From Candidatus Uhrbacteria bacterium (GTDB taxonomy: Bacteria; Patescibacteriota; Patescibacteriia; 2-12-FULL-60-25), in NCBI GenBank assembly GCA_003576745.1, contig QEVR01000001.1, positions 248,001 through 312,000 on the forward strand: DNA of 64,000 nt. Reading direction: 5' to 3'. The notes beneath the pieces were generated by a model. It saw nothing but the letters and a program-made list of their open reading frames with translations. It searched no databases and was not told the DNA's origin. A program made the translations under genes and the position numbers. This document shows positions 1-64,000 of this stretch, in pieces (positions within the stretch are counted from its first letter, which is position 1; the number at the start of each line of letters is the position of its first letter).

Positions 1-2
1 CC

Positions 3-263
3 GCGGTGACCCCGATTTTCCGCCTGTATAAGCGCGAAGACCTTGCGCATCTTCCGCTTCAGGCGACAGGATTCGATATTAATGCTGAAATACTTTTTCA
101 TCTCATCCAGCGAGGCAAACGCATTGCCGAGGTACCGGCGCCTCTTACCCAGCGCATTCATGGCGAGAGCAAGCTCGATTATCCGAAAGAAATGAAACGC
201 CATCTCCGGCTGGTCCGGCGCATGTTGGCGTGGAGGTTGGGGTTAAAGAAAACGGGAACATGA
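3..263 (+). CDS. Glycosyltransferase family 2, C-terminal fragment (5' end outside window)
   Basis: This is the last ~86 codons of a gene that enters from the left edge; the frame is open to the first base. The segment GFDINAEILFHL, then a basic stretch and a KEMKRHLRLVRRM tail, matches the C-terminal part of dolichyl-phosphate-mannose-synthase-like GT2 enzymes, where the GF...E motif follows the catalytic domain. The DXD and nucleotide-binding parts lie outside the window, so donor and acceptor cannot be stated. The stop TGA overlaps the ATG of the next gene (ATGA), suggesting translational coupling into the glycan operon. Confidence 0.7.
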   Translation, partial: AVTPIFRLYKREDLAHLPLQATGFDINAEILFHLIQRGKRIAEVPAPLTQRIHGESKLDYPKEMKRHLRLVRRMLAWRLGLKKTGT

Positions 264-1351
264 GCAAACATCTCGCTATTATCTTAGGGACAAGACCGGA
301 GATCATTAAATGCGCCCCGGTTATTTTGCAGGCGCCAAAGCAACATATCGATGTCAGTATTATTCATACTGGGCAGCATTATTCGCGCGAGCTTGATGGT
401 ATTTTTTTTCAGGAATTGAATGTGCCCGAACCGCGGGCGCATGTGCATGTAGGCTCCCATGCAGCGTCGATCCAGATCGGACTCATGATACAGCGCGTCG
501 CTGACGTTCTTGATACGATGAGGCCGGATGCCGTTCTGGTGCAAGGGGATACGAATTCCGTCCTGGCTGGCGCGCTTGCGGCCACGAAAATGGGAATACC
601 AATCGCGCATCTTGAAGCGGGCTTGCGGAGCGACGATTGGTCCATGCCTGAGGAGGCAAATCGTGTGCTGGCGGATCGCATATCCCGATGGCTCTTTTGT
701 CCGACAACTCTGCAGAAAGAACGTCTGCACCAAGAAGGGATCACGAACGGCATTTACGTGGTCGGAAATACGGCGGTTGATTCTGCTCTTCATTATGCAA
801 AAATCGCGTATGAAAAAAGCGATATCGCAGAACGGCTCGGGATCGCGGAAAAACCATTCGGTTTGCTCACCATGCATCGGCCGAGTAATGTGGATGATCC
901 GCAACGTCTTCAGGACATTCTTCGTGCGCTTGGACAGGCATCTGATCGCCTTGGATTAACGGTTATTTTTCCCATCCATCCACGAACGGCAAGAGCTATC
1001 GATCGTGCGCATCTCAAGATTCCTTCGTCATTTTTGGGCACGGAACCCCTTGGGTATTTAGACTTGCTTCGGCTCCAGTCTTCCGCGGAACTCATTTTGA
1101 CGGATTCCGGGGGCATACAGGAGGAAGCGTGCACGCTTCGCATACCATGCGTTACATTGCGTCCGAATACGGAGCGTCCCGAGACGCTTGAGGTCGGGTC
1201 GAATGTTCTTTGTGATTCAACGGACGCGGATGTTCTGTGCCGTGCGATGGAATCACAAATAAAGAAGGAGAGGAATTGGGCGAATCCTTTCGGAGACGGG
1301 AAAACCGCGGAGCACGTCGTTCGCATACTAGCAAACGAAATGAAAGTATGA
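260..1351 (+). CDS. wecB: UDP-N-acetylglucosamine 2-epimerase (non-hydrolysing)
   Basis: A 363-aa cytosolic enzyme that interconverts UDP-GlcNAc and UDP-ManNAc and so supplies ManNAc-type sugars for surface glycan or nonulosonate synthesis. Visible family signatures are LGTRPEIIK at the N-terminus, HTGQH, VQGDTNSVLAGALAA, HLEAGLRS followed by MPEEANRVLADRIS, LLTMHRPSN, and DSGGIQEEA near the C-terminus. Length is normal for WecB/MnaA. The ATG at 260 is preferred because it overlaps the upstream stop as ATGA and begins just before the conserved first beta strand; an upstream in-frame start would add ten unconserved residues. The NeuA- and NeuB-like genes about 10 kb downstream fit a shared pathway, although hydrolysing (NeuC) activity cannot be judged from sequence alone. 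Confidence 0.93.
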   Translation: MSKHLAIILGTRPEIIKCAPVILQAPKQHIDVSIIHTGQHYSRELDGIFFQELNVPEPRAHVHVGSHAASIQIGLMIQRVADVLDTMRPDAVLVQGDTNSVLAGALAATKMGIPIAHLEAGLRSDDWSMPEEANRVLADRISRWLFCPTTLQKERLHQEGITNGIYVVGNTAVDSALHYAKIAYEKSDIAERLGIAEKPFGLLTMHRPSNVDDPQRLQDILRALGQASDRLGLTVIFPIHPRTARAIDRAHLKIPSSFLGTEPLGYLDLLRLQSSAELILTDSGGIQEEACTLRIPCVTLRPNTERPETLEVGSNVLCDSTDADVLCRAMESQIKKERNWANPFGDGKTAEHVVRILANEMKV

Positions 1352-2388
1352 AGAAGCAGCGTACATTACTCATCTGTGTTGAAACCGTCGATCTGGACGA
1401 TCGCGCATATGGATTTTTCAACGACTGGCTATTGGAACTTGAGCGCCAGAATATTAAAGCAATCGTCATCTGTCTCCGAAAAGGCCGCATGTCCGCATTT
1501 GCCCAACACGAGATTATCACTCTTCCACGGCCTGGAGCATTTCTTGCACTGAGACGATTATTCGAACTGTGGCGCATTTCCTGGGATCGGCGGCACGAGT
1601 ATTCAGCGGTTTTTGTGCGCCAGGCACCCGTATTTGTGATGGCGTCGGGATGGTTGTGGCGACTTCTCGGTATGCGCATCATCCTCTGGTATGCGCATTA
1701 CAAAGGACGATGGGACCTGAATATTGCGGCTTGTATCGCTCACGTCGTCGTGACCTCTGTGCCGGAAGCATGCCGCATCTGGTCCAGAAAGGCGATCGCG
1801 ATCGGCCAATCCATCGATACTGACCGTTTTCGGATTCCCGCAACCAAAGCACATAACGGATTTCGCGCCTTGGTTCTTGGACGGGTGTCGCCCGTTAAAC
1901 GGGTGGATGAGATTATTGATGTTTTTGAAACCAGCGCCTTCAAAACAATGCACGGGAGTCTTACTATTATCGGGAAAGCGACGGATCGCGCATATGAAAA
2001 AAAGATTCTGGAGCTTGTCGGAGAACATGCGGGCATACGGTGGATGCGCGAAGGGTTGCCATTCGATGCCCTGCCGTCTGAACTCTCCAAATATGATTTT
2101 CTTATGAATTTTTACGAAGGAAGCCTGGATAAAGCAATATTGGAGTGTATGGCCTGCGGCATCATTCCGCTTATCTCTACAGATGCCGCGGAGAATTTTT
2201 TCCCCGAATCTCTCCATTGGTTGATCGCGCGGACAAAAGGCGCAAGGCTTTCCGCGATAGAAAAACTTTCAGGCTTTTCTTTTGCAGATCGCCAAAAAAT
2301 CTCCAGTCAGTTGCGAGATATTGTGGTACATGAGCATTCGCTTTCGCATCAGGTGCATCGTTTGATGGAAATAGCTAACCAAAGGTAA
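1348..2388 (+). CDS. Glycosyltransferase family 4-like protein
   Basis: A 346-aa predicted GT-B glycosyltransferase that probably adds a sugar to a lipid-linked glycan at the inner membrane face. The C-terminal half shows the GT4 pattern: LVLGRVSPVKRVDEIIDVFE (start of the nucleotide-binding domain), ITIIGKATD-like strand, then YEGSLDKAILECMACGIIPLIS, corresponding to the E-x7-E donor-binding motif. The N-terminal half is divergent. It starts at the ATG overlapping the wecB stop (ATGA); an upstream in-frame start would read 37 residues out of frame through wecB. Donor and acceptor are unknown. Confidence 0.82.
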   Translation: MKKQRTLLICVETVDLDDRAYGFFNDWLLELERQNIKAIVICLRKGRMSAFAQHEIITLPRPGAFLALRRLFELWRISWDRRHEYSAVFVRQAPVFVMASGWLWRLLGMRIILWYAHYKGRWDLNIAACIAHVVVTSVPEACRIWSRKAIAIGQSIDTDRFRIPATKAHNGFRALVLGRVSPVKRVDEIIDVFETSAFKTMHGSLTIIGKATDRAYEKKILELVGEHAGIRWMREGLPFDALPSELSKYDFLMNFYEGSLDKAILECMACGIIPLISTDAAENFFPESLHWLIARTKGARLSAIEKLSGFSFADRQKISSQLRDIVVHEHSLSHQVHRLMEIANQR

Positions 2389-2401
2389 GATCATTCGATG
2401 T

Positions 2402-3754
2402 ATGGAAATATGTAATAGCTGGAAAAAGCTTCGAAAGATTTTTTGGACTGGTTTGATTATTCGTTTTTTGTTGTTGGCGGTATTGATGATATTTATTGGC
2501 GAATCCGCGCTTTTGTTCTCCGACACTCGCGAGTATCTCGGGCTGGCGGATTCTCTCCGGCAAGGACACGGATTTTGGTTTCACGATGTCGCGTATACGC
2601 TCCGCACGCCCGGGTATCCCGCCTTTCTTGCAGCGCTCGGCGGAAGCTCATCGATTCAGTTTATTTCCATCATTCAAATTATCATTGCTTCCGCTATTCC
2701 GATCCTTACCTATCATATCGCTCGACAGCTCGGATTCACGGAACGTATTTCGATAATTGCGGCCTGGATTACGGCATTGGAGCCGCATATGGTGTATTAC
2801 AGTATTCCCATATTGCCAGACGCTGTTTTTACAGTCTTCTTTCTGCTATTCATCCTTGCCGGAATGCATTATGTTCAGAAACAAAAACGCCGTGATCTTC
2901 TCTTTGCATCGGCGCTGTTTGCGACGCTTCTGTATATCAAGCCCGTCCTCCAGGCATTTCCTTTTTATCTCGCGATTGCCGCTGTTATCATTGCGTTTTC
3001 CAAAAAAACATGGCGTCCGATAAAAGATTTTATCGTTTTCTCCGCGATCGTATTTTTGCTCGCCTTTCCATGGATGTTCCGGAATGCGCAGGTCGGAGGC
3101 GGTTTTTCTATGAGCTCGCAAGGCCCGGCACTCGTGGCATTCAAACTCGCCACGTCTGTGATGAGTTTGCGCGACCACATAACCTTTGACGAAGCGGAAC
3201 GCATTCTTGAAACTCGTTGGGATAAAGCCACGCCTATTCCCATCAAAGAGGTTTCCGCGTATCTATTACAGTATCCGACGGAGCTTGCGCGAGTGCTGGC
3301 CATGAATTCCATTCTTTTGTGGACATCGCAGACATATACCTATATTCCGAATTATTACGGATTTCTGCCATTGCCTCCGGCCTATACCGAACGTCCGCCC
3401 AGCGTATTGCTTCTTCAGGGAAAGGTTATGGAGTTTGGGAGGGAGATGCTTTCGCTTTTGCGTTATCCGTATATCCCATTGGCGATTATCGGGAAGCTTC
3501 TGTGGACGCTTGTGGCGGCGATGTTTTTCTATGGACTCTTGAAAGGATTGATGCAAAAAAACGAATCAGCATGGGCATTGCATGTTTTTGTCGCTCTGCT
3601 CGTGCTCTGCTATACCATGACGACATGGATAGACGGGTTCAATGTGGAAGCGCGCCTTCGCTACCCGTTTAATCCGCTGATGTTCGTGTACGGCACGGCA
3701 GCCGCCGTTTTGGTTCTTCGTTCGCTCAGAAAAATGCTACCTTCATATGGCTGA
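2402..3754 (+). CDS. GT-C family integral membrane glycosyltransferase (GT39/ArnT-like)
   Basis: A 450-aa protein with about ten hydrophobic segments. After the first membrane helix comes FSDTREYLGLADSLRQGHGF, with the acidic pair typical of the first periplasmic loop of GT-C enzymes that use polyprenyl-phosphate sugars, then RTPGYPAFLA, a common sequence in this superfamily. Such enzymes move sugars from a lipid carrier to protein or glycan on the outer face of the membrane. The C-terminal RYPFNPLMFVYGTAA is also typical. It follows the GT4 gene by 13 nt and overlaps the next methyltransferase gene by 8 nt. Substrate unknown. Confidence 0.8.
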   Translation: MEICNSWKKLRKIFWTGLIIRFLLLAVLMIFIGESALLFSDTREYLGLADSLRQGHGFWFHDVAYTLRTPGYPAFLAALGGSSSIQFISIIQIIIASAIPILTYHIARQLGFTERISIIAAWITALEPHMVYYSIPILPDAVFTVFFLLFILAGMHYVQKQKRRDLLFASALFATLLYIKPVLQAFPFYLAIAAVIIAFSKKTWRPIKDFIVFSAIVFLLAFPWMFRNAQVGGGFSMSSQGPALVAFKLATSVMSLRDHITFDEAERILETRWDKATPIPIKEVSAYLLQYPTELARVLAMNSILLWTSQTYTYIPNYYGFLPLPPAYTERPPSVLLLQGKVMEFGREMLSLLRYPYIPLAIIGKLLWTLVAAMFFYGLLKGLMQKNESAWALHVFVALLVLCYTMTTWIDGFNVEARLRYPFNPLMFVYGTAAAVLVLRSLRKMLPSYG

Positions 3755-4394
3755 TACTCTCCGTACTTTTGAAGATGCATACTGGAATCACTGGAATCAA
3801 AATGAGGTTTTTCGGCATACTCAGGCGCTTGCCTGGCTCGATGCGTCGGACGGACCCGTTGTAGATATCGGTTGCGGCGACGGTTTTTTTCTCGCGAAAC
3901 TTCGTGAAAAGGGGATAGAGGCCTGGGGAACGGATATTTCTTCTACCGCGATCAAGCACTGTCATGAGAAAGGTCTTGATACCCAGGAAGGTGATTTTGC
4001 GGGCGGCTATGTGCCGGAACGCAATGCTAAGACGGCAACAGCGCTTGATGTTCTCGAGCATTTGTATACACCAGATCCGCTTCTCGCGTCACTCCATTCT
4101 CGCGTTGAAACGCTGATTATTTCTGTGCCAAATTTCGCCTCATTGCCGGCTCGTCTTCAGGTGCTTTTCGGCCGCGTTCCAGAGAATAATACGCCACGCA
4201 AGGGTCACGTATACTGGTATACGCAGTCCGTCCTCTGCCGTAATCTTGAAAAGAACGGGTGGCGGATTGTTGCATGGGGGTTGAATCCACCCTGGATGGA
4301 CAAACCAATCGTCGGCACGCTTATGAAAGGACTAGCCCATGTGTGGCCATCGCTTTTTTCTCTCTCTTTTGTAGTGAAAGCAGAACGTGTATGA
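3747..4394 (+). CDS. Class I SAM-dependent methyltransferase
   Basis: A 215-aa cytosolic methyltransferase with the Rossmann motif I VVDIGCGDGFFLAKL, followed by an acidic residue after strand 2 (GTDISSTAI) and the LDVLEHLYTPDPLL segment corresponding to motif post-II. The overall look is MetW/ubiquinone-methyltransferase-like (Methyltransf_11/23 class). In a polysaccharide locus it may methylate a sugar or cap a glycan chain, but this is inference. It overlaps the preceding GT-C gene by 8 nt and its stop overlaps the next ATG. Confidence 0.85.
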   Translation: MADTLRTFEDAYWNHWNQNEVFRHTQALAWLDASDGPVVDIGCGDGFFLAKLREKGIEAWGTDISSTAIKHCHEKGLDTQEGDFAGGYVPERNAKTATALDVLEHLYTPDPLLASLHSRVETLIISVPNFASLPARLQVLFGRVPENNTPRKGHVYWYTQSVLCRNLEKNGWRIVAWGLNPPWMDKPIVGTLMKGLAHVWPSLFSLSFVVKAERV

Positions 4395-5188
4395 GGAGAA
4401 TAATGCGCAATATATATATAGGTTTGTTCATCCCTCTCCGGGGTATTTTTCGCATCGTTTCTCCCTCCAAAGAAGTTTGTGTATTGTTTTATCATTCCAT
4501 CTCTGAATCACAAGATCCCTTTTCCATTTCGCCGATTGATTTTGAAAAGCAGCTCATGCTTTTGCGCCATGTTGCGAATCCCGTATCGTTATCCGATATC
4601 GTTTCGTACGTAAAAGGGGACAAGGATCTCCCGGACGGATCCGTAGCTGTGACATTCGATGACGGTTATCAAGACATCGTGACAACCGCGCTACCCATTT
4701 TGCATAGATATCGCATACCCGCAACCGTGTTCGTGAGCGTAGATCCGCTAAAGAATGAACTCGGTAATGCGCATGAACTGCTTACCCATGATGATATACG
4801 TCATTTATCACAGGACCCTCTCATTGAGATTGGTTCACATGCCATAACGCATAAAAAGCTCACAAGATTAGCCGATCACGAGGTTCGATTTGAACTCCAA
4901 CAGAGCAAAGATAAAATCGAGAGTATCACCGGAAAGCCTTGTCGGTATATCGCGTATCCAAAAGGATCCGTTAATCCGAAGGTGCGTTTCTTGACGCAAA
5001 ATGCGAAATATGTTGCAGGTGTGTGTATAAAACAGGGGATGGTTTATCCCAATATGGATCCTTTTCTTATAAAAAGGATCGTTGTTCAAAAGGGAATCGG
5101 CGCCTTTGCATTCCGTTGGAGAATGACACGCATTATGGATTGGCTTGCCGTCTTTGATACGACATTACAAAAATTATGGAGAAGATAA
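4391..5188 (+). CDS. Polysaccharide deacetylase (NodB homology, CE4)
   Basis: A 265-aa predicted carbohydrate deacetylase. The NodB core is visible: VAVTFDDGYQDI (catalytic Asp and metal Asp), then IEIGSHAITHKKL, which carries the second metal-binding motif in the H-x3-H form, and later YIAYPKGSVNP. These enzymes remove N-acetyl groups from GlcNAc-containing polymers or lipid-linked sugars. The N-terminal segment NIYIGLFIPLRGIFRI is mildly hydrophobic and could be an anchor. An alternative ATG at 4403 lies just after AGGAG (4394-4398) and may be the true start; the ATG at 4391 overlaps the upstream stop. The gene overlaps the next GT2 gene by 13 nt. Confidence 0.88.
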   Translation: MRRIMRNIYIGLFIPLRGIFRIVSPSKEVCVLFYHSISESQDPFSISPIDFEKQLMLLRHVANPVSLSDIVSYVKGDKDLPDGSVAVTFDDGYQDIVTTALPILHRYRIPATVFVSVDPLKNELGNAHELLTHDDIRHLSQDPLIEIGSHAITHKKLTRLADHEVRFELQQSKDKIESITGKPCRYIAYPKGSVNPKVRFLTQNAKYVAGVCIKQGMVYPNMDPFLIKRIVVQKGIGAFAFRWRMTRIMDWLAVFDTTLQKLWRR

Positions 5189-5976
5189 ACGCGAGCGTCG
5201 GCATTCTCACTTTTAACTCCGCGGCAACCTTGGAGCGCGCTTTGGAATCCGTAAAGGATTTTGAGGACATTATCGTTTGCGACGGCGGGAGCACGGATGG
5301 GACCCTGGAAATTGCGCAACGATATGGCGCGCGCGTTATCCCGCAAGATCCGCAAGCGACGGGACCGCACAGGATTACGGATTTTGCAGCCGTACGGAAC
5401 CGTTGTCTCGAGGCTGCGCGAACAGGCTGGTTTTTTTATATTGATTCTGACGAACGAGCAGAACCCGAGCTTGTTCATGAAATCGCCGACATCGTAAAAC
5501 AAAATCCTCCTGGGGTGCGTATATACAAAATTACTCCGCGGATTATTTATCGCGGCCGCCGTATTGAATATGCTTCCAGCTATCCGGGGTATCAGACGCG
5601 TTTTTTTAAGATAAATCCAAAGATTCATTTTCGTAAGGCTGTTCATGAAAGGATTGAATATCCAAGCGATACTGAAGTTTCTATTTTAAAAGGTCACTGG
5701 AATTATTATCTTTCAGGGCCGGAAGAGATAATGGAAGACGTGGAAATACGAGATATTCCCATTTTATTTCGTAGATATCAAAATCAACCTACCTGGAAAA
5801 GGTATCGCGGTGCATGTAAGAGTTTGATATCCCTCATTGTCATTTTTTTGAAATCATTTCGTAATCTGTTCCACCCCACAGAGAGCATGCCGTGGAGTGT
5901 TGAGTGTGCAAAGATGCGGGTTCAATTCAGGTTCTTTCGTGCGCTCCTTTTTGGATCAGAGAAAAAGTATGGATGA
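5176..5976 (+). CDS. Glycosyltransferase family 2 (WaaE-like)
   Basis: A 266-aa GT-A glycosyltransferase. VGILTFNSAATLERALESV forms the first strand, IIVCDGGSTDGTLEIA the nucleotide-binding turn, and FFYIDSDERAEPEL carries the D-x-D metal motif. The overall form, with R-G-R-R-I-E-Y and a HERIEY segment after the DXD, is like LPS core or KDO-linked beta-glucosyltransferases (WaaE/KdtX group). It probably adds one sugar to a lipid-linked glycan at the cytosolic face. It starts inside the end of the deacetylase gene (13-nt overlap) and its end overlaps the next gene by 8 nt, so it is part of one operon. Confidence 0.87.
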   Translation: MEKINASVGILTFNSAATLERALESVKDFEDIIVCDGGSTDGTLEIAQRYGARVIPQDPQATGPHRITDFAAVRNRCLEAARTGWFFYIDSDERAEPELVHEIADIVKQNPPGVRIYKITPRIIYRGRRIEYASSYPGYQTRFFKINPKIHFRKAVHERIEYPSDTEVSILKGHWNYYLSGPEEIMEDVEIRDIPILFRRYQNQPTWKRYRGACKSLISLIVIFLKSFRNLFHPTESMPWSVECAKMRVQFRFFRALLFGSEKKYG

Positions 5977-6610
5977 CCTCAATATTCAAGTAGAAGCAAA
6001 ACACTATTTTCGTCCGCGCTACATTCACAAGGAGCGTTGGATCAATTATTGGTATCAATTACAAGCTATTTTTGAATCAAAGGCCTCTCGAATTTTGGAA
6101 ATAGGAATTGGGAACGGCCTCGTTCTTGATACGTTACGAAAAGTTGGTATTCATGTTGAAACGGTGGATATTGATCCATCTTTACATCCCGATATCGTTG
6201 CAAGCGCGGTTCGGTTACCGATGCAAAATGAGGCGTATGATTTTGTGCTCTGCGCTGAAGTGTTAGAACACCTCCCGCCGGACCAAGTAAAAGCGGCTTT
6301 GGAAGAGATTTTTCGTGTTACGAGAGACTGTGCACTCATCACACTCCCGTACGCAGGAAGTTGTATTACGTTTACGTTTAAAATCCCCCTTCTTAAAAAG
6401 AGTGAATGGATCCTGAAGATTCCACATTTTTGGAAGAAACACGTTTTTGATGGGCAGCATTATTGGGAAGTTGGGAAGCAGGGTTTTTTACAGAAGGACA
6501 TTCAGAAAATGGTGGAAGAAACCGGGTTTTTGGTGCAGCGCATGTCGACTCATTCCGATGATCCCTCACACCTTTTTGTTCTACTCAAGAAAAATCATTC
6601 TGTATCATGA
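5969..6610 (+). CDS. Class I SAM-dependent methyltransferase
   Basis: A 213-aa methyltransferase with motif I ILEIGIGNGLVLDTL, the acidic end of strand 2 in VETVDIDPSLHPD, and FVLCAEVLEHLPPDQVKAAL (Methyltransf_11-type). The downstream part ALITLPYAG is the usual strand 5. The HYW segment before the last helix also occurs in glycan-locus methyltransferases. The start at 5969 overlaps the preceding gene; an upstream in-frame alternative would lack homology. Its 3' end overlaps the GT4 gene at 6607. The target is unknown, probably a sugar or lipid-linked intermediate. Confidence 0.85.
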   Translation: MDDLNIQVEAKHYFRPRYIHKERWINYWYQLQAIFESKASRILEIGIGNGLVLDTLRKVGIHVETVDIDPSLHPDIVASAVRLPMQNEAYDFVLCAEVLEHLPPDQVKAALEEIFRVTRDCALITLPYAGSCITFTFKIPLLKKSEWILKIPHFWKKHVFDGQHYWEVGKQGFLQKDIQKMVEETGFLVQRMSTHSDDPSHLFVLLKKNHSVS

Positions 6611-7743
6611 CGAACGCTTCCGTTTTATACATCGCGAATGCACGCATGCCCACGGAGAAGGCGCATGGTCTTCAGATTGCGAATATGTGCAGGGCTCTCG
6701 CAGAGCATGGGATGGATGTGACGCTCGTGGTTCCGAAACGAAAGAACCCCATTCAAGAAGATGCTTTTCGATATTATGGCATTGAACCATCCTTTCAAAT
6801 TCGATACATTTGGTCATGGGATTTGATTGGTTCCCTCGGCGTAATAGGTTTTTGGATTCAACAGATAACGTTTTCGTTTTCAGCCTGGCGGGCCTGCAGA
6901 AATTTTTCCGCACAGGACAGCGTTTTTTCCAGGGACATTTTTGCGGCATGGCTTTTGTCTTTCGGAAAGCGGAAGGTGATTTTTGAAATGCATAGGTATC
7001 CGGAGCGATTTGTCGGAATGTGGAAACGCCTGCTCCGAAGGATGAACGGCATTGTATCTACGAATCAGTGGAAGGCGGAGAAGATCGAACGGGTCATGGG
7101 ATATCCTAAGGAACGCATCCGCGTTCTTCCAAACGGATTCGATTCGTCGATGTTCAGTGCTCATCAATCACAGACGAAGCTACGCGAAGTTTTACAACTC
7201 CCGCCCAATCAGACCATCGTCCTTTACACAGGACATTTGTATGACTGGAAGGGAGCGCATGTGCTCGCGGATGCCGCCAGATTCGCAACGAATATTCTTT
7301 TTGTATTTGTCGGAGGTACTCCGCAGGATATTGAGCGATTCAAAAAAGAATACCGTCATACTCCCAATATTCTTCTTGTGGGGCACAGGCCGCATCGGGA
7401 GATTCCGAAATATCTCCATTCGGCCGATATTCTCGTACTTCCGAATTCCGCTAAGAGCCACGAATCGCAATTCAGCACATCGCCGATCAAACTTTTTGAA
7501 TATCTCGCTGCGGCAAAACCCATTGTCGCGTCGGATCTGCCGTCGATTCATGAGATTCTCGGCGATACCAATGCGGTATTTGTGGAGCCGGATAATCCCG
7601 GGGAACTTGCGAAAGGCATTCTTCATTTGATCGGGCAATCGGATCTTGCCCAGCGTATGGCACAAGCAAACAAAGTTTTGTCAGCGTCTTACACATGGGA
7701 TCGGCGGGCGGGTGCTATTATGGAGTGGATACAAAGGCTATGA
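6607..7743 (+). CDS. Glycosyltransferase family 4
   Basis: A 378-aa GT-B enzyme. The N-terminal domain begins with ANARMPTEKAHGLQIANMCRAL, the usual GT4 acceptor-domain opening (quoted in parts: ANARMPTEKAHG then LQIANMCRAL). RIRVLPNGFD precedes the donor domain; VLYTGHLYDWKGAHVL, ILLVGHRPHREIPKYL and SPIKLFEYLAAAKPIVASDLPS form the nucleotide-sugar-binding core with the K-x-x-E-Y/A motif. It is likely a capsule or O-antigen-like glycosyltransferase at the cytosolic membrane face. It overlaps both neighbours by 4 nt, consistent with one transcript. Confidence 0.92.
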   Translation: MTNASVLYIANARMPTEKAHGLQIANMCRALAEHGMDVTLVVPKRKNPIQEDAFRYYGIEPSFQIRYIWSWDLIGSLGVIGFWIQQITFSFSAWRACRNFSAQDSVFSRDIFAAWLLSFGKRKVIFEMHRYPERFVGMWKRLLRRMNGIVSTNQWKAEKIERVMGYPKERIRVLPNGFDSSMFSAHQSQTKLREVLQLPPNQTIVLYTGHLYDWKGAHVLADAARFATNILFVFVGGTPQDIERFKKEYRHTPNILLVGHRPHREIPKYLHSADILVLPNSAKSHESQFSTSPIKLFEYLAAAKPIVASDLPSIHEILGDTNAVFVEPDNPGELAKGILHLIGQSDLAQRMAQANKVLSASYTWDRRAGAIMEWIQRL

Positions 7744-9104
7744 CGGACGTACTGCGGAACAGAACATTTCTTCGCCGTGTCGGGGAAGGCTTTGCTTGGG
7801 CGTCCGGTGGATCGTTTGTATTGAAAATTATAGGGATGGCGATAACGTTTCTTATTATTGCCAGACTTTCCTTGCATGAATATGGTACGTATCAGCTTTC
7901 ACTGGCAGCTTGGGGCCTCTCACTCACATTTTTTTTCCAGGGGATCAATCAAGTCGCTATTGCTCAATCTGCAAGACGACATAAAGATGGCGATTATGCA
8001 TCAATGATACAGCTTGGCCGAGGACTGCTTTTTTTTAAAATTATTGTAGGAATTCTTTTGTGGACATTTATACATTTTGCTTCCCCCATACTCAGTCGTT
8101 ATTACAGCGGAGACATCATTCAGCTTCTCGGTATATTGTCATGGACGTTTCTCGCCATTCCCTTATCCGAATTCATACGGTTCGACTTATCTTCCCGTCA
8201 GCGCTTTGCCGAACAAAGCCTGTTTGATGTCGCCGAAGAGTTTATTCGCGGCGCAGGTATTCTCGCGGCATTGTTTGTGTTTCGATCGGGTATTGAAGGA
8301 TTACTTTGGGCAATGGTTATTTCGATTGCCATTACGCCATTATTTTTTTTGCCATTCATTAAAGCGGATTATTTCCGTCTGAAAATTGCATTCACATTGA
8401 GACCATTTTGGCAACTCATTTTTGACCAGGGTGTTTGGGTGGTTTTGCAGAAATATGTTCGTCTTTCTGAAAAACATCTTCGGCTATTTGTTGTCCAGTA
8501 CTTCGTTGGGCGTGAAGCGGTAGCATTGTTTGCGATTGCCGAAAAACTTCTAACATATGTGATGGGGATTGTCCCCATGCAGAACATATTGATACCTGCC
8601 ATTTCGGCAGAAGCCGGGGATCAAGATCGACTGAAAACAATCCTTGAACGCGGGATTAAATATAGTTTGCCATTTTATTTTTTGGTGACACTGGCTGCGT
8701 ATATTTCTGCACCGATATTTCTTCGTTATTTTTTTCCACAATATCTTTCCGCTGTTCCGCTTTTCTCGATATTACTGCTCTATGCTCCCTTTACCGGCGT
8801 GTCTTTAATTCTCACCTCATTCTTTTATTCAAAACAGGAACAGCGAGCAGCATTCTTTGCTGTATTAGTGCGTTTTGGTCTTTTTCTCGTTTTTGCACCC
8901 ATCATGTTATTGCTGTTCGGAGTCATCGGCATTGCAATCGAGTATGTCATCAGTCTCTATCTCTACAATGTTTTGCGTTATGCTTCCATTGTCCGTATTT
9001 ATCCCAGCCTTTCCCTTACTTGGCAGGTTTTTACCAGGTTTGACAGTTACGACCGAGCGGTATGGAGCCGCATTAAAAACCGATTGACGAAACGCTCAAA
9101 ATAG
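7740..9104 (+). CDS. Oligosaccharide flippase (Wzx/PST family, MOP superfamily)
   Basis: A 454-aa membrane protein with about 12 hydrophobic segments and an N-terminal amphipathic region FLRRVGEGFAWASGGSFVLKI typical of the polysaccharide-synthesis (PST) subgroup of MOP exporters (read as FLRRVGEGFA then WASGGSFVLKI). It should flip a lipid-linked repeat unit across the cytoplasmic membrane for assembly outside. The start at 7740 overlaps the GT4 stop as ATGA. No Wzy-like O-antigen polymerase is obvious beside it; the multi-spanning protein at 32455-34596 is one possible candidate. Confidence 0.88.
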   Translation: MTDVLRNRTFLRRVGEGFAWASGGSFVLKIIGMAITFLIIARLSLHEYGTYQLSLAAWGLSLTFFFQGINQVAIAQSARRHKDGDYASMIQLGRGLLFFKIIVGILLWTFIHFASPILSRYYSGDIIQLLGILSWTFLAIPLSEFIRFDLSSRQRFAEQSLFDVAEEFIRGAGILAALFVFRSGIEGLLWAMVISIAITPLFFLPFIKADYFRLKIAFTLRPFWQLIFDQGVWVVLQKYVRLSEKHLRLFVVQYFVGREAVALFAIAEKLLTYVMGIVPMQNILIPAISAEAGDQDRLKTILERGIKYSLPFYFLVTLAAYISAPIFLRYFFPQYLSAVPLFSILLLYAPFTGVSLILTSFFYSKQEQRAAFFAVLVRFGLFLVFAPIMLLLFGVIGIAIEYVISLYLYNVLRYASIVRIYPSLSLTWQVFTRFDSYDRAVWSRIKNRLTKRSK

Positions 9105-9120
9105 GGCAGGCTCAACAATC

Positions 9121-10533
9121 ATGTTCAAAACAGAGAAAGAAAGAAAGATTATTTTTCTCAGCATATATAGCGGAGATGTAGATCGTATTTTTGTACGATC
9201 CGGCGTATTAGATGGGCTCGTTAGTGCCGGGCACTACGTTGTGCTCCTCGTCCGCGGCGATGACGGAGAGCAGGAAAAAATTCGATATTATCAGGATTCA
9301 TATTTACGGGAGGGCGTCGTGATCGAATTTATCCCATTGGGAATGAATGCATTCGAATTTTTTGCATATCATCTCGCATGGAATTCGCTTCCAAGCTATT
9401 CCGCTTATGTGAAGCGAAAAGATTTGTATCTGAAGCACAAAAAGAAATTCCGTTATAGCCTTGAACTGCTCGCTGGATTCCTCGGACGTTTTAGGTTATG
9501 GCGGCACTTTTTGCGTTCCGTTTATTATCATTGGCCGGATGCATACTGTAAAGACCTTTTTGATAGATATAAGCCAGATCTGCTATTCGCTCCAAACATG
9601 TTTTCACCCGAAGATTGCCGTCTGCTTCGGTATGCAAAAAAACACGGTATTACGACGGTAACAACCATGAAAAGTTGGGATGTTCCGACCACGAGGGGAT
9701 TTACACGTGTCATTGCCGATAGAATTTTAGTATTTAACGAAATTAATAAACAACAGACCATAGATATTGGGGATTATCCGGAAGAAAAAATTCGCGTGAT
9801 GGGATTTCCCCAATTTGATTACTATGTACGTCCTGAACTTCGCGTGCCGCGAGAAGATTTCTTTAAAAATATCGGCGCAGATCCCTCGAAACCACTTATT
9901 CTTTTTGCCATTCCCGGCGATTTTAAGCTTCCGACCATCAACGACATCCTCATCGCACTAGATAATGCAATCGAATCGGGGAAAATACCACGCGATATAC
10001 AGGTGCTCGCACGCTTTCATCCGAAGTATCGTTCTCCTGCCGAGACGCTGAAGAATCTGAGACATTTCATCATGGATAGGCCCGGAACGTATTTCACGGA
10101 CAAAGTAGAATTGTCGACGGACGCACCAATGTCGCAGACATTTCAATGGGTATTTACAAATAAAGATATCGTCCACCTCGTTAATTCTCTCTTGTATAGC
10201 GACATAGTTATTAATGTGGAGTCGACGATAACACTCGATGCCAACGCTTTTAATAAACCCGTCATCATGATCGGATATGACGGCGACCAAAAGCTCGACT
10301 ACTGGCATTCCGTGCGTCGTAATTATGATCGCGAACATTTTAAGGCCGTACTTGAATCCGGCGGTGTTGCATATGTTCAAAGTCATGATGAACTTATCAA
10401 TGCTATTCTTCGTTATCTAAAAGAGCCAGAGGCAGACAAGGAGGGGCGGCGTCGGCTCAAAGAGCGGCTGTTGTATAAAGTAGACGGTAGGTCGTCGCAT
10501 CGCGTTGTGCAGTATATTCTCGAAATGCTATGA
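9121..10533 (+). CDS. Uncharacterised GT-B-like capsule biosynthesis protein
   Basis: A 470-aa soluble protein. It begins with alternating hydrophobic strands (IIFLSIYSGDVDRIFVRSG; VVLLVRGDD) and ends with VNVESTITLDANAFNKPVIM then IGYDG, resembling the end of GT-B folds in CDP-glycerol glycerophosphotransferases and capsule polysaccharide transferases, where a Ser/Thr and a nearby acidic residue bind donor phosphate. The middle contains DYPEEKIRVMGFPQFDYY, also seen in those families. It is followed directly by neuA (4-nt overlap). Function is inferred only at the level of a glycan-locus transferase; it could instead be a nucleotide-sugar epimerase-like protein. Confidence 0.6.
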   Translation: MFKTEKERKIIFLSIYSGDVDRIFVRSGVLDGLVSAGHYVVLLVRGDDGEQEKIRYYQDSYLREGVVIEFIPLGMNAFEFFAYHLAWNSLPSYSAYVKRKDLYLKHKKKFRYSLELLAGFLGRFRLWRHFLRSVYYHWPDAYCKDLFDRYKPDLLFAPNMFSPEDCRLLRYAKKHGITTVTTMKSWDVPTTRGFTRVIADRILVFNEINKQQTIDIGDYPEEKIRVMGFPQFDYYVRPELRVPREDFFKNIGADPSKPLILFAIPGDFKLPTINDILIALDNAIESGKIPRDIQVLARFHPKYRSPAETLKNLRHFIMDRPGTYFTDKVELSTDAPMSQTFQWVFTNKDIVHLVNSLLYSDIVINVESTITLDANAFNKPVIMIGYDGDQKLDYWHSVRRNYDREHFKAVLESGGVAYVQSHDELINAILRYLKEPEADKEGRRRLKERLLYKVDGRSSHRVVQYILEML

Positions 10534-11291
10534 ATGTCCTCGCAATTATTCCGGCGAGAGGAGGATCAAAAAGCATCCCCCGGAAAAATATCCGTGAACT
10601 GTGCGGAAAACCGTTGATCGCGTGGTCGATAGAAGAAGCGAAAAAATCAAAATATGTTACCCGCGTCATTTGCTCTACCGACGATCGGGAGATTGCGGAG
10701 GTGGCGGCGCAGTATGGCGCGGAGGTCCCGTTTTTGAGGCCCGCAGAGATTTCAGGAGATTTGGCGACAGACGTGGAGTTTTTAACGCACACCCTCAATT
10801 TTTTAAAGGAGTCGGAAGGATATGAGCCCGACGTTCTTCTTCGACTTGCACCGACATCACCACTTCGGACGGCGGAAGATATTGACGTTGGCATAGAAAC
10901 ACTCATGAAAAACCCCGAAGCTGACGCTGTACGAGCCATTCACGAGTCGCCGAAACATCCATATAAAATGTGGAGAATATCCGAAGATGGCAAATATTTA
11001 CAGCCGTTCCTGCCAAAGGAGTTTACAAATATGGATGAGCCGTACAACGGTCCTCGCCAGTTGTTACCAAAAGTTCATGTTCATACGGGTGCCGTCGATG
11101 TATATCGACCCTCAACCATTCTTGAGCTGAAATCGACATCCGGAAGGCGCCTTGCTTTTTTTTGGATGCCTGAAGAGCGTTCCGTAAATATCGATCATGA
11201 AATCGATTTTCAGATCGCTGAAACACTCATGAATAGGCGAAGTGGCGAAGGTCGCTCTCCACGATACACCCCGCCGGAATCCTTGATTTAA
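10530..11291 (+). CDS. neuA: CMP-nonulosonate cytidylyltransferase (NeuA/CMP-NeuNAc synthetase-like)
   Basis: A 253-aa cytidylyltransferase predicted to activate a nonulosonic acid (sialic, legionaminic or pseudaminic type) with CTP. The N-terminal IIPARGGSKSIPRKNIRELC is the family nucleotide-binding signature, followed by KPLIAWSIEEAKKS, VICSTDDREIAEVA and LRLAPTSPLRTAEDIDVGI. The last is the metal- and substrate-binding region. Length is normal. It overlaps the upstream gene by 4 nt and lies just before a NeuB-like synthase. The exact nonulosonate cannot be told from sequence, because the other steps of a complete pathway are not obvious here. Confidence 0.88.
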   Translation: MNVLAIIPARGGSKSIPRKNIRELCGKPLIAWSIEEAKKSKYVTRVICSTDDREIAEVAAQYGAEVPFLRPAEISGDLATDVEFLTHTLNFLKESEGYEPDVLLRLAPTSPLRTAEDIDVGIETLMKNPEADAVRAIHESPKHPYKMWRISEDGKYLQPFLPKEFTNMDEPYNGPRQLLPKVHVHTGAVDVYRPSTILELKSTSGRRLAFFWMPEERSVNIDHEIDFQIAETLMNRRSGEGRSPRYTPPESLI

Positions 11292-11310
11292 TCATATATT
11301 TTGCTAAGTT
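11283..11310 (+). promoter_or_regulatory. Candidate sigma70-type promoter for the neuB-like gene
   Basis: TTGATT (11283-11288) and TAAGTT (11305-11310) are separated by 16 nt, and TGC immediately precedes the -10 (extended -10). It overlaps the end of neuA. The start codon at 11327 lies 16 nt after the -10, so the leader would be about ten nucleotides. A G-rich stretch just before the ATG could serve as ribosome binding site. Confidence 0.45.
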
Positions 11311-11326
11311 GCACTTCCGGGGGATT

Positions 11327-12889
11327 ATGGATAATCTGCCCCATACACTTATGACCCATACGCCACGCGAGGAGCAGTTCAATTTCGAAGGGCTGTTTGT
11401 CTTTGAAATGGCGAACAATCATCAGGGCGACGTAGAACACGGAAAGCGGATTATTCGCGAAATGGCAAAATTGGCGAAAGAATTCGGTGTAAAGGCGGCC
11501 GTGAAGCTCCAATTTCGGGATTTGGATACGTTTGTTCATCCGGCAGAAAAAAACAACAAGGATAATAAGCACGTCCAACGTTTTCTCTCCACAAAGTTAT
11601 CAGAGGATCAGTTCGCTGAACTTATTCGCGAAACAAAAGAGCACGGTCTCTTGACCATGTGTACACCTTTCGATGAGCCGTCCGTCGATCAGCTTGCGAG
11701 ACAAGGAATTGAAATACTGAAAATAGGCAGTTGTTCGGCAAAAGACTGGCCATTGCTCGAAAAAGCCGTTCAAGCAGGAAAGCCGATGATCGTATCGACG
11801 GGCGGCATGCACATGAAGGATGTCGATAATCTGGTCAGCTTTTTGGATCATCGTTACGCGAATTTCGCTCTCATGCATTGCGTGGCCGTTTACCCAACGC
11901 CGAAAAATAAATTACGTCTTCGTCAAATCGAAGTCATGCGCGAGCGGTATCCCGAAATCACTATCGGTTTTTCCACGCATGAAGATCCGGACAATACGAG
12001 CGCGATTCAGCTTGCCTTTGCCAAGGGAGCGCGCATGTTCGAAAAACATGTCGGCGTTCCCACTGATACCATCAAACTCAACGCCTATTCGGCAAATCCG
12101 GATCAGGTTCGAGCATGGCTCACGGCCTATCAGGATGCCGTGGATTCATGCGGGAATGAAGAATCATTGTGGGGTCAGGCGGATGAGGCGAAAGACCTTC
12201 ATTTGCTTATGCGTGGAGTGTTCGCGATGGGGGATATCAAGAAGGGACAGATAATCCATCGTGATGACGTCTTTTTCGCATTTCCCATACAACAGGGCCA
12301 GATGTCAAGCGGCCAATGGCGTGACGGGATTGTCGCCGATCGCGATTATGCCAAGAATATGCCGCTTCTTGCTTCGCTTTCAGAGCGGCCATTGGGAAAA
12401 AAAGAGCTGATTTACGGCGTGATCCATGACGTGAAAGGCATGTTAAATGCCGCTCGTATTCCCGTTGGTCTGGAATTTAGTGTTGAGCTTTCGCATCATT
12501 ATGGCATGAAGAATTTTCGTGAGTGCGGTGTTGTCATCATTGACTGCATCAATCGAGAGTACTGCAAAAAACTTCTCATACAGCTTCCCGGCCAGCGTCA
12601 TCCCTATCATCATCACAAGAAAAAAGAAGAAACATTCCAGATGCTCGCAGGCAAGCTCGAAGTGGAACTTGAAGGGAAATACCGCCGTACACTGTATCCC
12701 GGCGACACCCTTGTCATTCAGCGTGGCGTGAAGCATCGGTTTTGGACGGACAGCGGAGCTATTTTTGAAGAAGTATCCACGACGCATTACAATGACGATT
12801 CCATGTATGACGACCCATCGATCAATACAAAACCGCGCGAAGAGCGAAAAACAAAACTCGTAAATTGGGGTCGTCATCAGTTCGATTAA
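11327..12889 (+). CDS. neuB: Nonulosonate synthase (NeuB family) with C-terminal SAF and cupin domains
   Basis: A 520-aa protein. Residues ~20-290 form the NeuB TIM barrel: FEMANNHQGDVEHGKRI, AVKLQFRDLDTFVHP, EILKIGSCSAKDWPLLE, KPMIVSTGGM, and ALMHCVAVYPTP. Such enzymes condense phosphoenolpyruvate with a ManNAc-type sugar. The region ~290-355 has an SAF (antifreeze-like) pattern, RGVFAMGDIKKGQIIHRDDV. Residues ~400-500 form a cupin: QRHPYHHHKKKEETFQML with metal-binding histidines, then LYPGDTLVIQRGVKHRFW. NeuB-SAF-cupin fusions are known; the cupin may bind sugar or metal. The first in-frame TTG (11309) is rejected in favour of the ATG at 11327, which has a G-rich box just upstream. Confidence 0.9.
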   Translation: MDNLPHTLMTHTPREEQFNFEGLFVFEMANNHQGDVEHGKRIIREMAKLAKEFGVKAAVKLQFRDLDTFVHPAEKNNKDNKHVQRFLSTKLSEDQFAELIRETKEHGLLTMCTPFDEPSVDQLARQGIEILKIGSCSAKDWPLLEKAVQAGKPMIVSTGGMHMKDVDNLVSFLDHRYANFALMHCVAVYPTPKNKLRLRQIEVMRERYPEITIGFSTHEDPDNTSAIQLAFAKGARMFEKHVGVPTDTIKLNAYSANPDQVRAWLTAYQDAVDSCGNEESLWGQADEAKDLHLLMRGVFAMGDIKKGQIIHRDDVFFAFPIQQGQMSSGQWRDGIVADRDYAKNMPLLASLSERPLGKKELIYGVIHDVKGMLNAARIPVGLEFSVELSHHYGMKNFRECGVVIIDCINREYCKKLLIQLPGQRHPYHHHKKKEETFQMLAGKLEVELEGKYRRTLYPGDTLVIQRGVKHRFWTDSGAIFEEVSTTHYNDDSMYDDPSINTKPREERKTKLVNWGRHQFD

Positions 12890-12908
12890 TTACTTATCAG
12901 CGTATTGT

Positions 12909-13973
12909 ATGAAGGTGAAAGTCATCGGCGCCGGTTCTATCGGCAATCATCTTACGCAGGCATGCCGCCGAATGAGATGGGATGTGACGGTCGTTGATAC
13001 GGATCCGGAAGCTCTTCGGAGAATGAAGGAAGAGATTTACCCTCAGCGATATGGCGCGTGGGATGAAGGCATTCATCTCGTTACCAGCGACCAGGAACCC
13101 AAAGGCGGCTTCGATATTATTTGCATCGGCACCCCTCCGCACGTTCGTATGCCGCTTGCTATCGCCGCACTTTCCGAGAAACCAAAAATTCTTCAGTTGG
13201 AAAAGCCACTTTGCGCGCCAAGATTGGAGAGGCTCGGGGAATTCATGACGGCATACCGGAATCAGTCCGACACCATCGCTGTCGTCGGGTACGACCACGC
13301 CGTATCCGAATCCGTATCATGGATTACGGATAATCTTCGCGAACAGAGGATTGGTGATGCGCAGAGCATCGACGTTGAATTTCGCGAACATTGGAAGGGA
13401 ATATTTGGCGCGCATCCATGGTTGTCCGGCCCGCAGGATACATATCTGGGATTCTGGCAAAAGGGCGGAGGAGCAAGCGGGGAGCATTCCCACGCTCTTC
13501 ATCTTTGGAGGCATTTTGCCAAAGCCGCAGGTTTCGGATCATGGCGTAAAGTATCGTCGTTCATGGATATGAAGACACATGACGGCGCGGAGTATGACTC
13601 TCTTTCCGCGTTCACGGTGGAAACGGATGCGGGACGCGTCGGGAGGATCATTCAGGACGTCATAACGCTGCCGACGCGGAAATGGATACGGTTGCAAGGT
13701 AGCAAAGGATTCATTGAGTGGTACTGTAACGGCCATTCGGATGGCGATCTTGTGAAATATCAGTTTGGCGACGGACCTGCGGAAGAAAGGATCTTTGCAA
13801 AAAAGCGCCCGGATGATTTTTATCGGGAAATTCTCCACATACAGGATTTGATCAATGGGGAGGTTTCCGCTGTCGATTCCCCGATTTCGATCGAAAGCGG
13901 AGTTGCTGTGATGGAATTATTGCGAACAGCGCATGAACATAGGAATGAAGGGGCTATTATTCAGATGCTATAA
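12909..13973 (+). CDS. Gfo/Idh/MocA-type NAD(P)-dependent oxidoreductase
   Basis: A 354-aa protein with an N-terminal dinucleotide-binding fold, VKVIGAGSIGNHLTQACRRM (G-x-G-x-x-G), then VVDTDPEALRRM and ICIGTPPHVRMPLA. LQLEKPLCAPRLERL corresponds to the E-K-P motif of Gfo/Idh/MocA enzymes, whose Lys takes part in hydride transfer. The family oxidises or reduces sugar ring carbons. Its place between the NeuB-like gene and a 2-hydroxyacid dehydrogenase suggests a role in making the unusual sugar of this locus. Substrate unknown. Confidence 0.88.
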   Translation: MKVKVIGAGSIGNHLTQACRRMRWDVTVVDTDPEALRRMKEEIYPQRYGAWDEGIHLVTSDQEPKGGFDIICIGTPPHVRMPLAIAALSEKPKILQLEKPLCAPRLERLGEFMTAYRNQSDTIAVVGYDHAVSESVSWITDNLREQRIGDAQSIDVEFREHWKGIFGAHPWLSGPQDTYLGFWQKGGGASGEHSHALHLWRHFAKAAGFGSWRKVSSFMDMKTHDGAEYDSLSAFTVETDAGRVGRIIQDVITLPTRKWIRLQGSKGFIEWYCNGHSDGDLVKYQFGDGPAEERIFAKKRPDDFYREILHIQDLINGEVSAVDSPISIESGVAVMELLRTAHEHRNEGAIIQML

Positions 13974-13978
13974 ACCTC

Positions 13979-14968
13979 ATGACAAACAGGCATCGGCTTC
14001 TTTATGTGTATGAAGAACGCATCCCGCAAAATTTGCGGGAGCTTGTTTTGAGCCTTATCCCTGTAAATGAGTTTGAGATCGATTCAATGACGTATACGAT
14101 CCCTGACGATGAAAAGATACAAAAATTGAAATGGGCCGAAGTTGCGTTGTTTGCGCCCGGCCGATTTTTATCGGACGAGGTATTGTCCCAGGCAAGCCAT
14201 ATAAAGCTCATGCAACTTTGGAGCTCCGGATATGACAAATTCAATACCAAAGGTGCTGCAGCAGCAGGTATTCCTGTTGCGAATAACGGAGGGGCAAATG
14301 CGATATCTGTTTCGGAACACACGATCCTTCTTATGCTCTCGGTTTATAAGTGGATTCATGACAGCCACCATCGGACCGTAACAGGGAACTGGGCCGGGAA
14401 TAGCCACGGCATGGACATGTTTCTGCTCAATAAGAAAACCGTCGGTATCATCGGGTTCGGGAATATCGGCCGGAATGTCGCGAAGCGGCTAACAGGATTC
14501 GATACGAATACATATTACTACGATATCCGACGCGCTCCCGAAGACGTGGAACGGGAGTTGAAGGTGACTTATGTATCGTTAGAGGAGATCTATAGAACAG
14601 CGGACATTATCACGCTTCATCTTCACTACAACAAAGAAACGGAGAATATGATCGGCGAAAACGAATTCGCCCTGATGAAAAAGAATACGGTTTTAATCAA
14701 TGTTTCACGCGCTCAGCTCGTGAACAAGAACGCGCTTATCAAAGCTCTTTCAGAAAAACGCATTGCAGGTGCTGGCATGGATGTGTACATGGAAGAACCG
14801 ACAAAGGCAGGAGATCCTTTGCTCCAGCTCCCGAACATCGTCGCAACGCCGCACATGGCCGGTTCGACATATGATACCTATTTTGTGGCAATTCAGAATG
14901 CAGTAGAGAATTTTCGCCGCGTGCTCAACGGAGAAAAGCCCAAATGGATTATAAACGGGATTGAGTAA
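13979..14968 (+). CDS. D-isomer-specific 2-hydroxyacid dehydrogenase
   Basis: A 329-aa dehydrogenase. The NAD-binding motif KTVGIIGFGNIGRNVAKRL is clear, followed by DIITLHLHYNKETENMI and NTVLINVSRAQLVNKNALI, where the Arg is the conserved substrate-binding residue; GAGMDVYMEEP and VATPHMAGSTYD complete the catalytic domain. The last His occupies the usual general-base position. These enzymes reduce 2-keto acids to D-hydroxy acids. Within the nonulosonate block it may act on a keto-acid sugar or serine-related intermediate, which is inference. It begins 5 nt after the previous stop. Confidence 0.9.
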   Translation: MTNRHRLLYVYEERIPQNLRELVLSLIPVNEFEIDSMTYTIPDDEKIQKLKWAEVALFAPGRFLSDEVLSQASHIKLMQLWSSGYDKFNTKGAAAAGIPVANNGGANAISVSEHTILLMLSVYKWIHDSHHRTVTGNWAGNSHGMDMFLLNKKTVGIIGFGNIGRNVAKRLTGFDTNTYYYDIRRAPEDVERELKVTYVSLEEIYRTADIITLHLHYNKETENMIGENEFALMKKNTVLINVSRAQLVNKNALIKALSEKRIAGAGMDVYMEEPTKAGDPLLQLPNIVATPHMAGSTYDTYFVAIQNAVENFRRVLNGEKPKWIINGIE

Positions 14969-14969
14969 T

Positions 14970-15956
14970 ATGAATCCGTTCATCAATCCTGTTTTTAATC
15001 CCGTATTTTCGCGTTACCCCCTTCGTCTTGTTGATGTCGGGGCGGCAGGCGTATTGCGGTCGCCATGGCCTCGCGCATCAACATTTCTGCACGTATATGC
15101 TTTCGAGCCGGGCGCACGTGTCGAGGACATACTTCAAGGTCAGAATCAGAATATCACCGTTTTTCCCGTTGCCCTTTCCGACCATTCGGGCAGGGCAATG
15201 CTTCATGAAACAAAAAAGCCCGATGGATCATCCCTGCTTCAACCGTCGAATAATCTCGAGCCTTACGGTGGTTCAGATCGCTTTGAAGTCGTGAAAGAAT
15301 ACCCTGTAGAGGTTGAGACACTCGATCAAATAATCGCGCAACATGCGATTCCGTATGTCGATTTTCTCAAAATTGATACGCAAGGGACGGAGCTTCAAGT
15401 ATTGAAAGGGTCGGAAGGGACCCTTGTATCCGTATTCGGTATTCATTTAGAAGTAAATTTCTTCGGCCGGTATGAAGGTCAGACCTATTTTTCTGACGTA
15501 GATTCCTGGCTTCGTCATAGAGGTTTCGTTTTATATGATCTCGAAAGGCGCTATTTGAAACTCAAGACTGGATTGAATTTTGGAGGGCCTAAGGGCGCCC
15601 TTATGAAGGGCGATGCTCTGTATCTTCGGAATCCGCTAATACCAGATATTTATAATGACGCTGACCCAGAGTCGCGCAAAGCGCGGGCGCTTCGGAAAAT
15701 CGCGATTGCACTTTTATATGGATATGTTGACGTCGCCTTCGGTCTTTTTCAAGAATTTAATTTATTTTTTTGTGATGAAGAAATTGTCGTCCTAAGAGAC
15801 TTTTTCTCTCACACGAAATCAAGCGCACGATTTATTCCACAATTCCGCGGTCGCGTGCGCTTGGCGCGTTTTTTTAAACAAATAGGCGCCTGGCTTGAAC
15901 CGCGTTCGAACATTGGATCTTCTGGAGATGATATATTTGGCAATAGCCTTCGCTAA
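14970..15956 (+). CDS. FkbM family methyltransferase
   Basis: A 328-aa SAM methyltransferase. LRLVDVGAAGVLRSPWP and FLHVYAFEPGARVEDIL give the SAM-binding strand turns, VALSDHSGRAMLHE and VETLDQIIAQ follow, and VDFLKIDTQGTELQVLKGSE is the FkbM signature (hydrophobic-KID-x-Q/E-G-x-E). FkbM proteins methylate sugar or polyketide hydroxyls, so this may O-methylate the surface glycan. The ATG at 14970 is chosen over an in-frame TTG at 14961. A C-terminal extension of about 100 residues is not recognised. It converges with and overlaps the next gene by 4 nt. Confidence 0.87.
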   Translation: MNPFINPVFNPVFSRYPLRLVDVGAAGVLRSPWPRASTFLHVYAFEPGARVEDILQGQNQNITVFPVALSDHSGRAMLHETKKPDGSSLLQPSNNLEPYGGSDRFEVVKEYPVEVETLDQIIAQHAIPYVDFLKIDTQGTELQVLKGSEGTLVSVFGIHLEVNFFGRYEGQTYFSDVDSWLRHRGFVLYDLERRYLKLKTGLNFGGPKGALMKGDALYLRNPLIPDIYNDADPESRKARALRKIAIALLYGYVDVAFGLFQEFNLFFCDEEIVVLRDFFSHTKSSARFIPQFRGRVRLARFFKQIGAWLEPRSNIGSSGDDIFGNSLR

Positions 15957-16780
15957 TCTTTTTTTGAAGCGAATCCATAGCCAATGGCGAATTTGGGATC
16001 TTTTGGGATTTGGTGAAAAAACTTTTGGAGAATCAAACGAAGCATTTTTTCATTCCACCAAATGAGTTTGGCAAGAATCCGATAGAACAGTCCTTTTAAT
16101 TTTGCGTATGTGAACAATCGATAAAAGAAATGTTTCTGCGTATGATGATAGAGATCGATTGGCGTCGTGAGCGTTGAAATTTTAACGTTCTTCAAACCGG
16201 TCTCTTTAAGCAGTCGTTCCAGCATGAAAGGCGTATACCGGTGATAGTCGTATGGTTCCTGATGGACTCCCAACATAAACGGAATTGTGCCAATCAGACA
16301 GCCGCCCGGTTTCAGAATACGATAGCACTCTGAGAGAACGTCCTTTGTATTCGGGAGATGCTCGAATACATTGGACGCAATAATGATATCCAAGGAATCG
16401 TCGCGGAAAGGCAGGGGTTTTGTTAAATCGCATATTACGTCCGCATCGGGATATGGAAAGAAATCAGCGGCGATCTTGTTTGGGAAACGCTGCACCAAAT
16501 CTTCAAACTGACCTTGTCCGACACCAAAGTCAAGGACGAGCAAGTCATGCGCTACATCCGCCAATTCCTTCTTGAGAAATGCATAATTCGACTTTCTCCA
16601 GCTCGTCCATCGTGAAGGATTCTTCGCCCCCGTCCGTAGGGTGGGTTCTATATCTTCGTAAGGCAGTATAAAAAATATTTTTTCATTTTTTATGAAAAAA
16701 GCACCGTCCGTGAGTTCGGCGCTTTCTGCCGGAATCTCTCTACACTCGGGTTTGAGCACCTTGATAATTGTATGTTTCAT
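15953..16780 (-). CDS. Class I SAM-dependent methyltransferase
   Basis: A 275-aa methyltransferase on the opposite strand to the rest of the glycan block. LLVLDFGVGQGQFEDLV is motif I, AADFFPYPDADVI the strand 2 turn, and DIIIASNVFEHLPNTKDVLS with YRILKPGGCLIGTIPFM are typical of Methyltransf_11. An alternative ATG lies three codons upstream (16789). The C-terminus contains a hydrophobic-basic stretch (YRLFTYAKLKGLFYRI) that may touch the membrane. Target unknown; the setting suggests a glycan or lipid carrier. Confidence 0.85.
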   Translation of the reverse strand: MKHTIIKVLKPECREIPAESAELTDGAFFIKNEKIFFILPYEDIEPTLRTGAKNPSRWTSWRKSNYAFLKKELADVAHDLLVLDFGVGQGQFEDLVQRFPNKIAADFFPYPDADVICDLTKPLPFRDDSLDIIIASNVFEHLPNTKDVLSECYRILKPGGCLIGTIPFMLGVHQEPYDYHRYTPFMLERLLKETGLKNVKISTLTTPIDLYHHTQKHFFYRLFTYAKLKGLFYRILAKLIWWNEKMLRLILQKFFHQIPKDPKFAIGYGFASKKD

Positions 16781-16833
16781 ACACAGCATTCGAAGTTTAC
16801 ATGGAAAAAGATATCTGACAATACGTTGGATTC

Positions 16834-16862
16834 TTGCTTTTTTTCCGTAAACATTCTACAAA
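16834..16862 (+). promoter_or_regulatory. Candidate promoter for the GT2-gmd operon
   Basis: TTGCTT (16834-16839) and TACAAA (16857-16862) are spaced by 17 nt in the divergent gap after the minus-strand methyltransferase. The ATG at 16876 lies 13 nt after the -10, so the leader would be only about 7 nt. Confidence 0.4.
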
Positions 16863-16875
16863 ACGTTCAACAAAT

Positions 16876-17604
16876 ATGACTCACACTCTTGTAATCCTTA
16901 CCAAAAACGAGATTGAAGGGCTGAATGCGATTTTTCCAAAAATCGATCGGTCCCTCTTTTGTGAGATTTTGGCTCTGGATGGCGGATCCTCGGATGGGTC
17001 AATCGCATTTTATGCGTCACATGGGATTTATCCTCCGACGAGACAGAAAATTCTCTATGGCGACTGTTTCCGATACGCAGCCAATCACGCAAAGGGGGAT
17101 ACGGTGACGTTTTTTCGTCCTGATGGGAACGAAGACCCATCGGATCTCCCCAAACTCATTAAGAAGATTGAGGCGGGCGCGGATCACGTTATTGCCTCGC
17201 GCTTTCTTCCGGAATCGCGGAATGAAGAAGATGACCAGGTTATCAAACTCCGTGCCTGGGCGAATCGTTCGCTTACCTGGTTAGCAAATGCGTTTTTCCG
17301 GAAAAAAGGACCGTATATTACGGACACGATCAATGGGTATCGTATTATCCGTACGCAGGCGCTGAAAGATTTGCATCTGGATGCTCCACGATTCTCTATC
17401 GAGTATCAAATGACCATCCGTTCCTGGAAGCTAGGGCACCGTATGGAAGAGGTCCCGACGATTGAGGGGAATCGTATCGGCGGACAGGTGAAAGCCCAGT
17501 CCATCCCCGTGGGTATTGATATGGTAAAGACACTGTTTCACGAAAAGGCGATCGGCTTGTCTTTTGCAAAGTCCGGACTTATGTCAGGAACAGAGGGGCT
17601 ATGA
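16876..17604 (+). CDS. Glycosyltransferase family 2
   Basis: A 242-aa GT-A enzyme: [19 protein letters not shown], then [20 protein letters not shown] for nucleotide binding, and [19 protein letters not shown] where the usual D-x-D appears as [23 protein letters not shown] corresponds to the conserved NGYR/SGFR segment of the DPM-like group. It probably transfers a sugar to polyprenyl phosphate or a lipid-linked glycan. The start at 16876 is chosen because upstream in-frame codons overlap the candidate promoter. Its last four nucleotides overlap gmd. Confidence 0.85.
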
Positions 17605-18656
17605 AGCGTTGTTTTATTACGGGAGTGACCGGACAGGACGGAAGCTATCTTGCGGAGTTGCTACTTGATCGCGGCGATGAGGTACATGGCATCATCCGCC
17701 GTTCTTCAAGTTTCAATACTTGGCGCATTCATGAGCGCTTTCAGAACCAGGACGGGCAGAAAAAATTTTATCTTCATTATGGCGATCTTTCTGATGGAAT
17801 GAATCTCGTCCGTCTGCTTCGGGAGATCCAGCCCGATTATATTTTTAACCTTGCGGCGCAATCGCATGTGCGCATCAGTTTCGATATCCCTGAATATACC
17901 GGCGAAGTCACTGGTCTTTCAACGCTTCGACTCCTTGAGGCGATACGCCAGGCTGGACTTGCCGACCGAGTGCGGTTTTATCAGGCCTCATCAAGTGAAA
18001 TGTTTGGGAGTGCACCCCCGCCACAGTCGGAAGAAACGCCCTTTGCTCCGCGCAGTCCGTATGCGTGCGCGAAGGCATTTTCGTACTACATTACGAAAAA
18101 TTACAGAGAAAGTTATGGAATGTTCGCCACGAACGGTGTCTTATTTAACCATGAATCGCCACGCCGCGGTGAAAATTTTGTTACGCGCAAAATTACACTC
18201 AATTTGGCGCGTATCAAGTACGGCCTTTCGGATACGCTGGCGCTGGGTAATTTGGATGCAAGACGTGACTGGGGATTCGCGCGAGATTATATGGAAGCGG
18301 CTGTCCTGATGCTGGAACATGATTATCCAGACGATTTCGTTATTGCGACGGGCGAGAGTCATTCAGTCCGTGAACTTGCGGAGCAGGCAGCTAGGTTACT
18401 CGACATGTCTATTGAGTGGAACGGGGAAGGTCGGAATGAGGTTGGAAGAGATGCGAAAACCGGGAAAGTGCTGATCGTCATCGATCCGAAGTATTTCCGT
18501 CCTGCAGAGGTGGATCATCTGGAAGGTGACGCAACCAAGGCAAAAGCGACACTTGGTTGGTCGCCGAAGACATCTTTTCAAGACCTTATACGCATGATGG
18601 TGGAGCACGATGCCCGTGAATGCTCTCGCGAAGCCTATACGAAAAGACTACAATAA
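17601..18656 (+). CDS. gmd: GDP-mannose 4,6-dehydratase
   Basis: A 351-aa short-chain dehydrogenase/reductase that converts GDP-mannose to GDP-4-keto-6-deoxymannose. The N-terminal [19 protein letters not shown] is diagnostic for Gmd, followed by [52 protein letters not shown] and [19 protein letters not shown], which carries the catalytic Y-x3-[17 protein letters not shown] and [19 protein letters not shown] are also family hallmarks. Length is normal. The downstream reductase probably uses the product. Confidence 0.95.
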
Positions 18657-18660
18657 CATT

Positions 18661-19662
18661 ATGAATTATTGGCAAGGTAAAAAGGTTGTCGTAACAGGTG
18701 GTGCGGGCTTTATCGGCTCGCATATGGTCGAGAGGCTTTTACGCGAAGGTGCGAGTGTAACGGTTACGCTCCGCCAGAGAATGGATGTCACGCAGACCTA
18801 TCTTGCCCCGATCGCTCGAGACATTCACGTCGTGAACGTTCGTTTAGAGGATGAGCCTTCCATGGTGCCGGTTCTGAAAGGGCAGGACTGGGTGCTGAAT
18901 ATCGCCGCGCATATGGGCGGGCTGCTCTACAGCAGTAAGAATCATGCGTACATGTTTTATGAGAATCTCCGGCCAGCCATAAGCATGATGGAAGCGGCGC
19001 GTCTCGCCGAAGTGCCGAACTATCTTGTATGTTCCACCGCTTGTGTCTATCCGGGCGACGCTGAGACCCCTATTAAGGAAACGGAAGGATTCCGCAGTTT
19101 CCCTCAGGAAACTAACGAAGGGTATGGCATGGCGAAACGCACGCAGGAATACATGGGGATGCTGTACGCAAAACGTTACGGTATGCATATTCCGATCGCG
19201 CGTCCCTTCAATGCGTATGGTCCGCGAGATGATTTTCATTTTGATACTTCTCATGTTATTCCGGCGCTCATCCGTCGCTGTCTAGCTGCTCCGCAAAGCG
19301 GTGAATTGCTCGTCTATGGCACGGGAAATGCGATTCGTGCTTTGGTCTATTGTGATGATTTCGTGTCAGGACTTTTAGCTGTCGCGGAAAAAGGCCCCAG
19401 CGGCGATCCCATCAATGTCGGAACCGGAGATTATGTCACCATTCGGGAGTTGGCGGAAAAGGTAATGACCGCTACCGGTCGAACAGATCTTTACATTCAT
19501 TTTGATACATCAAAACCGGAAGGGCAAATGCGACGCTATGCCGATACCACCAAGGCCCGTGAGATGACGGGGTTTGAGTGTAAGGTTTCCCTTGATGAGG
19601 GTCTCCGGAACACCGTGGAATGGTTCAAGGGAGAAGTCGCAGCGGGAAGGCTCCAGATTTGA
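18661..19662 (+). CDS. NAD(P)-dependent sugar epimerase/reductase (GDP-L-fucose synthase-like)
   Basis: A 333-aa SDR enzyme. VVVTGGAGFIGSHMVERLL is the cofactor motif, LNIAAHMGGLLYSSKN resembles the fucose-synthase segment after strand 4, STACVYPGDAETPIKET holds the catalytic Ser-x-Cys/Val-Tyr-Pro region of Fcl proteins, and YGMAKRTQEYMGMLYA contains the Y-x3-K pair. RPFNAYGPRDDFHFDTSHVI also fits GDP-sugar epimerases. Adjacency to gmd (4 nt) supports use of GDP-4-keto-6-deoxymannose to form GDP-fucose or a similar sugar. A GDP-mannose 3,5-epimerase-like role cannot be excluded. Confidence 0.82.
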   Translation: MNYWQGKKVVVTGGAGFIGSHMVERLLREGASVTVTLRQRMDVTQTYLAPIARDIHVVNVRLEDEPSMVPVLKGQDWVLNIAAHMGGLLYSSKNHAYMFYENLRPAISMMEAARLAEVPNYLVCSTACVYPGDAETPIKETEGFRSFPQETNEGYGMAKRTQEYMGMLYAKRYGMHIPIARPFNAYGPRDDFHFDTSHVIPALIRRCLAAPQSGELLVYGTGNAIRALVYCDDFVSGLLAVAEKGPSGDPINVGTGDYVTIRELAEKVMTATGRTDLYIHFDTSKPEGQMRRYADTTKAREMTGFECKVSLDEGLRNTVEWFKGEVAAGRLQI

Positions 19663-19697
19663 TGAACGCTTGAACCAACCCCGTTTTCCTGCTGAAA

Positions 19698-19703
19698 TAC
19701 ACT
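19698..19703 (+). promoter_or_regulatory. Candidate -10 box (TACACT) for the UDP-sugar dehydrogenase-like gene
   Basis: TACACT ends 7 nt before the ATG at 19711, implying an almost leaderless mRNA. A TTGAAC hexamer lies at 19670-19675, but the 22-nt spacing is long for sigma70. The same TACACT-to-ATG geometry recurs at 56542-56554. Confidence 0.3.
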
Positions 19704-19710
19704 CTCATCT

Positions 19711-20547
19711 ATGAATGGTCAGCCATCCATCGCCATTATAGGTCTCGGCTGGGTCGGGGGAGCGCTCGATCGTTTTTTTCAGACCAGGAACATCGACGTT
19801 GGCCGCTATGACCCACCAAAGGGCTTGAGCGACAATTCCGTTCTCGACGATGCGGATGTCATCTTCATCGCCGTGCCCACGCCGTTTTATTTGGACGGCT
19901 CCGGCTTCGATGATACGTATATTCGCGCTGCCATCGAAGCCATTCCCGGAGAAGGGAAAACCATTGTCCTCAAATCCACCATTCTGCCCGGTACCACGGA
20001 TCGCCTGCAGGCGCTGTATCCGCAGCATCGATTCATATTCAATCCGGAATTTCTTACGCAGTCGCGCGTGGATGAAGACATGCAGCATCCGAACCGACAA
20101 ATTATCGGCTATACCAATCAGAGTCGGCGCGATGCCGAAACCGTCATGGGACTTTTGCCGCGCGCGCCGTTTGAAAAAATTATCCCTGCACGCGCCGCGG
20201 AAATGGTGAAATATTTCGGGAATGCGTTTTATGCGCTCAAAGTGGCGTATGCCAATCAAATGTATGATCTTTGCAAACAGCTCGACATTGAGTATGACAT
20301 GGTCAAGGAATGCGCCAAAGCCGAACCGTGGATGGGCGATATGCACTGGGAGATTTTTTATCAGGGCTATCGAGGGTATGGGGGAAAGTGTCTGCCCAAG
20401 GATACGCGTTCCATTCTGCAGCTCGGAAAAGAGCTGGGAATCGACATGTCGCTTCTCGAAGCTGCGGAACAGTACAATAACGAGCTCGTCCGAAAGCAAG
20501 GGAAGGATATCCAGTGGGAAGAAGGCTCGCCGAGGAAAGAGTCGTGA
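19711..20547 (+). CDS. UDP-glucose/GDP-mannose dehydrogenase-like protein, lacking the C-terminal domain
   Basis: A 278-aa protein with the N-terminal NAD-binding motif IAIIGLGWVGGALDRFF, IFIAVPTPF, VLKSTILPGTTDRL, FIFNPEFLTQSRVDEDMQHP and AAEMVKYFGNAFYALKVAYA, all typical of UDP-sugar dehydrogenases. GYGGKCLPKDTRSIL carries the catalytic Cys. Full-length family members have ~400+ residues with a C-terminal UDP-binding Rossmann domain; here the protein stops soon after the central helix, so that domain is missing. Either it is a compact family variant or the C-terminus was lost: the stop codon adjoins the first intergenic repeat element of the window. Confidence 0.8.
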   Translation: MNGQPSIAIIGLGWVGGALDRFFQTRNIDVGRYDPPKGLSDNSVLDDADVIFIAVPTPFYLDGSGFDDTYIRAAIEAIPGEGKTIVLKSTILPGTTDRLQALYPQHRFIFNPEFLTQSRVDEDMQHPNRQIIGYTNQSRRDAETVMGLLPRAPFEKIIPARAAEMVKYFGNAFYALKVAYANQMYDLCKQLDIEYDMVKECAKAEPWMGDMHWEIFYQGYRGYGGKCLPKDTRSILQLGKELGIDMSLLEAAEQYNNELVRKQGKDIQWEEGSPRKES

Positions 20548-20879
20548 GTTGTGGATTGTGGGTCGTGAGGAAATTCTGGATGTAGTTGCGTAGAGGGAGG
20601 GCGTAAGGTTGCGTGGTTGCGTAGGGGGAAGAGTACGTAGTTGCATAGGGCGAGGCCGTGCGCCATGAGCCTTGCGCCCCGTAATCCGTTCCCTTAGCCC
20701 TTTGCCCTTGGATCCATACGTTCGTAGGTTCGTAGTAAGCAGTTTCATCCTAGCCCCGAACACCGAACCTGTTCCCTTTGTCCTTTGCCCTTTGTCCTCT
20801 TTTCTCAATTCCCAATTGCCAACAGCTCCCATCTACAATCTTCCCCGTAGCCCTGCGTCAACACTCATTTATCATCACT
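20548..20879 (+). repeat. Intergenic modular repeat element, copy 1
   Basis: A 332-nt gap without a supported gene. It reads, in order: D-type words (GTAGTTGCGTAGAGGG, GGTTGCGTGGTTGCGTAGG, AGAGTACGTAGTTGCATAGG), C-type words (CCGTGCGCCATGAGCCTTGC), E-type CCCTTAGCCCTTTGCCC, F-type CGTTCGTAGGTTCGTAG, G-type AGTTTCATCCTAGCCCCGAA, E again (CCCTTTGTCCTTTGCCC), and I-type CAATTGCCAACAGC followed by TACAAT. It ends 0 nt before the epimerase ATG at 20880. This is the leftmost copy in the window; none is seen upstream. Confidence 0.85.
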
Positions 20880-21794
20880 ATGTCCCGTTATCTCGTTACC
20901 GGCGGAGCCGGATTCATCGGTTCAACGCTTGCCAAGCGGCTGCTTCAAGAAGGGCATGACGTTGTGGTGCTCGATAATCTTTCCACCGGAAAGCGCGAAC
21001 GGGTTCCGGAGGGCGCGGAATTCGTTCCAGCAGATTTTACGGATCTCGAAGCGATCAAGCCGCATTTTCAGAACGTCGACGGCGTCTTCCATGTCGGTGC
21101 ATTGCCGCGGGTACCGCTTTCCATCGAACAGCCCGTCGAGACCACGGTGAACAATGTCATCGGCACATTGAATGTCCTCGTAGCGGCGCGCGATGCCGGG
21201 GTAAAACGCGTTGTCTACTCCGCGTCCTCATCCGCCTATGGCGCCACCGAAGACCTTCCGAACCACCCGGACGCGCATCCGAAGCCGCTGAACCCGTACG
21301 GCCTGCAAAAGCTCGTCGGGGAACAGTTCTGCAAACAGTTTTCCATGCATTACGGACTGGAGACCGTCTGTCTCCGTTACTTCAACGTCTACGGCCCGAA
21401 TATGGCGGATGAAGGCGCCTATGTCACGGTCATCAGCATCTTTAAGCGCCAGGCGCTGGAGGGAGAGCCGCTCACGATTGCAGGAGATGGAGAACAAACC
21501 CGCGACTTCACGCATGTGCTCGACGTGGTGGATGCGAATATTCGCGCCATGACGTCCCCGAACGTGGGCCATGGGGAGATCCTGAACATCGGCGCCGGAT
21601 CCCAGCACAGCATCAACAAGATCGCCGCCATGTTCGGCGGCTCGGTGACATATATCGACGCACGCAAAGGGGAGTCGCGCCATACGCGCGCGGACATTTC
21701 GCGCACCAAAGAGCTTCTCGGCTGGGAGCCGTCCATCGCGTTCGAGGACGGATTGAGGGCGCTCTTGAAAGAGTGGGGTATCGTCGATGGTTAG
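20880..21794 (+). CDS. UDP-glucose/UDP-GlcNAc 4-epimerase-like NAD-dependent epimerase
   Basis: A 304-aa SDR epimerase: YLVTGGAGFIGSTLAKRLL (cofactor binding), VVVLDNLSTGKRERV, FHVGALPRVPLSIEQP, YSASSSAYGATEDLPN (catalytic Ser) and PLNPYGLQKLVGEQFCKQF (Y-x3-K). YFNVYGPNMADEGAYVTVI and LNIGAGSQHSIN complete the pattern. It likely interconverts UDP-Glc/Gal or their N-acetyl forms. The ATG at 20880 is chosen because upstream in-frame codons would translate the repeat element, yielding residues without family similarity. It ends in a TAG within TTAGTGGTTGGTAG, a repeat-like word. Confidence 0.9.
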   Translation: MSRYLVTGGAGFIGSTLAKRLLQEGHDVVVLDNLSTGKRERVPEGAEFVPADFTDLEAIKPHFQNVDGVFHVGALPRVPLSIEQPVETTVNNVIGTLNVLVAARDAGVKRVVYSASSSAYGATEDLPNHPDAHPKPLNPYGLQKLVGEQFCKQFSMHYGLETVCLRYFNVYGPNMADEGAYVTVISIFKRQALEGEPLTIAGDGEQTRDFTHVLDVVDANIRAMTSPNVGHGEILNIGAGSQHSINKIAAMFGGSVTYIDARKGESRHTRADISRTKELLGWEPSIAFEDGLRALLKEWGIVDG

Positions 21795-21816
21795 TGGTTG
21801 GTAGTTATGAATTATT

Positions 21817-21868
21817 GTTAGTAGTCAGTGGTTATTGATTGTGGTTGTTTTAATAAAAAACTACTAAC
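21817..21868 (+). repeat. Inverted repeat between convergent genes (possible terminator)
   Basis: The 90-nt gap between the epimerase and the minus-strand sugar transferase is A+T-rich with repeat-like words (GGTTAGTGGTTGGTAG). GTTAGTAGT (21817-21825) pairs perfectly with ACTACTAAC (21860-21868) across a 34-nt loop. The T- and A-rich flanks could make it a weak two-way terminator. Confidence 0.35.
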
Positions 21869-21884
21869 TAATACCTTGTTCCTG

Positions 21885-23276
21885 TCACGTTCCCTGTCTT
21901 CGGACCACGGTGTTGATGGTTTTCAATAAAATCGCGAGATCGAGAATGAGCGAACGGTGCTTTACATAAAAGAGGTCGTATTGGAGTTTTACGAGATTCT
22001 CTTCGAGCGAGGATGCATATTTATAGCGAACCTGCGCCCATCCGGTGAGTCCCGGGCGGGTTAAATGACGGAGGGCGTAAAAGGGGAGGCGTTCGGTGAG
22101 CTGGTCCACGAATTCAGGGCGTTCGGGCCGCGGACCCACAAAGGACATGTCGCCTTTTAACACATTCCAGACTTGCGGTAATTCATCCAGACGCGTTGCG
22201 CGGAGAAAGGCGCCCACCGCGGTAATGCGGGGGTCCTGTATGGTGGCAAACTGCGCGCCATTCGCTTCGGCGTCTTCCCGCATGGTGCGGAATTTGACGA
22301 TCCAAAACCGTTTTCCGTGTTTGCCGACGCGCTCCTGCCGGAACAGCACGGGTCCGGGTGACGATAATTTCACGGCCAGCGCGATAATGGGCGTCAGCAT
22401 GAGCGTGAGGACGGCAACCGGAAGAGCGAAGAGAACATCCAAACCGCGTTTGAGCGCCTCGAACCACATTTTTTCCGATTCGCGCAGATTTTTGAGGAAC
22501 CAGGCTTTGTTCACGTCCGTAATCGGCACTCTCCCCGTGAGCGTTTCTTCCAGTTCCTTGCGGTCAATGAGCGCGGCGGAGGTATGAAGGGCCATATACA
22601 GCTGGTCGCGCATTTCCGGATGCTCTTCAATGCCATGTTCGATGACGATGGCATTAATGCGTTCTTCCATCATGAGCGGCACGAGCGTATCCATGCGCTC
22701 ATTCCAGCGCAGGCCGTCGGCTTCATGCGAAAACCGGGGCGTGGTGTGGATGACAGTGGCAAGCTCGAATCCGAGCGTATTATTCGCGATCAAATCGCGC
22801 AGGCGCAGGGCGTCTTCGGCCGGGCCGATGTACAGGATGCGGTTTTTCATCAATTCCTTGGTAATGAACCTGTTGAAGACAAGGCGCCAGCAGTAAATGA
22901 AGAGCAGCGAAATGGCGAAGAAGAGCAGAAGGTTGGTACGAGGTTCAATGCCGAAGGGAATCAAATAGAAAAACGCGAAGGCGATGAGCAGGTTCACGAA
23001 CATCCCTTCAAGGAAGGTCCGGAAGAACGCCACGCCATTCCGCGCCTTGGAAAGGTCATAGAGGCCTGTTACGAAAAGGCCCGTGACCCACAGGAAGGAA
23101 ATCATGGCGAACGGAAGGGCATGCTGGCGCCAGGTGTTCTCCGCCAGTTCGCCATATCGAAGCCACAGCGTCGTGAGCAGGGCGAGCTGGAGGGCTATGA
23201 GGTCGGCGCCCAAAAGCAGGAGGCGTTTCAGGTGTATGGCAATCCTGTACATATTGGCTGGAGCGTACCGAAACAT
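21885..23276 (-). CDS. Polyprenyl-phosphate sugar-1-phosphate transferase (initiating, WcaJ/WbaP-like)
   Basis: A 463-aa membrane enzyme that starts glycan assembly by moving sugar-1-phosphate from a UDP-sugar to undecaprenyl phosphate. The N-terminal ~150 residues contain about four or five hydrophobic segments, followed by a Rossmann-like (CoA_binding_3) region with ILYIGPAEDALRLRDLI. The catalytic domain begins at EALKRGLDVLFALPVAVL; FRQERVGKHGKRFWIVKFRT then MREDAE, RLDELPQVWNVLKGDMSFVG and GPRPERPEFV are the bacterial sugar transferase hallmarks. Another ATG lies at 23252. It is transcribed away from the protease gene and is the likely first step for the glycan genes here. Confidence 0.93.
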   Translation of the reverse strand: MFRYAPANMYRIAIHLKRLLLLGADLIALQLALLTTLWLRYGELAENTWRQHALPFAMISFLWVTGLFVTGLYDLSKARNGVAFFRTFLEGMFVNLLIAFAFFYLIPFGIEPRTNLLLFFAISLLFIYCWRLVFNRFITKELMKNRILYIGPAEDALRLRDLIANNTLGFELATVIHTTPRFSHEADGLRWNERMDTLVPLMMEERINAIVIEHGIEEHPEMRDQLYMALHTSAALIDRKELEETLTGRVPITDVNKAWFLKNLRESEKMWFEALKRGLDVLFALPVAVLTLMLTPIIALAVKLSSPGPVLFRQERVGKHGKRFWIVKFRTMREDAEANGAQFATIQDPRITAVGAFLRATRLDELPQVWNVLKGDMSFVGPRPERPEFVDQLTERLPFYALRHLTRPGLTGWAQVRYKYASSLEENLVKLQYDLFYVKHRSLILDLAILLKTINTVVRRQGT

Positions 23277-23322
23277 GGGGAATTTACAAGGGAGGCACGG
23301 GGGCTGTTCCAGAGTTCTCGTG

Positions 23323-23395
23323 TTTTAGGGGTTTAGGGCACTTGTATTGGAATTCCTGGCATTAAAGGTAACTCTATAACTCTTAAACCCTAAAA
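23323..23395 (+). repeat. Inverted repeat of the CCCTAAA-type family
   Basis: In the 188-nt divergent gap before the protease gene, TTTTAGGGGTTTAG (23323-23336) faces CTTAAACCCTAAAA (23382-23395) as an imperfect inverted repeat with GGAATTCC in the loop. Related words (CCCTAAAACTCTAGAACCC) recur near 26988-27045, 63159-63230 and 63915-63955. This is a second intergenic repeat family, distinct from the modular element. Confidence 0.6.
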
Positions 23396-23444
23396 CTCTG
23401 AAACGATAGCAATGACATGCTTTCTAGCAATACGAATCTTCCAA

Positions 23445-23453
23445 TGCTAGACT
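23445..23453 (+). promoter_or_regulatory. Extended -10 promoter box for the subtilisin-like protease
   Basis: TGCTAGACT (TG-n plus the TAGACT hexamer at 23448-23453) ends 11 nt before the ATG at 23465, predicting a leader of about 5 nt. No convincing -35 is seen. The same nonamer occurs on the minus strand before the cyclase gene. Confidence 0.45.
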
Positions 23454-23464
23454 GCCCGCATTCT

Positions 23465-25279
23465 ATGAAAAGCCGTTTTGCCCTTTTTGTGTGCATGATC
23501 CTCGGCATCCAAGGGTTTGCGTCCATCGCACAGGCGAAAACGCCGGACGACACGTTTTATTTTAAGCAATGGTATTTACAGCAGATCCGCGCGGAGGAGG
23601 CTTGGGAAAAAACCACGGGTTCGAAACAAGTCGTCGTGGCCGTGATCGATACGGCGGTGGACATTGATCATGAGGATTTGCGTGGGAATATCTGGACCAA
23701 TCCGAATGAGGTGGCCGGAAACGGCATTGACGATGACGGAAACGGGTTTATCGACGATATTCATGGCTGGAATTTCGTCGATGACAGCGCGGAGCTTCGG
23801 CCGAATGCGGAGGACAGGCAGGAAGCATTCGTGCACGGCACGCTCGTGGCATCGCTTATCGGCGCCGAAGGGAATAACAGCAGGGGAATTGCCGGCGTGG
23901 CCTGGCATGTGAGCATTATGCCGCTTGTGGGATTGGACGCTTCGGGCAGCGGTTCCACGGTGGATGTGGCGAATGCCGTCAATTATGCCGTTTTGCACGG
24001 GGCAGACATTATTAATTTGAGCATCGAGGGGCATCTCCGCGATCCGCTCTTGGATGAGGCTATCGCATTCGCGCGATCCCGCGGCGTGCTCACGGTGGCG
24101 GCCGCTGGAAATTCCGCGTATCTTTTCGGCTCGAACCTCGACGAGATGCCCGTATATCCCGCCTGTCTCGCGAAAGAGGGCTTTTACGGCGTCATCAGCG
24201 TGTCGGGCACGGATCAAGCGGATGCGCAGGCGCCTTATGCAAACTACGGATCCTGCGTGGATCTTTCCGCGCCCGGAACGGATTTTTTCGGCGCGCGGCC
24301 GCCTGTGATCGATGACAGCGGCGCGTATCTCGAACCCGGATATGCGGGCGGATACAGCGGCACATCGCTTGCGGCGCCGCTTGTGTCCGGCGTGGCCGCG
24401 CTTCTTAAATCCGCGCATCCCTCATGGGGAGCCACGGAGCTCCGGAACCATCTGTTGAGCCATTCGGCGCCTTTGCAGGACTCCGCGCTTGGAGCCGGAC
24501 GGCTCGATGCCGCGCTCGCCCTTGCCGACATTGTTCCCGGGAGCATAAAGGAATCGCTTGAACTCCGCGCTAGCATGCCGGGTCAGCCCACGCGCATACA
24601 GTTGTGGGCGGATGCGGAAATTCTCGAATTCGCGCCATTCGGGCCCGAGGATATGCGGGGCGCGCGCGCCGCCTTTACCGACATGGACGGCGACGGTTCC
24701 CCGGAAATTATCGCGGTTCCGGCAACAGGATCTGCCGGAGACTGGGCGCTGTACGGGCGCGACGGTCAGGAAATCCGGCGCGGGATTATCGGCATGCCGC
24801 TCAAGAACGGCGCGGTGGCGGCCGGCGTGCGAAACGGGTTTGTTCTCGCGGATCCGAATGGAGGAATGGCATGGGGATATGACCGCTCCTTTGCGGAAAC
24901 GGTTTTTTATCCTTTCGGAAAAACGTATGCGGGAGGCATGGACATGCTCGGCGTATCCGATGCCGCGGCCTTTGTGCCGAGCAATGGTACGGGGCACTTG
25001 GCGATTACGGATGCCGCCGGCAATCTTTTGGTAAACGTATTTCCGTTCGGGACGGCAGCGACGGGCAGATGGTCGCTTGCGCGAATGACCATACAGAGTA
25101 CGGGATTTTTGGTAATGAGCGGGCCTCTTGGCAGTCTCCGTTTGGACGACAAAAAACTCGGCAAAGACGGGTGGATACAGGCAACGCTCGATGATTTGGC
25201 AACCTATCCCTTTTTAACGTCTTCCGGATTCTTTACGGAAGACCCTTTGTTCAGGCGTTATGACACTTGGCCGCACTAA
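23465..25279 (+). CDS. Secreted subtilisin-like serine protease (S8)
   Basis: A 604-aa exported protease. Residues 1-24 form a signal peptide (basic MKSR, hydrophobic core, cleavage after AQA). The catalytic triad is Asp62 in VAVIDTAVDIDHEDL, His124 in FVHGTLVASLIGA, and Ser301 in GGYSGTSLAAPLVSG; Asn216 in VAAAGNSAYL is the oxyanion residue. Acidic GIDDDGNGFIDD likely binds calcium. The C-terminal ~230 residues hold an FG-GAP-like FTDMDGDGSPEIIAV motif and other beta-rich segments that may bind a surface partner. No cell-wall sorting signal is seen. The ATG at 23465 gives the signal peptide; upstream in-frame codons overlap the promoter box. Confidence 0.92.
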   Translation: MKSRFALFVCMILGIQGFASIAQAKTPDDTFYFKQWYLQQIRAEEAWEKTTGSKQVVVAVIDTAVDIDHEDLRGNIWTNPNEVAGNGIDDDGNGFIDDIHGWNFVDDSAELRPNAEDRQEAFVHGTLVASLIGAEGNNSRGIAGVAWHVSIMPLVGLDASGSGSTVDVANAVNYAVLHGADIINLSIEGHLRDPLLDEAIAFARSRGVLTVAAAGNSAYLFGSNLDEMPVYPACLAKEGFYGVISVSGTDQADAQAPYANYGSCVDLSAPGTDFFGARPPVIDDSGAYLEPGYAGGYSGTSLAAPLVSGVAALLKSAHPSWGATELRNHLLSHSAPLQDSALGAGRLDAALALADIVPGSIKESLELRASMPGQPTRIQLWADAEILEFAPFGPEDMRGARAAFTDMDGDGSPEIIAVPATGSAGDWALYGRDGQEIRRGIIGMPLKNGAVAAGVRNGFVLADPNGGMAWGYDRSFAETVFYPFGKTYAGGMDMLGVSDAAAFVPSNGTGHLAITDAAGNLLVNVFPFGTAATGRWSLARMTIQSTGFLVMSGPLGSLRLDDKKLGKDGWIQATLDDLATYPFLTSSGFFTEDPLFRRYDTWPH

Positions 25280-25754
25280 TGCCGCATGGACCTGGGAACG
25301 CGTGTGGAGCGAAACCTGGAATCTTTTTAAGTTCGGCATTGTGGGCATAACCTCGCTCGGCATCAACGTTGGTGCCTATGCCGTTCTGTCTCGCGTTCTT
25401 TGGGTCCACGGTCCCAAAACGCTCGAAGCCGTCATGGCGGTGTTCATTTCCGCCATATTCAATTTTCTTATGCATTATCACTGGACATTCCGCGCGCGCG
25501 GGTTTGGCGTGGCCATGATGTTCCGATATGCCGCGGTCGTCCTTATCGGCACGGGCCTGCACGGCGGGTTCTTCTATCTCGGCCATGAGGTTTTCGGCCT
25601 GTATGACTTTGCCGTGCTTGTGGGTTCGGCATTCATTGTGGCCATCGCCACTTATCTGCTGCACCGCTGGTTTACGTTCCGCTATCATTATGCGGACCGT
25701 ATGCCGCCGTCCGGTCCGGTTCCGCATTCGCAGATGACGCAAGTCGGAGAATGA
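25260..25754 (+). CDS. GtrA-like membrane protein
   Basis: A 164-aa protein with four hydrophobic segments, matching the GtrA family: LFKFGIVGITSLGINVGAYA at TM1, FISAIFNFLMHYHWTFR at TM2, and a last helix ending in HRWFTFRYHY. GtrA-type proteins are thought to flip polyprenyl-phosphate-linked sugars or assist glycosyltransferases. It overlaps the protease gene by 20 nt and its stop overlaps the next ATG (ATGA), so it is translationally coupled to glycan genes rather than to the protease by function. Confidence 0.87.
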   Translation: MTLGRTNAAWTWERVWSETWNLFKFGIVGITSLGINVGAYAVLSRVLWVHGPKTLEAVMAVFISAIFNFLMHYHWTFRARGFGVAMMFRYAAVVLIGTGLHGGFFYLGHEVFGLYDFAVLVGSAFIVAIATYLLHRWFTFRYHYADRMPPSGPVPHSQMTQVGE

Positions 25755-26797
25755 TTTATCATGCCCCTCATATGGCCGTACAACCCATTTTTGAAAAGAA
25801 GAACATCCTCGTCGCCGGCGGCGCCGGATTCATCGGTTCGTATTTGTGCGAGCGCCTGTTAAAGGATCACCGCGTCATCTGCGTGGACAATTTTATTACC
25901 TCGCAGGAATCGAATATCGACTTTTTGCTCAAAAACGCGGATTTCGAATTTATCCGGCATGACATTAATACGCCATTGGATTTGGAATCCTATCCGGAGC
26001 TCGCGCGCTTCAAAATCAAGTTCCAAGGCATTCAGGAAATCTATCAGCTCGCAACGCCCACCAGCCCGAAAAAATTCGACCAGTATAAAATGCAGACGCT
26101 GTATTCGAATTCGCTCGGGATGAAGAACATGCTGGATATTGCGGTGAAATATCATTCCAAAGTTTTGTTCGCTTCCTCGTCCGTGGTGTACGGACCGCGT
26201 CCCGTGGACGGGCATCTATTCGACGAAGCCGAAACGGGAACGGCGGACACTCTGTCGCCGCGCGCCTGTTATGACGAAGGAAAGCGGTTTGCGGAGGCCA
26301 TGTGCGCGACCTATGCGGGCGTTCATGATCTCGACATTAAAATCGCCAGAATCTTCCGCACCTACGGGCCGCGCATGCCGCTGTTCGACGGCCATATGGT
26401 TCCGGATTTTATTTTGAATGCGCTCGACAATAAGCCGCTTGAAATTTACGGGGATGAAACATTCCGGACCGCGCTCTGCTATGTGGATGATTGCGTGGAC
26501 GGGCTTATAAAACTTATGGCGGCGCCGAAAGACATCGGGCCCATGAATATCGGGTCCGATCAGGACATTCCCATCGTGGATGTGGCCCAGCGCATTCTGG
26601 AAATGACGGGATCGCAGTCCAATATTTCCTTCCAGCCACCGCTCTTGTTCATGACCCAGCTCGGGCTTCCGAATATCAGCAAAGCCAAGGAAAAATTGAG
26701 CTGGCTTCCGCTTGTGACCCTTGACGACGGACTCAAAAAAGCCATCGATTACACCATGGCTCATAAGAGCCTGCTTGCGTTTCGACCACAGCAGTAG
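25751..26797 (+). CDS. NAD-dependent epimerase/decarboxylase (UDP-glucuronate decarboxylase-like)
   Basis: A 348-aa SDR enzyme. ILVAGGAGFIGSYLCERLL binds NAD; VICVDNFITSQESNIDFL and FIRHDINTPLD, then IYQLATPTSPKKF (the family A-S-P-x-x-P region altered to ATPTSP), SSSVVYGPR and ACYDEGKRFAEAM (Y-x3-K with the D-E-G-K-R signature of Uxs). ARIFRTYGPRM is also Uxs-like. It may form UDP-xylose or act on a related uronate. A second ATG at 25772 may be the true start, because the first seven residues are not conserved. The stop TAG lies in AGCAGTAGGGG, the beginning of the next repeat element. Confidence 0.82.
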   Translation: MIYHAPHMAVQPIFEKKNILVAGGAGFIGSYLCERLLKDHRVICVDNFITSQESNIDFLLKNADFEFIRHDINTPLDLESYPELARFKIKFQGIQEIYQLATPTSPKKFDQYKMQTLYSNSLGMKNMLDIAVKYHSKVLFASSSVVYGPRPVDGHLFDEAETGTADTLSPRACYDEGKRFAEAMCATYAGVHDLDIKIARIFRTYGPRMPLFDGHMVPDFILNALDNKPLEIYGDETFRTALCYVDDCVDGLIKLMAAPKDIGPMNIGSDQDIPIVDVAQRILEMTGSQSNISFQPPLLFMTQLGLPNISKAKEKLSWLPLVTLDDGLKKAIDYTMAHKSLLAFRPQQ

Positions 26798-27141
26798 GGG
26801 AACAGGGTCTCGTGAAGCGGGAGTAGGGGGCTTGGCCGTGAGGCGTGAGCCATGAGCCTTGGGCCATGCAGTATGCGAAAATTACGTAGGACGTCGTTGC
26901 GTAGGGGAGCATTATTCTCCCCGAACCCCTTCTTGCTCTTGTGTCTGTCGTTCGTAAGTCCGTAGATCCTGTGCTGTTTATTAAAGACCCAAAACTTTAG
27001 ACCCTAACCCTAGAACCCTAAAATTCTAGAACTCTTGAACGGCCCCATTGCCAACAGCTAAAAGGCTTATAGCTGTCTACATTTTTCCCCATCACCCATA
27101 ACCCGTAATCTGTTCCCTATGCCCTTCGCGCTTTGCCCCGT
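26798..27141 (+). repeat. Intergenic modular repeat element, copy 2, with an inserted CCCTAAA-type segment
   Basis: A 344-nt gap without a supported gene. Order: A (GCGGGAGTAGGGGG), C (CCGTGAGGCGTGAGCCATGA, GGGCCATGCAGTATGCG), D (ACGTCGTTGCGTAGGGG then the GGGGAG-loop-CTCCCC hairpin), F (TCGTTCGTAAGTCCGTAG), then CCCTAACCCTAGAACCC-type words of the second family (about 26988-27045), I (CATTGCCAACAGC ... TACATT), H (CACCCATAACCCGTAATC) and an E remnant. It lies between convergent genes, so it cannot serve a downstream gene as promoter here. Confidence 0.85.
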
Positions 27142-27822
27142 TTATTCTTTGATGTCCGTCAGTTTGTAGGCGGCGATGTTTACGCCGCTCATGGTGACCG
27201 GAAGTTTTACGGTTTTTGGTTTGCGCCGGCAGGCTTTCATTGCCGCCTCGGTGAGGAGCACTTCGCCGCGTTCGGCAACGTCTTCGCCAAGCTTGGAGGC
27301 GAGATTGAGCTCATTGCCGTATACGTCGTCGCAGGCGAGGAGCGTGGGTCCGTAGCCGATGCCGATGGAGATAAAAATGTCGCTCTCGTCGGGCGTAGCG
27401 AGATTTGCCACAAAAAGATCGTGATGAATGTCGCGCGAAGCCGCCACGGCCGCATCCGGATGCGGGAATGCCGCAAAACAGTTGTCCGCTTCGAATTTAA
27501 TCACCATACCGCCGTGCCGTTCCACGGCCGGACGCACAACGCTCCGCATGCGCCGGATCATGGCCAGATAGTGGATAATGCCGTATCGCTGGACGAGCCG
27601 GGAAAAGCCGCTCATGTCGAGAATAAAAATGGCCACCTTTTTTTCAAAGGCTTTCCGGATTGCCGCATCAATTTTTTTCGCTTCTTCTGGATGCTCGACG
27701 CGGCGGATGAGGAATTCATCCAGACGGGCGCATGGGGGAAGGTTGTTGAGAGGGCGAGTTTTCGGGTTTGTGCGTTTGCTGGCTTTCGCGCCTCCGAGCT
27801 TGCGACTTTTTTTGGTAGGCAT
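27142..27822 (-). CDS. Class III adenylate/guanylate cyclase domain protein
   Basis: A 226-aa protein with a basic N-terminus (KKSRKLGGAKASKR) and a class III cyclase core. AIFILDMSGFSRLVQRYG carries the first metal Asp; VIKFEADNCFAAFPHPDAAV holds the second Asp, with Ala where the usual Gly precedes it. IGIGYGPTLLACDDVYGNE and LNLASKLGEDVAERGEVLL match the later strands, but the transition-state Arg of the N-x3-R motif appears as Lys in NLASK, so activity may be low. The first Lys of VIKFEAD fits adenine specificity. No sensor domain is present. The ATG at 27822 sits 8 nt after an extended -10 box. Confidence 0.8.
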   Translation of the reverse strand: MPTKKSRKLGGAKASKRTNPKTRPLNNLPPCARLDEFLIRRVEHPEEAKKIDAAIRKAFEKKVAIFILDMSGFSRLVQRYGIIHYLAMIRRMRSVVRPAVERHGGMVIKFEADNCFAAFPHPDAAVAASRDIHHDLFVANLATPDESDIFISIGIGYGPTLLACDDVYGNELNLASKLGEDVAERGEVLLTEAAMKACRRKPKTVKLPVTMSGVNIAAYKLTDIKE

Positions 27823-27830
27823 AGATACAT

Positions 27831-27839
27831 AGTCTAGCA
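27831..27839 (-). promoter_or_regulatory. Extended -10 promoter box for the cyclase gene (leaderless)
   Basis: On the minus strand TGCTAGACT spans 27839 to 27831, with TTTTCC about 17 nt upstream as a possible -35. The hexamer ends 8 nt before the ATG at 27822, so transcription would begin at or within about two bases of the start codon. Confidence 0.5.
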
Positions 27840-27914
27840 TGCGGAAACAGGCCGGAAAACGCGCGGAAAGCCCGAACCCTACAAAAAAACGGGGTTTTCC
27901 CGTAAGGTACTGCC

Positions 27915-28595
27915 ATGCAGAGCATTGCCGTCCTGCCGGCATGGAATGAGGCCCCGCGCGTGTGGTCCGCCGTCCGCGCGGTTTTGCCATTTGCGGACCG
28001 CGTTATTGTGGTGGATGACGGATCTACCGATGACACTGCGGCGCAGGCTGCGCTTGCCGGCGCCACGGTGATTCGCCATGCCTTGAACCGCGGCCAGGGC
28101 GCGGCGCTGAAAACCGGAAGCATCGCGGCCCTCCGTTTGGGCGCGGACATTATTGTGCATGTGGATGCGGACGGCCAGCATGATCCGGCCATGATTCCGG
28201 AACTCCTGAAACCCATCCTCGACGACAAGGCAGATGTGGTATTCGGTTCGCGCTTTCTGGGAAAAGAACCTACGGGCATGCCGTGGGTCCGCAAGGCGTA
28301 TTTTCACGCGGCGCGTTTGTTCAATACCTTCGCGGTCGGTATTCCGAATACCGTCACCGATCCGCAAAGCGGCGCGCGCGCCATGAATCGCCATGCGGCC
28401 GAGATCCTCGATTTCCGGCAGGACGGACCGGCGCATTGTTCGGAAATTCTTCGTCTGGCCACGCGCGCCGATATACGCTGGGCGGAAGTGCCCGTGCATG
28501 TGCGTTATACAAAAGATACGCTGGCAAAAGGCCAGTCCTTCGGGGCTGCCTTCCGGATTTTATGGGAACTTCTGATCCGCGGAACCGAAAAATAA
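27915..28595 (+). CDS. Glycosyltransferase family 2 (dolichyl-phosphate mannose synthase-like)
   Basis: A 226-aa GT-A enzyme lacking membrane segments. SIAVLPAWNEAPRVWSAV, VIVVDDGSTDDTAAQA, HALNRGQGAALKTGS, IIVHVDADGQHDPAMI (D-x-D) and VVFGSRFLGKEP are classic. PQSGARAMNRHAAEIL is the common SGFR-type segment. It probably charges polyprenyl phosphate with a sugar. Together with the DUF2304 protein and the GT2 that follow, it forms a cassette frequent in bacteria, especially CPR genomes. Confidence 0.92.
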   Translation: MQSIAVLPAWNEAPRVWSAVRAVLPFADRVIVVDDGSTDDTAAQAALAGATVIRHALNRGQGAALKTGSIAALRLGADIIVHVDADGQHDPAMIPELLKPILDDKADVVFGSRFLGKEPTGMPWVRKAYFHAARLFNTFAVGIPNTVTDPQSGARAMNRHAAEILDFRQDGPAHCSEILRLATRADIRWAEVPVHVRYTKDTLAKGQSFGAAFRILWELLIRGTEK

Positions 28596-28596
28596 T

Positions 28597-28935
28597 ATGC
28601 CGATACAGATTCTCCTTATTGCATCCCTCGCGGTCGCCGTCATGCTCACATGGAAACGGGCGCGCGAACGCGTCATTCGCATTCACGAAGCCGTGCTCTG
28701 GAGCGCCGTATGGCTTATTGCGGCTATTGTCATTCTTCTTCCGAACACCACCACGACGATCGCAAACTTGCTCGGCGTCGGTCGCGGCGTGGATTTGGTG
28801 CTATATGCGTCCGTGGTTGCATTATTTTTTCTCGTCTTTAAGCTGTTCATCACCGTCGACGGTCTGGAAAAAAAATTGACGGATCTTGTGCGGCGGGACG
28901 CGCTCCGCGATCTCGACAAGCATGAACGATCATAA
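28597..28935 (+). CDS. DUF2304 family small membrane protein
   Basis: A 112-aa protein with three hydrophobic segments (residues ~2-16, 36-50, 65-85) and the conserved ends of DUF2304: ILLIASLAVAVMLTWKRARE then RIHEAVLWSAVWLIAAIVIL, and a charged C-terminal LEKKLTDLVRRDALRDLDKH. Such proteins almost always sit beside a DPM-like GT2, as here (1 nt after it), and are presumed membrane partners that help flip or present polyprenyl-phosphate sugar. Function not established. Confidence 0.85.
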   Translation: MPIQILLIASLAVAVMLTWKRARERVIRIHEAVLWSAVWLIAAIVILLPNTTTTIANLLGVGRGVDLVLYASVVALFFLVFKLFITVDGLEKKLTDLVRRDALRDLDKHERS

Positions 28936-30001
28936 ATCCGTTCCGAAGGTTGACGTCATCGTGGTGCTCTGGAAGAGCCTTCCTTTTTTGGACGAGCTTT
29001 TCGCGGGATTCACGACGCTCGACTATCCGCGCGATGCCTGTACCGTCCATATCGTCGACAATGCCTCGCCGGACGGGGCGGGGGAGGAAGTACAACGGCG
29101 TCTGTCGCATCCCGATCCGGCATGGCCGCGCATTATTCTCCATGAACCCGGAACGAATCTCGGATTTTCGGGCGGGAATAATCTTGTTATGCGCGCATCA
29201 TCGGCGGACTACTGCTATCTTTTGAATCATGATGCGGCTTTTGAGCCGGGAACGCTCCGCGAGGCCATTGCCGCGGCGGAGGCAGACTCGAGCATAGGGT
29301 CCGTGCAGTCGCTCATAGTACTCATGCAGGATCCGGACACCATCAACTCCACGGGGAATGTCGTTCATATCGCCGGATTTGGATACTGCAATGCCTATAC
29401 GCGGCCGGTGTCGGAGGCGCCGACGTCCGTCGTGCCTATCGGCTATGCATCCGGGGCCGGCGTGCTGTACCGCATGAACGCGCTCCGGAAGGTCGGCTAT
29501 CTCGACGAAATGCTGTTCGCGTATCACGAAGATCTCGATCTGGGTTGGCGATTGCTTCTTGCGGGCTATGAAAATGTGCTCGCGCCGAAAAGTGTGCTCC
29601 GACACCGTTATGAGTTTTCGCGTTCCATCGCCAAATGGTATTGGATGGAGCGGAATCGCTCTATCGTCATGCTCTACAATTATCGGCTGCCGACGCTTGT
29701 CGTGCTCGCGCCGCTTCTTATCGGCATCGAGCTTGCGATCTGGTTCTTCGCGCTCTTGCGCGGATTCGTAAAAGAAAAAGCCAAAGCTGCGGCATGGTTT
29801 TTCAAAAAAGGTTCATGGTCTTCGGTCTTGGCCGGCCGACGGCATGCGCAGGCGCTTCGCGTTCGTTCCGACCGGCAGATCCTCAAGCGTTTTACCGCGA
29901 CCATCGGACATCAGGATGTCGAAAGCCCCGTGGTCGACTGGGTGGCGAATCCGCTCATGAGGCTGTATGCGGCTCTTCTGTTGATTGTTGTTTGGTGGTA
30001 A
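28922..30001 (+). CDS. Glycosyltransferase family 2 (rhamnosyltransferase-like)
   Basis: A 359-aa GT-A enzyme. VDVIVVLWKSLPFLDELF, HIVDNASPDGAGEEVQ, NLGFSGGNNLVMRAS, CYLLNHDAAFEPGTLREAI (the N-x-D/D-x-D site), and FAYHEDLDLGWRLLLAGYE (the E-D-x-D-x-x-W/L-R catalytic motif) are characteristic of WcaA/RfbN-like rhamnosyl or related transferases. A hydrophobic stretch near residues 258-278 may anchor it. The ATG at 28922 overlaps the DUF2304 gene by 14 nt. It ends in GGTGGTAAC next to repeat copy 3. Confidence 0.92.
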   Translation: MNDHKSVPKVDVIVVLWKSLPFLDELFAGFTTLDYPRDACTVHIVDNASPDGAGEEVQRRLSHPDPAWPRIILHEPGTNLGFSGGNNLVMRASSADYCYLLNHDAAFEPGTLREAIAAAEADSSIGSVQSLIVLMQDPDTINSTGNVVHIAGFGYCNAYTRPVSEAPTSVVPIGYASGAGVLYRMNALRKVGYLDEMLFAYHEDLDLGWRLLLAGYENVLAPKSVLRHRYEFSRSIAKWYWMERNRSIVMLYNYRLPTLVVLAPLLIGIELAIWFFALLRGFVKEKAKAAAWFFKKGSWSSVLAGRRHAQALRVRSDRQILKRFTATIGHQDVESPVVDWVANPLMRLYAALLLIVVWW

Positions 30002-30095
30002 CAAGGGTTGCGTCGTTGCGTAGGAAAATCAAACATCCTTTCCCTTATTTTTCCCTACGCAACCACGCAACCACGTCCTACGCAACCCCTCCATT
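30002..30095 (+). repeat. Intergenic repeat hairpin (D-module inverted pair), copy 3
   Basis: The whole 94-nt gap is an inverted pair of D-type words: GTTGCGTCGTTGCGTAGG followed by AAAA at 30007-30028, then a ~20-nt pyrimidine-rich loop, then TTTTCCCTACGCAACCACGC and the rest of the same word in reverse (from 30049). The arms match over about 22 nt with one mismatch and one bulge. A further ACGTCCTACGCAACC follows. Such a hairpin could form in RNA on either strand. Confidence 0.8.
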
Positions 30096-31325
30096 ATGAA
30101 CGTCATCCACTTTTCCTGCGTGGCGCCTCCCGAGACCGGCGGCATCGGCCAGTCCGCTTATGAAATAGTCGCCCGTCTGAACAAGAGGGGGGTGGATGCG
30201 ACGCTTTGCGCACCCGTCATGAAGGGCTCGAAAGGGACGCGGCAATCGGGAGTCGGGTATGCGTCCGATCAGAACGGCGTCGACCCAGGGCGCAGGGATC
30301 AGGGCGCAGGGCCATCCGCATCCCACATTACGCGTCTTCCCGCGTTCATCCGTTACGGCAATGCGGCGGCGCTCGGCGGGAGCATGCATAGCATCATGAA
30401 CGAAGCGGACATCATTCACCTGCACTATCCGTTTTTCGGAACGGCGGAAAAAGTTGCGCAATATTGCCAGTGGAAACGGAAACCGTTTGTAATGACATTC
30501 CACATGGACGCGACCGGCGGATTTTTCCTCCAAACGCTTTTCGATATGTATCGTCTTTTGGCGCAGCCGGCCATACTCTTGGCCTCGCGCGCCGTATTCG
30601 TGTCCTCCCTTGATTACGCAACACAATCTTCCATCGCATCGTTCGTCCGTTCTCACCCCGATCGGGTCATCGAAAATCCGTTCGGCGTAGATACGGAACG
30701 GTTTTATCCGCGAACGGATCCGCATGAATCCCGCGCATTCCGGCATGCGCACGGCATACCGGAACAGGCTTCGCTTGTCGGGTTCGTCGGCGGCATGGAT
30801 ATGGCGCATGCCTTTAAAGGCATTCCCGTCCTTCTCGAAGCCATGAAAGCGCTTTCCACGGATGTGCATGCGCTTTTGGTCGGCGACGGCAATCGAAGGG
30901 TGATATACGAGGCAAAGGCTCGGGAACTCGGCGTTGCGTCGCGCTGCCATTTTGTCGGTCGCCTTATGCCGGAGGATTTGGGGCCGGCATATCGGAGCAT
31001 GGATATGCTTGTGTTTCCGTCCACGAACGGCGCGGAAGCCTTTGGCCTCGTGGCCGCGGAAGCGGCCGCCTGCGGCATACCGGTTATTGCTTCGAACCTT
31101 CACGGCGTGAGAACTGTGGTTTTGGACGGAGAGACGGGTATATTAACGCCTCCCGGCGATGCGGATGCCCTTGGCCGCGCGATTTCAAGACTCTTTGCGG
31201 ATGCGAATCTTTGCAGGCGATACGGCGATGCGGCGCTCCGGCACGCACGCGAACATTTTAACTGGGATCGCCATGTGGATAGCCTTCTCTCGGTGTATCG
31301 AAGCTTATGCGTATCGCCATCCTGA
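30096..31325 (+). CDS. Glycosyltransferase family 4 with a repeat-like insertion
   Basis: A 409-aa GT-B enzyme. SCVAPPETGGIGQSAYEIVA opens the acceptor domain; ENPFGVDTERF leads into the donor domain, and SLVGFVGGMDMAHAFKGIPV, HFVGRLMPEDLGPAYRSMD and EAFGLVAAEAAACGIPVIAS (the E-x7-E motif) are clear. Residues ~44-77 (DNA 30225-30328) form a Gly/Arg/Asp-rich run, KGSKGTRQSGVG then PGRRDQGAGPSAS, that interrupts the usual passage from strand 2 to strand 3; its DNA contains CGGGTATGCG and GCGCAGGG words like the intergenic element. It may be a repeat-derived insertion kept in frame. It overlaps the next GT4 gene by 19 nt. Confidence 0.87.
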   Translation: MNVIHFSCVAPPETGGIGQSAYEIVARLNKRGVDATLCAPVMKGSKGTRQSGVGYASDQNGVDPGRRDQGAGPSASHITRLPAFIRYGNAAALGGSMHSIMNEADIIHLHYPFFGTAEKVAQYCQWKRKPFVMTFHMDATGGFFLQTLFDMYRLLAQPAILLASRAVFVSSLDYATQSSIASFVRSHPDRVIENPFGVDTERFYPRTDPHESRAFRHAHGIPEQASLVGFVGGMDMAHAFKGIPVLLEAMKALSTDVHALLVGDGNRRVIYEAKARELGVASRCHFVGRLMPEDLGPAYRSMDMLVFPSTNGAEAFGLVAAEAAACGIPVIASNLHGVRTVVLDGETGILTPPGDADALGRAISRLFADANLCRRYGDAALRHAREHFNWDRHVDSLLSVYRSLCVSPS

Positions 31326-32503
31326 CAAATGCCTTTCCGCCGGACGGCAAGGGCGGGGCCGAACGCATCGCGTATGTTCAGGCGGCCGGCCTTTTGGAGC
31401 GCGGGCATGAGGTGAAGGTATGGAGTCCGGAAAACGAAGAAGGGGGAGCGGAAAACGGGAAGCAGGAAGAAATACGAGATGAACGCCGCTTACCGCTCAC
31501 CGCTTTCCGAATTCCTGCCGAGCGCTTTCCGTCCCGTTTTTCATCACTCTCCCGCATGTCCGCTTTGCGGAGGCTCTTCTTCCATCTGCTCGAGGACATC
31601 GGAGAGCATCGAGACGTTGTGAACGATGTTATTGCATGGAAGCCGGACGTCTTGATCACGCATAATCTGACCGGCTGCGGATTCGGAACGCCTTCCGCGA
31701 TCAAGGCCAAAGGCGTGCCGTGGCTTCATATTCTGCATGATATTCAGCTCACGGAGCCGTCAGGGCAATTGCGCGCGGACAAGGTGCGCGCGCTTCCCGG
31801 CAGGTTCTGGCGTTCGTATTGGGCGGCATATCGCAAACGTGCATGGAAGTCCCCGCCGGACGCGCTCGTAAGCCCCACGCTTTGGCTTTTGGAGTGGCAT
31901 CGGCAATACGGGTTTCGCGGCAACCTGGAAGAGATCCTGCCGAATCCCATCGATAGGGGACCGGAGCGGACACGATCCCTCCGTACGCCTGCCGCGCTCG
32001 TGTATGTCGGACGCCTTTCTGATGACAAGGGCTACCCTGTTTTTCTAGAACTCGGCCGGGCATTCAACCGGGAAGCGATTGGTTCATTGGTTGCGGTGGG
32101 CGATGGACCGCTTCGCGGTGCCGCAGAGATGCTTGGCGATACCCGTTTCTCGTTGAAGGGAGCGCTTTCGCCAGAGAATACGCGCCGCGAGATCGCGCAG
32201 GCGGATATTCTCATTGCGCCATCGCGCATTTTGGAAAATCAGCAGACCATTCTTCTCGAGGCGATGGCCGAAGGCACGCCTGTGGTCGCGGCGGATGTGG
32301 GCGGAACCACGGAAACGCTCGAGGGGAGCGGATGTCCCGTGGGAAACGGAGCGGATATCGCTTCCGGCATCCTTCGGCTGTTGCAATCGCCGGAAACATG
32401 GCGAGCCGCATCCATCGCCATACGGAAACGCGCAGAACGCCACGATCCGGAGCGCTATTTTACTGCGCTCGTATCGCTTTGCGCGGGAATATCGAGATCA
32501 TAG
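31307..32503 (+). CDS. Glycosyltransferase family 4
   Basis: A 398-aa GT-B enzyme: RIAILTNAFPPDGKGGAERI starts the acceptor domain; ALVYVGRLSDDKGYPVFLEL, GDGPLRGAAEML and PSRILENQQTILLEAMAEGT with PVVAADVGG give the donor domain. Residues ~42-62 (DNA about 31430-31493) are an unusual Glu/Gly/Lys/Arg run, ENEEGGAENGKQEE, encoded by purine-rich sequence like module A; it sits at the same structural place as the insertion in the preceding paralogue. Donor and acceptor unknown. Its 3' end overlaps the convergent membrane-protein gene by 49 nt. Confidence 0.88.
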   Translation: MRIAILTNAFPPDGKGGAERIAYVQAAGLLERGHEVKVWSPENEEGGAENGKQEEIRDERRLPLTAFRIPAERFPSRFSSLSRMSALRRLFFHLLEDIGEHRDVVNDVIAWKPDVLITHNLTGCGFGTPSAIKAKGVPWLHILHDIQLTEPSGQLRADKVRALPGRFWRSYWAAYRKRAWKSPPDALVSPTLWLLEWHRQYGFRGNLEEILPNPIDRGPERTRSLRTPAALVYVGRLSDDKGYPVFLELGRAFNREAIGSLVAVGDGPLRGAAEMLGDTRFSLKGALSPENTRREIAQADILIAPSRILENQQTILLEAMAEGTPVVAADVGGTTETLEGSGCPVGNGADIASGILRLLQSPETWRAASIAIRKRAERHDPERYFTALVSLCAGISRS

Positions 32504-34596
32504 CGGAATACGCGGATGGCTCCGTCGCGTATGAGGAATGACCGATTCGCCGACGCTTCGGCCGCTTCGGACAGTTCATTCGCTTTCCACCAGTAGTCAT
32601 TCACGACGAAGTACACCAAACGCGAACCGCCAAGCGCGCCCGCCAAAGACATGACCTCGCGTTCCGGACCCTCATAGGAGGCGCGAAGGAATAGTTTATA
32701 CAGCTCGCCGCCGGTGGGAATGGGATACAAGAAGACGTCATCGTGATATCGCAGGAACCCAAATGTGCGGACGGCAGCCGCGCTTACGCTCTGATTCGCC
32801 AAAACGGTGTAGGGTCGTCCTTCGCTGTCTTCATGAATCAGACGTACGGCTTCGATGTCCGCGTATCCCACGGACCATCCCCGGCTTGGAGTGACGGCAT
32901 CGTGGCGGGGCAGGCTCGCATAACTCATGCCGGCCGCGAGAATGCCCACGGAGGCGAGTACGGCCCAGCGCGATGCAAGCCGGGCCATGCGGGCTTTACA
33001 AAGCCATCGTCCGAGTTCGGGGACGGCCGCCGGCAGGAGAAGGAACCAAGCCACCAGAAACAGTCGGTCTGCATAATTCCCTTTTTCATAATCGATGAGA
33101 AATGAAAAATCCCCGGCGCCTTTCAGCACCACGGCCGCAAGGACGGCGGCGCCGGCGGCGAGAAACCATGGAGGATTGGAAACGGCTGTATTCCGGGAGC
33201 TTTTTGTCGCTCTCCATGTTCCAAGGCCGGCAAAGAGGATGGTAATCCATGGAAGCAGTTTTTCGGCCCACACCGAGGTTTCCGCCCATAGGGCATATCG
33301 GTTGCCGACCCAGGGCACCCATGAAGCCATGAGGCCGCTCCAGATTTCCGGCTTTGTGAGCTCGGACAGGTGAAACGACACGCCGGCGCCGGAACCGAAT
33401 GCCGTTGCGGCCCCGAATACGAGCGGGACGCTGAATCCCGCCGTTATCGCCAGCATGGCGGAGGCGGCAATGCGCCATGGCTTTGCGAGCGCGGATTCCG
33501 AAACAATGGCCATGAACACGCAGACGAGAACCGGCAGGCCCACGAGGGGGTGGGTCAGCAGCGCCCAGAGCGCGAAGATTAGCGGAAGGCTGCGCGAATT
33601 CATGCGTTCTTCCGTACGAATGCAGAGCAGGAGCGCCGCAATCCCGAGCACGCTCGCGAATCCGTGCGGTGTCGTTGCCACGAAGGCGGAGAGCGGCATA
33701 AGAATGAGCGCGGGAAGCATGGCGGCCTTTTGCCGTTCCCGGCCGATCACGAGCGCGAGCGCGGCGGGGATGAGGACGGCGGCTGCGGCAGGCACGAGCC
33801 ATGTATCCACCGATGCCACGTCGAAATCCATGAGTTTCGAAAGCCATGTGACGAACACATATTGCCCCATGTAGTACGGCGGTTTCGGCAGAAGCGTGCC
33901 CGTTGCAAGGAGCACGCGTTCGCCGGCGACATGCAGGAATCCGTCAAAACCGTAGCCGATGCGATACAGGAGGGGAGCGAGCAGCGCGGTGCTTGCCATG
34001 GCACAACCGATCTGAACGGCAGAAATCACGGTGCGGCGTATACGCCATGCGGATGCAAGGGCGAATGTCCATTGAAGCGCGATAAGCGGCAATACCCAGG
34101 ACGGGAGCAAAGGCCACGGCGTCCGTATGGCATTCGTCGTTCCCGAGCGGAATGCTGCCCAGCCGATGAGCGCGGCGGCGAAGACGGAGAGCGATATGGC
34201 AAGGACGGAGAGGATGCTTTTCTCTTTGTCGAGCGGTTCATGGATCTTCTGGCCGGCTGTTTTTTGCCCGCGGCATATGGACAACCATACTCCTCCGGCG
34301 ATCAGGGTTATTGCGAGGGCCAAAGCCTCCCCCGGGCCGTCAAGAAGCATGCCGGCATAAAACAGGGCTCCGCGCGTCAGCATGAGCATGCCAAGCGTCG
34401 CGAGGAATCCCCAGGCGGTTCCAAGCAAGGCGCTTGGGTTGCGTAAGAGGCGCGGGCCTAGGGCATATCCCTGCGTGAGCATGGCGAATATGCTCAAAAA
34501 GCCCATAATCAGAGGGCCGGCATTCAGGAAATGGGCTCCAAGGATCGCTGCAACAAGGGCTCCTTGGACGGCGAGTTCTTTCCATTGTTCCGTCAT
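32455..34596 (-). CDS. Large multi-spanning membrane protein of unknown function (GT-C or polymerase-like)
   Basis: A 713-aa protein with roughly 14 hydrophobic segments and a C-terminal extracytoplasmic domain of ~150 residues (SEGRPYTVLANQSVSAAAVR; VYFVVNDYWWKANELSEAAE). After the mid-section comes GYGFDGFLHVAGERVLLATG and PKPPYYMGQYVF, with Asp and Glu residues in a loop as in GT-C enzymes. It may be a glycosyltransferase or a glycan polymerase, but no firm family was recognised. The ATG at 34596 is preferred over 34605, because the latter lies inside the apparent -10 box TAGTAT; the mRNA would then be leaderless. Confidence 0.65.
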   Translation of the reverse strand: MTEQWKELAVQGALVAAILGAHFLNAGPLIMGFLSIFAMLTQGYALGPRLLRNPSALLGTAWGFLATLGMLMLTRGALFYAGMLLDGPGEALALAITLIAGGVWLSICRGQKTAGQKIHEPLDKEKSILSVLAISLSVFAAALIGWAAFRSGTTNAIRTPWPLLPSWVLPLIALQWTFALASAWRIRRTVISAVQIGCAMASTALLAPLLYRIGYGFDGFLHVAGERVLLATGTLLPKPPYYMGQYVFVTWLSKLMDFDVASVDTWLVPAAAAVLIPAALALVIGRERQKAAMLPALILMPLSAFVATTPHGFASVLGIAALLLCIRTEERMNSRSLPLIFALWALLTHPLVGLPVLVCVFMAIVSESALAKPWRIAASAMLAITAGFSVPLVFGAATAFGSGAGVSFHLSELTKPEIWSGLMASWVPWVGNRYALWAETSVWAEKLLPWITILFAGLGTWRATKSSRNTAVSNPPWFLAAGAAVLAAVVLKGAGDFSFLIDYEKGNYADRLFLVAWFLLLPAAVPELGRWLCKARMARLASRWAVLASVGILAAGMSYASLPRHDAVTPSRGWSVGYADIEAVRLIHEDSEGRPYTVLANQSVSAAAVRTFGFLRYHDDVFLYPIPTGGELYKLFLRASYEGPEREVMSLAGALGGSRLVYFVVNDYWWKANELSEAAEASANRSFLIRDGAIRVFRYDLDIPAQSDTSAVK

Positions 34597-34603
34597 GGCG
34601 TTC

Positions 34604-34612
34604 ATACTAGCA
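34604..34612 (-). promoter_or_regulatory. Extended -10 promoter box (TGCTAGTAT), leaderless
   Basis: On the minus strand TGC (34612-34610) precedes TAGTAT (34609-34604). Transcription would start near 34597, one base from the ATG at 34596. This decides the start of the large membrane protein in favour of the second ATG. Confidence 0.5.
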
Positions 34613-34625
34613 CGAAGATCCGCTC

Positions 34626-34639
34626 TCGACGTGAGTCGA
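34626..34639. promoter_or_regulatory. Inverted repeat TCGAC-N4-GTCGA in a divergent promoter region
   Basis: TCGAC (34626-34630), GTGA, GTCGA (34635-34639) is a perfect 5-bp inverted repeat between the divergently transcribed membrane-protein gene and the Mur ligase gene. It may be an operator for a dimeric regulator; no protein partner is identified. Confidence 0.3.
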
Positions 34640-34661
34640 ATTGTTGGCTAACCTCAGCGCC

Positions 34662-36050
34662 ATGCACGCTTTCCTCGAATTGCTACGCCGCCTGCTTCCC
34701 AAGGGGGTACTGGATTCATATCACCGTTTTTTGGCCAGAATTGCGGCCGTTTTATATGGGCATCCGAGCCAAAAGCTCATTGTGATCGGCGTCACGGGCA
34801 CGAACGGAAAAAGCACCACGTCATATCTTCTGGCGAAAGCGCTGGAGGCCGGCGGCGCAAAAACAGGCTGTACCACCACGGCGCTGTTTAAAGTCGGGAA
34901 TCACGAATGGGTCAATGACACCAAAATGACCATGCCCGGACGTTTCCGCTTGCAAAAACTCCTTCGTCGCATGGTGTCTGAGGGGTGCCGGTATGCCGTC
35001 GTCGAAACCTCCTCGCAGGGCATACTTCAGCATCGGCATCGGGAGATTGCCTATGATGCATGCGTGTTCACCAATCTCACGCCCGAGCATATTGAAGCGC
35101 ATGGAAGTTTTGAGGCGTATAAACGAGCGAAAAAAAAATTATTTTGCCATACGGCGTCCTTACCGCCGAAATTTTTTGAGGGAGAGGCGATTCCCCATAT
35201 CGAAGTCCTGAACAAAAATGACGCGCATGCCGAGGATTTCGTCGTGCCCGGATTCGATCGCGTCGTCTGGTATGGAACCGTGAAAGGAGCCGACGTGGCG
35301 GCGAGCGATATCATTGAACGCGAGGATGGCGTTTCGTTTACGGTCGGAGAGGTGCCGTTCACGGTCCATATTCCCGGGCGCGTGATGGTTGAAAACGCCC
35401 TTGCCGCCGTGGCAACGGCGGAAGCGCTTGGCATTCCGCGCGAACGCATTTCAGAGAGACTCGCCTCCGTCCCCGGCATGCCCGGACGTGTTGAACGCGT
35501 GGATGAAGGCCAGCCATTCCGCGTGATCGTGGATTATGCGTATGAGCCGGCCGCACTCGAGAAACTTTTTGATTATGCGGATCGGATTCGCGGAGGTGGA
35601 CGAATCATCCACGTCACAGGATCCGCCGGAGGCGGTCGCGATACAGCGCGCCGCGTTCGCATCGGCGAGCTTTCCGCGCGTCGCGCCGACATTACCATTG
35701 TGACCAATGAAGATCCGTATGACGAGGACCCGCAGGCAATTATCGATCAGGTGGCGGAAGGCGGCATAATCGCCGGCGCCAAAGAGGGAATATCGCTGTT
35801 TCGCATTCCCGACAGAATGAATGCGATTCGGAAGGCTGTCGGTATCGCCCTTCCGGGGGATACGGTGCTTCTTACGGGAAAGGGGAATGAGCCGGTTATG
35901 GCTGTGGCGCACGGGAAGAAAATTCCGTGGGATGACCGTGAAGCCGCGCGGAAGGCGCTTCAAGAGCTCGCCCATACCGCCATATCAGCAGAAGACGCAG
36001 GAGGGAAACACAGGGAACCTGCACCGGACGGCCCTTCTGCGCTACAATAG
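34662..36050 (+). CDS. Mur ligase family protein (MurE-like)
   Basis: A 462-aa ATP-dependent amide ligase of the peptidoglycan precursor family. VIGVTGTNGKSTTSYLLAKA is the P-loop; TTTALFKVGN, VVETSSQGILQHRHR, FTNLTPEHIEAHGSFEAYKR, ENALAAVATAEALGIPRE, PGRVERV, VIVDYAYEPAALEKLFDYA and HVTGSAGGGRD follow the MurE order. The motif that in MurE selects the diaminopimelate/lysine substrate (DNPR) reads EDPYDEDP here, so the added amino acid may differ. The UDP-binding N-terminal domain is short. An in-frame TTG at 34641 is a less likely start. The gene opens an envelope/division cluster. Confidence 0.88.
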   Translation: MHAFLELLRRLLPKGVLDSYHRFLARIAAVLYGHPSQKLIVIGVTGTNGKSTTSYLLAKALEAGGAKTGCTTTALFKVGNHEWVNDTKMTMPGRFRLQKLLRRMVSEGCRYAVVETSSQGILQHRHREIAYDACVFTNLTPEHIEAHGSFEAYKRAKKKLFCHTASLPPKFFEGEAIPHIEVLNKNDAHAEDFVVPGFDRVVWYGTVKGADVAASDIIEREDGVSFTVGEVPFTVHIPGRVMVENALAAVATAEALGIPRERISERLASVPGMPGRVERVDEGQPFRVIVDYAYEPAALEKLFDYADRIRGGGRIIHVTGSAGGGRDTARRVRIGELSARRADITIVTNEDPYDEDPQAIIDQVAEGGIIAGAKEGISLFRIPDRMNAIRKAVGIALPGDTVLLTGKGNEPVMAVAHGKKIPWDDREAARKALQELAHTAISAEDAGGKHREPAPDGPSALQ

Positions 36051-36056
36051 CCCGGC

Positions 36057-36758
36057 ATGCTCAAGCTCGAAAACGTTATCGTGCTCCAGAAAGAAGAGGA
36101 TCTTCTGTTGCTCGCCAAAAAGCATGTTATTTTTCTGATTCCGCGGCTGACGCTGGCATTGCTTCTTATCGTGGTTCCGTTCTTTTTTTTGTTCCCGCTC
36201 TTCCGTACCGGCCCGGCAGGCATTCTCGTCTTCCTCGTCCTCGTTTGCGTGGGGATTTTTTTGGCGATTCGGTACCTTCTCATCTGGGACGGGAGTGTGC
36301 TTATTCTCACCACGCTTCGAGTGGTTTCTGTTGTACAAAGCGGCGTCTTCAACCGCTCCGTGACTGAAATCAGCGGATCGAATATCTGGGACGCCAAATG
36401 GGAGCAGAAAGGTATTCTGCAGAATCTCATGCATTTCGGCCGCCTGACGATTTCGGCCGCCAATGTCATCAGCGCCGATTATATTTCTCATCCACAGGAG
36501 GCGCATAAGCTCGTTAATGAGTTGATTTTTCGATCCGGAGGACGTTCCGGGGCATCGTCCGCAGATCGGAAGGCACCTGAAGAACCAAAGCAGACATTGT
36601 CGCGTTTGCAGGCGCGTTTGGAAAACATGGACGACGGAGAATTGTCACGCGTGGAGCAGTCGCTGAAGGCGCAGGATCGCGACATTGCCATTAAAAAATT
36701 ATACGGCGACGATTCTGCCAGACTGAAGCCGCTGGACGACGAGCATGAGGTTCCCTGA
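36057..36758 (+). CDS. Membrane protein with bacterial PH-like domain (YdbS/bPH2-like)
   Basis: A 233-aa protein with two hydrophobic segments (residues ~25-46 and 51-70), followed by LLIWDGSVLILTTLRVVSVV, QSGVFNRSVTEISGSNIWDA, and a C-terminal cytosolic region. The strand pattern with 'ttlRvv...g.fnr...ei....i' is the bPH2 form found in YdbS/YdbT and other membrane proteins. The last ~60 residues (QTLSRLQARLENMDDGELSR) may form a coiled coil. Function unknown; it lies 6 nt after the Mur ligase and overlaps the FtsB-like gene by 14 nt, so a cell-envelope role is plausible. Confidence 0.75.
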   Translation: MLKLENVIVLQKEEDLLLLAKKHVIFLIPRLTLALLLIVVPFFFLFPLFRTGPAGILVFLVLVCVGIFLAIRYLLIWDGSVLILTTLRVVSVVQSGVFNRSVTEISGSNIWDAKWEQKGILQNLMHFGRLTISAANVISADYISHPQEAHKLVNELIFRSGGRSGASSADRKAPEEPKQTLSRLQARLENMDDGELSRVEQSLKAQDRDIAIKKLYGDDSARLKPLDDEHEVP

Positions 36759-37164
36759 AGCATTCGCGCGATTCCGACGATGGCCGGTTATTTTGATCGG
36801 CAGTCTTGCGATTGCATTTGTGCTTGGAGTCGCAACGGTCCGGGAAAGCTATCGCGGCTGGAAGGTGGATCAGGAAATTCAGGCGCTCGAAGCGCAGGCA
36901 TCGGAACTCGAGGGCAGGAACAAACGCCTTCTTGAAATCGCTCAAACGCTGCAATCGCCGGAACGCATGGAGGTGGAGGCGCGAAAACGCCTTGGTTTAA
37001 AACAGCCGGGCGAGCATGTGGTAGTATTGAACGGCCTCTCCGCAACGGGTAGCTGGAATTCCGCGGTCGCGCTCGACGTAATCGCCGAACGACCCGAAAT
37101 CGACTATCCGAACCCTCTTCAGTGGTATTATTATTTTTTCCAGCCTGACCGTTTAGCCCTATGA
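36745..37164 (+). CDS. FtsB/DivIC-like septum formation initiator
   Basis: A 139-aa bitopic membrane protein: one helix (residues ~14-31), then a coiled coil (VDQEIQALEAQASELEGRNK), then PERMEVEARKRLGLKQPGEH followed by VVVL, the typical end of the FtsB/DivIC domain. Such proteins bridge the FtsQ-FtsL complex at the divisome. A tail of ~40 residues after the domain is not conserved in the family. It overlaps the bPH2 gene by 14 nt and the SurA-like gene by 4 nt. Confidence 0.85.
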   Translation: MRFPEAFARFRRWPVILIGSLAIAFVLGVATVRESYRGWKVDQEIQALEAQASELEGRNKRLLEIAQTLQSPERMEVEARKRLGLKQPGEHVVVLNGLSATGSWNSAVALDVIAERPEIDYPNPLQWYYYFFQPDRLAL

Positions 37165-37784
37165 TGTCATTTTTGCGGGGACGATGGGTATTGCCGGCCG
37201 TTGCGCTATTTGCGGTCGGAGCCTTGGCAGCCATGTTCTTTTTCGTTCTTTCTGTAGGGCTGTATGCCCGCCACTGGGACGGTCCTCTGGTACGGCGGAT
37301 GGCGGATATTCTCCCCATTCCTGCGGCCAAGCTTGGAAGCGAACGCGTATATTATCGCGAGTATCTGAAAGATGCGGATTCATTGCGAACGTTTTTAGCC
37401 TCGGAAGAAGCAGTAGCGCTTCAGGCGAACCGCGATGTCACGGCCGAGGATCTGCAGCAGGTTGTTGAGCGGCGTCTGCGCGAACTTGCCGTTTTCGAGG
37501 CCGCCGGCTTTCGCGGCATTCAGCTGAGTCAGGCGGAAATCGACGCGGCTGTACGGATGTTTATTCCTGCCGATAAAACCGAGTCCGATTTGGATGCATT
37601 TCTTGCAACGAATTACAACTGGACCAGGGAAGACTTTCTTACTCATATGGTCCGGCCAGCACTCCTCACGCAAAAACTCGCCGGGTCTTTCGCCGCGGAT
37701 CATGGGGGAGACCCGAATGCGTTCGAGACATATTTGAACGAACGGCTTCAGCGTCCGGATGTCGTGAGGTATATGCGTTGGTAA
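37161..37784 (+). CDS. SurA N-terminal-like periplasmic/extracytoplasmic chaperone domain protein
   Basis: A 207-aa protein with an N-terminal membrane anchor (residues ~10-33) and an alpha-helical domain: VTAEDLQQVVERRLRELAVF, FRGIQLSQAEIDAAVRMFIP, and SDLDAFLATNYNWTREDFLT. This pattern matches the SurA_N/foldase chaperone region. The parvulin isomerase domain that follows in SurA and PrsA is absent. It may assist folding of exported envelope proteins. Repeat copy 4 begins right after its stop. Confidence 0.65.
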   Translation: MMSFLRGRWVLPAVALFAVGALAAMFFFVLSVGLYARHWDGPLVRRMADILPIPAAKLGSERVYYREYLKDADSLRTFLASEEAVALQANRDVTAEDLQQVVERRLRELAVFEAAGFRGIQLSQAEIDAAVRMFIPADKTESDLDAFLATNYNWTREDFLTHMVRPALLTQKLAGSFAADHGGDPNAFETYLNERLQRPDVVRYMRW

Positions 37785-37991
37785 GCTTGGAAGGGAGGAG
37801 TGGAAGCAGGGAGTAGGGAGTGGAGGGGTGGCCGTGAGCCATGCGCCCCGTAACCCGAACCCCATAACCAATAACCCGTAACCAACTCCCTGTATAACCC
37901 GAGACCCGTTCCCTTTGCCCTTTGCCCTTTGCCCTCTTTTCCCAATTCCCAATTGCCAAAAGCTATCATCTACAATCTCCACGTAACCCGG
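37785..37991 (+). repeat. Intergenic modular repeat element, copy 4, with G-quadruplex motif
   Basis: A 207-nt element between convergent genes. Order: A (GGAAGCAGGGAGTAGG-like), C (GCCGTGAGCCATGCGCCCC), H (AACCCGAACCCCATAACC, CAATAACCCGTAACC, CTGTATAACCCGAGACCC), E (CCCTTTG three times plus CCC at 37911-37934, i.e. four G-tracts with CAAA loops on the minus strand), and I (CCAATTGCCAAAAGC ... TACAAT). It has no supported gene. Confidence 0.85.
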
Positions 37992-38255
37992 CTATCGCTT
38001 TAATGTATGCGGGTCTTCATTGAGAGGTTGAACTTCTTCGCCGGATTCGCTTTGATACACGTCCCATTTGGCCCGAAGATCATCGCGGAGACCGATGAGA
38101 TCCTGATCCTGTTCGAGTTCGCCGATATTGAAATGGCTATCAATCACTTCGTCTACGAGTTCATTCCACATGTCCTGTGAGGTCACACCCTGGCGACGCG
38201 CAAGGTCTTCAAGCTCATTGTAGAGTTCGTCTTGGTTCAGTGTATCGAGATTCAT
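37992..38255 (-). CDS. Small acidic protein of unknown function
   Basis: An 87-aa protein rich in Asp/Glu: MNLDTLNQDELYNELEDLAR, then SQDMWNELVDEVIDSHFNIG and a C-terminal PLNEDPHTLKR. Mostly helical in appearance; no family recognised. An upstream in-frame reading would translate the repeat element and is rejected. The ATG at 38255 lies 8 nt after a good promoter, suggesting a leaderless mRNA and supporting that the gene is real. Confidence 0.65.
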   Translation of the reverse strand: MNLDTLNQDELYNELEDLARRQGVTSQDMWNELVDEVIDSHFNIGELEQDQDLIGLRDDLRAKWDVYQSESGEEVQPLNEDPHTLKR

Positions 38256-38263
38256 ATGCGAGG

Positions 38264-38292
38264 ATTGTACGGGGCGGGTTTTGGAGAGGCAA
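38264..38292 (-). promoter_or_regulatory. Sigma70-type promoter for the small acidic protein (leaderless)
   Basis: On the minus strand TTGCCT (38292-38287) and TACAAT (38269-38264) are separated by 17 nt. The hexamer ends 8 nt before the ATG at 38255, so the leader is at most one or two bases. This is one of the best promoter matches in the window. Confidence 0.6.
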
Positions 38293-38400
38293 ACGGGAAT
38301 GAGGTTGCGTAGGGGGGAAGAGTACGTAGTTGCGTATGGGTATAATTCTCCCCGAACCCCGTTCCCTTTGCCCTTTGCCCTTTGCCCCGCTCTTTTATCC
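38293..38400 (+). repeat. Intergenic modular repeat element, copy 5, with G-quadruplex motif
   Basis: Short copy between divergent genes: D (GGTTGCGTAGGGGGGAAGAG, TACGTAGTTGCGTATGGG, TAATTCTCCCCGAACCCC) and E (CCCTTTG three times plus CCC at 38364-38387, a four-tract G-quadruplex motif on the minus strand). It separates the small acidic protein from the DUF378 gene. Confidence 0.8.
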
Positions 38401-38482
38401 ATGCCTTTTCTTGACGAAACCCCCAGGTTCTTTAAGCTATGATATGTAAACGATACTTTTCATTCTTAATGACAGAATCGTT

Positions 38483-38791
38483 ATGATGCACAAGATGTGC
38501 GGGATCCATAAAACATCCTGGGTCCTTGTTCTCGCCGGTGCGCTTAATTGGGGCCTTGTCGGGCTCTTTAAGTTCAATCTCGTCGCGGCAATCCTCGGCG
38601 GGCTTCCGCTCGTTGAGCGGCTCGTCTATGTACTCGTGGGCGTGGCTGCGGTCATGATGCTCATGAAGGAGAACTGCAAGACGTGCAAAATCAGTGTCGG
38701 GGATATGAAAAAGAAGGAAGAGACGCCTGCTCATCACGAAGGCGGGCATCACGAAGGCGGCAATATGCCTCCATCAGGCGGGATGTCGTGA
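38483..38791 (+). CDS. DUF378 family membrane protein with His-rich tail
   Basis: A 102-aa protein with two hydrophobic segments. WVLVLAGALNWGLVGLFKFN and LVYVLVGVAAVMMLMK match DUF378, which is common in CPR and other bacteria. After C-x2-C (ENCKTCK) the C-terminus is histidine- and glycine-rich (HHEGGHHEGG), suggesting possible metal binding. Function unknown. Upstream, TTGACG (38411) and TATGAT (38438) hint at a promoter but with too long a spacing (21 nt). Confidence 0.82.
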   Translation: MMHKMCGIHKTSWVLVLAGALNWGLVGLFKFNLVAAILGGLPLVERLVYVLVGVAAVMMLMKENCKTCKISVGDMKKKEETPAHHEGGHHEGGNMPPSGGMS

Positions 38792-38840
38792 TGAATGACG
38801 AATCTGCGTACGGTCGTGAGTCATGTGAATGACGAATACG

Positions 38841-38872
38841 AAAAAGCCCCGCATACATGGCGGGGCTTTTTT
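38841..38872. terminator. Rho-independent terminator after the DUF378 gene
   Basis: GCCCCGC (38846-38852) pairs with GCGGGGC (38860-38866) around a 7-nt loop, flanked by AAAAA and TTTTTT, so it works in both directions. Confidence 0.85.
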
Positions 38873-38889
38873 ATCGGGCAGGTGTCGTG

Positions 38890-38960
38890 CAGGAGGAGGG
38901 TCGGGGAGCAGGGAGTGGGAAGGAGGGGCGCGGCATGCCGGCCCTTTCTTTCTCCTTCCT
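38890..38960 (+). repeat. Intergenic modular repeat element, copy 6 (remnant)
   Basis: Short remnant: purine A words (GGAGGAGGGTCGGGGAGCAG, GGGAGTGGGAAGGAGGGG) followed by a damaged B palindrome, GGGCGCGGCATGCCGGCCC (38926-38944), which lacks one GC dinucleotide of the perfect form seen at 53525 and 55483. Confidence 0.7.
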
Positions 38961-38982
38961 CGTCTCTGAATAACGTTGATTT

Positions 38983-39015
38983 ACAAAAACCGCGTCCGTC
39001 GGACGCGGTTTTTGT
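38983..39015 (-). terminator. Terminator of the tRNA-Gly/tRNA-Thr transcript
   Basis: ACAAAAACCGCGTCC (38983-38997) is perfectly complementary to GGACGCGGTTTTTGT (39001-39015) across a 3-nt loop. It lies one base beyond the CCA of tRNA-Thr on the minus strand and gives a U-run in that transcript. Confidence 0.88.
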
Positions 39016-39016
39016 A

Positions 39017-39091
39017 TGGAGCCAGCTCCGGGATTTGAACCCGGGACCTCTGCTTTACGAAAGCATTGCTCTACCGCTGAGCTAAGCTGGC
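39017..39091 (-). tRNA. tRNA-Thr (anticodon CGT)
   Basis: Reading the minus strand, the acceptor stem is GCCAGCT paired with AGCTGGC, then a U discriminator and an encoded CCA. The anticodon loop TTCGTAA gives CGT, reading ACG. The anticodon stem ATGCT/AGCAG has one A-G mismatch at its outer pair. The T arm is CCGGG-TTCAAAT-CCCGG. It is one base downstream of tRNA-Gly in the same transcript. Confidence 0.93.
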
Positions 39092-39092
39092 C

Positions 39093-39167
39093 TGGAGCGG
39101 GTAAGGGGAATCGAACCCCTCTCTAATGCTTGGGAAGCATTCATAATAGCCACTATACGATACCCGC
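39093..39167 (-). tRNA. tRNA-Gly (anticodon CCC)
   Basis: Minus strand: acceptor GCGGGTA paired with TACCCGC, U discriminator, and encoded CCA. The anticodon loop TTCCCAA on a stem AATGC/GCATT gives CCC, reading GGG. The T arm GGGG-TTCGATT-CCCC is regular. It precedes tRNA-Thr. Confidence 0.93.
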
Positions 39168-39270
39168 GGGTGGGTTATGGGTTGTGAATTTTGGGTTGTG
39201 GATCATACGCCGCCTACCTAAAAGGTTTCGCGGAAATATTCCTCACGACCCATAACCCAAGACCCGCGTA
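39168..39270 (+). repeat. Intergenic modular repeat element, copy 7 (short)
   Basis: Words such as GGTGGGTTATGGGTTGTG, TTTTGGGTTGTGGATC and, in the reverse sense, CACGACCCATAACCC and AAGACCCGCG. They form a loose inverted pair around a unique ~40-nt middle. It separates tRNA-Gly from the RlpA-like gene. Confidence 0.6.
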
Positions 39271-39272
39271 CC

Positions 39273-39302
39273 CTTGGCCTTCTCGTTCTTTTCCTTTAAA
39301 CT
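39273..39302 (+). promoter_or_regulatory. Candidate promoter of the RlpA-like gene
   Basis: TTGGCC (39273-39278) and TAAACT (39297-39302) are 18 nt apart. The ATG at 39310 starts 7 nt after the -10, predicting a leaderless message. Confidence 0.4.
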
Positions 39303-39309
39303 GCGTTCT

Positions 39310-40443
39310 ATGCGGTGGGTTAACCCTTCTATTGTGTGCGCAATTCTACTGGCTAGCCCGTTTGCCGTCAATGCGGCGGAAGGCCAGGGAGAAACTCTTT
39401 TTCTAATGCTTGATCAGGGATTCGTGGGCAGACCCGTTGAGCTTTCGGTGTTTCAGAATCGCCTTGTGGTGGACTGGGATGCGAATACGCTGCAGGCCCC
39501 TACGAATGTGACGCTGAATGTGGACGGCGATCGCGTGCGCATATCTTTTGAAAACGCGGAGGCGCTGTCCCCGTCGGGTTCCATCAATATCACGCTTGAC
39601 GACAAACACAAAACCGTCTTCGCTTCCGCGGATATCAGCCTTTCTTCAGCGGATTTTGAGGCGGTTTTGACTGTGCAAGAATCGATGAACGAGGAAGCGA
39701 CCGGGGCAGATGGGATTACCTATACGGATGAGCGCGTATTTCTCATGCTTGATCAGGGGTTTGTGGGCAGACCCGTGACCATGGACGCCTTTGGCGGCGC
39801 GGCCGTGCTTGCCTGGGACGAACGAGCGCTTCTAAAACCCACCACGCTCACGCTCACGCGTACGCGCGGGGGACAGGAGGCGGATCAGACTGAAGCAAGC
39901 TGGGGGCTTGAAATTGCATTCGGATCGGACGATGCAATATCGCCGGCTGGAATGTTCACGCTTACATTTAAGGCGCTCCGGCCGCCCGAATCCGGCGAAC
40001 AGGCGGAGGTGCGAGTTCTGTCATCATCGGTGAATACGGTTTCGGCGGCGTTTTCCGGAGAGCATGTAACCATGCGGACAGCCGCGGCAAACAAAGCCGT
40101 GTATGCGCCCGCCTATCGCAGCGGCATTATGCGATACGGCATTGCTTCCTGGTATCGCTATAAAGAATGTCTGTGCGCCGCGTCTCCGGATGTCCCCAAA
40201 GGGACGCGTCTTCGCGTCGCGCGCGCCGACGATCCGAACACCTTTACCGTCGTGACCGTGAATGACTGGGGTCCGGATCGAAGCGTACATCCCGACCGCG
40301 TCATCGATCTTGACTATGTTGCCTTCGACCGTATTGGCAATCCGCGCGGCGGCGTTTTGGGCGTCGTCGTTGATCTTGTAAAGCCGGAAGACCCGGTCTA
40401 CGCCCTTGCGGACGAACTCCCGCCGCCGCCATGGAAGTGGTAA
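39310..40443 (+). CDS. Exported protein with C-terminal RlpA-like double-psi beta-barrel
   Basis: A 377-aa secreted protein with a signal peptide (VNPSIVCAILLASPFAVNAA). The middle has two similar modules, each starting with LFLMLDQGFVGRPV or VFLMLDQGFVGRPV and each followed by ~90 beta-rich residues, an internal duplication. The C-terminal ~100 residues are an RlpA-type barrel: YGIASWYRYKECLCAASPDV, KGTRLRVAR, TVVTVNDWGPDRSVHPDRVI, DLDYVAFDRIG, including the catalytic-like Asp in NDWGP. RlpA proteins cleave or bind naked glycan strands at the septum. The neighbouring ftsE/ftsX genes support a cell-division/wall role. Confidence 0.85.
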   Translation: MRWVNPSIVCAILLASPFAVNAAEGQGETLFLMLDQGFVGRPVELSVFQNRLVVDWDANTLQAPTNVTLNVDGDRVRISFENAEALSPSGSINITLDDKHKTVFASADISLSSADFEAVLTVQESMNEEATGADGITYTDERVFLMLDQGFVGRPVTMDAFGGAAVLAWDERALLKPTTLTLTRTRGGQEADQTEASWGLEIAFGSDDAISPAGMFTLTFKALRPPESGEQAEVRVLSSSVNTVSAAFSGEHVTMRTAAANKAVYAPAYRSGIMRYGIASWYRYKECLCAASPDVPKGTRLRVARADDPNTFTVVTVNDWGPDRSVHPDRVIDLDYVAFDRIGNPRGGVLGVVVDLVKPEDPVYALADELPPPPWKW

Positions 40444-40528
40444 ACAGGAAGTAGGGAGTAGGAAGTGGGGAGTAGGGTGGAAGAACATAGAACATGTTCC
40501 CACTTCCCACTTCCTACCTCCTGCTCTC
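40444..40528 (+). repeat. Intergenic repeat hairpin (A-module inverted pair), copy 8
   Basis: The entire 85-nt gap is an inverted pair of A words: CAGGAAGTAGGGAGTAGG continuing to AAGTGGGG, then a ~28-nt loop containing AACATAGAACATGTT, then CCCACTTCCCACTTCC continuing to TACCTCCTG. The arms (~25 nt) match with few mismatches. It begins right after the RlpA-like stop and ends just before ftsE. Confidence 0.8.
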
Positions 40529-41212
40529 ATGATCAATCTTAAAAACGTCTCGAAAATTTATCCGCCGAACATTCATTCCCTGAATGATATTAGTCTTCGC
40601 ATTGAACCGGGGGAATTCGTCTCCATTGTGGGGGCGAGCGGCGCCGGAAAAACCACGCTCGCGAAGCTCTTGATCGCGGAAGAGCGTCCGTCGCGCGGCA
40701 CCATTGAAATCGGCGGCTGGGATATTACTCGTATCCGAAGGCGCGAGGTTCCGCTCTTGCGCCGCCAAATCGGGACGGTGTTCCAGGACTTCAAACTTCT
40801 TCCAAAAAAAACCGTATACGAAAACGTGGCGTTTGCGCTCGAGGTTGCCGGACAGCCCGGAAAGCGCATCCGCGACATTGTGCCACAGGTGCTCCGCATT
40901 GTCGGTCTGGAAGACAAAGATCGCCGTTATCCGCAGCAGCTTTCCGGCGGCGAGGCTCAGCGCGTGGTGATTGCGCGGTCCCTCGTGCATCGGCCAAAAG
41001 TTCTGCTCGCGGATGAACCGACCGGAAATCTTGATGCCTTGAATACGCAGGACATCATCGACCTTTTGCAGAAAATCAATGAAATCGGCACTACCGTGGT
41101 ACTTGTGACGCATAATCGCGAGGTCGTGAATGCGCTACGGAAACGCGTCATCGCGCTTGCGGACGGCAAAGTCGTATCCGATCATAAGCACGGAAAATAC
41201 CAGCTTGGCTGA
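40529..41212 (+). CDS. ftsE: Cell-division ABC transporter ATPase FtsE
   Basis: A 227-aa ABC ATPase. VGASGAGKTTLAKLL is Walker A; FQDFKLLPKKTVYENVAFAL contains the Q-loop and the usual FtsE segment; YPQQLSGGEAQRVVIARSL is the signature; VLLADEPTGNLDALNTQDI is Walker B; VVLVTHNREVV is the H-loop. FtsEX couples ATP hydrolysis in the cytosol to activation of cell-wall hydrolases at the septum. The ATG at 40529 gives the standard MINLKNVSKIYP start; upstream in-frame codons run through repeat copy 8. ftsX follows after 1 nt. Confidence 0.95.
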   Translation: MINLKNVSKIYPPNIHSLNDISLRIEPGEFVSIVGASGAGKTTLAKLLIAEERPSRGTIEIGGWDITRIRRREVPLLRRQIGTVFQDFKLLPKKTVYENVAFALEVAGQPGKRIRDIVPQVLRIVGLEDKDRRYPQQLSGGEAQRVVIARSLVHRPKVLLADEPTGNLDALNTQDIIDLLQKINEIGTTVVLVTHNREVVNALRKRVIALADGKVVSDHKHGKYQLG

Positions 41213-41213
41213 T

Positions 41214-42134
41214 ATGAAATATTTCACCAATGGGGCGCGGGTGATCAAAGCGGCATTCCAGAATATTATCCGGAACGCATGGCTCGGCATTGCCACGGTA
41301 ATGGTGCTTATTCTCGCACTGACGTCGGTGAATCTGCTGATTGGCGTGAACGCGCTTTTGAGCCGCGCCGTGAACATTCTGGAAGATAAAATCGACGTCA
41401 CCGTTTTTTTTAAGCGCGATGCCAATGACGCGCTCGTGCGGCAGGCGCGTTTTTTTATTGAAGGGCTTCCCCAAGTACGGGCCGTCGAGCTTATTCCCGC
41501 GGATCAATCGCTCGAGATGTTCCGCGAACGGCATGCGAATGACCCGGAAATTCTGCAGGCGCTCGGCGAGCTTGAAGAGAATCCGCTCGGCGCGACCCTG
41601 CGCATTCAGGCGCATGACACGTCCAATTATCCTTTCATCATTGAAACCCTCAAGAATCCCCAGTTCGCCGACGCCATTGAATCCCGCACCTATGACGACC
41701 ACGCGGATTCCATTGCCCGCGTGCACGCCCTGTCCGAACAGGTGCGCTGGGCAGGGACCGCGCTTATTATCGTCTTTGCGCTTATCGGCATCCTCATTGT
41801 GTTCAATACCGTGCGCGTGGCCATTTACACCCAACGCGAGGAAATCGGCATTATGCGCCTCGTGGGAGCATCCTCGCTGTATGTCCGTGCCCCTTTTGTA
41901 TTGCAGGGGCTTTTTCTCGCCGCTCTCGCCATGGTGATTACCGGCCTCCTCGTCGGTATCGGTATTGCCTGGATGAATCCCATTCTCACGCCGCTCTATG
42001 ACGGAGCTGATCCCGGGCTCGCATCGTATTTTACGGGAAATTGGCCGCTCCTGCTGTTGATTGAAGGAGGCGGGCTTGCCCTGATTGTCATCGTTACGAG
42101 CTGGGCCGCGGTCGGGAAATATTTAAAGCGTTAA
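41214..42134 (+). CDS. ftsX: Cell-division permease FtsX
   Basis: A 306-aa membrane protein with the FtsX layout: one helix (residues ~23-45), a ~130-residue extracytoplasmic domain with ALLSRAVNILEDKIDVTVFF at its start, then three helices at ~180-300. EEIGIMRLVGASSLYVRAPF is the coupling-helix-like motif that contacts FtsE. The extracellular domain normally binds a wall-hydrolase regulator; the RlpA-like protein encoded just upstream is a possible partner (inference). It starts 1 nt after ftsE. Confidence 0.93.
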   Translation: MKYFTNGARVIKAAFQNIIRNAWLGIATVMVLILALTSVNLLIGVNALLSRAVNILEDKIDVTVFFKRDANDALVRQARFFIEGLPQVRAVELIPADQSLEMFRERHANDPEILQALGELEENPLGATLRIQAHDTSNYPFIIETLKNPQFADAIESRTYDDHADSIARVHALSEQVRWAGTALIIVFALIGILIVFNTVRVAIYTQREEIGIMRLVGASSLYVRAPFVLQGLFLAALAMVITGLLVGIGIAWMNPILTPLYDGADPGLASYFTGNWPLLLLIEGGGLALIVIVTSWAAVGKYLKR

Positions 42135-42135
42135 T

Positions 42136-42945
42136 ATGGCTGTGAAGACGAGGGCAAAGGGCGGGGGGTCTCGGGGATCAGGAAAAGGGTCCCGTGTTTC
42201 GAAACGCAAGACCCATAACGCAAGGTCCGTATCCCGCATCCAACGACCGGCGGACGTTTCGCATACGACATCCCGCACGGCCCGCAGTACACGATCCGTT
42301 TCCCGCATGCCGCAGACCGTCCCCGCTTTCGCAGAGCCCCTTATTGTCGCATTGAAGCGCCAGAAAGGAGGGGAAACGGCGGCAATTCGCGCTGTCATAG
42401 CCAAAGCGAGGAATCTGGCGGACAAGGCGGAAGAGATACGGCAGAAGCATCGTGTTGCGGCGCGCAAAGAGGTCGAATCTTTGCTTCGAACGCGCGCGCC
42501 GCTTACCGAAGAAGCAAAACGGTTTATGGCTTCGCTCGCCAAAGAAGTTCAACGGCGGCGCGAACATTCGGGGATCCGTTCCGACTCATGGGAGCGGGAA
42601 TTCGCCGCGCTCCCGCATCGAATTCCTCCGGGGTGGCTTAAGATGTATGTGAGCGGACTTCTCGAGCCGGCGGATATGGCGCCGGAACCGCTCTGGAGCG
42701 AAGAGCGCGTCCTTCATCATGTGCCGCCCAAAACCGTGGAGGCTTTTTATGACTGCGTACTTCTCGAGAATCAGCTCCTGCCATGGCGCATCGGACGCGA
42801 CCGTCTTTCCATGTCTGCCGCGAGTCAACTGTTGCGGAATGCCGAAGAGACGATGGATCGGCTCTGCTCGCGCTTGCCGAACATGTCCGATGCCGAACTT
42901 CATCGTCTCGAACGCTGTCTTCGCGAGGCGCATGAATCCCTATGA
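42136..42945 (+). CDS. Protein of unknown function with repeat-derived basic N-terminus
   Basis: A 269-aa protein. Residues 1 to ~65 are Arg/Ser/Lys/Gly/Thr-rich (AKGGGSRGSGKGSRVSKRKT), encoded by DNA with words like GGGCAAAGGGCGGGG, AAGACCCATAACGCAAGG and GTATCCCGCATCC, i.e. E- and H-type repeat words. Residues ~70-130 are helical and charged (AAIRAVIAKARNLADKAEEI), then comes a compact C-terminal domain with LPHRIPPGWLKMYVSGLLEP and VPPKTVEAFYDCVLLENQLL. No family recognised. It lies 1 nt after ftsX and overlaps the next gene by 4 nt. An internal start could exist at the Met near residue 58 (MPQTVPAF). Confidence 0.7.
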   Translation: MAVKTRAKGGGSRGSGKGSRVSKRKTHNARSVSRIQRPADVSHTTSRTARSTRSVSRMPQTVPAFAEPLIVALKRQKGGETAAIRAVIAKARNLADKAEEIRQKHRVAARKEVESLLRTRAPLTEEAKRFMASLAKEVQRRREHSGIRSDSWEREFAALPHRIPPGWLKMYVSGLLEPADMAPEPLWSEERVLHHVPPKTVEAFYDCVLLENQLLPWRIGRDRLSMSAASQLLRNAEETMDRLCSRLPNMSDAELHRLERCLREAHESL

Positions 42946-43418
42946 TCATTCTGCTCTTCGACGACGGCCGTGAATTGCTCGGAGAAATCGTCTGCGAGGA
43001 TGGCGCGTTTTTGTGCGCATCGCTTGCCGGCTCGGGAGAACAGTTGATCGGTCCGTTCGTACGGGACTGGCAGGCGCGCGGCATTTCCGTGCCGGGCGTA
43101 AAGCCTGTCCGGACGCATGACCGTCGTTTCGCCGACGCTCTTCATCTTTGGGCGAATCATCATCGTGTGGCTACGGTACCGCTTTCGAATGAATATATTC
43201 CGTACTGGAACCGTCTGCTCCGCCTGCCGTTCAATGCCGCCGAACTCTTTACCCTGCTCGTCGCCCTTTCCGAAACTCCGGTTGGCAATCTTCCCGCCTG
43301 GGATTCATTTTTGGAAGAGGGGATAGCCGCTACCAACCGCGCAGAAGAAAAAACGCGCGCAGACCTGAAGAAGCTCTACGACAAAGCCGCGAGAGAATTC
43401 ATGAGGAATAGTGCGTAG
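42942..43418 (+). CDS. Protein of unknown function
   Basis: A 158-aa soluble protein: IILLFDDGRELLGEIVCEDG, VRDWQARGISVPGVKPVRTH, DALHLWANHHRVATVPLSNE and LPAWDSFLEEGIAATNRAEE. It has no signal peptide, membrane helix or recognised domain. ATGA overlap with the previous gene suggests a two-gene functional pair. Its stop (GCGTAG) is the first repeat word of copy 9. Confidence 0.65.
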   Translation: MIILLFDDGRELLGEIVCEDGAFLCASLAGSGEQLIGPFVRDWQARGISVPGVKPVRTHDRRFADALHLWANHHRVATVPLSNEYIPYWNRLLRLPFNAAELFTLLVALSETPVGNLPAWDSFLEEGIAATNRAEEKTRADLKKLYDKAAREFMRNSA

Positions 43419-43624
43419 GGCGTAGGGGGGAAAGAGTACGTAGTTGCGTAGGGGAGCATAATTCTACCCGAACCCCGTAACTGTTTCCCTTTGCCCCATG
43501 CCCTTGGGTCCGTAAGATCGTAGGTTCGTAGTCTGTAAGCCGTGCGCCCCGAAACCCGTTCCCTTTGCCCTTGTGCCAATTGCCAAAATCGTCCAGCGAT
43601 GATTTTCCCGTAACCCGAGACCTG
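43419..43624 (+). repeat. Intergenic modular repeat element, copy 9
   Basis: Order: A/D (GGCGTAGGGGGGAAAGAG, TACGTAGTTGCGTAGGGG, then the GGGGAG...CTACCC hairpin), E (CCCTTTGCCCCATGCCC), F (GGTCCGTAAGATCGTAGG, TTCGTAG), C/G (GCCGTGCGCCCCGAAACCC), E (CCCTTTGCCCTTGTGCC), I (CCAATTGCCAAAATCG, then TGATTTTCCCGTAACCC). It ends immediately before the antiporter ATG at 43625. Confidence 0.85.
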
Positions 43625-44671
43625 ATGAGCCCCAGCCCTATGTCTCTTTCCGCTTTTTTCCTCACCAATCCTCTTCAGGGCATTCCCGTGATATTTGTAT
43701 TCGGCGCGCTCTTGATTGGACTCTATGTCGTGGTCCGCGGCGCAGACTGGCTTGTTGACGGTTCCTCGTCCATCGCCGCGCGCTGGGGTATTCCGGCCAT
43801 CGTGATCGGGCTTACCGTCGTAGCCTTCGGCACCTCCATGCCGGAGCTTATCGTGAATATTCTTTCTTCCGTTACGGGAAGCACGGGGCTCGCCATCGGC
43901 AATGTCGTTGGTTCCAATATTGCGAATATCCTGCTTATTCTTGGCGCAACGGCCGTCTTTCGATCGCTTGCGGTGAAAGAGAATACCGTATGGAAAGAAA
44001 TTCCTATGGCCTTTCTCGCCATGATTCTGCTTTGGGTCATGTCGAATGACGCATTTCTCGCCGGCGCCGCCGTAAATGTTTTGGACCGCATTGACGGCTT
44101 TGTCTTTTTAGCTTTTTTCATTATCTTCCTGTACTACACATTCGGTATCAGCAAAGTGGAGGGAGAGGCGCCGAAACCGGAGGAATTTCCGTTCGCGGCA
44201 TCCATCGGTTTGGTCGGTCTCGGCATAGGTGCGCTTACGCTTGGCGGGAAAATAACGGTTGACGCCGCTACCGCGTTTGCGTCTTCTGTGGGGGTGAGCG
44301 ATGCCCTTATCGGTCTTACCGTGGTAGCTCTCGGCACATCGCTTCCGGAACTCGTTACGTCCATTGCCGCCGCCCGGAAAGGCAAAGCCGATCTCGCCAT
44401 CGGCAATGTCGTCGGTTCCAACATCTTCAATATTTTTTGGATTCTGGGCGTGAGCGCCCTTATCCGCCCCCTGCCATTCGATACGTCAAGTTCTTTCGAC
44501 GTCCTTGTGGCCGTTGCCGCATCTCTTTTGCTTTTCATATCATTGTTCGTCCGCCGCTTCCTCCGCGCTCCGCAAACGGTTGCCGCACGTCATACCCTCG
44601 GCCGCAAACGGGGCATTATTTTTCTGATCCTCTATGTTGCGTATATCGCATTTGCGGTGTGGAGGGGATAG
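43625..44671 (+). CDS. Calcium/sodium antiporter (CaCA family, YrbG-like)
   Basis: A 348-aa membrane protein with about ten helices in two inverted halves, each with the alpha-repeat signature: GTSMPELIVNI plus GNVVGSNIANILLILG, and GTSLPELVTSIAAARKG plus GNVVGSNIFNIFWILG. These acidic GTSxPE motifs bind Ca2+/Na+ in the YrbG/NCX fold. It likely exports calcium across the cytoplasmic membrane. A second ATG at 43640 is possible. The 3' end lies beside repeat copy 10. Confidence 0.93.
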   Translation: MSPSPMSLSAFFLTNPLQGIPVIFVFGALLIGLYVVVRGADWLVDGSSSIAARWGIPAIVIGLTVVAFGTSMPELIVNILSSVTGSTGLAIGNVVGSNIANILLILGATAVFRSLAVKENTVWKEIPMAFLAMILLWVMSNDAFLAGAAVNVLDRIDGFVFLAFFIIFLYYTFGISKVEGEAPKPEEFPFAASIGLVGLGIGALTLGGKITVDAATAFASSVGVSDALIGLTVVALGTSLPELVTSIAAARKGKADLAIGNVVGSNIFNIFWILGVSALIRPLPFDTSSSFDVLVAVAASLLLFISLFVRRFLRAPQTVAARHTLGRKRGIIFLILYVAYIAFAVWRG

Positions 44672-44770
44672 CGGGTTGCGGCGTACACGGTGGCGTCGCT
44701 GCGTAGGGGGAACCGAGTCGCGAATAGTTTGTTTTTCTACGCAACCACGCAACCACGTACTTCCCCCTTG
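44672..44770 (-). repeat. Intergenic modular repeat element, copy 10 (inverted D pair)
   Basis: D words face each other: GGCGTCGCTGCGTAGGGGG in one sense, and TTCTACGCAACCACGCAACC continuing to ACGTACTTCCCCC in the other. The latter is the reverse complement of the GGTTGCGTGGTTGCGTAGG / GAGTACGTAG words of copy 1. The element ends at the tRNA-Gln promoter. Confidence 0.75.
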
Positions 44771-44796
44771 AAAAAGAGTCCATGATCATGTATTCT
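44768..44796 (+). promoter_or_regulatory. Promoter of the tRNA-Gln locus
   Basis: TTGAAA (44768-44773) and TATTCT (44791-44796) are spaced by 17 nt. The predicted start near 44803 is followed by a small GGCGC-TAA-GCGCC hairpin (44812-44824) before the first tRNA fragment. Confidence 0.6.
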
Positions 44797-44840
44797 CGCA
44801 ACGCTTCGCTAGGCGCTAAGCGCCCCGTCATACCAACCTT

Positions 44841-44867
44841 TCGGGGGTCGTCTAATGGTAGGACAGC
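44841..44867 (+). pseudogene. 5' fragment of tRNA-Gln (outer half)
   Basis: These 27 nt are identical to positions 1-28 of the complete tRNA-Gln at 44917: acceptor strand TCGGGGG, D arm GTCT-AATGGTA-GGAC, and the first two anticodon-stem bases. It then diverges into ATCCGGCGCCTG, where GGACAG/CTGTCC could form a new hairpin. It has no anticodon loop. See the findings for the proposed relation to the 3' fragment at 45021. Confidence 0.85.
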
Positions 44868-44886
44868 ATCCGGCGCCTGTCCCGAA

Positions 44887-45011
44887 ACGTTTCGTCGAAA
44901 TGATTGCTTTTTGCGCTCGGGGGTCGTCTAATGGTAGGACAGCGGCCTTTGAAGCCGTGAATCCTGGTTCGAGCCCAGGCCCCCGAGCGCAGAACACAAA
45001 TGACGAAACGT
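44887..45011 (+). repeat. Inverted-repeat frame around the inner tRNA-Gln
   Basis: ACGTTTCGTC (44887-44896) is complementary to GACGAAACGT (45002-45011). Closer in, TGCGCTCGGGGG (44912-44923) pairs perfectly with CCCCCGAGCGCA (44980-44991), so the tRNA acceptor stem is lengthened to 12 bp. The DNA between the two pairs of arms is not complementary and would form an internal loop. Confidence 0.8.
44917..44987 (+). tRNA. tRNA-Gln (anticodon TTG), complete body without encoded CCA
   Basis: Acceptor TCGGGGG/CCCCCGA with G73; D arm GTCT-AATGGTA-GGAC; anticodon stem GCGGC/GCCGT with loop CTTTGAA (anticodon TTG, reading CAA); T arm CCTGG-TTCGAGC-CCAGG. U1-A72 and G73 are the usual glutamine identity elements. 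The three bases after G73 are CGC rather than CCA, and G73 could pair with C-1 in the extended stem, which may hinder normal end processing. The tRNA lies inside an inverted-repeat frame between two fragments of itself. Confidence 0.88.
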
Positions 45012-45020
45012 GAGGGAAAA

Positions 45021-45056
45021 CCGTGAATCCTGGTTCGAGCCCAGGCCCCCGAGCCA
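45021..45056 (+). pseudogene. 3' fragment of tRNA-Gln with CCA (outer half)
   Basis: The 33 nt at 45021-45053 are identical to 44955-44987 (end of the anticodon stem, variable region, T arm, acceptor strand and G73) and are followed by CCA, which the complete copy lacks. A terminator begins two bases later. With the 5' fragment at 44841 it would rebuild all of a tRNA except positions 29-39, the anticodon arm centre. Confidence 0.85.
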
Positions 45057-45057
45057 T

Positions 45058-45090
45058 AAAAAACCGTCAAATAATGACGGTTTTTATTTT
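45058..45090 (+). terminator. Terminator of the tRNA-Gln locus
   Basis: CCGTCA (45064-45069) pairs with TGACGG (45075-45080) around AATAA, extended by A- and T-runs and followed by TTTTTATTTTT. One terminator serves the whole nested locus. Confidence 0.88.
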
Positions 45091-45144
45091 TCCTTGTTAC
45101 GGAAGAAAAAAACGGTACACTTGAATTGTTCACGCTATATTATA

Positions 45145-45158
45145 ACTCTCTTGAGAGT
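45145..45158. promoter_or_regulatory. Palindrome ACTCTC-TT-GAGAGT upstream of the zinc-ribbon gene
   Basis: A 6-bp inverted repeat with a 2-nt centre lies 20 nt before the ATG at 45178, just after the A+T-rich CTATATTATAAC, which may be a -10 region. It could be an operator; the evidence is limited to symmetry and position. Confidence 0.3.
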
Positions 45159-45177
45159 ATTTCATGTCAATGACGTT

Positions 45178-45489
45178 ATGACCTTAATAAACTGTTCTGA
45201 ATGTGGCCGGGAGGTTTCAGATAAAGCCACAGCATGTCCGAATTGTGGCAATCCGATCGGTGCTCAACACATAAAGCAACCTACGCTCATCGAACAAACG
45301 AGTAAGACATGGAAATTTACACAGTTGCTTGGGTGGATACTCATGCTTTTCGGAGTATTCATTTTTTTTCCTTCATTCAATATGCGTGGTTTGAGAGACC
45401 CGATGGCAGGATTAGGGATTCTTGTTTTTTCGTTAGGGATACTTACGGCACTTGTTGGAAAGTTTGAAGCGTGGTGGCATCATTCATAA
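45178..45489 (+). CDS. Zinc-ribbon protein with two membrane helices
   Basis: A 103-aa protein. Residues 6-23 are a zinc ribbon (CSECGREVSDKATACPNCG, four cysteines as C-x2-C...C-x2-C). After a linker come two hydrophobic segments (~48-65 and ~75-92). Small zinc-ribbon membrane proteins of this form are widespread and uncharacterised. The ATG at 45178 is chosen because upstream in-frame codons run through the tRNA terminator. Lower G+C than the neighbours suggests recent acquisition or relaxed selection. Confidence 0.75.
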   Translation: MTLINCSECGREVSDKATACPNCGNPIGAQHIKQPTLIEQTSKTWKFTQLLGWILMLFGVFIFFPSFNMRGLRDPMAGLGILVFSLGILTALVGKFEAWWHHS

Positions 45490-45517
45490 TTTTTTTTACC
45501 TACTTTCAAAATCCCGA

Positions 45518-45526
45518 TGCTATACT
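45518..45526 (+). promoter_or_regulatory. Extended -10 promoter box (TGCTATACT) for the P-type ATPase
   Basis: TGC (45518-45520) and TATACT (45521-45526) lie 15 nt before the ATG at 45542, predicting a leader of about 9 nt. The same nonamer recurs before 50427 and 62111. Confidence 0.5.
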
Positions 45527-45541
45527 CCTTTGTAGCGTTTC

Positions 45542-48085
45542 ATGGAAATACACGCGAGGGCTTTTATGGAAGCGGAGGAAATCTTCCGCGAGTTTGGGGT
45601 AAAACCGGAGCAGGGCCTTGATCCAAAAGTGGCGGCGGCGAGGCTCAAGAAATATGGGGGGAATACGCTCTCGAATTATGTAAATCCTTGGCGGCGCATT
45701 CTGGTGAGGCAGTTGGCGTCGCCGTTCATGTATTTGCTCGCGGCAGCGGCATTGTTTGCGTGGCTTTTGCATGAAAAGTTTGATGCGTTGTTTATTTTGT
45801 TTTTTATCGCGCTGAACACCGCGCTCGGGTTTTTTCAGGAGTACCGGTCGGAAAAAACCTTGCGTCGGCTTCGCGATCTTATCGTTCCCACATCCCGCGT
45901 GCGGCGGGGAGGGAATGAAGAGATTGTTCCGACGACGGCGCTTGTGCCGGGGGATATCTTGCTTTTGCGCGCGGGGGATGTGATTCCCGCGGACATGCGA
46001 ATTATTTCTGCGCGGCATTTGGCGGTGGACGAGTCTACCATGAGCGGTGAAGCATTTCCGGTGGAGAAAACATCGCGGAGCCTCAAAGAGGGGGCAAACG
46101 CATTGACCAAGAATTTGGGGTTTGCGGCCACCGTGGTTGTGCAGGGCGAAGGCGAGGGGATTGTGTATGCCACGGGAAAAATGACGAACGTGGGATCCAT
46201 TGCCGGGTTTATCGCGCGCACGAGCCGGCAGAGCGCATTCCAAAAGCATATTGCGCGCTTGAGCACGTTTATTCTGTATCTTGTGCTTGTAACGCTCGGA
46301 GGCGTGTTTTTGCTGAATCTGCTCCTGAAGGGGCCGGAAGCAAAAACGATTGAACTTATCATTTTTTCCATTGCGCTCGCGGTGTCCGTGGTGCCGGAGG
46401 CTTTGCCGCTTGTGATGACATTTTCATTCTCGCGCGGCGCGCGAAAACTTGCGGCGCAGAAGGTGGTGGTGAAGCGGCTTTCGAGCGTGGAAGATTTGGG
46501 GAATGTGGAGATTCTTTGCACGGACAAAACCGGGACGCTCACGGAAAACGTTTTGCGCGTGGCGAACGTCATGGGAGATGCGCGGAACGTGCTCGCGTGC
46601 GCCGCACGCGGATCCGACGTCGTCGGCCGTGGTCACGGCCCTTTTGACGCGGCCATCTTCGTCGCCATATCCAAACACGGGCAATATCTGCATGATCGTC
46701 TTGGGCAGGAACGGTTTTATCCATTTGATCCCGTGCTTAAATTGAACGGAGCCGTCATAAAAGAAGGGGAGGAGCATACGCTCATTATCCGCGGCGCGCC
46801 GGAACAGATCCTCGAAGCCTGCGCCGGTATATCGGCAAAAGAGCATGACGATGCCGATGCGTTTTTGGTGGAGGAGGGCCGCAAAGGACGGCGCGTCATC
46901 GGCATCGCCCGCCGTGCGTTCGAGACGCTGCCGAAAAATGCGACGCTCAAGGAATTGTCGGTCGGAATGACATTTATCGGCCTCGTGTCTTTCGAAGATC
47001 CGGTAAAGAAAACCGCGGAGGAGGCGATTCAGCGCGCAAAACGTCTCGGAATCCAGATAAAAGTCATTACCGGGGACAGGCCGGAAGTGGCTGGGGCGAT
47101 CGCGGAACAGGTGGGGCTTACGGAACGCGCAGATGTCATGACAGGCGATGATTTCGATGCATTATCCGAGACCGAACAGCTGGCCGCGGCCATGCGTATT
47201 GCGGTTTTCGCGCGCATGAATCCCATGCAGAAGGCGCAGGTGATCGATCTCCTCCAACGTACGCATACTGTGGCGTTTTTAGGCGACGGCATCAACGATG
47301 CGCCGGGGCTCAAAATTGCGAATGTTTCCATGGCCGTGAAAGAGGCGAGCGATATTGCGCGGGAGGCCGCAGATATCGTCCTCCTCAAAAAGGACCTTCA
47401 TGTCATCGTGAATGGCATACGCGAGGGCCGCATTATTTTTGCGAATACCACCACGTATCTCAAATCCACGCTGGCATCCAATTTTGGAAATTTCTATTCC
47501 ATCGCCATCCTTTCGCTGTTTGTGAACTTCCTTCCGCTCCTGCCCGTGCAGATTCTGCTTGTCAACCTGCTCACGGATTTGCCGCTTACAGCCATTTCCA
47601 CGGACGAAGTGGAGCGCGCGGAGTTACAACAGCCGAAGCATTATGATATCCGGAATATTCTTCTCGTCGCGACCTTGCTCGGAGGCGTGAGTTCGCTTTT
47701 TGATTTCATCGCATTCGGGATATTTATCCACGCGGATATTCCTGTTTTGCAGACGGCGTTGTTCATGGAAAGCGTTCTTACCGAACTTTTGCTCCTTTTT
47801 TCCATTCGCAGCAGGCGCTTTTTCATTCATGCGCGTCCGCCGTCCTTTATGCTCACGGCGGCTTCCATCGGCGTATTTCTCGCAACTGCCATTCTGCCGT
47901 TTACATCTGTCGGTCATACGTATTTCCACCTTGCATCCTTGACTTCATGGCAGGGAGTTATTGTCCTTGGCCTTGTGGGAGCGTATTTCCTCGCGAGCGA
48001 GCTTGTAAAACTGGGATATTATACATTCATGAACGGCGGGCTGAATGGGCGTCGGGCGCTGCCATTATCAGGGTTAAGGGGCTAG
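45542..48085 (+). CDS. Cation-transporting P-type ATPase
   Basis: An 847-aa membrane pump. Order of visible parts: N-terminal cation-ATPase segment (ARLKKYGGNTLSNYVNPWRR), helices, actuator loop with VPGDILLLRAGDVIPADMRI and STMSGEAFPVEKTS (the family TGES appears as SGEA), VVPEALPLVMTFSFSRGARK with the ion-site Pro-Glu in M4, the phosphorylation site EILCTDKTGTLTEN, nucleotide domain, VITGDRPEVAGAIAEQVGLT and VAFLGDGINDAPGLKIANVS, then C-terminal helices. It resembles P3-type H+ or Mg2+ pumps as much as P2; the ion cannot be named. A second ATG lies at 45566. Confidence 0.9.
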   Translation: MEIHARAFMEAEEIFREFGVKPEQGLDPKVAAARLKKYGGNTLSNYVNPWRRILVRQLASPFMYLLAAAALFAWLLHEKFDALFILFFIALNTALGFFQEYRSEKTLRRLRDLIVPTSRVRRGGNEEIVPTTALVPGDILLLRAGDVIPADMRIISARHLAVDESTMSGEAFPVEKTSRSLKEGANALTKNLGFAATVVVQGEGEGIVYATGKMTNVGSIAGFIARTSRQSAFQKHIARLSTFILYLVLVTLGGVFLLNLLLKGPEAKTIELIIFSIALAVSVVPEALPLVMTFSFSRGARKLAAQKVVVKRLSSVEDLGNVEILCTDKTGTLTENVLRVANVMGDARNVLACAARGSDVVGRGHGPFDAAIFVAISKHGQYLHDRLGQERFYPFDPVLKLNGAVIKEGEEHTLIIRGAPEQILEACAGISAKEHDDADAFLVEEGRKGRRVIGIARRAFETLPKNATLKELSVGMTFIGLVSFEDPVKKTAEEAIQRAKRLGIQIKVITGDRPEVAGAIAEQVGLTERADVMTGDDFDALSETEQLAAAMRIAVFARMNPMQKAQVIDLLQRTHTVAFLGDGINDAPGLKIANVSMAVKEASDIAREAADIVLLKKDLHVIVNGIREGRIIFANTTTYLKSTLASNFGNFYSIAILSLFVNFLPLLPVQILLVNLLTDLPLTAISTDEVERAELQQPKHYDIRNILLVATLLGGVSSLFDFIAFGIFIHADIPVLQTALFMESVLTELLLLFSIRSRRFFIHARPPSFMLTAASIGVFLATAILPFTSVGHTYFHLASLTSWQGVIVLGLVGAYFLASELVKLGYYTFMNGGLNGRRALPLSGLRG

Positions 48086-48345
48086 GGGTTAGAGGAATTA
48101 GCAATTGCTGAAAGGGAACAAGTAAGTAGTGAGTGGTGAGTAGTGAGTGGTTACAGTTTCGGGCGCATGACTCACGGCGCATCCCGTCCGCATGGCTCAC
48201 GACCCATACCTCACGACCTATGTCCGACGCAACGACGTACTCTTCCCCCTATGCAATCACTCAACGACGTCTTACGTACCCCTACTTCTCCTCCCTTCCC
48301 CTTGACGCCGTTCTCAATTCCTGTCATTCTTTTTCATCGTACCTT
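48086..48345 (-). repeat. Intergenic modular repeat element, copy 11, in inverted orientation
   Basis: Read on the minus strand this element has the canonical order: A (GGAAGGGAGGAGAAGTAGGGG), D (TACGTAAGACGTCGTTG, GCATAGGGGGAAGAGTACG, TCGTTGCGTCGG), C (GTCGTGAGGTATGGGTCGTG, GAGCCATGCGGACGGGATGC), then GTAACC and GTTCCCTTT words and CAATTGCTAATTCC (I-like). Thus the entire unit is inverted relative to the surrounding copies and to both flanking genes. Confidence 0.8.
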
Positions 48346-48356
48346 GGAAAACCGTC

Positions 48357-49040
48357 GTGGACGAACATTTCGACAGGCGCCATGATCCGGACTATGCCCG
48401 GATGGTCATTCAGCGTTGCCGTGAAGGCGATGTGAGCCTGATTAACACCGTGGACTTTTACACGGAAGACGGCGTGGACCCGGAAGAGATCGGGTCGTCG
48501 CTCGAAGAAATCATGCGCTTCGACAGGAGGCGCGTGTTGCGGGAATTGCATGAAATTATCGTCCGGTATCGTATCGGAAAGGCCGATATCGCAGATCGCG
48601 CTCTTGGAACCGAGCTTTTGTCCCTCTGTCATGAAGGCGTGACGGCGCGGGAATTCGGATCCTCGCGGAAAGAAGTGGACGAGATTCTTCTTGCGGAGGC
48701 CGCGGATATTCTCCGAACCCTCCGGGCGGGGAGATATATGCGTTCTGCCGGCGAGGAGCTGGAAAATTATCTCAGAATCCGGACGGGATTTTTCCGTCGT
48801 GTCACGCCGGAACGGCTCGATATGACGGCTCTCGACCACGCGCTTCTTCGCGCCGCCGCCTTTACGCGAGCATTGGAGCAGTTGCACGGGTATCGGTCCA
48901 AACGTCTCGGACCGGCCACGCTTCTAAGTTTTTTTCGAGAAATACGGAACTATAAATTCACGACGGAAGAATTCGGCATTACGCGCCAGGAACTGCGCGA
49001 CATGCGCCGGGAACTGCGCATCATGACATGCTGCTACTGA
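48357..49040 (+). CDS. Helical protein with three internal motifs, function unknown
   Basis: A 227-aa Arg/Glu-rich protein starting at GTG 48357. Three related segments are visible: GVDPEEIGSSLEEIMRFDRR (39-58), GVTAREFGSSRKEVDEILLA (94-113) and KFTTEEFGITRQELRDMRRE (~200-219). Each has the look of a helix-turn-helix with a central (E/G)-FGSS/FGIT turn, so DNA or RNA binding by three repeats is possible. No family recognised. The GTG start lacks a good ribosome-binding site. Confidence 0.6.
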   Translation: MDEHFDRRHDPDYARMVIQRCREGDVSLINTVDFYTEDGVDPEEIGSSLEEIMRFDRRRVLRELHEIIVRYRIGKADIADRALGTELLSLCHEGVTAREFGSSRKEVDEILLAEAADILRTLRAGRYMRSAGEELENYLRIRTGFFRRVTPERLDMTALDHALLRAAAFTRALEQLHGYRSKRLGPATLLSFFREIRNYKFTTEEFGITRQELRDMRRELRIMTCCY

Positions 49041-49042
49041 AC

Positions 49043-49070
49043 AAGCGGACTTCGAAAAGTCCGCTTTTGT
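49043..49070. terminator. Bidirectional terminator between convergent genes
   Basis: AAGCGGACTT (49043-49052) is complementary to AAGTCCGCTT (49057-49066) around CGAA, with a T-run to the right and an A-run on the other side. It serves both the helical-repeat protein and the sugar dehydrogenase. Confidence 0.88.
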
Positions 49071-50224
49071 TATGGAAAAAGGCTCAGGGGGAGACGAAGA
49101 AGCATGTCATCATCCGTTTTTGGGTTTCCTCGGCCGTCGGTATTGTTCGTCATTACATAGAGCGATGTTCCGTCCGGAGACAGCGCGACATTGCGGATGC
49201 GTCCATACGCGGAATGGAAATGTTCGCGCAGGACAATGCGGTCACCGCGCAGATCGGCTTCATACAAGGATTCCCCGCGCAATCCAGCAAAAAAGATGCG
49301 GCCGTTACCGTAGGCGGCGCCCGAAGGCGCCCATGTCACCGCTGCTCCTGACTGTATCACGGGTGCTTCCAGGCCTTCGCGCGTTTCCGGTCCTTCAATG
49401 AGCGGCCATCCATAATTTTTTCCTTTTTCAATTACGTTCAATTCATCATATCCGCTTTGCGCGCCAGATCGTCCGTGTTCCGTGGCCCACAGCCGGCCGC
49501 GATCATCCCATGCCAGCCCTTGCGGATTCCGGTGGCCATAGCTCCATACGGCATTCCCGAAGGGATTGTCGCCGGGAATGGATCCGTCATCGTTCAAGCG
49601 GAGAATTTTCCCGGCAAGCGAATTCGTATCCTGCGCGGCTTTTGAATCGCTTGCATCGCCCGTGGTGATATAGAGCTTGCCGTCCGGGCCGAATGCTATC
49701 CGTCCGCCATTGTGATATTGCGCGGCCGGGATATTGTCCAGAATGACCGCGGGATCCGTGAGCATGTTGTATTGGTATCGGTATCGCATCACGCGATTTC
49801 GGAGTCCGGCATCCGTTCTTGCCGTGACATAGACGTATATCCAATTATTCGATGCAAAATGTGGATGCAAGCTCATCCCGAGCAATCCTCCCTCGCCGAC
49901 TACAACGACTCCTTCTACGGATATCGTTGACGGCTCATTGCCGATGCGCCGGATAGTGCCGGCGCGCTCCGTAATAAGCATGTCTCCGTCCGGCAAAAAC
50001 ACCATTTCCCATGGAACGCGCAGATGGTCCGCAATAACTCGAATGGATGGCTCTGTTTCGTCTGTTGGAACCGACGTCTGTTCCGCATCTTCCGCGGATA
50101 TTCCCATGTATGCCGGAGCCGGGGATGGGCTGTATACGGATCGTTGTATGGCATCACGCATCGCGTATACTGCGAGACCGGCGGACGCTATGGCGATGAT
50201 AATGAGCATGACGCGATATTTCAT
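49070..50224 (-). CDS. PQQ-dependent aldose sugar dehydrogenase-like protein (YliI/Asd family)
   Basis: A 384-aa exported protein. The N-terminal KYRVMLIIIAIASAGLAVYA is a membrane anchor or uncleaved signal. The six-bladed propeller shows RVPWEMVFLPDGDMLITERA, GEGGLLGMSLHPHFASNNW, YHNGGRIAFGPDGKLYITTG, AVWSYGHRNPQGLAWDDRG, and ATEHGRSGAQSGYDELN; the His in GHRNPQ is the family catalytic residue. Such enzymes oxidise sugars with PQQ and calcium outside the cytoplasm; whether this bacterium can obtain PQQ is unknown. The protein may act on extracellular sugars or have a non-enzymatic role. Confidence 0.88.
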   Translation of the reverse strand: MKYRVMLIIIAIASAGLAVYAMRDAIQRSVYSPSPAPAYMGISAEDAEQTSVPTDETEPSIRVIADHLRVPWEMVFLPDGDMLITERAGTIRRIGNEPSTISVEGVVVVGEGGLLGMSLHPHFASNNWIYVYVTARTDAGLRNRVMRYRYQYNMLTDPAVILDNIPAAQYHNGGRIAFGPDGKLYITTGDASDSKAAQDTNSLAGKILRLNDDGSIPGDNPFGNAVWSYGHRNPQGLAWDDRGRLWATEHGRSGAQSGYDELNVIEKGKNYGWPLIEGPETREGLEAPVIQSGAAVTWAPSGAAYGNGRIFFAGLRGESLYEADLRGDRIVLREHFHSAYGRIRNVALSPDGTSLYVMTNNTDGRGNPKTDDDMLLRLPLSLFP

Positions 50225-50230
50225 AGGGAA

Positions 50231-50239
50231 AGCATAGCA
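50231..50239 (-). promoter_or_regulatory. Extended -10 promoter box for the sugar dehydrogenase (leaderless)
   Basis: On the minus strand TGC plus TATGCT spans 50239-50231, ending 6 nt before the ATG at 50224, so the message would have at most three leader bases. Confidence 0.45.
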
Positions 50240-50390
50240 TGCGGTTTACAGGAAGTTGCGTAGGACGTGGTTGCATAGGGGGTATGCGGGAAGCGGGATG
50301 CGCCCCTAACCCGAACCCCATAACCAATAACCTGTAACCAGTAACCCGATCCCCGTATAACCCGAGACCCATTCCCTCTGCCCTTGACTC
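50240..50390 (+). repeat. Intergenic modular repeat element, copy 12
   Basis: Order: D (GAAGTTGCGTAGGACGTGG, TTGCATAGGGGG), C (TATGCGGGAAGCGGGATGCG), H (CTAACCCGAACCCCATAACC, AATAACCTGTAACC, AGTAACCCGATCCCCG, TATAACCCGAGACCC), E remnant (TTCCCTCTGCCC). It lies between the divergent sugar-dehydrogenase and small-protein genes. Confidence 0.82.
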
Positions 50391-50392
50391 CG

Positions 50393-50401
50393 TGCTATAC
50401 T
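50393..50401 (+). promoter_or_regulatory. Extended -10 promoter box (TGCTATACT) for the 69-aa protein
   Basis: TGC (50393-50395) and TATACT (50396-50401) lie 25 nt before the ATG at 50427; the leader would be ~19 nt. Identical to the boxes at 45518 and 62078. Confidence 0.5.
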
Positions 50402-50426
50402 CTCTTCAATATTCTTTTATTTTCTT

Positions 50427-50636
50427 ATGAAAAACGTAAACTATAACCTCGTAAAGACTCTGCATAATACGCTGGATGATATTTGGCGTCTTGAACATTA
50501 CTACGTGGAAGACGCTAAAAAGGCCAAATGCCATAGCGTGTCCGTCATGAAACGCATGATGAATCAGCGAAAAAAGGATGCAAAAGCGTTGGTGAAGGAA
50601 ATCAAAATGCGCATGGATGCCGGCATTTTTAATTAA
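50427..50636 (+). CDS. Small basic helical protein of unknown function
   Basis: A 69-aa protein: VKTLHNTLDDIWRLEHYYVE followed by DAKKAKCHSVSVMKRMMNQR and KKDAKALVKEIKMRMDAG. It appears all-helical with a basic second half. The clear promoter and start support a real gene; no family recognised, though it resembles small conserved CPR proteins. Confidence 0.65.
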   Translation: MKNVNYNLVKTLHNTLDDIWRLEHYYVEDAKKAKCHSVSVMKRMMNQRKKDAKALVKEIKMRMDAGIFN

Positions 50637-50723
50637 CGGAGTCCCGGCCCTCTCCCGCTATGCACAGGGGACGGTGGACAGGCGGAGGCTGTCTTTGTAG
50701 TCTCGCCTTGAGGGATGCAGTGC

Positions 50724-51494
50724 ATGCGGTTTGACCTCACCATTCGGGCGGACAGTGACATTCCGGCCTTTGCAGAGCTTTTGGCGAAGCTCGGTCTTCG
50801 CGATGTCAATATTACGAACACGGACCGCGATCGTGATCAGCTCGCAGACGCCATACGGCTTCGTGAGCGCATGCCCGAGGCCGATATCGTGCTTCATGTC
50901 GCCGTCAAACACCATGTTCAGGCAAGCGCGGACGCAACTTCGTCTTCTTTGCGGAAGCTTTTCGACCGTGCGGCGAAAGAGGGGATACGAAAGATTCTGC
51001 TCGTCAGCGGGTATCCGCGGGAACGATACAATGTCCTCGACGGTCTCCAGCTTTTGCAGTCCATGGGGAATCGTTTTGAGGAGATTTTTTGCGTGTACAA
51101 CCCGTTTTTTGATCCGGCGAGGCTTCGTGAGGAGCATGAGCGGCTGGAACGGAAATTATCATATCCATTCGTCACAGACATATGCATGCAAATGGGCGTG
51201 GACCGGCATAAGCTCACAAAAGGTATTGAGACCATACGCTCCTTCCGTCCGGATGCGCGCATTTCATGCTCGGTCGCCATGCCGGACGCAAAAACGCGAA
51301 AGCATTTATCGGAAAATCCGCTCTATGGAGTTTTTTTGCCGCAGTCGTTTTTGCAGAATGATGAAATAGCTGCAGAGGCGACCGCGGACGTTCTCCGCCT
51401 GTTCCGCGATGAACGCGTGTCTCCCGTGGTGTATATGACGGAACTCAATGCGGCCGGACTGGAGCGGATCCTCGAGATCGAGCGCGGTATATGA
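50724..51494 (+). CDS. TIM-barrel protein resembling methylenetetrahydrofolate reductase
   Basis: A 256-aa soluble protein. ADIVLHVAVKHHVQASADAT, KILLVSGYPRERYNVLDGLQ and KLSYPFVTDICMQMGVD follow the order of the MetF barrel (strand with conserved His, then L-V-x-G, then a Q-x-G motif). Shorter than MetF (~290 aa), and the FAD-site residues cannot be confirmed. Function thus uncertain: perhaps a folate-linked or related oxidoreductase. GAGGG at 50710-50714 is 9 nt before the ATG at 50724 but directly abuts the earlier ATG at 50715, so the later start is preferred. Confidence 0.6.
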   Translation: MRFDLTIRADSDIPAFAELLAKLGLRDVNITNTDRDRDQLADAIRLRERMPEADIVLHVAVKHHVQASADATSSSLRKLFDRAAKEGIRKILLVSGYPRERYNVLDGLQLLQSMGNRFEEIFCVYNPFFDPARLREEHERLERKLSYPFVTDICMQMGVDRHKLTKGIETIRSFRPDARISCSVAMPDAKTRKHLSENPLYGVFLPQSFLQNDEIAAEATADVLRLFRDERVSPVVYMTELNAAGLERILEIERGI

Positions 51495-52069
51495 CAACGC
51501 GGCAAACGGCCACGGTTTTTATCATTGCCTTCGCTATTGCGGCCGTCATAGCGTTTATTCTCATCCGAAGCGCTTTGCAGCCGCCGCTCCCTCCTCTGCA
51601 AAAACCTCTCGCCTCTTTCCCTCAAGGTATGATGCAACTTTCAAGCCCAGCATTCGGGCATACTCAAGCAATTCCCGCGCTCTACACCTGCGATGGGTCG
51701 GATATTCATCCCGAGCTTTCCATTGCAAATGTCTCGCCGGATGCGGCGAGTCTTGCGCTTATCGTTGATGACCCCGATGCCCCACGGGGAGACTGGGTGC
51801 ATTGGACGGTGTGGAATATTCCTACATCCACCACGGTGATTGAAGAAGGAAAACGCCCCGCGGGCGTGGAAGGCCTGACGGATTTCGGTCGTGCCGGCTG
51901 GGGCGGGCCGTGTCCGCCGAGCGGCACGCATCGCTATCAGTTTAAACTTTACGCTCTCGATATCATGCTCGATATTCATCCGACATCTACGAAGTCGGAT
52001 CTCGAAAAAGCCATGAAGGGCCATATTCTTGATCAGGCGCTTTTGATTGGTACATACACCAGGAAGTAG
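51491..52069 (+). CDS. YbhB/YbcL family (PEBP) lipid-binding-like protein
   Basis: A 192-aa protein with an N-terminal membrane anchor (FIIAFAIAAVIAFILI) and a PEBP domain: LYTCDGSDIHPELSIANVSP, LALIVDDPDAPRGDWVHWTV, NIPTSTTVIEEGK, GRAGWGGPCPPSGTHRYQFK. D-P-D-A-P and G-P-x-P-P-S-G-x-H-R-Y are the family ligand-pocket motifs. The role of bacterial PEBPs is not settled. It overlaps the preceding gene by 4 nt. The stop TAG is in AGGAAGTAG, the first A word of copy 13. Confidence 0.9.
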   Translation: MTTRQTATVFIIAFAIAAVIAFILIRSALQPPLPPLQKPLASFPQGMMQLSSPAFGHTQAIPALYTCDGSDIHPELSIANVSPDAASLALIVDDPDAPRGDWVHWTVWNIPTSTTVIEEGKRPAGVEGLTDFGRAGWGGPCPPSGTHRYQFKLYALDIMLDIHPTSTKSDLEKAMKGHILDQALLIGTYTRK

Positions 52070-52227
52070 GAAGTAGGGAGTGGGGGAGGTTGGCCGTGGG
52101 CCATGAGCCTTGGGCCATGCGGTGAACGGGATGCGAAAAGGACGTCGTTGCGTAGGGAGAGCATAATTCTCCCCGAACCCTTTGCCCTTTTGCTAATTGC
52201 CAAAAGTCAATAATTTTTTTCTTCAAG
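52070..52227 (+). repeat. Intergenic modular repeat element, copy 13
   Basis: Order: A (GAAGTAGGGAGTGGGGGAGG), C (GGCCGTGGGCCATGAGCC, TTGGGCCATGCGGTGAACG, GGGATGCG), D (GACGTCGTTGCGTAGGG and its AGAGCATAATTCTCCCC hairpin), E (CCCTTTGCCCTTTTGC), I (CTAATTGCCAAAAGTC, ATAATT). It lies between convergent genes. Confidence 0.85.
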
Positions 52228-53031
52228 TTAACGATTGAGCCGTATCTTCATGCCGTCAAAGGCGAGAAAAGCGCTTTTTGGCTTCGCTGTCTTGCAGGAT
52301 CGCATGTATGTCCTGATGGTTTTTTCCGCATCTTCATGCGGCGGATAGCTGTGGCCGATTTGCGTAAGGATCAGGCGGCGGACGCCAAGCTTCCCGGCGA
52401 GCGTTATCGATTCCGGCGCGGAAAGGTGCGATGCAATATGCGAGCCGAACCACATGGCTCCATCGAGCGCAAGCGTGTTTGTGTTTTTTAGCATTCGTTT
52501 CGATTGTGCCGGAAGGGATGCGACATCGCTCGCATACGCAAAACGTTTTCCGAAGGCGAAACCGAATGTGGGAAATCCCGGCGTCATGCTGTGCCGGACG
52601 GGGAAGGGAGTTATGCGCAGACGGCCGACCCGGACAGTTGCGTACGGACGCAAAGGACGATAACGGAGATGCGAAAGGGTATATACCTTGCGCAATCTAC
52701 GAATGACGGATGGATGTGCGTGGAGGTCAATCGTTTGCGAAGGGATTCGCGCTTCCAGCCAGCGAGAGAGCACCCGCATTCCGCCGGATGCGTCCGAATG
52801 AGCATGCGTAAGAAATATCGCATCAATGCGGCGCGAACCTACCTGTTCAAGCTGTTCCGCAATGTCCGGTCCGGCATCGATGAGGATGGTGATTCCGTCC
52901 TCTCCCAGGAGAGCGGCGGACCTCATTCGTCTGCTTTTTTCCCCTTTTCGCGCAGCACGACAAACGGGGTCCGAATGGCCCGGTCTCGGGATGGCTATTG
53001 CCGGCCCTGTACCTAGAAAGGTACATTTCAT
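52228..53031 (-). CDS. Metallo-beta-lactamase-fold hydrolase (PhnP-like)
   Basis: A 267-aa soluble protein. MKCTFLGTGPAIAIPRPGH opens like PhnP; ILIDAGPDIAEQL, FLTHAHSDASGGMRVL (H-x-H-x-D metal motif), PFPVRHSMTPGFPTFGFAF, FAYASDVASLP and LILTQIGHSYPPHEDAEKT supply the remaining His/Asp ligands. PhnP enzymes are cyclic-phosphodiesterases; this one may cut cyclic nucleotides or 2',3'-cyclic phosphates, interesting beside archease/RtcB but unproved. Divergent from archease by 12 nt. Confidence 0.85.
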   Translation of the reverse strand: MKCTFLGTGPAIAIPRPGHSDPVCRAARKGEKSRRMRSAALLGEDGITILIDAGPDIAEQLEQVGSRRIDAIFLTHAHSDASGGMRVLSRWLEARIPSQTIDLHAHPSVIRRLRKVYTLSHLRYRPLRPYATVRVGRLRITPFPVRHSMTPGFPTFGFAFGKRFAYASDVASLPAQSKRMLKNTNTLALDGAMWFGSHIASHLSAPESITLAGKLGVRRLILTQIGHSYPPHEDAEKTIRTYMRSCKTAKPKSAFLAFDGMKIRLNR

Positions 53032-53036
53032 ACAAT
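53031..53036 (+). promoter_or_regulatory. Candidate -10 box (TACAAT) for archease, leaderless
   Basis: TACAAT ends 7 nt before the archease ATG at 53044 and begins at the first base of the divergent hydrolase start codon, so the two genes share an extremely tight promoter region. Confidence 0.4.
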
Positions 53037-53043
53037 ACAGCGT

Positions 53044-53469
53044 ATGGCTTACGAAATTCTACCGCATACGGGGGATTTACGCGTCCGACTGACCGGGAAA
53101 ACCAAGGCAGGGCTGTTTCAGTCCGCATTGAAAGGCATGTTCGCCGCGGCCGGCCCACGGTATGTGAATGACGTCGAGCCGGAGAATCGCGTTATTCAGG
53201 AACGGCATTTTTCCGTGGAGGGCGCGTCTGCCGAGGATATCCTGGTGAATTTGCTGAACGAGGCCATTTCCCTGTCGGATATTCATCACGAGTCTTATGA
53301 GGACATTAAGTTTTCGCTGGTGACGGATGCCAAAGCGGAAGGATATTTCGTGGATCGCGCTGTCCGCGGTTTCGATACGCAAATCAAAGCGGCGACGCAT
53401 CATAATCTTTCTCTACAAAAACGCGAAGATACGGGGGAATGGGAGGCAACGGTGACATTTGATGTGTAG
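53044..53469 (+). CDS. Archease (RtcB-activating protein)
   Basis: A 141-aa protein of the archease family: YEILPHTGDLRVRLTGKTKA with the conserved metal-binding Asp region, GLFQSALKGMFAAAGP, then GASAEDILVNLLNEAISLSD and a C-terminal IKAATHHNLSLQKREDTGEW with the family V/IKAxTYHxL-type segment. Archease lets RtcB perform multiple turnovers and speeds its guanylylation. The rtcB gene lies 550 nt downstream on the same strand, separated by repeat copy 14 and a MazG-like gene. Confidence 0.9.
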   Translation: MAYEILPHTGDLRVRLTGKTKAGLFQSALKGMFAAAGPRYVNDVEPENRVIQERHFSVEGASAEDILVNLLNEAISLSDIHHESYEDIKFSLVTDAKAEGYFVDRAVRGFDTQIKAATHHNLSLQKREDTGEWEATVTFDV

Positions 53470-53730
53470 GCAGGTCGTTGGCCATGCGGGAGGAAGAAAG
53501 TGGGAAGTAGGGAGTAGGATGTAGGGGCGCGGCATGCCGCGCCCTGTAGGACGTCGTTGCGTAGGGAGAGCATAATTCTCCCCGAACCCTTTGCCCTTGT
53601 GTCTGTAAGTCCGTAGGTTCGTAAGACCGTAGGTTCGTAGGTAAGCGGTTTCATCCTAGACCCGAACCCCGTAACCCTGCCCTTTGTCCTTTGCTCTTGA
53701 CCTATAACCCATAACCTTCCTGACTCATCT
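53470..53730 (+). repeat. Intergenic modular repeat element, copy 14 (most complete)
   Basis: Order: C/A (GGCCATGCGGGAGGAAG, AAGTGGGAAGTAGGGAGTAGG), B (perfect palindrome GGGCGCGGCATGCCGCGCCC, 53525-53544), D (GGACGTCGTTGCGTAGGG and AGAGCATAATTCTCCCC), E (CCCTTTGCCC), F (GTCTGTAAGTCCGTAGG, TTCGTAAGACCGTAGG, TTCGTAGG), G (GGTTTCATCCTAGACCCGAA), H (CCCCGTAACCC; CCTATAACCCATAACC) and E. Bases 53507-53554 are identical to 55465-55512 of copy 15. Confidence 0.88.
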
Positions 53731-54021
53731 ATGGAAATCAAACAACTTCTTTCCGATGCCCGTGCTATATGGGGAGACAAGAAACTCACGATTGATGAAA
53801 TTATCGTAAGGCTTGGCGTCGACATGGGCGATTTGTGCCGGTGGGCGCGTCATGCGGACAAGGACCACGCCATGCATACGGACGATGAACTTCAAAAAGA
53901 GCTGGGCAATATCATTTTTTCCGTTATCCGCTGGTGCGATGATCTCGGGTATGATCCCGAAGCCTGTATTGAACGGGCTAAAGAGGCGCAGCGCGCATTC
54001 GCAAAGCAGTCTCGCGTCTGA
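53731..54021 (+). CDS. MazG-like protein
   Basis: A 96-aa protein, all-alpha: IKQLLSDARAIWGDKKLTID, DLCRWARHADKDHAMHTDDE and LQKELGNIIFSVIRWCDDLG with YDPEACIERAKEAQRAF. The order of helices and the E-L-G-N-I/V-x-F-x...D motif resemble MazG-like nucleotide pyrophosphohydrolases, which hydrolyse non-canonical NTPs; the E-x-x-E half of the motif is less regular (DELQKELGN). It starts just after copy 14, and rtcB begins 1 nt after its stop, so the two are co-transcribed. Confidence 0.75.
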   Translation: MEIKQLLSDARAIWGDKKLTIDEIIVRLGVDMGDLCRWARHADKDHAMHTDDELQKELGNIIFSVIRWCDDLGYDPEACIERAKEAQRAFAKQSRV

Positions 54022-54022
54022 C

Positions 54023-55468
54023 ATGATTTCCACACAGCATCTCCGACGGCTCGGAGCCGCGCTCTATGAACTGCCGATCGGCGCCGTTCCGGGCATGCGC
54101 GTTCCGGGAAAGGTTTTTATCAACGAAGCTCTGCTCGAAGACCTGGCCGAGGATCGATCGCTTGAACAGCTTGCGAATACGGCCACCCTTCCCGGCGTGG
54201 TGAAATTCGTTGCCGCCATGCCCGACATCCATGAAGGATATGGATTCCCCATCGGGGGCGTGGCCGCCACGGAGCTCCCGCACGGCGTCATTTCTCCGGG
54301 CGGCGTAGGATACGACATTAATTGCGGCGTCCGCGTGCTTCTGTCGGATCTTTCCGCGGATGACGTGGGTGATCGCATGGGCGACCTCGGATCGCAGCTC
54401 ATGCGCGCCATTCCGTCCGGTACCGGACGGGGCGGGCGTATCCGTCTGGATTCCAATGAGTTGAACCGCGTGCTGCGGTATGGCGTCGGATACTGCGTGG
54501 AACGGGGATGGGCGGCACAGAATGATACGGAGTATCTGGAGGAACACGGATGCCTGACCGGCGCTGATCCTACACATGTGAGCGACCGGGCAAAGAAGCG
54601 GGGTATGGATCAGCTCGGCACGCTCGGGAGCGGCAATCACTTTCTCGAAGTTCAGAAGGTCGATGAGATTTTTGACGAGGAAGCAGGAAAGGCTTTTGGC
54701 CTGTTTCCTGGGCAGATCGTTGTTGCCATTCATTGCGGTTCGCGAGGTCTTGGGCATCAGGTGTGCACGGATTATGTCCGGCGGATGCTTTCATCATTGA
54801 ACAAGAATCGCATTGAGCTTCCGGATCGCGAACTCGCATGCGCTCCCGCGGATTCGGCGGAAGGGTCCGAATATTTGAGCGCCATGGCCTGCGCGGCGAA
54901 TTTTGCCTGGGCGAACCGCCAGGTTATCCAGCATCATGTCCGCATTGAGTGGCAGGCATTATTCGGTGCTGCTCGCGGACTTCGGACGCTTTATGATGTG
55001 TGTCATAATATCGCGAAACGTGAGACACATATTCTCGACGGGAAGAGCGTGGAGCTCCTCGTGCATCGGAAAGGAGCAACGCGCGCCTTCGGGCCAGGGC
55101 ATCCGGACGTGCCGGAGGCGTATCGATCCGTGGGCCAGCCCGTCCTTATCCCCGGTACCATGGGAACGGCTTCGTATATTTTGAAAGGCGCTGCTGAGGC
55201 CATGGAAGCCTCATTCGGGACATGTTGTCACGGGGCAGGGCGTCGATTGAGCCGTACGGCGGCGAAACGCGAGGTGGAAGGAGAATCTCTTCGTCAGGAA
55301 TTGGAGGCGCAGGGGATTGCGGTACGGTGCTTTTCCGCAAGAGGTCTTGCAGAGGAGGCGCCGCTTGCGTATAAGAACGTGGAAGATGTTATTGATGTGG
55401 TGGAGACAGCAGGCCTTGCGCGGCGCGTAGCCCGCGTTCGGCCCGTGGCGGTGATAAAAGGGGAGTAG
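54023..55468 (+). CDS. rtcB: RNA-splicing/repair ligase RtcB
   Basis: A 481-aa Mn2+- and GTP-dependent RNA ligase that joins 2',3'-cyclic-phosphate or 3'-phosphate ends to 5'-OH. AAMPDIHEGYGFPIGGVAAT, SPGGVGYDINCGVRVLLSDL, GTLGSGNHFLEVQKVDEIFD and IHCGSRGLGHQVCTDYV carry the metal ligands (Asp, Cys, His); FGTCCHGAGRRLSRTAAKRE contains the guanylylated His, and VIDVVETAGLARRVARVRPV ends the protein. Length is typical. It follows the MazG-like gene by 1 nt. The stop TAG lies in GGGAGTAG, the first A word of copy 15; 48-bp direct repeats flank this gene pair. Confidence 0.95.
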   Translation: MISTQHLRRLGAALYELPIGAVPGMRVPGKVFINEALLEDLAEDRSLEQLANTATLPGVVKFVAAMPDIHEGYGFPIGGVAATELPHGVISPGGVGYDINCGVRVLLSDLSADDVGDRMGDLGSQLMRAIPSGTGRGGRIRLDSNELNRVLRYGVGYCVERGWAAQNDTEYLEEHGCLTGADPTHVSDRAKKRGMDQLGTLGSGNHFLEVQKVDEIFDEEAGKAFGLFPGQIVVAIHCGSRGLGHQVCTDYVRRMLSSLNKNRIELPDRELACAPADSAEGSEYLSAMACAANFAWANRQVIQHHVRIEWQALFGAARGLRTLYDVCHNIAKRETHILDGKSVELLVHRKGATRAFGPGHPDVPEAYRSVGQPVLIPGTMGTASYILKGAAEAMEASFGTCCHGAGRRLSRTAAKREVEGESLRQELEAQGIAVRCFSARGLAEEAPLAYKNVEDVIDVVETAGLARRVARVRPVAVIKGE

Positions 55469-55649
55469 GGAGTAGGATGTAGGGGCGCGGCATGCCGCGC
55501 CCTGTAGGACGTAGTTTCGTAGGGGAGCATAATCTTCCCCGAAACCTGTTCCCTTTGCCCTTTGCCCTTTGCCCTTTGCCCTTTGCCCTGAAACCCCGTA
55601 CCCATTGCCAATACACAAAAGCTAAAATTACCCGTAGCTCACAGCTCAT
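55469..55649 (+). repeat. Intergenic modular repeat element, copy 15, with longest G-quadruplex motif
   Basis: Order: A (GAGTAGGGAGTAGGATGTAG), B (palindrome, 55483-55502), D (GGACGTAGTTTCGTAGGGG with AGCATAATCTTCCCC), E (CCCTTTG five times plus CCC, 55551-55588, six G-tracts on the minus strand), H (GAAACCCCGTACCC), I (CATTGCCAATACACAAAAGC, TAAAAT, TTACCCGTAG). It ends at the ATG of the next gene. Confidence 0.88.
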
Positions 55650-56384
55650 ATGAGTCATGCTGATATCGCCGAACGTGAATGGTTGCGCCAGCAGGAACTA
55701 TTCGATGCTATTTTCGTCCAGGGTTTTCGCGAATACGCAGCCGCGCTTCCCGGAATTCAGCGCGCATTCGTGCTTGACGACCGTCATCTGCGCTGTATCG
55801 ACGAAGGGACGCCCGGAGGCATTCACCTTGCGGGTTCGGGCATTCTTTTACGCGATCGTGCCAAAGAGGTATGCCAGCATGCCGTTGTTGATGGAATTTT
55901 CAGCCACGCCGGATGCGGCGCGGCGGCCTTGTATGTAAAAACGGCGGGGCTGGATATTTCCGATCCGGACGAGGCGGGAAAAGAATGGGTAAAAGAACTA
56001 GCTGAGGCCCTGGATGTTCCCTATCTCGGTCACATCGGAACATCGGAGCTCAAACGTCCGCCGCATTTGCATACCGCGCGCGTTGCCTATTATGACGGTA
56101 CGGGGGAATTTAATCCTTCCCATGTTGATGGTTTGCCAGAAGGTTTTGTTATCAGTCGCGCCTACCTCGAAGCCGGCTATGCTCTTCAGGAAGCGAAAGT
56201 GAGCGCGGATATTGCTTTGGGAAATCATGGGTTCGGAGATTTATTTACGGAGCAGAATCCGTTCTTGCTCGTTGCCGTTGGCACGGAAAAAGCCCAGAGG
56301 CAGTCACTTGAACTGGAACTCGAAGAAGTCGCGAAAACATACGGCGGGCGTGTAAAAGTCGAGGGGATGTCGAGGACGGTCTAG
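55650..56384 (+). CDS. Protein of unknown function, possibly beta-carbonic-anhydrase-like
   Basis: A 244-aa soluble protein. AFVLDDRHLRCIDEGTPGGI, HLAGSGILLRDRAKEVCQHA and VVDGIFSHAGCGAAALYVKT resemble, in order, the C-x-D-S-R, P-G-D/R-N-A-G and G-H-x-x-C-G-A motifs of beta-carbonic anhydrases. The His and Cys of SHAGCG could bind zinc and D-x-R is kept, but the first zinc Cys is replaced (VLDDR), so activity is doubtful. Later HIGTSELKRPPHLHTARVAY and NHGFGDLFTEQNPFLLVAVG are unfamiliar. Family assignment is inference. Confidence 0.55.
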   Translation: MSHADIAEREWLRQQELFDAIFVQGFREYAAALPGIQRAFVLDDRHLRCIDEGTPGGIHLAGSGILLRDRAKEVCQHAVVDGIFSHAGCGAAALYVKTAGLDISDPDEAGKEWVKELAEALDVPYLGHIGTSELKRPPHLHTARVAYYDGTGEFNPSHVDGLPEGFVISRAYLEAGYALQEAKVSADIALGNHGFGDLFTEQNPFLLVAVGTEKAQRQSLELELEEVAKTYGGRVKVEGMSRTV

Positions 56385-56553
56385 AAGCAGGAAGGAGGGA
56401 GTGGGACGTCGTTATGTAGGACGTAGGGCGTGAGTCATGCGGTATGCGGGATGCGGGGATGCGGGATGCGCCCCGTAACCCGAACCCCGTAACCAGTAAC
56501 CAATAACCCATTTTTGATTTTTCCATTTTTCTTCTTTTCTATACACTACCCAT
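56385..56553 (+). repeat. Intergenic modular repeat element, copy 16
   Basis: Order: A (AAGCAGGAAGGAGGGAGTGG), D (GACGTCGTTATGTAGGACG), C (GGGCGTGAGTCATGCGGTATG, abridged; then GGGATGCGGGGATGCGGG), H (CCCCGTAACCCGAACCCCG, TAACCAGTAACCAATAACCC), then a T-rich end with TATACACT before the next ATG. The start codon of the preceding gene's neighbour lies 7 nt after TACACT (56542-56547), a likely leaderless promoter. Confidence 0.8.
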
Positions 56554-57192
56554 ATGCCTTTCAAGGATCGCATGGATGCCGGGCGCAAGCTGGCGGAAAG
56601 GCTTGCTTCGTTCCGCGGTCGCGCGGACGTTCTTTTGTATGCGCTTCCGCGAGGCGGAGCGGTTTTGGGAGCCGAAATCGCCAAGACTCTTGAAAAACCA
56701 TTCGATCTTTTGGTAACGCGAAAAATCGGCGCGCCGTTTGATGAAGAATACGCTGTCGGAGCTCTGGCGGAGACCGGGGATATTATCTGGAACGAAGAAG
56801 AGCGCTCTCGCTTCGACGAACAGGCGCTCATGAGCATCGTTGAACAGCAAAAGACGGAAGCGAAGCGACGCGTTGACCTGTATCGCCGCGGGCGGGCATT
56901 GCCGGATATGACGGGCAAGACCGCTATTATCGTGGATGACGGCGTTGCAACCGGGTATACCATGCGTGCCGCAGTGGCGGCGGCAAAGCGCCGGCATGCC
57001 GCAGCCGTCATTGTCGCCGTTCCGCATGGCGCCAAGGACAGCCTCGAGGAACTTCGAAAGGAGGGCGCGCAGGTCATCGCATTAGAAGAGCCTGCATGGT
57101 ATGGCGCCGTCGGCATGTTTTACCACGTATTTCCTCAGGTGGAAGATGAAGAGGTTCTTGCCCTCATGAAATCATATGGCGCGAAATCCTAA
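56554..57192 (+). CDS. Phosphoribosyltransferase family protein
   Basis: A 212-aa type I phosphoribosyltransferase. VLLYALPRGGAVLGAEIAKT and FDLLVTRKIGAPFDEEYAVG form the first half, and TAIIVDDGVATGYTMRAAVA is the PRPP-binding loop (V-D-D-G-V-A-T-G). The close match of RKIGAPFDEEYAVGALAE to DUF-type PRTases encoded near dienelactone hydrolases is familiar, but the base or acceptor is unknown. It overlaps the PRPP-synthetase-like gene by 17 nt, suggesting linked nucleotide or PRPP metabolism. Confidence 0.9.
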   Translation: MPFKDRMDAGRKLAERLASFRGRADVLLYALPRGGAVLGAEIAKTLEKPFDLLVTRKIGAPFDEEYAVGALAETGDIIWNEEERSRFDEQALMSIVEQQKTEAKRRVDLYRRGRALPDMTGKTAIIVDDGVATGYTMRAAVAAAKRRHAAAVIVAVPHGAKDSLEELRKEGAQVIALEEPAWYGAVGMFYHVFPQVEDEEVLALMKSYGAKS

Positions 57193-58048
57193 ATATACTG
57201 TTGCATCCTTTTCGGACGCTGCGCGGCCGCTTGCCGAGCAGCTCAATGCTTCCTTCGTCCGCCTGCGCATGAGCACGTACGCGGCCGGTGAGCGGGTAGC
57301 GCATGTCGGCGCGCGCGTACGGGGATCATGTTTTCTTGTGGAAGACGTCGGTGCGGACGCCGAGTCCCTGCTTCGCGTACTGCTTGCTGCGAATGCGCTT
57401 ATGCATTCCGGCGCATCGTCCGTGAGCCTTGTGGCTCCGTGGATGGCCTATGGCCGCCAGGATCGCCCGACGCACCCTCAGGAATCCGTTGGGGGCGAGG
57501 TAATCGGAGTGTTGTTTCGTTCGATCTTCCGGCGCATATTCACCTTGGATGCGCATAGTCCGGCATTCGCGTCTTTGTTCGGCGGGCGCCTTGTCTCCTG
57601 CTTTCCCGCTGGAATCGCGGCGGACATCGCCTCAAAACATCGCGCAACGGCCATAGCCGCGCCGGATGGAGGCGCACGCGATCGGGCTCGGGCGGTTTCG
57701 ACCATCCTCGGCCTGCCGCTCCTTGTCTGCCAAAAATCCCGCTCCAAACCCGGACGCCGCGGCGTAAGCGTTCGCGCAGTATCCGGTGAACCACGCGGGC
57801 ATCGCGTGCTGCTTATCGATGATATGGTGGACAGCGGAGGAACGCTCGCAGAAGCCGCGCAGATGCTAAAAAAATACGGCGCTGTTTCCGTGGGCGCCGT
57901 GGTGACGCATGCAGCAAATCCCAAACGGGTTCCTTCAGCCGCAACACTCGGTCTTTCCTTGCTCACGGTTTTACATCCGAGGATACGTGCGCGCATTCCG
58001 CCGCAGATCACAGATCTTCTTTCCGTGGCAGTGCGTCAGGCACGGTGA
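57176..58048 (+). CDS. Ribose-phosphate pyrophosphokinase-like protein
   Basis: A 290-aa protein of the PRPP synthetase family. LVAPWMAYGRQDRPTHPQES matches the ATP-binding P-Y-x-x-Y-x-R-Q-D-R region, IFTLDAHSPAFASLFGG the D-x-H divalent-ion site, AIAAPDGGARDRARAVSTIL the A-P-D-x-G...R-A segment, and VLLIDDMVDSGGTLAEAAQM the ribose-5-phosphate loop. Slightly shorter than Prs (~315). It should make PRPP from ribose-5-phosphate and ATP. Its 3' end overlaps the convergent Smr gene by 13 nt. Confidence 0.87.
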   Translation: MARNPKYTVASFSDAARPLAEQLNASFVRLRMSTYAAGERVAHVGARVRGSCFLVEDVGADAESLLRVLLAANALMHSGASSVSLVAPWMAYGRQDRPTHPQESVGGEVIGVLFRSIFRRIFTLDAHSPAFASLFGGRLVSCFPAGIAADIASKHRATAIAAPDGGARDRARAVSTILGLPLLVCQKSRSKPGRRGVSVRAVSGEPRGHRVLLIDDMVDSGGTLAEAAQMLKKYGAVSVGAVVTHAANPKRVPSAATLGLSLLTVLHPRIRARIPPQITDLLSVAVRQAR

Positions 58049-58377
58049 GGGGAATGCAGAACGGCAATGGTTACGCCGCCTTGCTGGCCGGGCGCATTCG
58101 ATCCCCGCGCATAGGCAATGAGTTCTGGCTGTTGTTGGAGGTATTTCATAACGGCTTCTTTCAGCTTCCCGGTTCCGCGTCCATGAATGATCTTTACGGC
58201 CTCGTCGCCCTTCAGGAAACAGCGGTTGATAAAATGATCTAAAGCCGACAGCGCTTCGTCGATATGCATTTCGTGGAGATCGAGTTCGGGCGCCTCGCCT
58301 AATTCTGCCGCAAGGGCGGCGATTTCATGCGGGTTCGGGTCCGCTGTTGTGGGAGATTCGGGGGAGTTCCTGCCCAT
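58036..58377 (-). CDS. Smr-domain protein
   Basis: A 113-aa protein consisting mostly of an Smr domain: LDLHEMHIDEALSALDHFIN (the L-D-L-H motif), EAVKIIHGRGTGKLKEAVMK (H-G-x-G-x-G-x-L motif) and LIAYARGSNAPGQQGGVTIA followed by VLH. Stand-alone Smr domains resemble the C-terminus of MutS2 and may act as nicking endonucleases or ribosome-collision factors. The N-terminus (SPESPTTADPNPHEIAALAA) is flexible. Confidence 0.88.
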   Translation of the reverse strand: MGRNSPESPTTADPNPHEIAALAAELGEAPELDLHEMHIDEALSALDHFINRCFLKGDEAVKIIHGRGTGKLKEAVMKYLQQQPELIAYARGSNAPGQQGGVTIAVLHSPHRA

Positions 58378-58398
58378 GGTGCTGGAAATGTAGCCCCC

Positions 58399-58426
58399 TT
58401 GTGCGTCTGCGGCAACATCTTATGAT
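58399..58426 (+). promoter_or_regulatory. Promoter of the nuclease gene (leaderless)
   Basis: TTGTGC (58399-58404) and TATGAT (58421-58426) are 16 nt apart, and the ATG at 58433 starts exactly where transcription should begin (6 nt after the -10). Confidence 0.55.
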
Positions 58427-58432
58427 GAGAGT

Positions 58433-59083
58433 ATGAGAACAAAACGTCTCCTCGGCGCCATCGCGCTTGTCCTGTTATCTATTGCGTATTTTACGCTTTC
58501 CCGTCCGCCGAGCCACGGCATTCTTCCCACCGGGGATCCGGACTCCGTTTTGCAAACAGACCTCGTGATTGCGGAGGATACAATATCTCACCAAGACGAT
58601 GCCGCTGATGTTCTGGAACGGATCGATGCCGTTGTTCCGGAAGACGCGGTTGATACGAATGCGACTGTCGTTCGCGTGATCGACGGCGACACGATTATTG
58701 CGGATGTGGATGGTATCGGCCAGGCTACCATTCGTCTGCTCGGCGTAAATACGCCGGAAACCGTGGATCCGAGGAAGCCTGTGGAGTGTTTCGGTAATGA
58801 GGCGTCAGCTTTTACCCGCCGCACGCTTGCCGAAGGGCTTCGTGTTTTTCTTGCCGCCGATCCGAGGGCTGACGAGGTGGACAAATACGGACGTCTGCTC
58901 CGCAATATCATCCTCGGGGACGGGACAGACGTAAATGCTATGCTCATCCGCGAAGGGTATGCCTATGCCTACACGTCATTCCCGCTCACTCCTGAACGCA
59001 AGCGAGAGCTGACAATGCTGCAAGATGAAGCGAGGGAACTTGAGCGTGGCTTGTGGTCTCCGGATGCGTGCGGCGCAAGATAG
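58433..59083 (+). CDS. Membrane-anchored or secreted thermonuclease (SNase)
   Basis: A 216-aa protein with an N-terminal hydrophobic segment (LLGAIALVLLSIAYFTL), a ~50-residue linker, and an SNase domain: VVRVIDGDTIIADVDGIGQA (calcium Asp), TIRLLGVNTPETVDPRKPVE (catalytic Arg and Glu), FLAADPRADEVDKYGRLLRN (Tyr-Gly-Arg), and AMLIREGYAYAYTSF. Likely an exported DNase/RNase that degrades external nucleic acid, a plausible nutrient source for an organism with limited nucleotide synthesis. Confidence 0.92.
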   Translation: MRTKRLLGAIALVLLSIAYFTLSRPPSHGILPTGDPDSVLQTDLVIAEDTISHQDDAADVLERIDAVVPEDAVDTNATVVRVIDGDTIIADVDGIGQATIRLLGVNTPETVDPRKPVECFGNEASAFTRRTLAEGLRVFLAADPRADEVDKYGRLLRNIILGDGTDVNAMLIREGYAYAYTSFPLTPERKRELTMLQDEARELERGLWSPDACGAR

Positions 59084-59125
59084 CCAGAAATTATCCTTTC
59101 ACGTACTGTACTCGGAAACAAAGCT

Positions 59126-60277
59126 ATGGATAACGCGTATATGAATGCCATCTGGGCGAGGCGTATGATGCTCCTTGCGGCGCTGGCTGGTTTTTTTGCG
59201 TCTACCTATCTTCTCATCACGTACGTCTCCGGCGAGCCGATTACCTGCGGAACGTCTCACGGCTGCGACATCGTGCGCGCGTCGAAATGGGCGACGAGTT
59301 TCGGCATGCCTCGTCCGGTGCAGGGTGTGGCTTTTTATGCCGTCATCATGCTGCTCATTGTTATTCGGACGGCGATGCCGTCATATAAAACGCGATGGCT
59401 GTATCGGGCCAGCATGGTCCTTGTCACGATCGGACTGCTGGAAAGCGCTTTTCTCACGTTCGTCCAGGCGGTGGAAATTAAAGCATTTTGTACATGGTGC
59501 CTTGTATCCGCTGTTGCCGCGACCGTCCTTTTTCTCGCCGCCTGGTGGGATGAGCCCATCGCCCTCGACGAAGCCCGGTCGTTCCGGGAACTCAAGCTCC
59601 AGCTTATTGCATTCGTCATCGCACTTTTTGCGGGCGGTACGGCATTGCTCTTTCTCACCATTCCCTCCACGGACGGTGAACCGCCGATTCTCCGGCCCCG
59701 CGAGACGAGCCAGGAAGAAATTGATCTCGCGACATCGCTGCTATATCCGGAGGGACTGACGTATGAAGGTCCCGGCGATGCGCCTCTGACCATTGTGGAA
59801 TTCGTCGATTTTCAATGTCCGGCCTGCCGCGCGGCTCATCCCGAGCTTGCAAAAATACGCGAGTCGTATCGCGGTCGGGTACGCTTTGCTATGCGGCATT
59901 TTCCGCTGCCGACGCATACCAATGCAAAGGGAGCCGCCATTGCCGCCGCATGCGCAAATGCCCAAGGCATGTTCTATGCGTATGCGGACGAAATCATCCA
60001 GGGCGATCTCGATCGCGATACCCTTGTCCGAGTCGCCGCCGAACTTCGCCTCGACCTTGACGCCTTTGTGCCGTGCCTGGAGAGCGAGGAGGCGCGGAAC
60101 ACCGTGCTCCGCGATGTGAAAGACGGCTTTGATCTGGGCGTTCGCGAAACCCCGACGATCTTTTTGAATACCACCATGGTTCAGGGCCTGCCCTCCGCGG
60201 AACAGCTGTCGGAGCTTATTGATGGAATGCTGGCAGGCGGGGACGTCAGCGGGCGTGGAGGAGGAAGTGGGGAGTAG
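59126..60277 (+). CDS. VKOR-DsbA fusion (disulfide-bond formation)
   Basis: A 383-aa membrane protein. Residues ~12-175 are a vitamin-K-epoxide-reductase-like module with four helices, loop cysteines Cys41 and Cys47 (ITCGTSHGCDIV) and the quinone-site C122-x-x-C125 (KAFCTWCLVS). Residues ~205-375 are a DsbA/thioredoxin domain with C231-P-A-C234 (FVDFQCPACRAAHPEL) and VRETPTIFLNTTMVQG (cis-Pro loop). The fusion forms a self-contained system for oxidising exported protein thiols. The last 13 residues (GGDVSGRGGGSGE) are encoded by purine A words and the stop TAG is GGGAGTAG, so the C-terminus seems altered by repeat copy 17. Confidence 0.93.
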   Translation: MDNAYMNAIWARRMMLLAALAGFFASTYLLITYVSGEPITCGTSHGCDIVRASKWATSFGMPRPVQGVAFYAVIMLLIVIRTAMPSYKTRWLYRASMVLVTIGLLESAFLTFVQAVEIKAFCTWCLVSAVAATVLFLAAWWDEPIALDEARSFRELKLQLIAFVIALFAGGTALLFLTIPSTDGEPPILRPRETSQEEIDLATSLLYPEGLTYEGPGDAPLTIVEFVDFQCPACRAAHPELAKIRESYRGRVRFAMRHFPLPTHTNAKGAAIAAACANAQGMFYAYADEIIQGDLDRDTLVRVAAELRLDLDAFVPCLESEEARNTVLRDVKDGFDLGVRETPTIFLNTTMVQGLPSAEQLSELIDGMLAGGDVSGRGGGSGE

Positions 60278-60490
60278 GAAGTAGGGTTGCGTAGGACGTA
60301 GGTCGTGAGTCGTGAGGTATGGGTCGTGACTCATGCGGTTTGCGGGATGCGAAGAGTACGTGGGACGTAGTTGTGTGGTTGCGTAGGGGGACATAATTCT
60401 CTCCGAAACCCGTAACCAATAACTCGTAACCCGTTCCCTTAGTCCTTAGCCCCCACGTTCCCACTCCATGCGCACCACCCTCGCCTTCCT
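60278..60490 (+). repeat. Intergenic modular repeat element, copy 17
   Basis: Order: A (GAAGTAGGG), D (TTGCGTAGGACGTAGG), C (GTCGTGAGTCGTGAGG, TATGGGTCGTGACTCATGCG, TTTGCGGGATGCG), D (AGAGTACGTGGGACGTAG, TTGTGTGGTTGCGTAGGGGG), ACATAATTCTCTCCGAA hairpin remnant, H (ACCCGTAACCAATAACTCG, TAACCCG), E (TTCCCTTAGTCCTTAGCCCC). Followed by the pepA promoter. Confidence 0.85.
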
Positions 60491-60497
60491 GCCTCGT

Positions 60498-60526
60498 TTG
60501 CGAATTATCGTTCGCTTTGCTTAACT
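60498..60526 (+). promoter_or_regulatory. Promoter of the leucyl aminopeptidase gene (near-leaderless)
   Basis: TTGCGA (60498-60503) and TTAACT (60521-60526) are separated by 17 nt, and TGC precedes the -10. The ATG at 60535 begins 8 nt after the -10, so the leader is about 1-2 nt. Confidence 0.55.
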
Positions 60527-60534
60527 GCCCGCAT

Positions 60535-62049
60535 ATGCAGATTTCCATACAGAAAGGCGATATTCTCGACGAGGCATGCGATCTATTGGTCGTGAATTTT
60601 TTTCAGGGCATCGAGAAGCCTGGCGGCGCCACCGGAGCCGTAGATACGGCCTTGCAGGGCGACCTGTCCGCTCTTTTGAAACAGGACAGATTTTCCGGCA
60701 AACTCGGAGAGAAACTTTGTTTTCCTACGTTTGGCCGTCTGAAGGCGAAAAAGGTTTGCGTGCTCGGATTGGGGAAAAAAGCGGACATGACTGCCGATAC
60801 CGTGAGGCAGATCGGGGGGCATATCGTGAAAGCAGCCCGCGATGCCAAGGCAAAGCGCGTCATAACCATTCTTCATGGAGCGGGTATGGGAGGCGTGGAT
60901 GCGGAATTGTCGGCGCAAATGCTCGGAGAGGGCCTTTGGCTCGCGTCATATGAGTTTCATGACCATTTCGGCGCCGAAACGAAAAAAAAGAAATCGTCAT
61001 TTCCCTCGAACATTCTGATGATGGAGTCCGAGCGGAAGCATATCCGGCCGGCGGAAAAAGGACTCGAGCGCGCCCGCATTCTCGCGGAAGCAACGGTATA
61101 TGCGCGCGACCTCGTAAATACGTCGCCGCGCCACATGAAGCCATTCAATCTCATGGAGGCGGCAAAGTCCGTTTCGGCTCTTTCCAAGCGCATCCGCTGC
61201 ACGGTGTACGACAAAGAGCGCATGGAACGCATGGGCATGGGGGCGGCGCTCGCCGTGGCGGAAGGGTCGGTGAATCCACCGCAATGCGTACATCTCGTCT
61301 ATATCCCGAAACAGCGTTCAAAAAAGAAGATCGCCGTCATCGGCAAAGGCGTAACATTCGACTCGGGCGGATTGTCATTGAAGCCCGCCGATGGCATGAC
61401 CACCATGAAAATCGATATGGCTGGCGCGGCCTCCGTTATCGGCTTGTTTCGCGCGCTTGCGGAGATCGATGTTCCGGCGGAGATCCATGGCGTCTTTATT
61501 GCCGTCGAGAACATGCCGTCCGGCGGATCATACCGTCCGGGAGATGTGGTGACGGCGATGAACGGAATGACCATCGAAATTTTGAACACTGATGCCGAAG
61601 GCCGGGTAACCATGGCAGATTCGCTGTCTTTTGCCGCGAAGCGCATTAAACCGGACGAGATCATCGATCTCGCCACGCTCACGGGCGCCGCGGTTGTCGC
61701 GCTGGGCGAGGATTATACCGGCATCATGTCGAATAACAGAACGCTGGTCAGGAGCTTGCTCAAAGCCTCGGAGGCGGCGGGGGAGAACATGTGGGAACTC
61801 CCGTTGCCGGAACTCTATGAAGAGGCGCTAAAATCGAAAATCGCGGACATGAATAATACAGGCGGGCGCACGGCCGGGTGTATAAAAGGCGGTCTGTTTT
61901 TAAAGCGTTTCGTGGACGGCATTCCTTGGGCGCATCTTGATATTGCCGGTCCCTCATACTGTGAAAAAGAAACGCGCTCCGATACCCCGTACGGCGGAAC
62001 GGGCGTCGGCGTGCGTACGCTCATGGCCTATCTGAAGTCCCTTGCATAG
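60535..62049 (+). CDS. pepA: Leucyl aminopeptidase (M17 family)
   Basis: A 504-aa cytosolic metallo-exopeptidase. The N-terminal domain begins ISIQKGDILDEACDLLVVNF; the catalytic domain has ARDLVNTSPRHMKPFNL, VAVIGKGVTFDSGGLSLKPA (metal Lys and Asp), MKIDMAGAASVIGLFRAL, and NTDAEGRVTMADSLSFA (the M17 signature with metal Asp and Glu and the catalytic Arg), then TGAAVVALGEDYTGIMSN and WAHLDIAGPSYC. M17 enzymes remove N-terminal residues with two zinc or manganese ions, usually as hexamers. Start chosen by homology and by the promoter directly before it. Confidence 0.95.
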   Translation: MQISIQKGDILDEACDLLVVNFFQGIEKPGGATGAVDTALQGDLSALLKQDRFSGKLGEKLCFPTFGRLKAKKVCVLGLGKKADMTADTVRQIGGHIVKAARDAKAKRVITILHGAGMGGVDAELSAQMLGEGLWLASYEFHDHFGAETKKKKSSFPSNILMMESERKHIRPAEKGLERARILAEATVYARDLVNTSPRHMKPFNLMEAAKSVSALSKRIRCTVYDKERMERMGMGAALAVAEGSVNPPQCVHLVYIPKQRSKKKIAVIGKGVTFDSGGLSLKPADGMTTMKIDMAGAASVIGLFRALAEIDVPAEIHGVFIAVENMPSGGSYRPGDVVTAMNGMTIEILNTDAEGRVTMADSLSFAAKRIKPDEIIDLATLTGAAVVALGEDYTGIMSNNRTLVRSLLKASEAAGENMWELPLPELYEEALKSKIADMNNTGGRTAGCIKGGLFLKRFVDGIPWAHLDIAGPSYCEKETRSDTPYGGTGVGVRTLMAYLKSLA

Positions 62050-62077
62050 GACATTGTGTGTCCTGTGGAAAGACTTG

Positions 62078-62086
62078 TGCTATACT
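62078..62086 (+). promoter_or_regulatory. Extended -10 promoter box (TGCTATACT) for the glutaredoxin
   Basis: TGC and TATACT (62081-62086) lie 24 nt before the ATG at 62111; leader about 18 nt. Third identical copy of this nonamer in the window. Confidence 0.5.
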
Positions 62087-62110
62087 CGCCCTATCTTACT
62101 CCGCATTATT

Positions 62111-62371
62111 ATGAAAATAAAAGTTTATACAACGCCCACGTGTCCGTACTGCAAGCTCGTGAAAGAGTTTTTGCATGAAAAGAACGCGGAATTCCAGGAA
62201 ATCGATGTGGCGAATGACGCCTCAGCCGCCAATGAGATGGTCAAACTTTCCGGCCAAATGGGCGTTCCCGTTATCGACATCGACGGAGATGTTATTGTAG
62301 GTTGGAACAAGGAGGCGCTGGAGGAAGCCTTGAGTTCGAAGAAAACGAAGGCAAAAGCCAAAGCGTCGTAA
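62111..62371 (+). CDS. Glutaredoxin-like protein
   Basis: An 86-aa thioredoxin-fold protein: KVYTTPTCPYCKLVKEFL (C-P-Y-C active site near residue 11), FQEIDVANDASAANEMVKLS, GVPVIDIDGDVIVGWNKEAL (cis-Pro and glycine motif). It resembles the NrdH/glutaredoxin-3 group that reduces disulfides. The basic tail KKTKAKAKAS is an addition. The ATG at 62111 is chosen by homology and the upstream promoter. Confidence 0.92.
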   Translation: MKIKVYTTPTCPYCKLVKEFLHEKNAEFQEIDVANDASAANEMVKLSGQMGVPVIDIDGDVIVGWNKEALEEALSSKKTKAKAKAS

Positions 62372-62392
62372 TCAATGGCGTAGGATCCGGAC

Positions 62393-62419
62393 GGCTCCGG
62401 GAAACCGGAGCCTTTTATT
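62393..62419 (+). terminator. Terminator after the glutaredoxin gene
   Basis: GGCTCCGG (62393-62400) and CCGGAGCC (62405-62412) pair perfectly around a GAAA tetraloop and are followed by TTTTATT. Confidence 0.9.
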
Positions 62420-62439
62420 GTGTATGTCGCTTTTACGGG

Positions 62440-62593
62440 GAGGAAGGAGGGTGCGTAGGGCGTAGGTCGGGAGGTATGGGTCGTGAGTCATGGGCCGCGG
62501 ACATGCGGTATGCGGGATGCGGCGCCATGCGGTATGCGGAAAGTGCGTAACCCGAGACCAATTTCCATTGTTCCTAGACCCGAACCCCAATCA
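62440..62593 (+). repeat. Intergenic modular repeat element, copy 18
   Basis: Order: A/D (GAGGAAGGAGGGTGCGTAGG, GCGTAGG), C (TCGGGAGGTATGGGTCGTG, GAGTCATGGGCCGCGG, ACATGCGGTATGCGGGATGC, CATGCGGTATGCGG), H (GTAACCCGAGACC), G (CCTAGACCCGAACCCC). It lies between convergent genes, after the terminator of the glutaredoxin gene. Confidence 0.82.
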
Positions 62594-63121
62594 TCACGCC
62601 TTCCCGAGCGTCTGCTCGCCCGGCTTCCATTCCATGGGGCAAAGTTCTCCGGATTGGAGCGCTTCGAGAACGCGGAGTGTTTCCGCGACGGAGCGGCCCA
62701 CGGAGCCCGCGCTTACGAGGACATATTTAACGATTCCCTTCGGATCGATAAGGAACAGGCCGCGCTGGGCTTCGCCGTTTTCTTCATTCAATACCTGATA
62801 GTCTCGCGCAATCTTCAGGCTCGTATCCGCCAAAACGGGATATTCCACATTCGGGAGATCGCGTTCGAACCATGCTTTATGGCACCATGTTGAATCCGTA
62901 GATGCGGCAAGAACTTCGCAATTTATGTTTCGGAAGGTTTCAATGGCATTTGAGAACCCCTTTAACTCTGTGGGGCAAATAAAGGTGAAGTCTCTTGGGT
63001 AAAAGAAGAACGCGAGCCACTTTCCCCGATAGTCGGATAGGCTTACGGCTGCATCCGTCTTTCCTTTTTGATATGCCGGAACATGATTGAAGTCCGGCGC
63101 TGGTTGGTCGATATGGATCAT
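62594..63121 (-). CDS. 2-Cys peroxiredoxin (AhpC/Prx1 family)
   Basis: A 175-aa thiol peroxidase. WLAFFFYPRDFTFICPTELK has the peroxidatic Cys in the F-x-F-I-C-P-T-E motif; STDSTWCHKAWF follows the usual S-D-S...H-x-A-W pattern; the resolving Cys lies in GELCPMEWKPGE near the C-terminus. It reduces hydrogen peroxide and organic hydroperoxides. It follows the superoxide dismutase gene on the same strand with a large hairpin between them. Confidence 0.95.
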   Translation of the reverse strand: MIHIDQPAPDFNHVPAYQKGKTDAAVSLSDYRGKWLAFFFYPRDFTFICPTELKGFSNAIETFRNINCEVLAASTDSTWCHKAWFERDLPNVEYPVLADTSLKIARDYQVLNEENGEAQRGLFLIDPKGIVKYVLVSAGSVGRSVAETLRVLEALQSGELCPMEWKPGEQTLGKA

Positions 63122-63158
63122 ATTGCAGGAAGTTATTGGTTAGTCGTTTTTGGTCGGT

Positions 63159-63230
63159 TTTCAGGGTTCCAGAGTTGTAGGGTCCTAGAGTTGCTTTACC
63201 CTGAAACCCTAAAACTCTAGAACCCTGAAA
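63159..63230 (-). repeat. Long inverted repeat (CCCTAAA-type family) between sod and peroxiredoxin genes
   Basis: The arm 63159-63183 (begins TTTCAGGGTTCCAGAGTTG) is complementary to 63206-63230 (ends CTCTAGAACCCTGAAA) over 25 nt with two or three mismatches and a 22-nt loop. It lacks a T-run and so is not a standard terminator; it could be an RNA processing or transcript-stability element between the two oxidative-stress genes. Confidence 0.75.
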
Positions 63231-63276
63231 TGGGTTTTGTAAATGAGATATACGCCTTGCCGTGAGAAGAATGCTT

Positions 63277-63870
63277 TTACCGTTTCGCCATCTCAAAGAG
63301 CTCGTTTGCCTTTTCCCAGTTGAGGTTTTTCCAGAAGGCTTCGATATAAGCTTTGCGGTCGGAGCCGAAGTCGATGAAGTAGGCGTGTTCATAAACATCG
63401 AGGACGATTACCGGCATGCATCCCCAAACGCCTCCCTGATTATGCGCATCGCCCGTATATACGCGAAGCGCCTTGTCATGCCTGTCCCAGGCAAGCACGC
63501 ACCATCCGCGGGCGGCCATGCCGCAGGCGGAAAAATACGCTACGAAGTTTTCAACGGACCCGTATTGCATCGCCAGCGCTTCTACGAGCGGTCCTGTCAA
63601 GGCGCCGTTGCCGCCCAGCACGTCAAAATACCATTCATGCAGATACACGCCGTTTACCGCGAACGTTTCGCCGTCTTTGAGCGCGCGGAGTTCGGAATAC
63701 GTTTGATTCGCGCTTGCTAGATCTCCGCCTCGTTCGAGCGGCTGAAGCTTTTGCGCGATCTCGTCCTTCTTTTTGACATAGCCCGCATAGAGCTTGTCGT
63801 GATGGATTTCCATAGCCTTATCGGAAATGCCATGGAGAGATCCGGTAAATGGGAGGGGTTTGGGTTCCAT
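63277..63870 (-). CDS. Superoxide dismutase, Fe/Mn family
   Basis: A 197-aa enzyme. ISDKAMEIHHDKLYAGYVKK contributes the first metal His, NGVYLHEWYFDVLGGNG the second, and VIVLDVYEHAYFIDFGSDRK the Asp and last His (D-x-W/Y-E-H-A-Y). GMAARGWCVLAWDR and AYIEAFWKNLNWEKANELF are the usual C-terminal parts. It removes superoxide in the cytosol and pairs with the downstream peroxiredoxin. Metal preference cannot be told. Upstream lies a symmetric AATGA-N3-TCATT site. Confidence 0.9.
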   Translation of the reverse strand: MEPKPLPFTGSLHGISDKAMEIHHDKLYAGYVKKKDEIAQKLQPLERGGDLASANQTYSELRALKDGETFAVNGVYLHEWYFDVLGGNGALTGPLVEALAMQYGSVENFVAYFSACGMAARGWCVLAWDRHDKALRVYTGDAHNQGGVWGCMPVIVLDVYEHAYFIDFGSDRKAYIEAFWKNLNWEKANELFEMAKR

Positions 63871-63895
63871 ATGATTGAGAAGATCTTTCAGAGTT

Positions 63896-63908
63896 AATGA
63901 TTGTCATT
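63896..63908. promoter_or_regulatory. Candidate Fur/PerR-like operator upstream of the superoxide dismutase gene
   Basis: AATGA-TTG-TCATT is a perfect 5-bp inverted repeat 26 nt before the sod start, in a TTAATGATTGTCATTGA context that resembles half of a Fur-family box. No fur gene is present in the window to support it. Confidence 0.35.
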
Positions 63909-64000
63909 GAGATTGAGAGTCTCACGTTTCAGGATTGAAGAGTTTTAGGGTCGGAATAAAGAAACCCCGCAATTTCTACGCCCGGAACTTATAAACGGTT

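Follow-up and report, generated by a model that had tools for sequence, protein, structure and literature searches.

The native tRNA-Gln(UUG) gene of this Candidatus Uhrbacteria genome has, in our reading, which we hold with good confidence, been split by a hairpin element with a complete rescue tRNA as its cargo, the outer copy being dead, the inner copy the working gene and a GIY-YIG protein the possible mobiliser. The locus covers 216 nt (44841-45056) of the window, i.e. the 64,000-nt stretch of DNA that was analysed, and lies between one promoter-like and one terminator-like site. All the pieces named in an earlier note on this DNA, i.e. the outer halves, the inner tRNA, the inverted repeat, the stem extension, the paired G73 and the placement of the CCA, are present at this locus, and its claim that one promoter and one terminator enclose the whole nest also holds. 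The features are given below by their positions in the window.

43625-44671, + strand: gene for a calcium/sodium antiporter-like protein, located upstream of the nest (the NCBIfam antiporter match is weak and covers the first 60 residues only)
44768-44796, + strand: promoter-like site TTGAAA-17-TATTCT (9/12 in a consensus scan; the sole one before the nest)
44841-44867, + strand: 27-nt 5' half of the outer, split tRNA-Gln (same letters as 44917-44943 of the inner copy; acceptor pairing with the outer 3' half 7/7)
44870-44884, + strand: 5' end motif of the insert, CCGGCGCCTGTCCCG (common to nests of other families, e.g. L113, L145, L149 and L150)
44887-44896, + strand: left arm of the 10-bp inverted repeat, ACGTTTCGTC
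44912-44916, + strand: left arm of the acceptor-stem extension, TGCGC
44917-44988, + strand: inner complete tRNA-Gln(UUG) without encoded CCA (ARAGORN; Rfam RF00005, 61.5 bits; genome census)
44987-44991, + strand: right arm of the acceptor-stem extension, GCGCA, with G73 as its first base
45002-45011, + strand: right arm of the 10-bp inverted repeat, GACGAAACGT
45014-45020, + strand: 3' end motif of the insert, GGGAAAA (agrees with GCGGGAAA / GCGGGAGA of other nests)
45021-45053, + strand: outer 3' half, 33 nt, followed by CCA at 45054-45056 (same letters as the 3' half of the inner tRNA; base-paired with the outer 5' half)
45059-45085, + strand: intrinsic terminator-like hairpin with T tract (the sole terminator-like site at the nest)

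The anticodon is absent from the outer halves (44841-44867 and 45021-45056). Second exact copies of 27 nt and 33 nt inside 150 nt are more than chance allows. The linkers on the two sides of the inner tRNA are complementary, both through the 10-bp repeat and through TGCGC/GCGCA, which continues the acceptor stem to 12 contiguous pairs with G73 being paired, and hence the inner tRNA forms the tip of a long hairpin. The predicted fold of the 216 nt has a free energy of -99 kcal/mol (z = -4.8 against shuffled sequences), and the hairpin with the inner tRNA alone gives z = -6.3. The inner and the outer copies are identical here, so a foreign inner allele is not shown by this locus alone. There is no ORF within the insert and no GIY-YIG ORF in 44841-45056. 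An 82-aa ORF on the minus strand (44809-45057; MARGPGLEPGFT...) runs antisense to the tRNA copies and is probably a spurious protein of the kind that automatic annotation may report. Elsewhere in the window, a single base separates tRNA-Gly(CCC) from tRNA-Thr(CGT) on the minus strand (39017-39167), and a strong terminator hairpin comes after them.

The host genome (1.06 Mb in 4 contigs, 97.35% complete) has 46 detected tRNAs. Whether it holds a second tRNA-Gln(TTG) was a question raised by the earlier note; none was found among the 46, the other Gln tRNA having the anticodon CTG. As the census turned up no tRNA-Gln(UUG) apart from the inner copy, we expect this copy to be functional. CCA is encoded in 44 of the 46 tRNAs, the two exceptions being the nested tRNA-Gln(UUG) and tRNA-Pro(GGG). 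The tRNA-Pro(GGG) locus (L233, G000:C3:350300-351700) has a flanking 13-bp inverted repeat and an outer 5' half ~130 nt upstream, with a palindrome in the D-arm of that half, and may also have a decayed 3' half downstream. With its missing CCA, its inverted repeat and its separate 5' half, this gene seems to have undergone a similar event, which would make two in the same genome. The genome also encodes a CCA-adding enzyme and RNase III, and because of the former the absence of CCA on the inner tRNA is in principle no obstacle.

An undisturbed version of the locus is found in a member of the same genus (L053), where an ordinary intact tRNA-Gln(UUG) with CCA stands directly downstream of the homologue of the antiporter-like gene (53% identity by tblastn). 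This upstream gene served as the locus marker, and the alignment of the two loci, which placed the relative's tRNA on the inner copy, is uninformative on the breakpoints. The tRNA-Gln(UUG) gene is also plain in most of the other family members that we read.

The nested arrangement recurs in other genomes. A search of relatives gave half copies beside full tRNA-Gln genes, and reading these loci together with a motif scan of GTDB genomes gave tRNA-Gln inside tRNA-Gln with the same linker in at least six further genomes (L113/L146, L145, L149, L143, L144 and L150), whose named records are labelled Kerfeldbacteria, Roizmanbacteria, Niyogibacteria and, in one case, simply 'bacterium'. The Kerfeldbacteria locus L143/L166 (JACQPY010000013) is a triple-nested tRNA-Gln with three different alleles and with more palindromes in its outer halves. 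Nests of Phe, Ile, Ser, Tyr and Pro tRNAs, partly read by eye from the fetched tRNA loci, are present in two relatives (G058 and G085), and there are half copies beside several other tRNAs. One locus (L250, G085:C2:111900-113100) is a triple-nested tRNA-Ser, with the inner, middle and outer alleles being different.

We compared 15 nest layers, i.e. the window and 14 others, each being a complete tRNA inside a split tRNA of the same isotype. In every layer the two outer halves can form one acceptor stem between them, with 7/7 pairs in 13 layers and 6/7 in two. The inner and the outer alleles are the same in some nests and very different in others, L144 being the clearest case; we used the pairing counts and these extremes, as several of the identity counts of the layers are affected by one-base register shifts. 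The finding that the outer halves match each other while the inner allele can differ fits a native gene split by a tRNA-carrying insert rather than a decayed tandem array. Seven nests have an inner acceptor stem that runs on for 7-13 further contiguous pairs; among the host's 44 CCA-encoding tRNAs this extension is 0-2 pairs, and 7 in one case. Two further loci have their own layouts. At L119 (G072:C2), a unit of a tRNA-Gln 5' half and a palindrome pair occurs at least four times in tandem; a full tRNA-Gln and then a GIY-YIG gene come after it, and part of the sequence is masked as N. At L165 (G056:C12), a motif-bearing hairpin without tRNA cargo splits an apparent tRNA-His gene, a second 3' part of which lies nearby, and no intact copy of it was found within the fetched stretch.

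The Gln inserts, in the window and in the other Gln nests, have a common end motif, CCGGMGNNTRTYCC...GGGARA, and a hairpin running into the inner acceptor stem; these nests begin with CCGGMGNNTRTYCCG and finish with a GGGARA-like sequence. Variant ends occur in some nests of other isotypes, and as several of the G058 and G085 nests have other end sequences, what we treat as one family may be several. An exact search with the 16-nt motif gave 25 hits in 24 of the 381 genomes of the class, a moderate excess only over the ~15 hits of a reversed control pattern, with CCGGAGTTTATCCCGC occurring identically about a dozen times among the hits. About 10 of the 25 hits are in or adjoin tRNA genes, and the rest fall in short palindromes or in coding sequence. 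The element runs antisense to the tRNA in two tRNA-Phe nests, and its ends therefore probably act at the DNA level rather than within the tRNA transcript. The outer 5' halves of several Gln nests (L113, L143, L145 and L149) have a second hairpin in the D-arm, of the CCCGC..GCGGGACAGG type, which resembles the end motif reversed. In three genomes (L156, L161 and L171) the 16-nt motif sits in a tRNA-free palindrome ~60 nt downstream of tRNA-Pro genes. In named genomes there were eight pattern hits; the one at L148, labelled Alphaproteobacteria, comes without a tRNA and was taken as chance. The longer pattern had no match in viral sequences, and carriage by viruses was rejected, the six viral matches of the 16-nt motif lying inside coding sequence and looking like chance.

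Larger related inserts carry a GIY-YIG gene, identified with Pfam. At the tRNAs for Lys, Leu, Ser and Arg in G058, a 5' half is followed by anticodon-arm palindromes, a handful of bases from the 3' side, an ORF of ~85-90 codons for a GIY-YIG protein and a full tRNA copy, and a similar plan of half, GIY-YIG ORF and full copy is seen at tRNA-Gln(CTG) in G001 and at tRNA-Glu in G085. GIY-YIG genes lie inside the related inserts L079, L110, L198, L215, L218 and L221. As read from its sequence, L110 holds a GIY-YIG ORF and a complete tRNA-Gln in one hairpin within a split tRNA-Gln, and hence links the GIY-YIG-bearing plan with the hairpin-nest plan. Of the GIY-YIG loci in 115 genomes, the 30 strongest include nine that lie within 600 bp of a tRNA, all nine being co-oriented with it, where roughly 5-8% would be expected. 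GIY-YIG genes are numerous in many small genomes of the class, with a maximum of 22 in one. The host genome has one single-domain GIY-YIG gene, which is not beside a tRNA, and the copy in the window would thus be non-autonomous or worn down.

We propose the following course of events. A small hairpin element with a complete tRNA-Gln(UUG) at its tip would have split the native tRNA-Gln(UUG) gene at the anticodon arm, a break there being repaired by copying in the hairpin and its tRNA; the native gene would be lost, its outer halves being dead remains, and the cell would live on the tRNA of the element. An insertion into an essential tRNA gene would be tolerated because the insert brings its own replacement. 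The inner tRNA may be transcribed from the native promoter and cut from the hairpin; RNase III and/or RNase P would probably do this together with a 3'-end enzyme, and the CCA-adding enzyme would then supply the CCA. The mature tRNA-Gln(UUG) is predicted to start at U1 of the inner copy and to end with CCCCCGAG-CCA. Repeated insertion would give Russian-doll genes, and the element would belong to a family that recurs in the class of the host and in other lineages of Patescibacteria. The candidate mobiliser is a single-domain homing endonuclease of the GIY-YIG type, carried by the larger related inserts and absent from that of the window. More tentatively, with a confidence that stays a little short of even, we speculate that these inserts make up a new class of selfish element, i.e. 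a GIY-YIG-driven parasite of tRNA genes that spreads between Patescibacteria, which is harmless through a same-isotype replacement tRNA at the hairpin tip and by whose alleles essential tRNA genes are successively replaced, leaving Russian-doll genes with tRNAs that would be released from double-stranded stems.

Several other readings of the locus have to be weighed. The earlier note had offered three of them, and its insertion cassette in the anticodon arm is the one that is well supported, by the plain tRNA-Gln behind the same upstream gene in the same-genus relative, by the linker common to nests in other families and by nested loci recurring for several isotypes. Its failed duplication is not supported, the outer and inner alleles often being different while the outer halves match each other. 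A rival is a decayed tandem array of three tRNA-Gln copies, with a full middle one between a first reduced to its 5' half and a third reduced to its 3' half. The identity of the inner and outer copies in the window and the lone half copies at several loci would fit such an array, but the sequences on the two sides of the inner tRNA are complementary to each other as far as the tRNA ends, the linker is shared by different families, no leader or trailer stands between the copies, triple nests exist, and the outer alleles elsewhere are often unlike the inner one and match each other. We therefore regard this reading as very unlikely. Its remaining suggestion, a cis- or trans-processed tRNA, would be a device at the RNA level in which the outer halves and the inner tRNA are joined or spliced to unite anticodon and CCA in one molecule. 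The division of these two parts between the copies speaks for it, the anticodon copy having no CCA and the CCA copy no anticodon, and so does the folding of the transcript as one continuous structure. We consider it highly improbable, as the outer halves have no anticodon, the junction positions vary by locus, some related loci have one half only, the end motif is found in both orientations relative to the tRNA, i.e. also antisense to tRNA-Phe, and the CCA-adding enzyme makes an encoded CCA unneeded. It also finds no intron family match: no catalytic intron was detected with Rfam on the window (at the gathering score) or on eight nest or insert loci (E<=3). A group I or group II intron was rejected because the outer halves are without the anticodon and removal of the insert would leave no complete tRNA. 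An archaeal-type split or permuted tRNA gene was likewise rejected, as the halves have no anticodon and an intact inner copy is present.

A different mobiliser would leave the insertion itself as we describe it, with a Y1/RAYT-type transposase acting on REP-like palindromes in place of the GIY-YIG enzyme. The motif is indeed also found in short tRNA-free palindromes, and 7 of the 11 genomes that have a nest or a tRNA-linked insert encode Y1 transposases, with six as the highest number in one genome. We find this variant unlikely, because no Y1 transposase (PF01797) is present in the host genome or in four others with such loci, and the palindromes beside the Y1 genes examined in relatives are of other types than that of the insert. 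An assembly artefact or a binning error might be suspected since most of the genomes concerned are metagenome-derived drafts, but the locus lies within a 432-kb contig, and the architecture recurs independently with different sequences, including in a two-contig genome, making an error of this kind extremely unlikely. The insertion of a tRNA-carrying hairpin element into the native gene remains our preferred explanation.

Invasion of an essential single-copy tRNA gene should be difficult if the insert is neither spliced out nor followed by a rebuilding of the gene, and here the insert resupplies the whole gene. If this explanation is true, the tRNA genes of these bacteria are turned over and swapped by selfish DNA, and standard annotation misses the nests by reporting the inner tRNA only. 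The cell would also have to process a tRNA out of a stem that is paired throughout and has no free leader and trailer of the usual kind, and a role would be suggested for the GIY-YIG genes that are so numerous in these genomes.

The earlier note knew of no described bacterial tRNA with this arrangement. Our search of the open-licence literature likewise found no description of a split tRNA whose two halves enclose a whole second one. The arrangement is not singular, as it recurs in other genomes. Integrase-type elements rebuild their target tRNA gene by supplying the matching end. They resemble the nest in that sequence supplied by the element lets the tRNA survive, but they restore the missing end of the target, whereas the target of the nest stays split around a complete second tRNA. 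At the window locus both tRNA ends are repeated, and 216 nt is too small for an integrase. The Rickettsia palindromic elements (RPE) and the REP/RAYT repeats are small mobile palindromes inside genes (PMC3733652). In contrast to the nest, these palindromes have no tRNA cargo, and the host genome has no matching transposase. In the archaeon Caldiarchaeum, the disrupted tRNA-Thr(GGU) locus consists of an upstream 5' tRNA fragment, a 1.8-kb putative mobile element and a downstream tRNA (PMC3293823); that element is of the recombinase kind, with no tRNA between both halves of another and no hairpin-borne tRNA. The rRNA genes of CPR bacteria have non-intron insertions, which carry a GIY-YIG gene or are short and ORF-less and are mostly located at the tops or bases of stem-loops (PMC11270868). 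These are similar to the nests in being from the same broad bacterial group, with GIY-YIG or no ORF and without an intron match, but they lie in rRNA and have no rescue copy, and tRNA genes are unmentioned there. The intervening sequences (IVS) of 23S rRNA are hairpin inserts at stem tips, which are cut by RNase III and removed from the transcript without ligation (PMC11270868); their host RNA works in pieces, whereas the host tRNA of the nest would be dead, with the insert carrying the function. Group I introns in tRNA anticodon loops, with their homing endonucleases (PMC3984707), share with the nest the tRNA target, the homing endonuclease and the harmless insertion, but no intron core was found in the nest and its rescue would come from a whole replacement tRNA and not from splicing. 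The tRNA-Sec gene in selB (PMC8124441) is, like the nest, a tRNA gene within another bacterial gene, but its host is a protein gene and no tRNA lies within a tRNA. Compared with all these systems, the nest may be a new form of the tRNA-targeting elements that preserve the tRNA, and possibly a new class of them.
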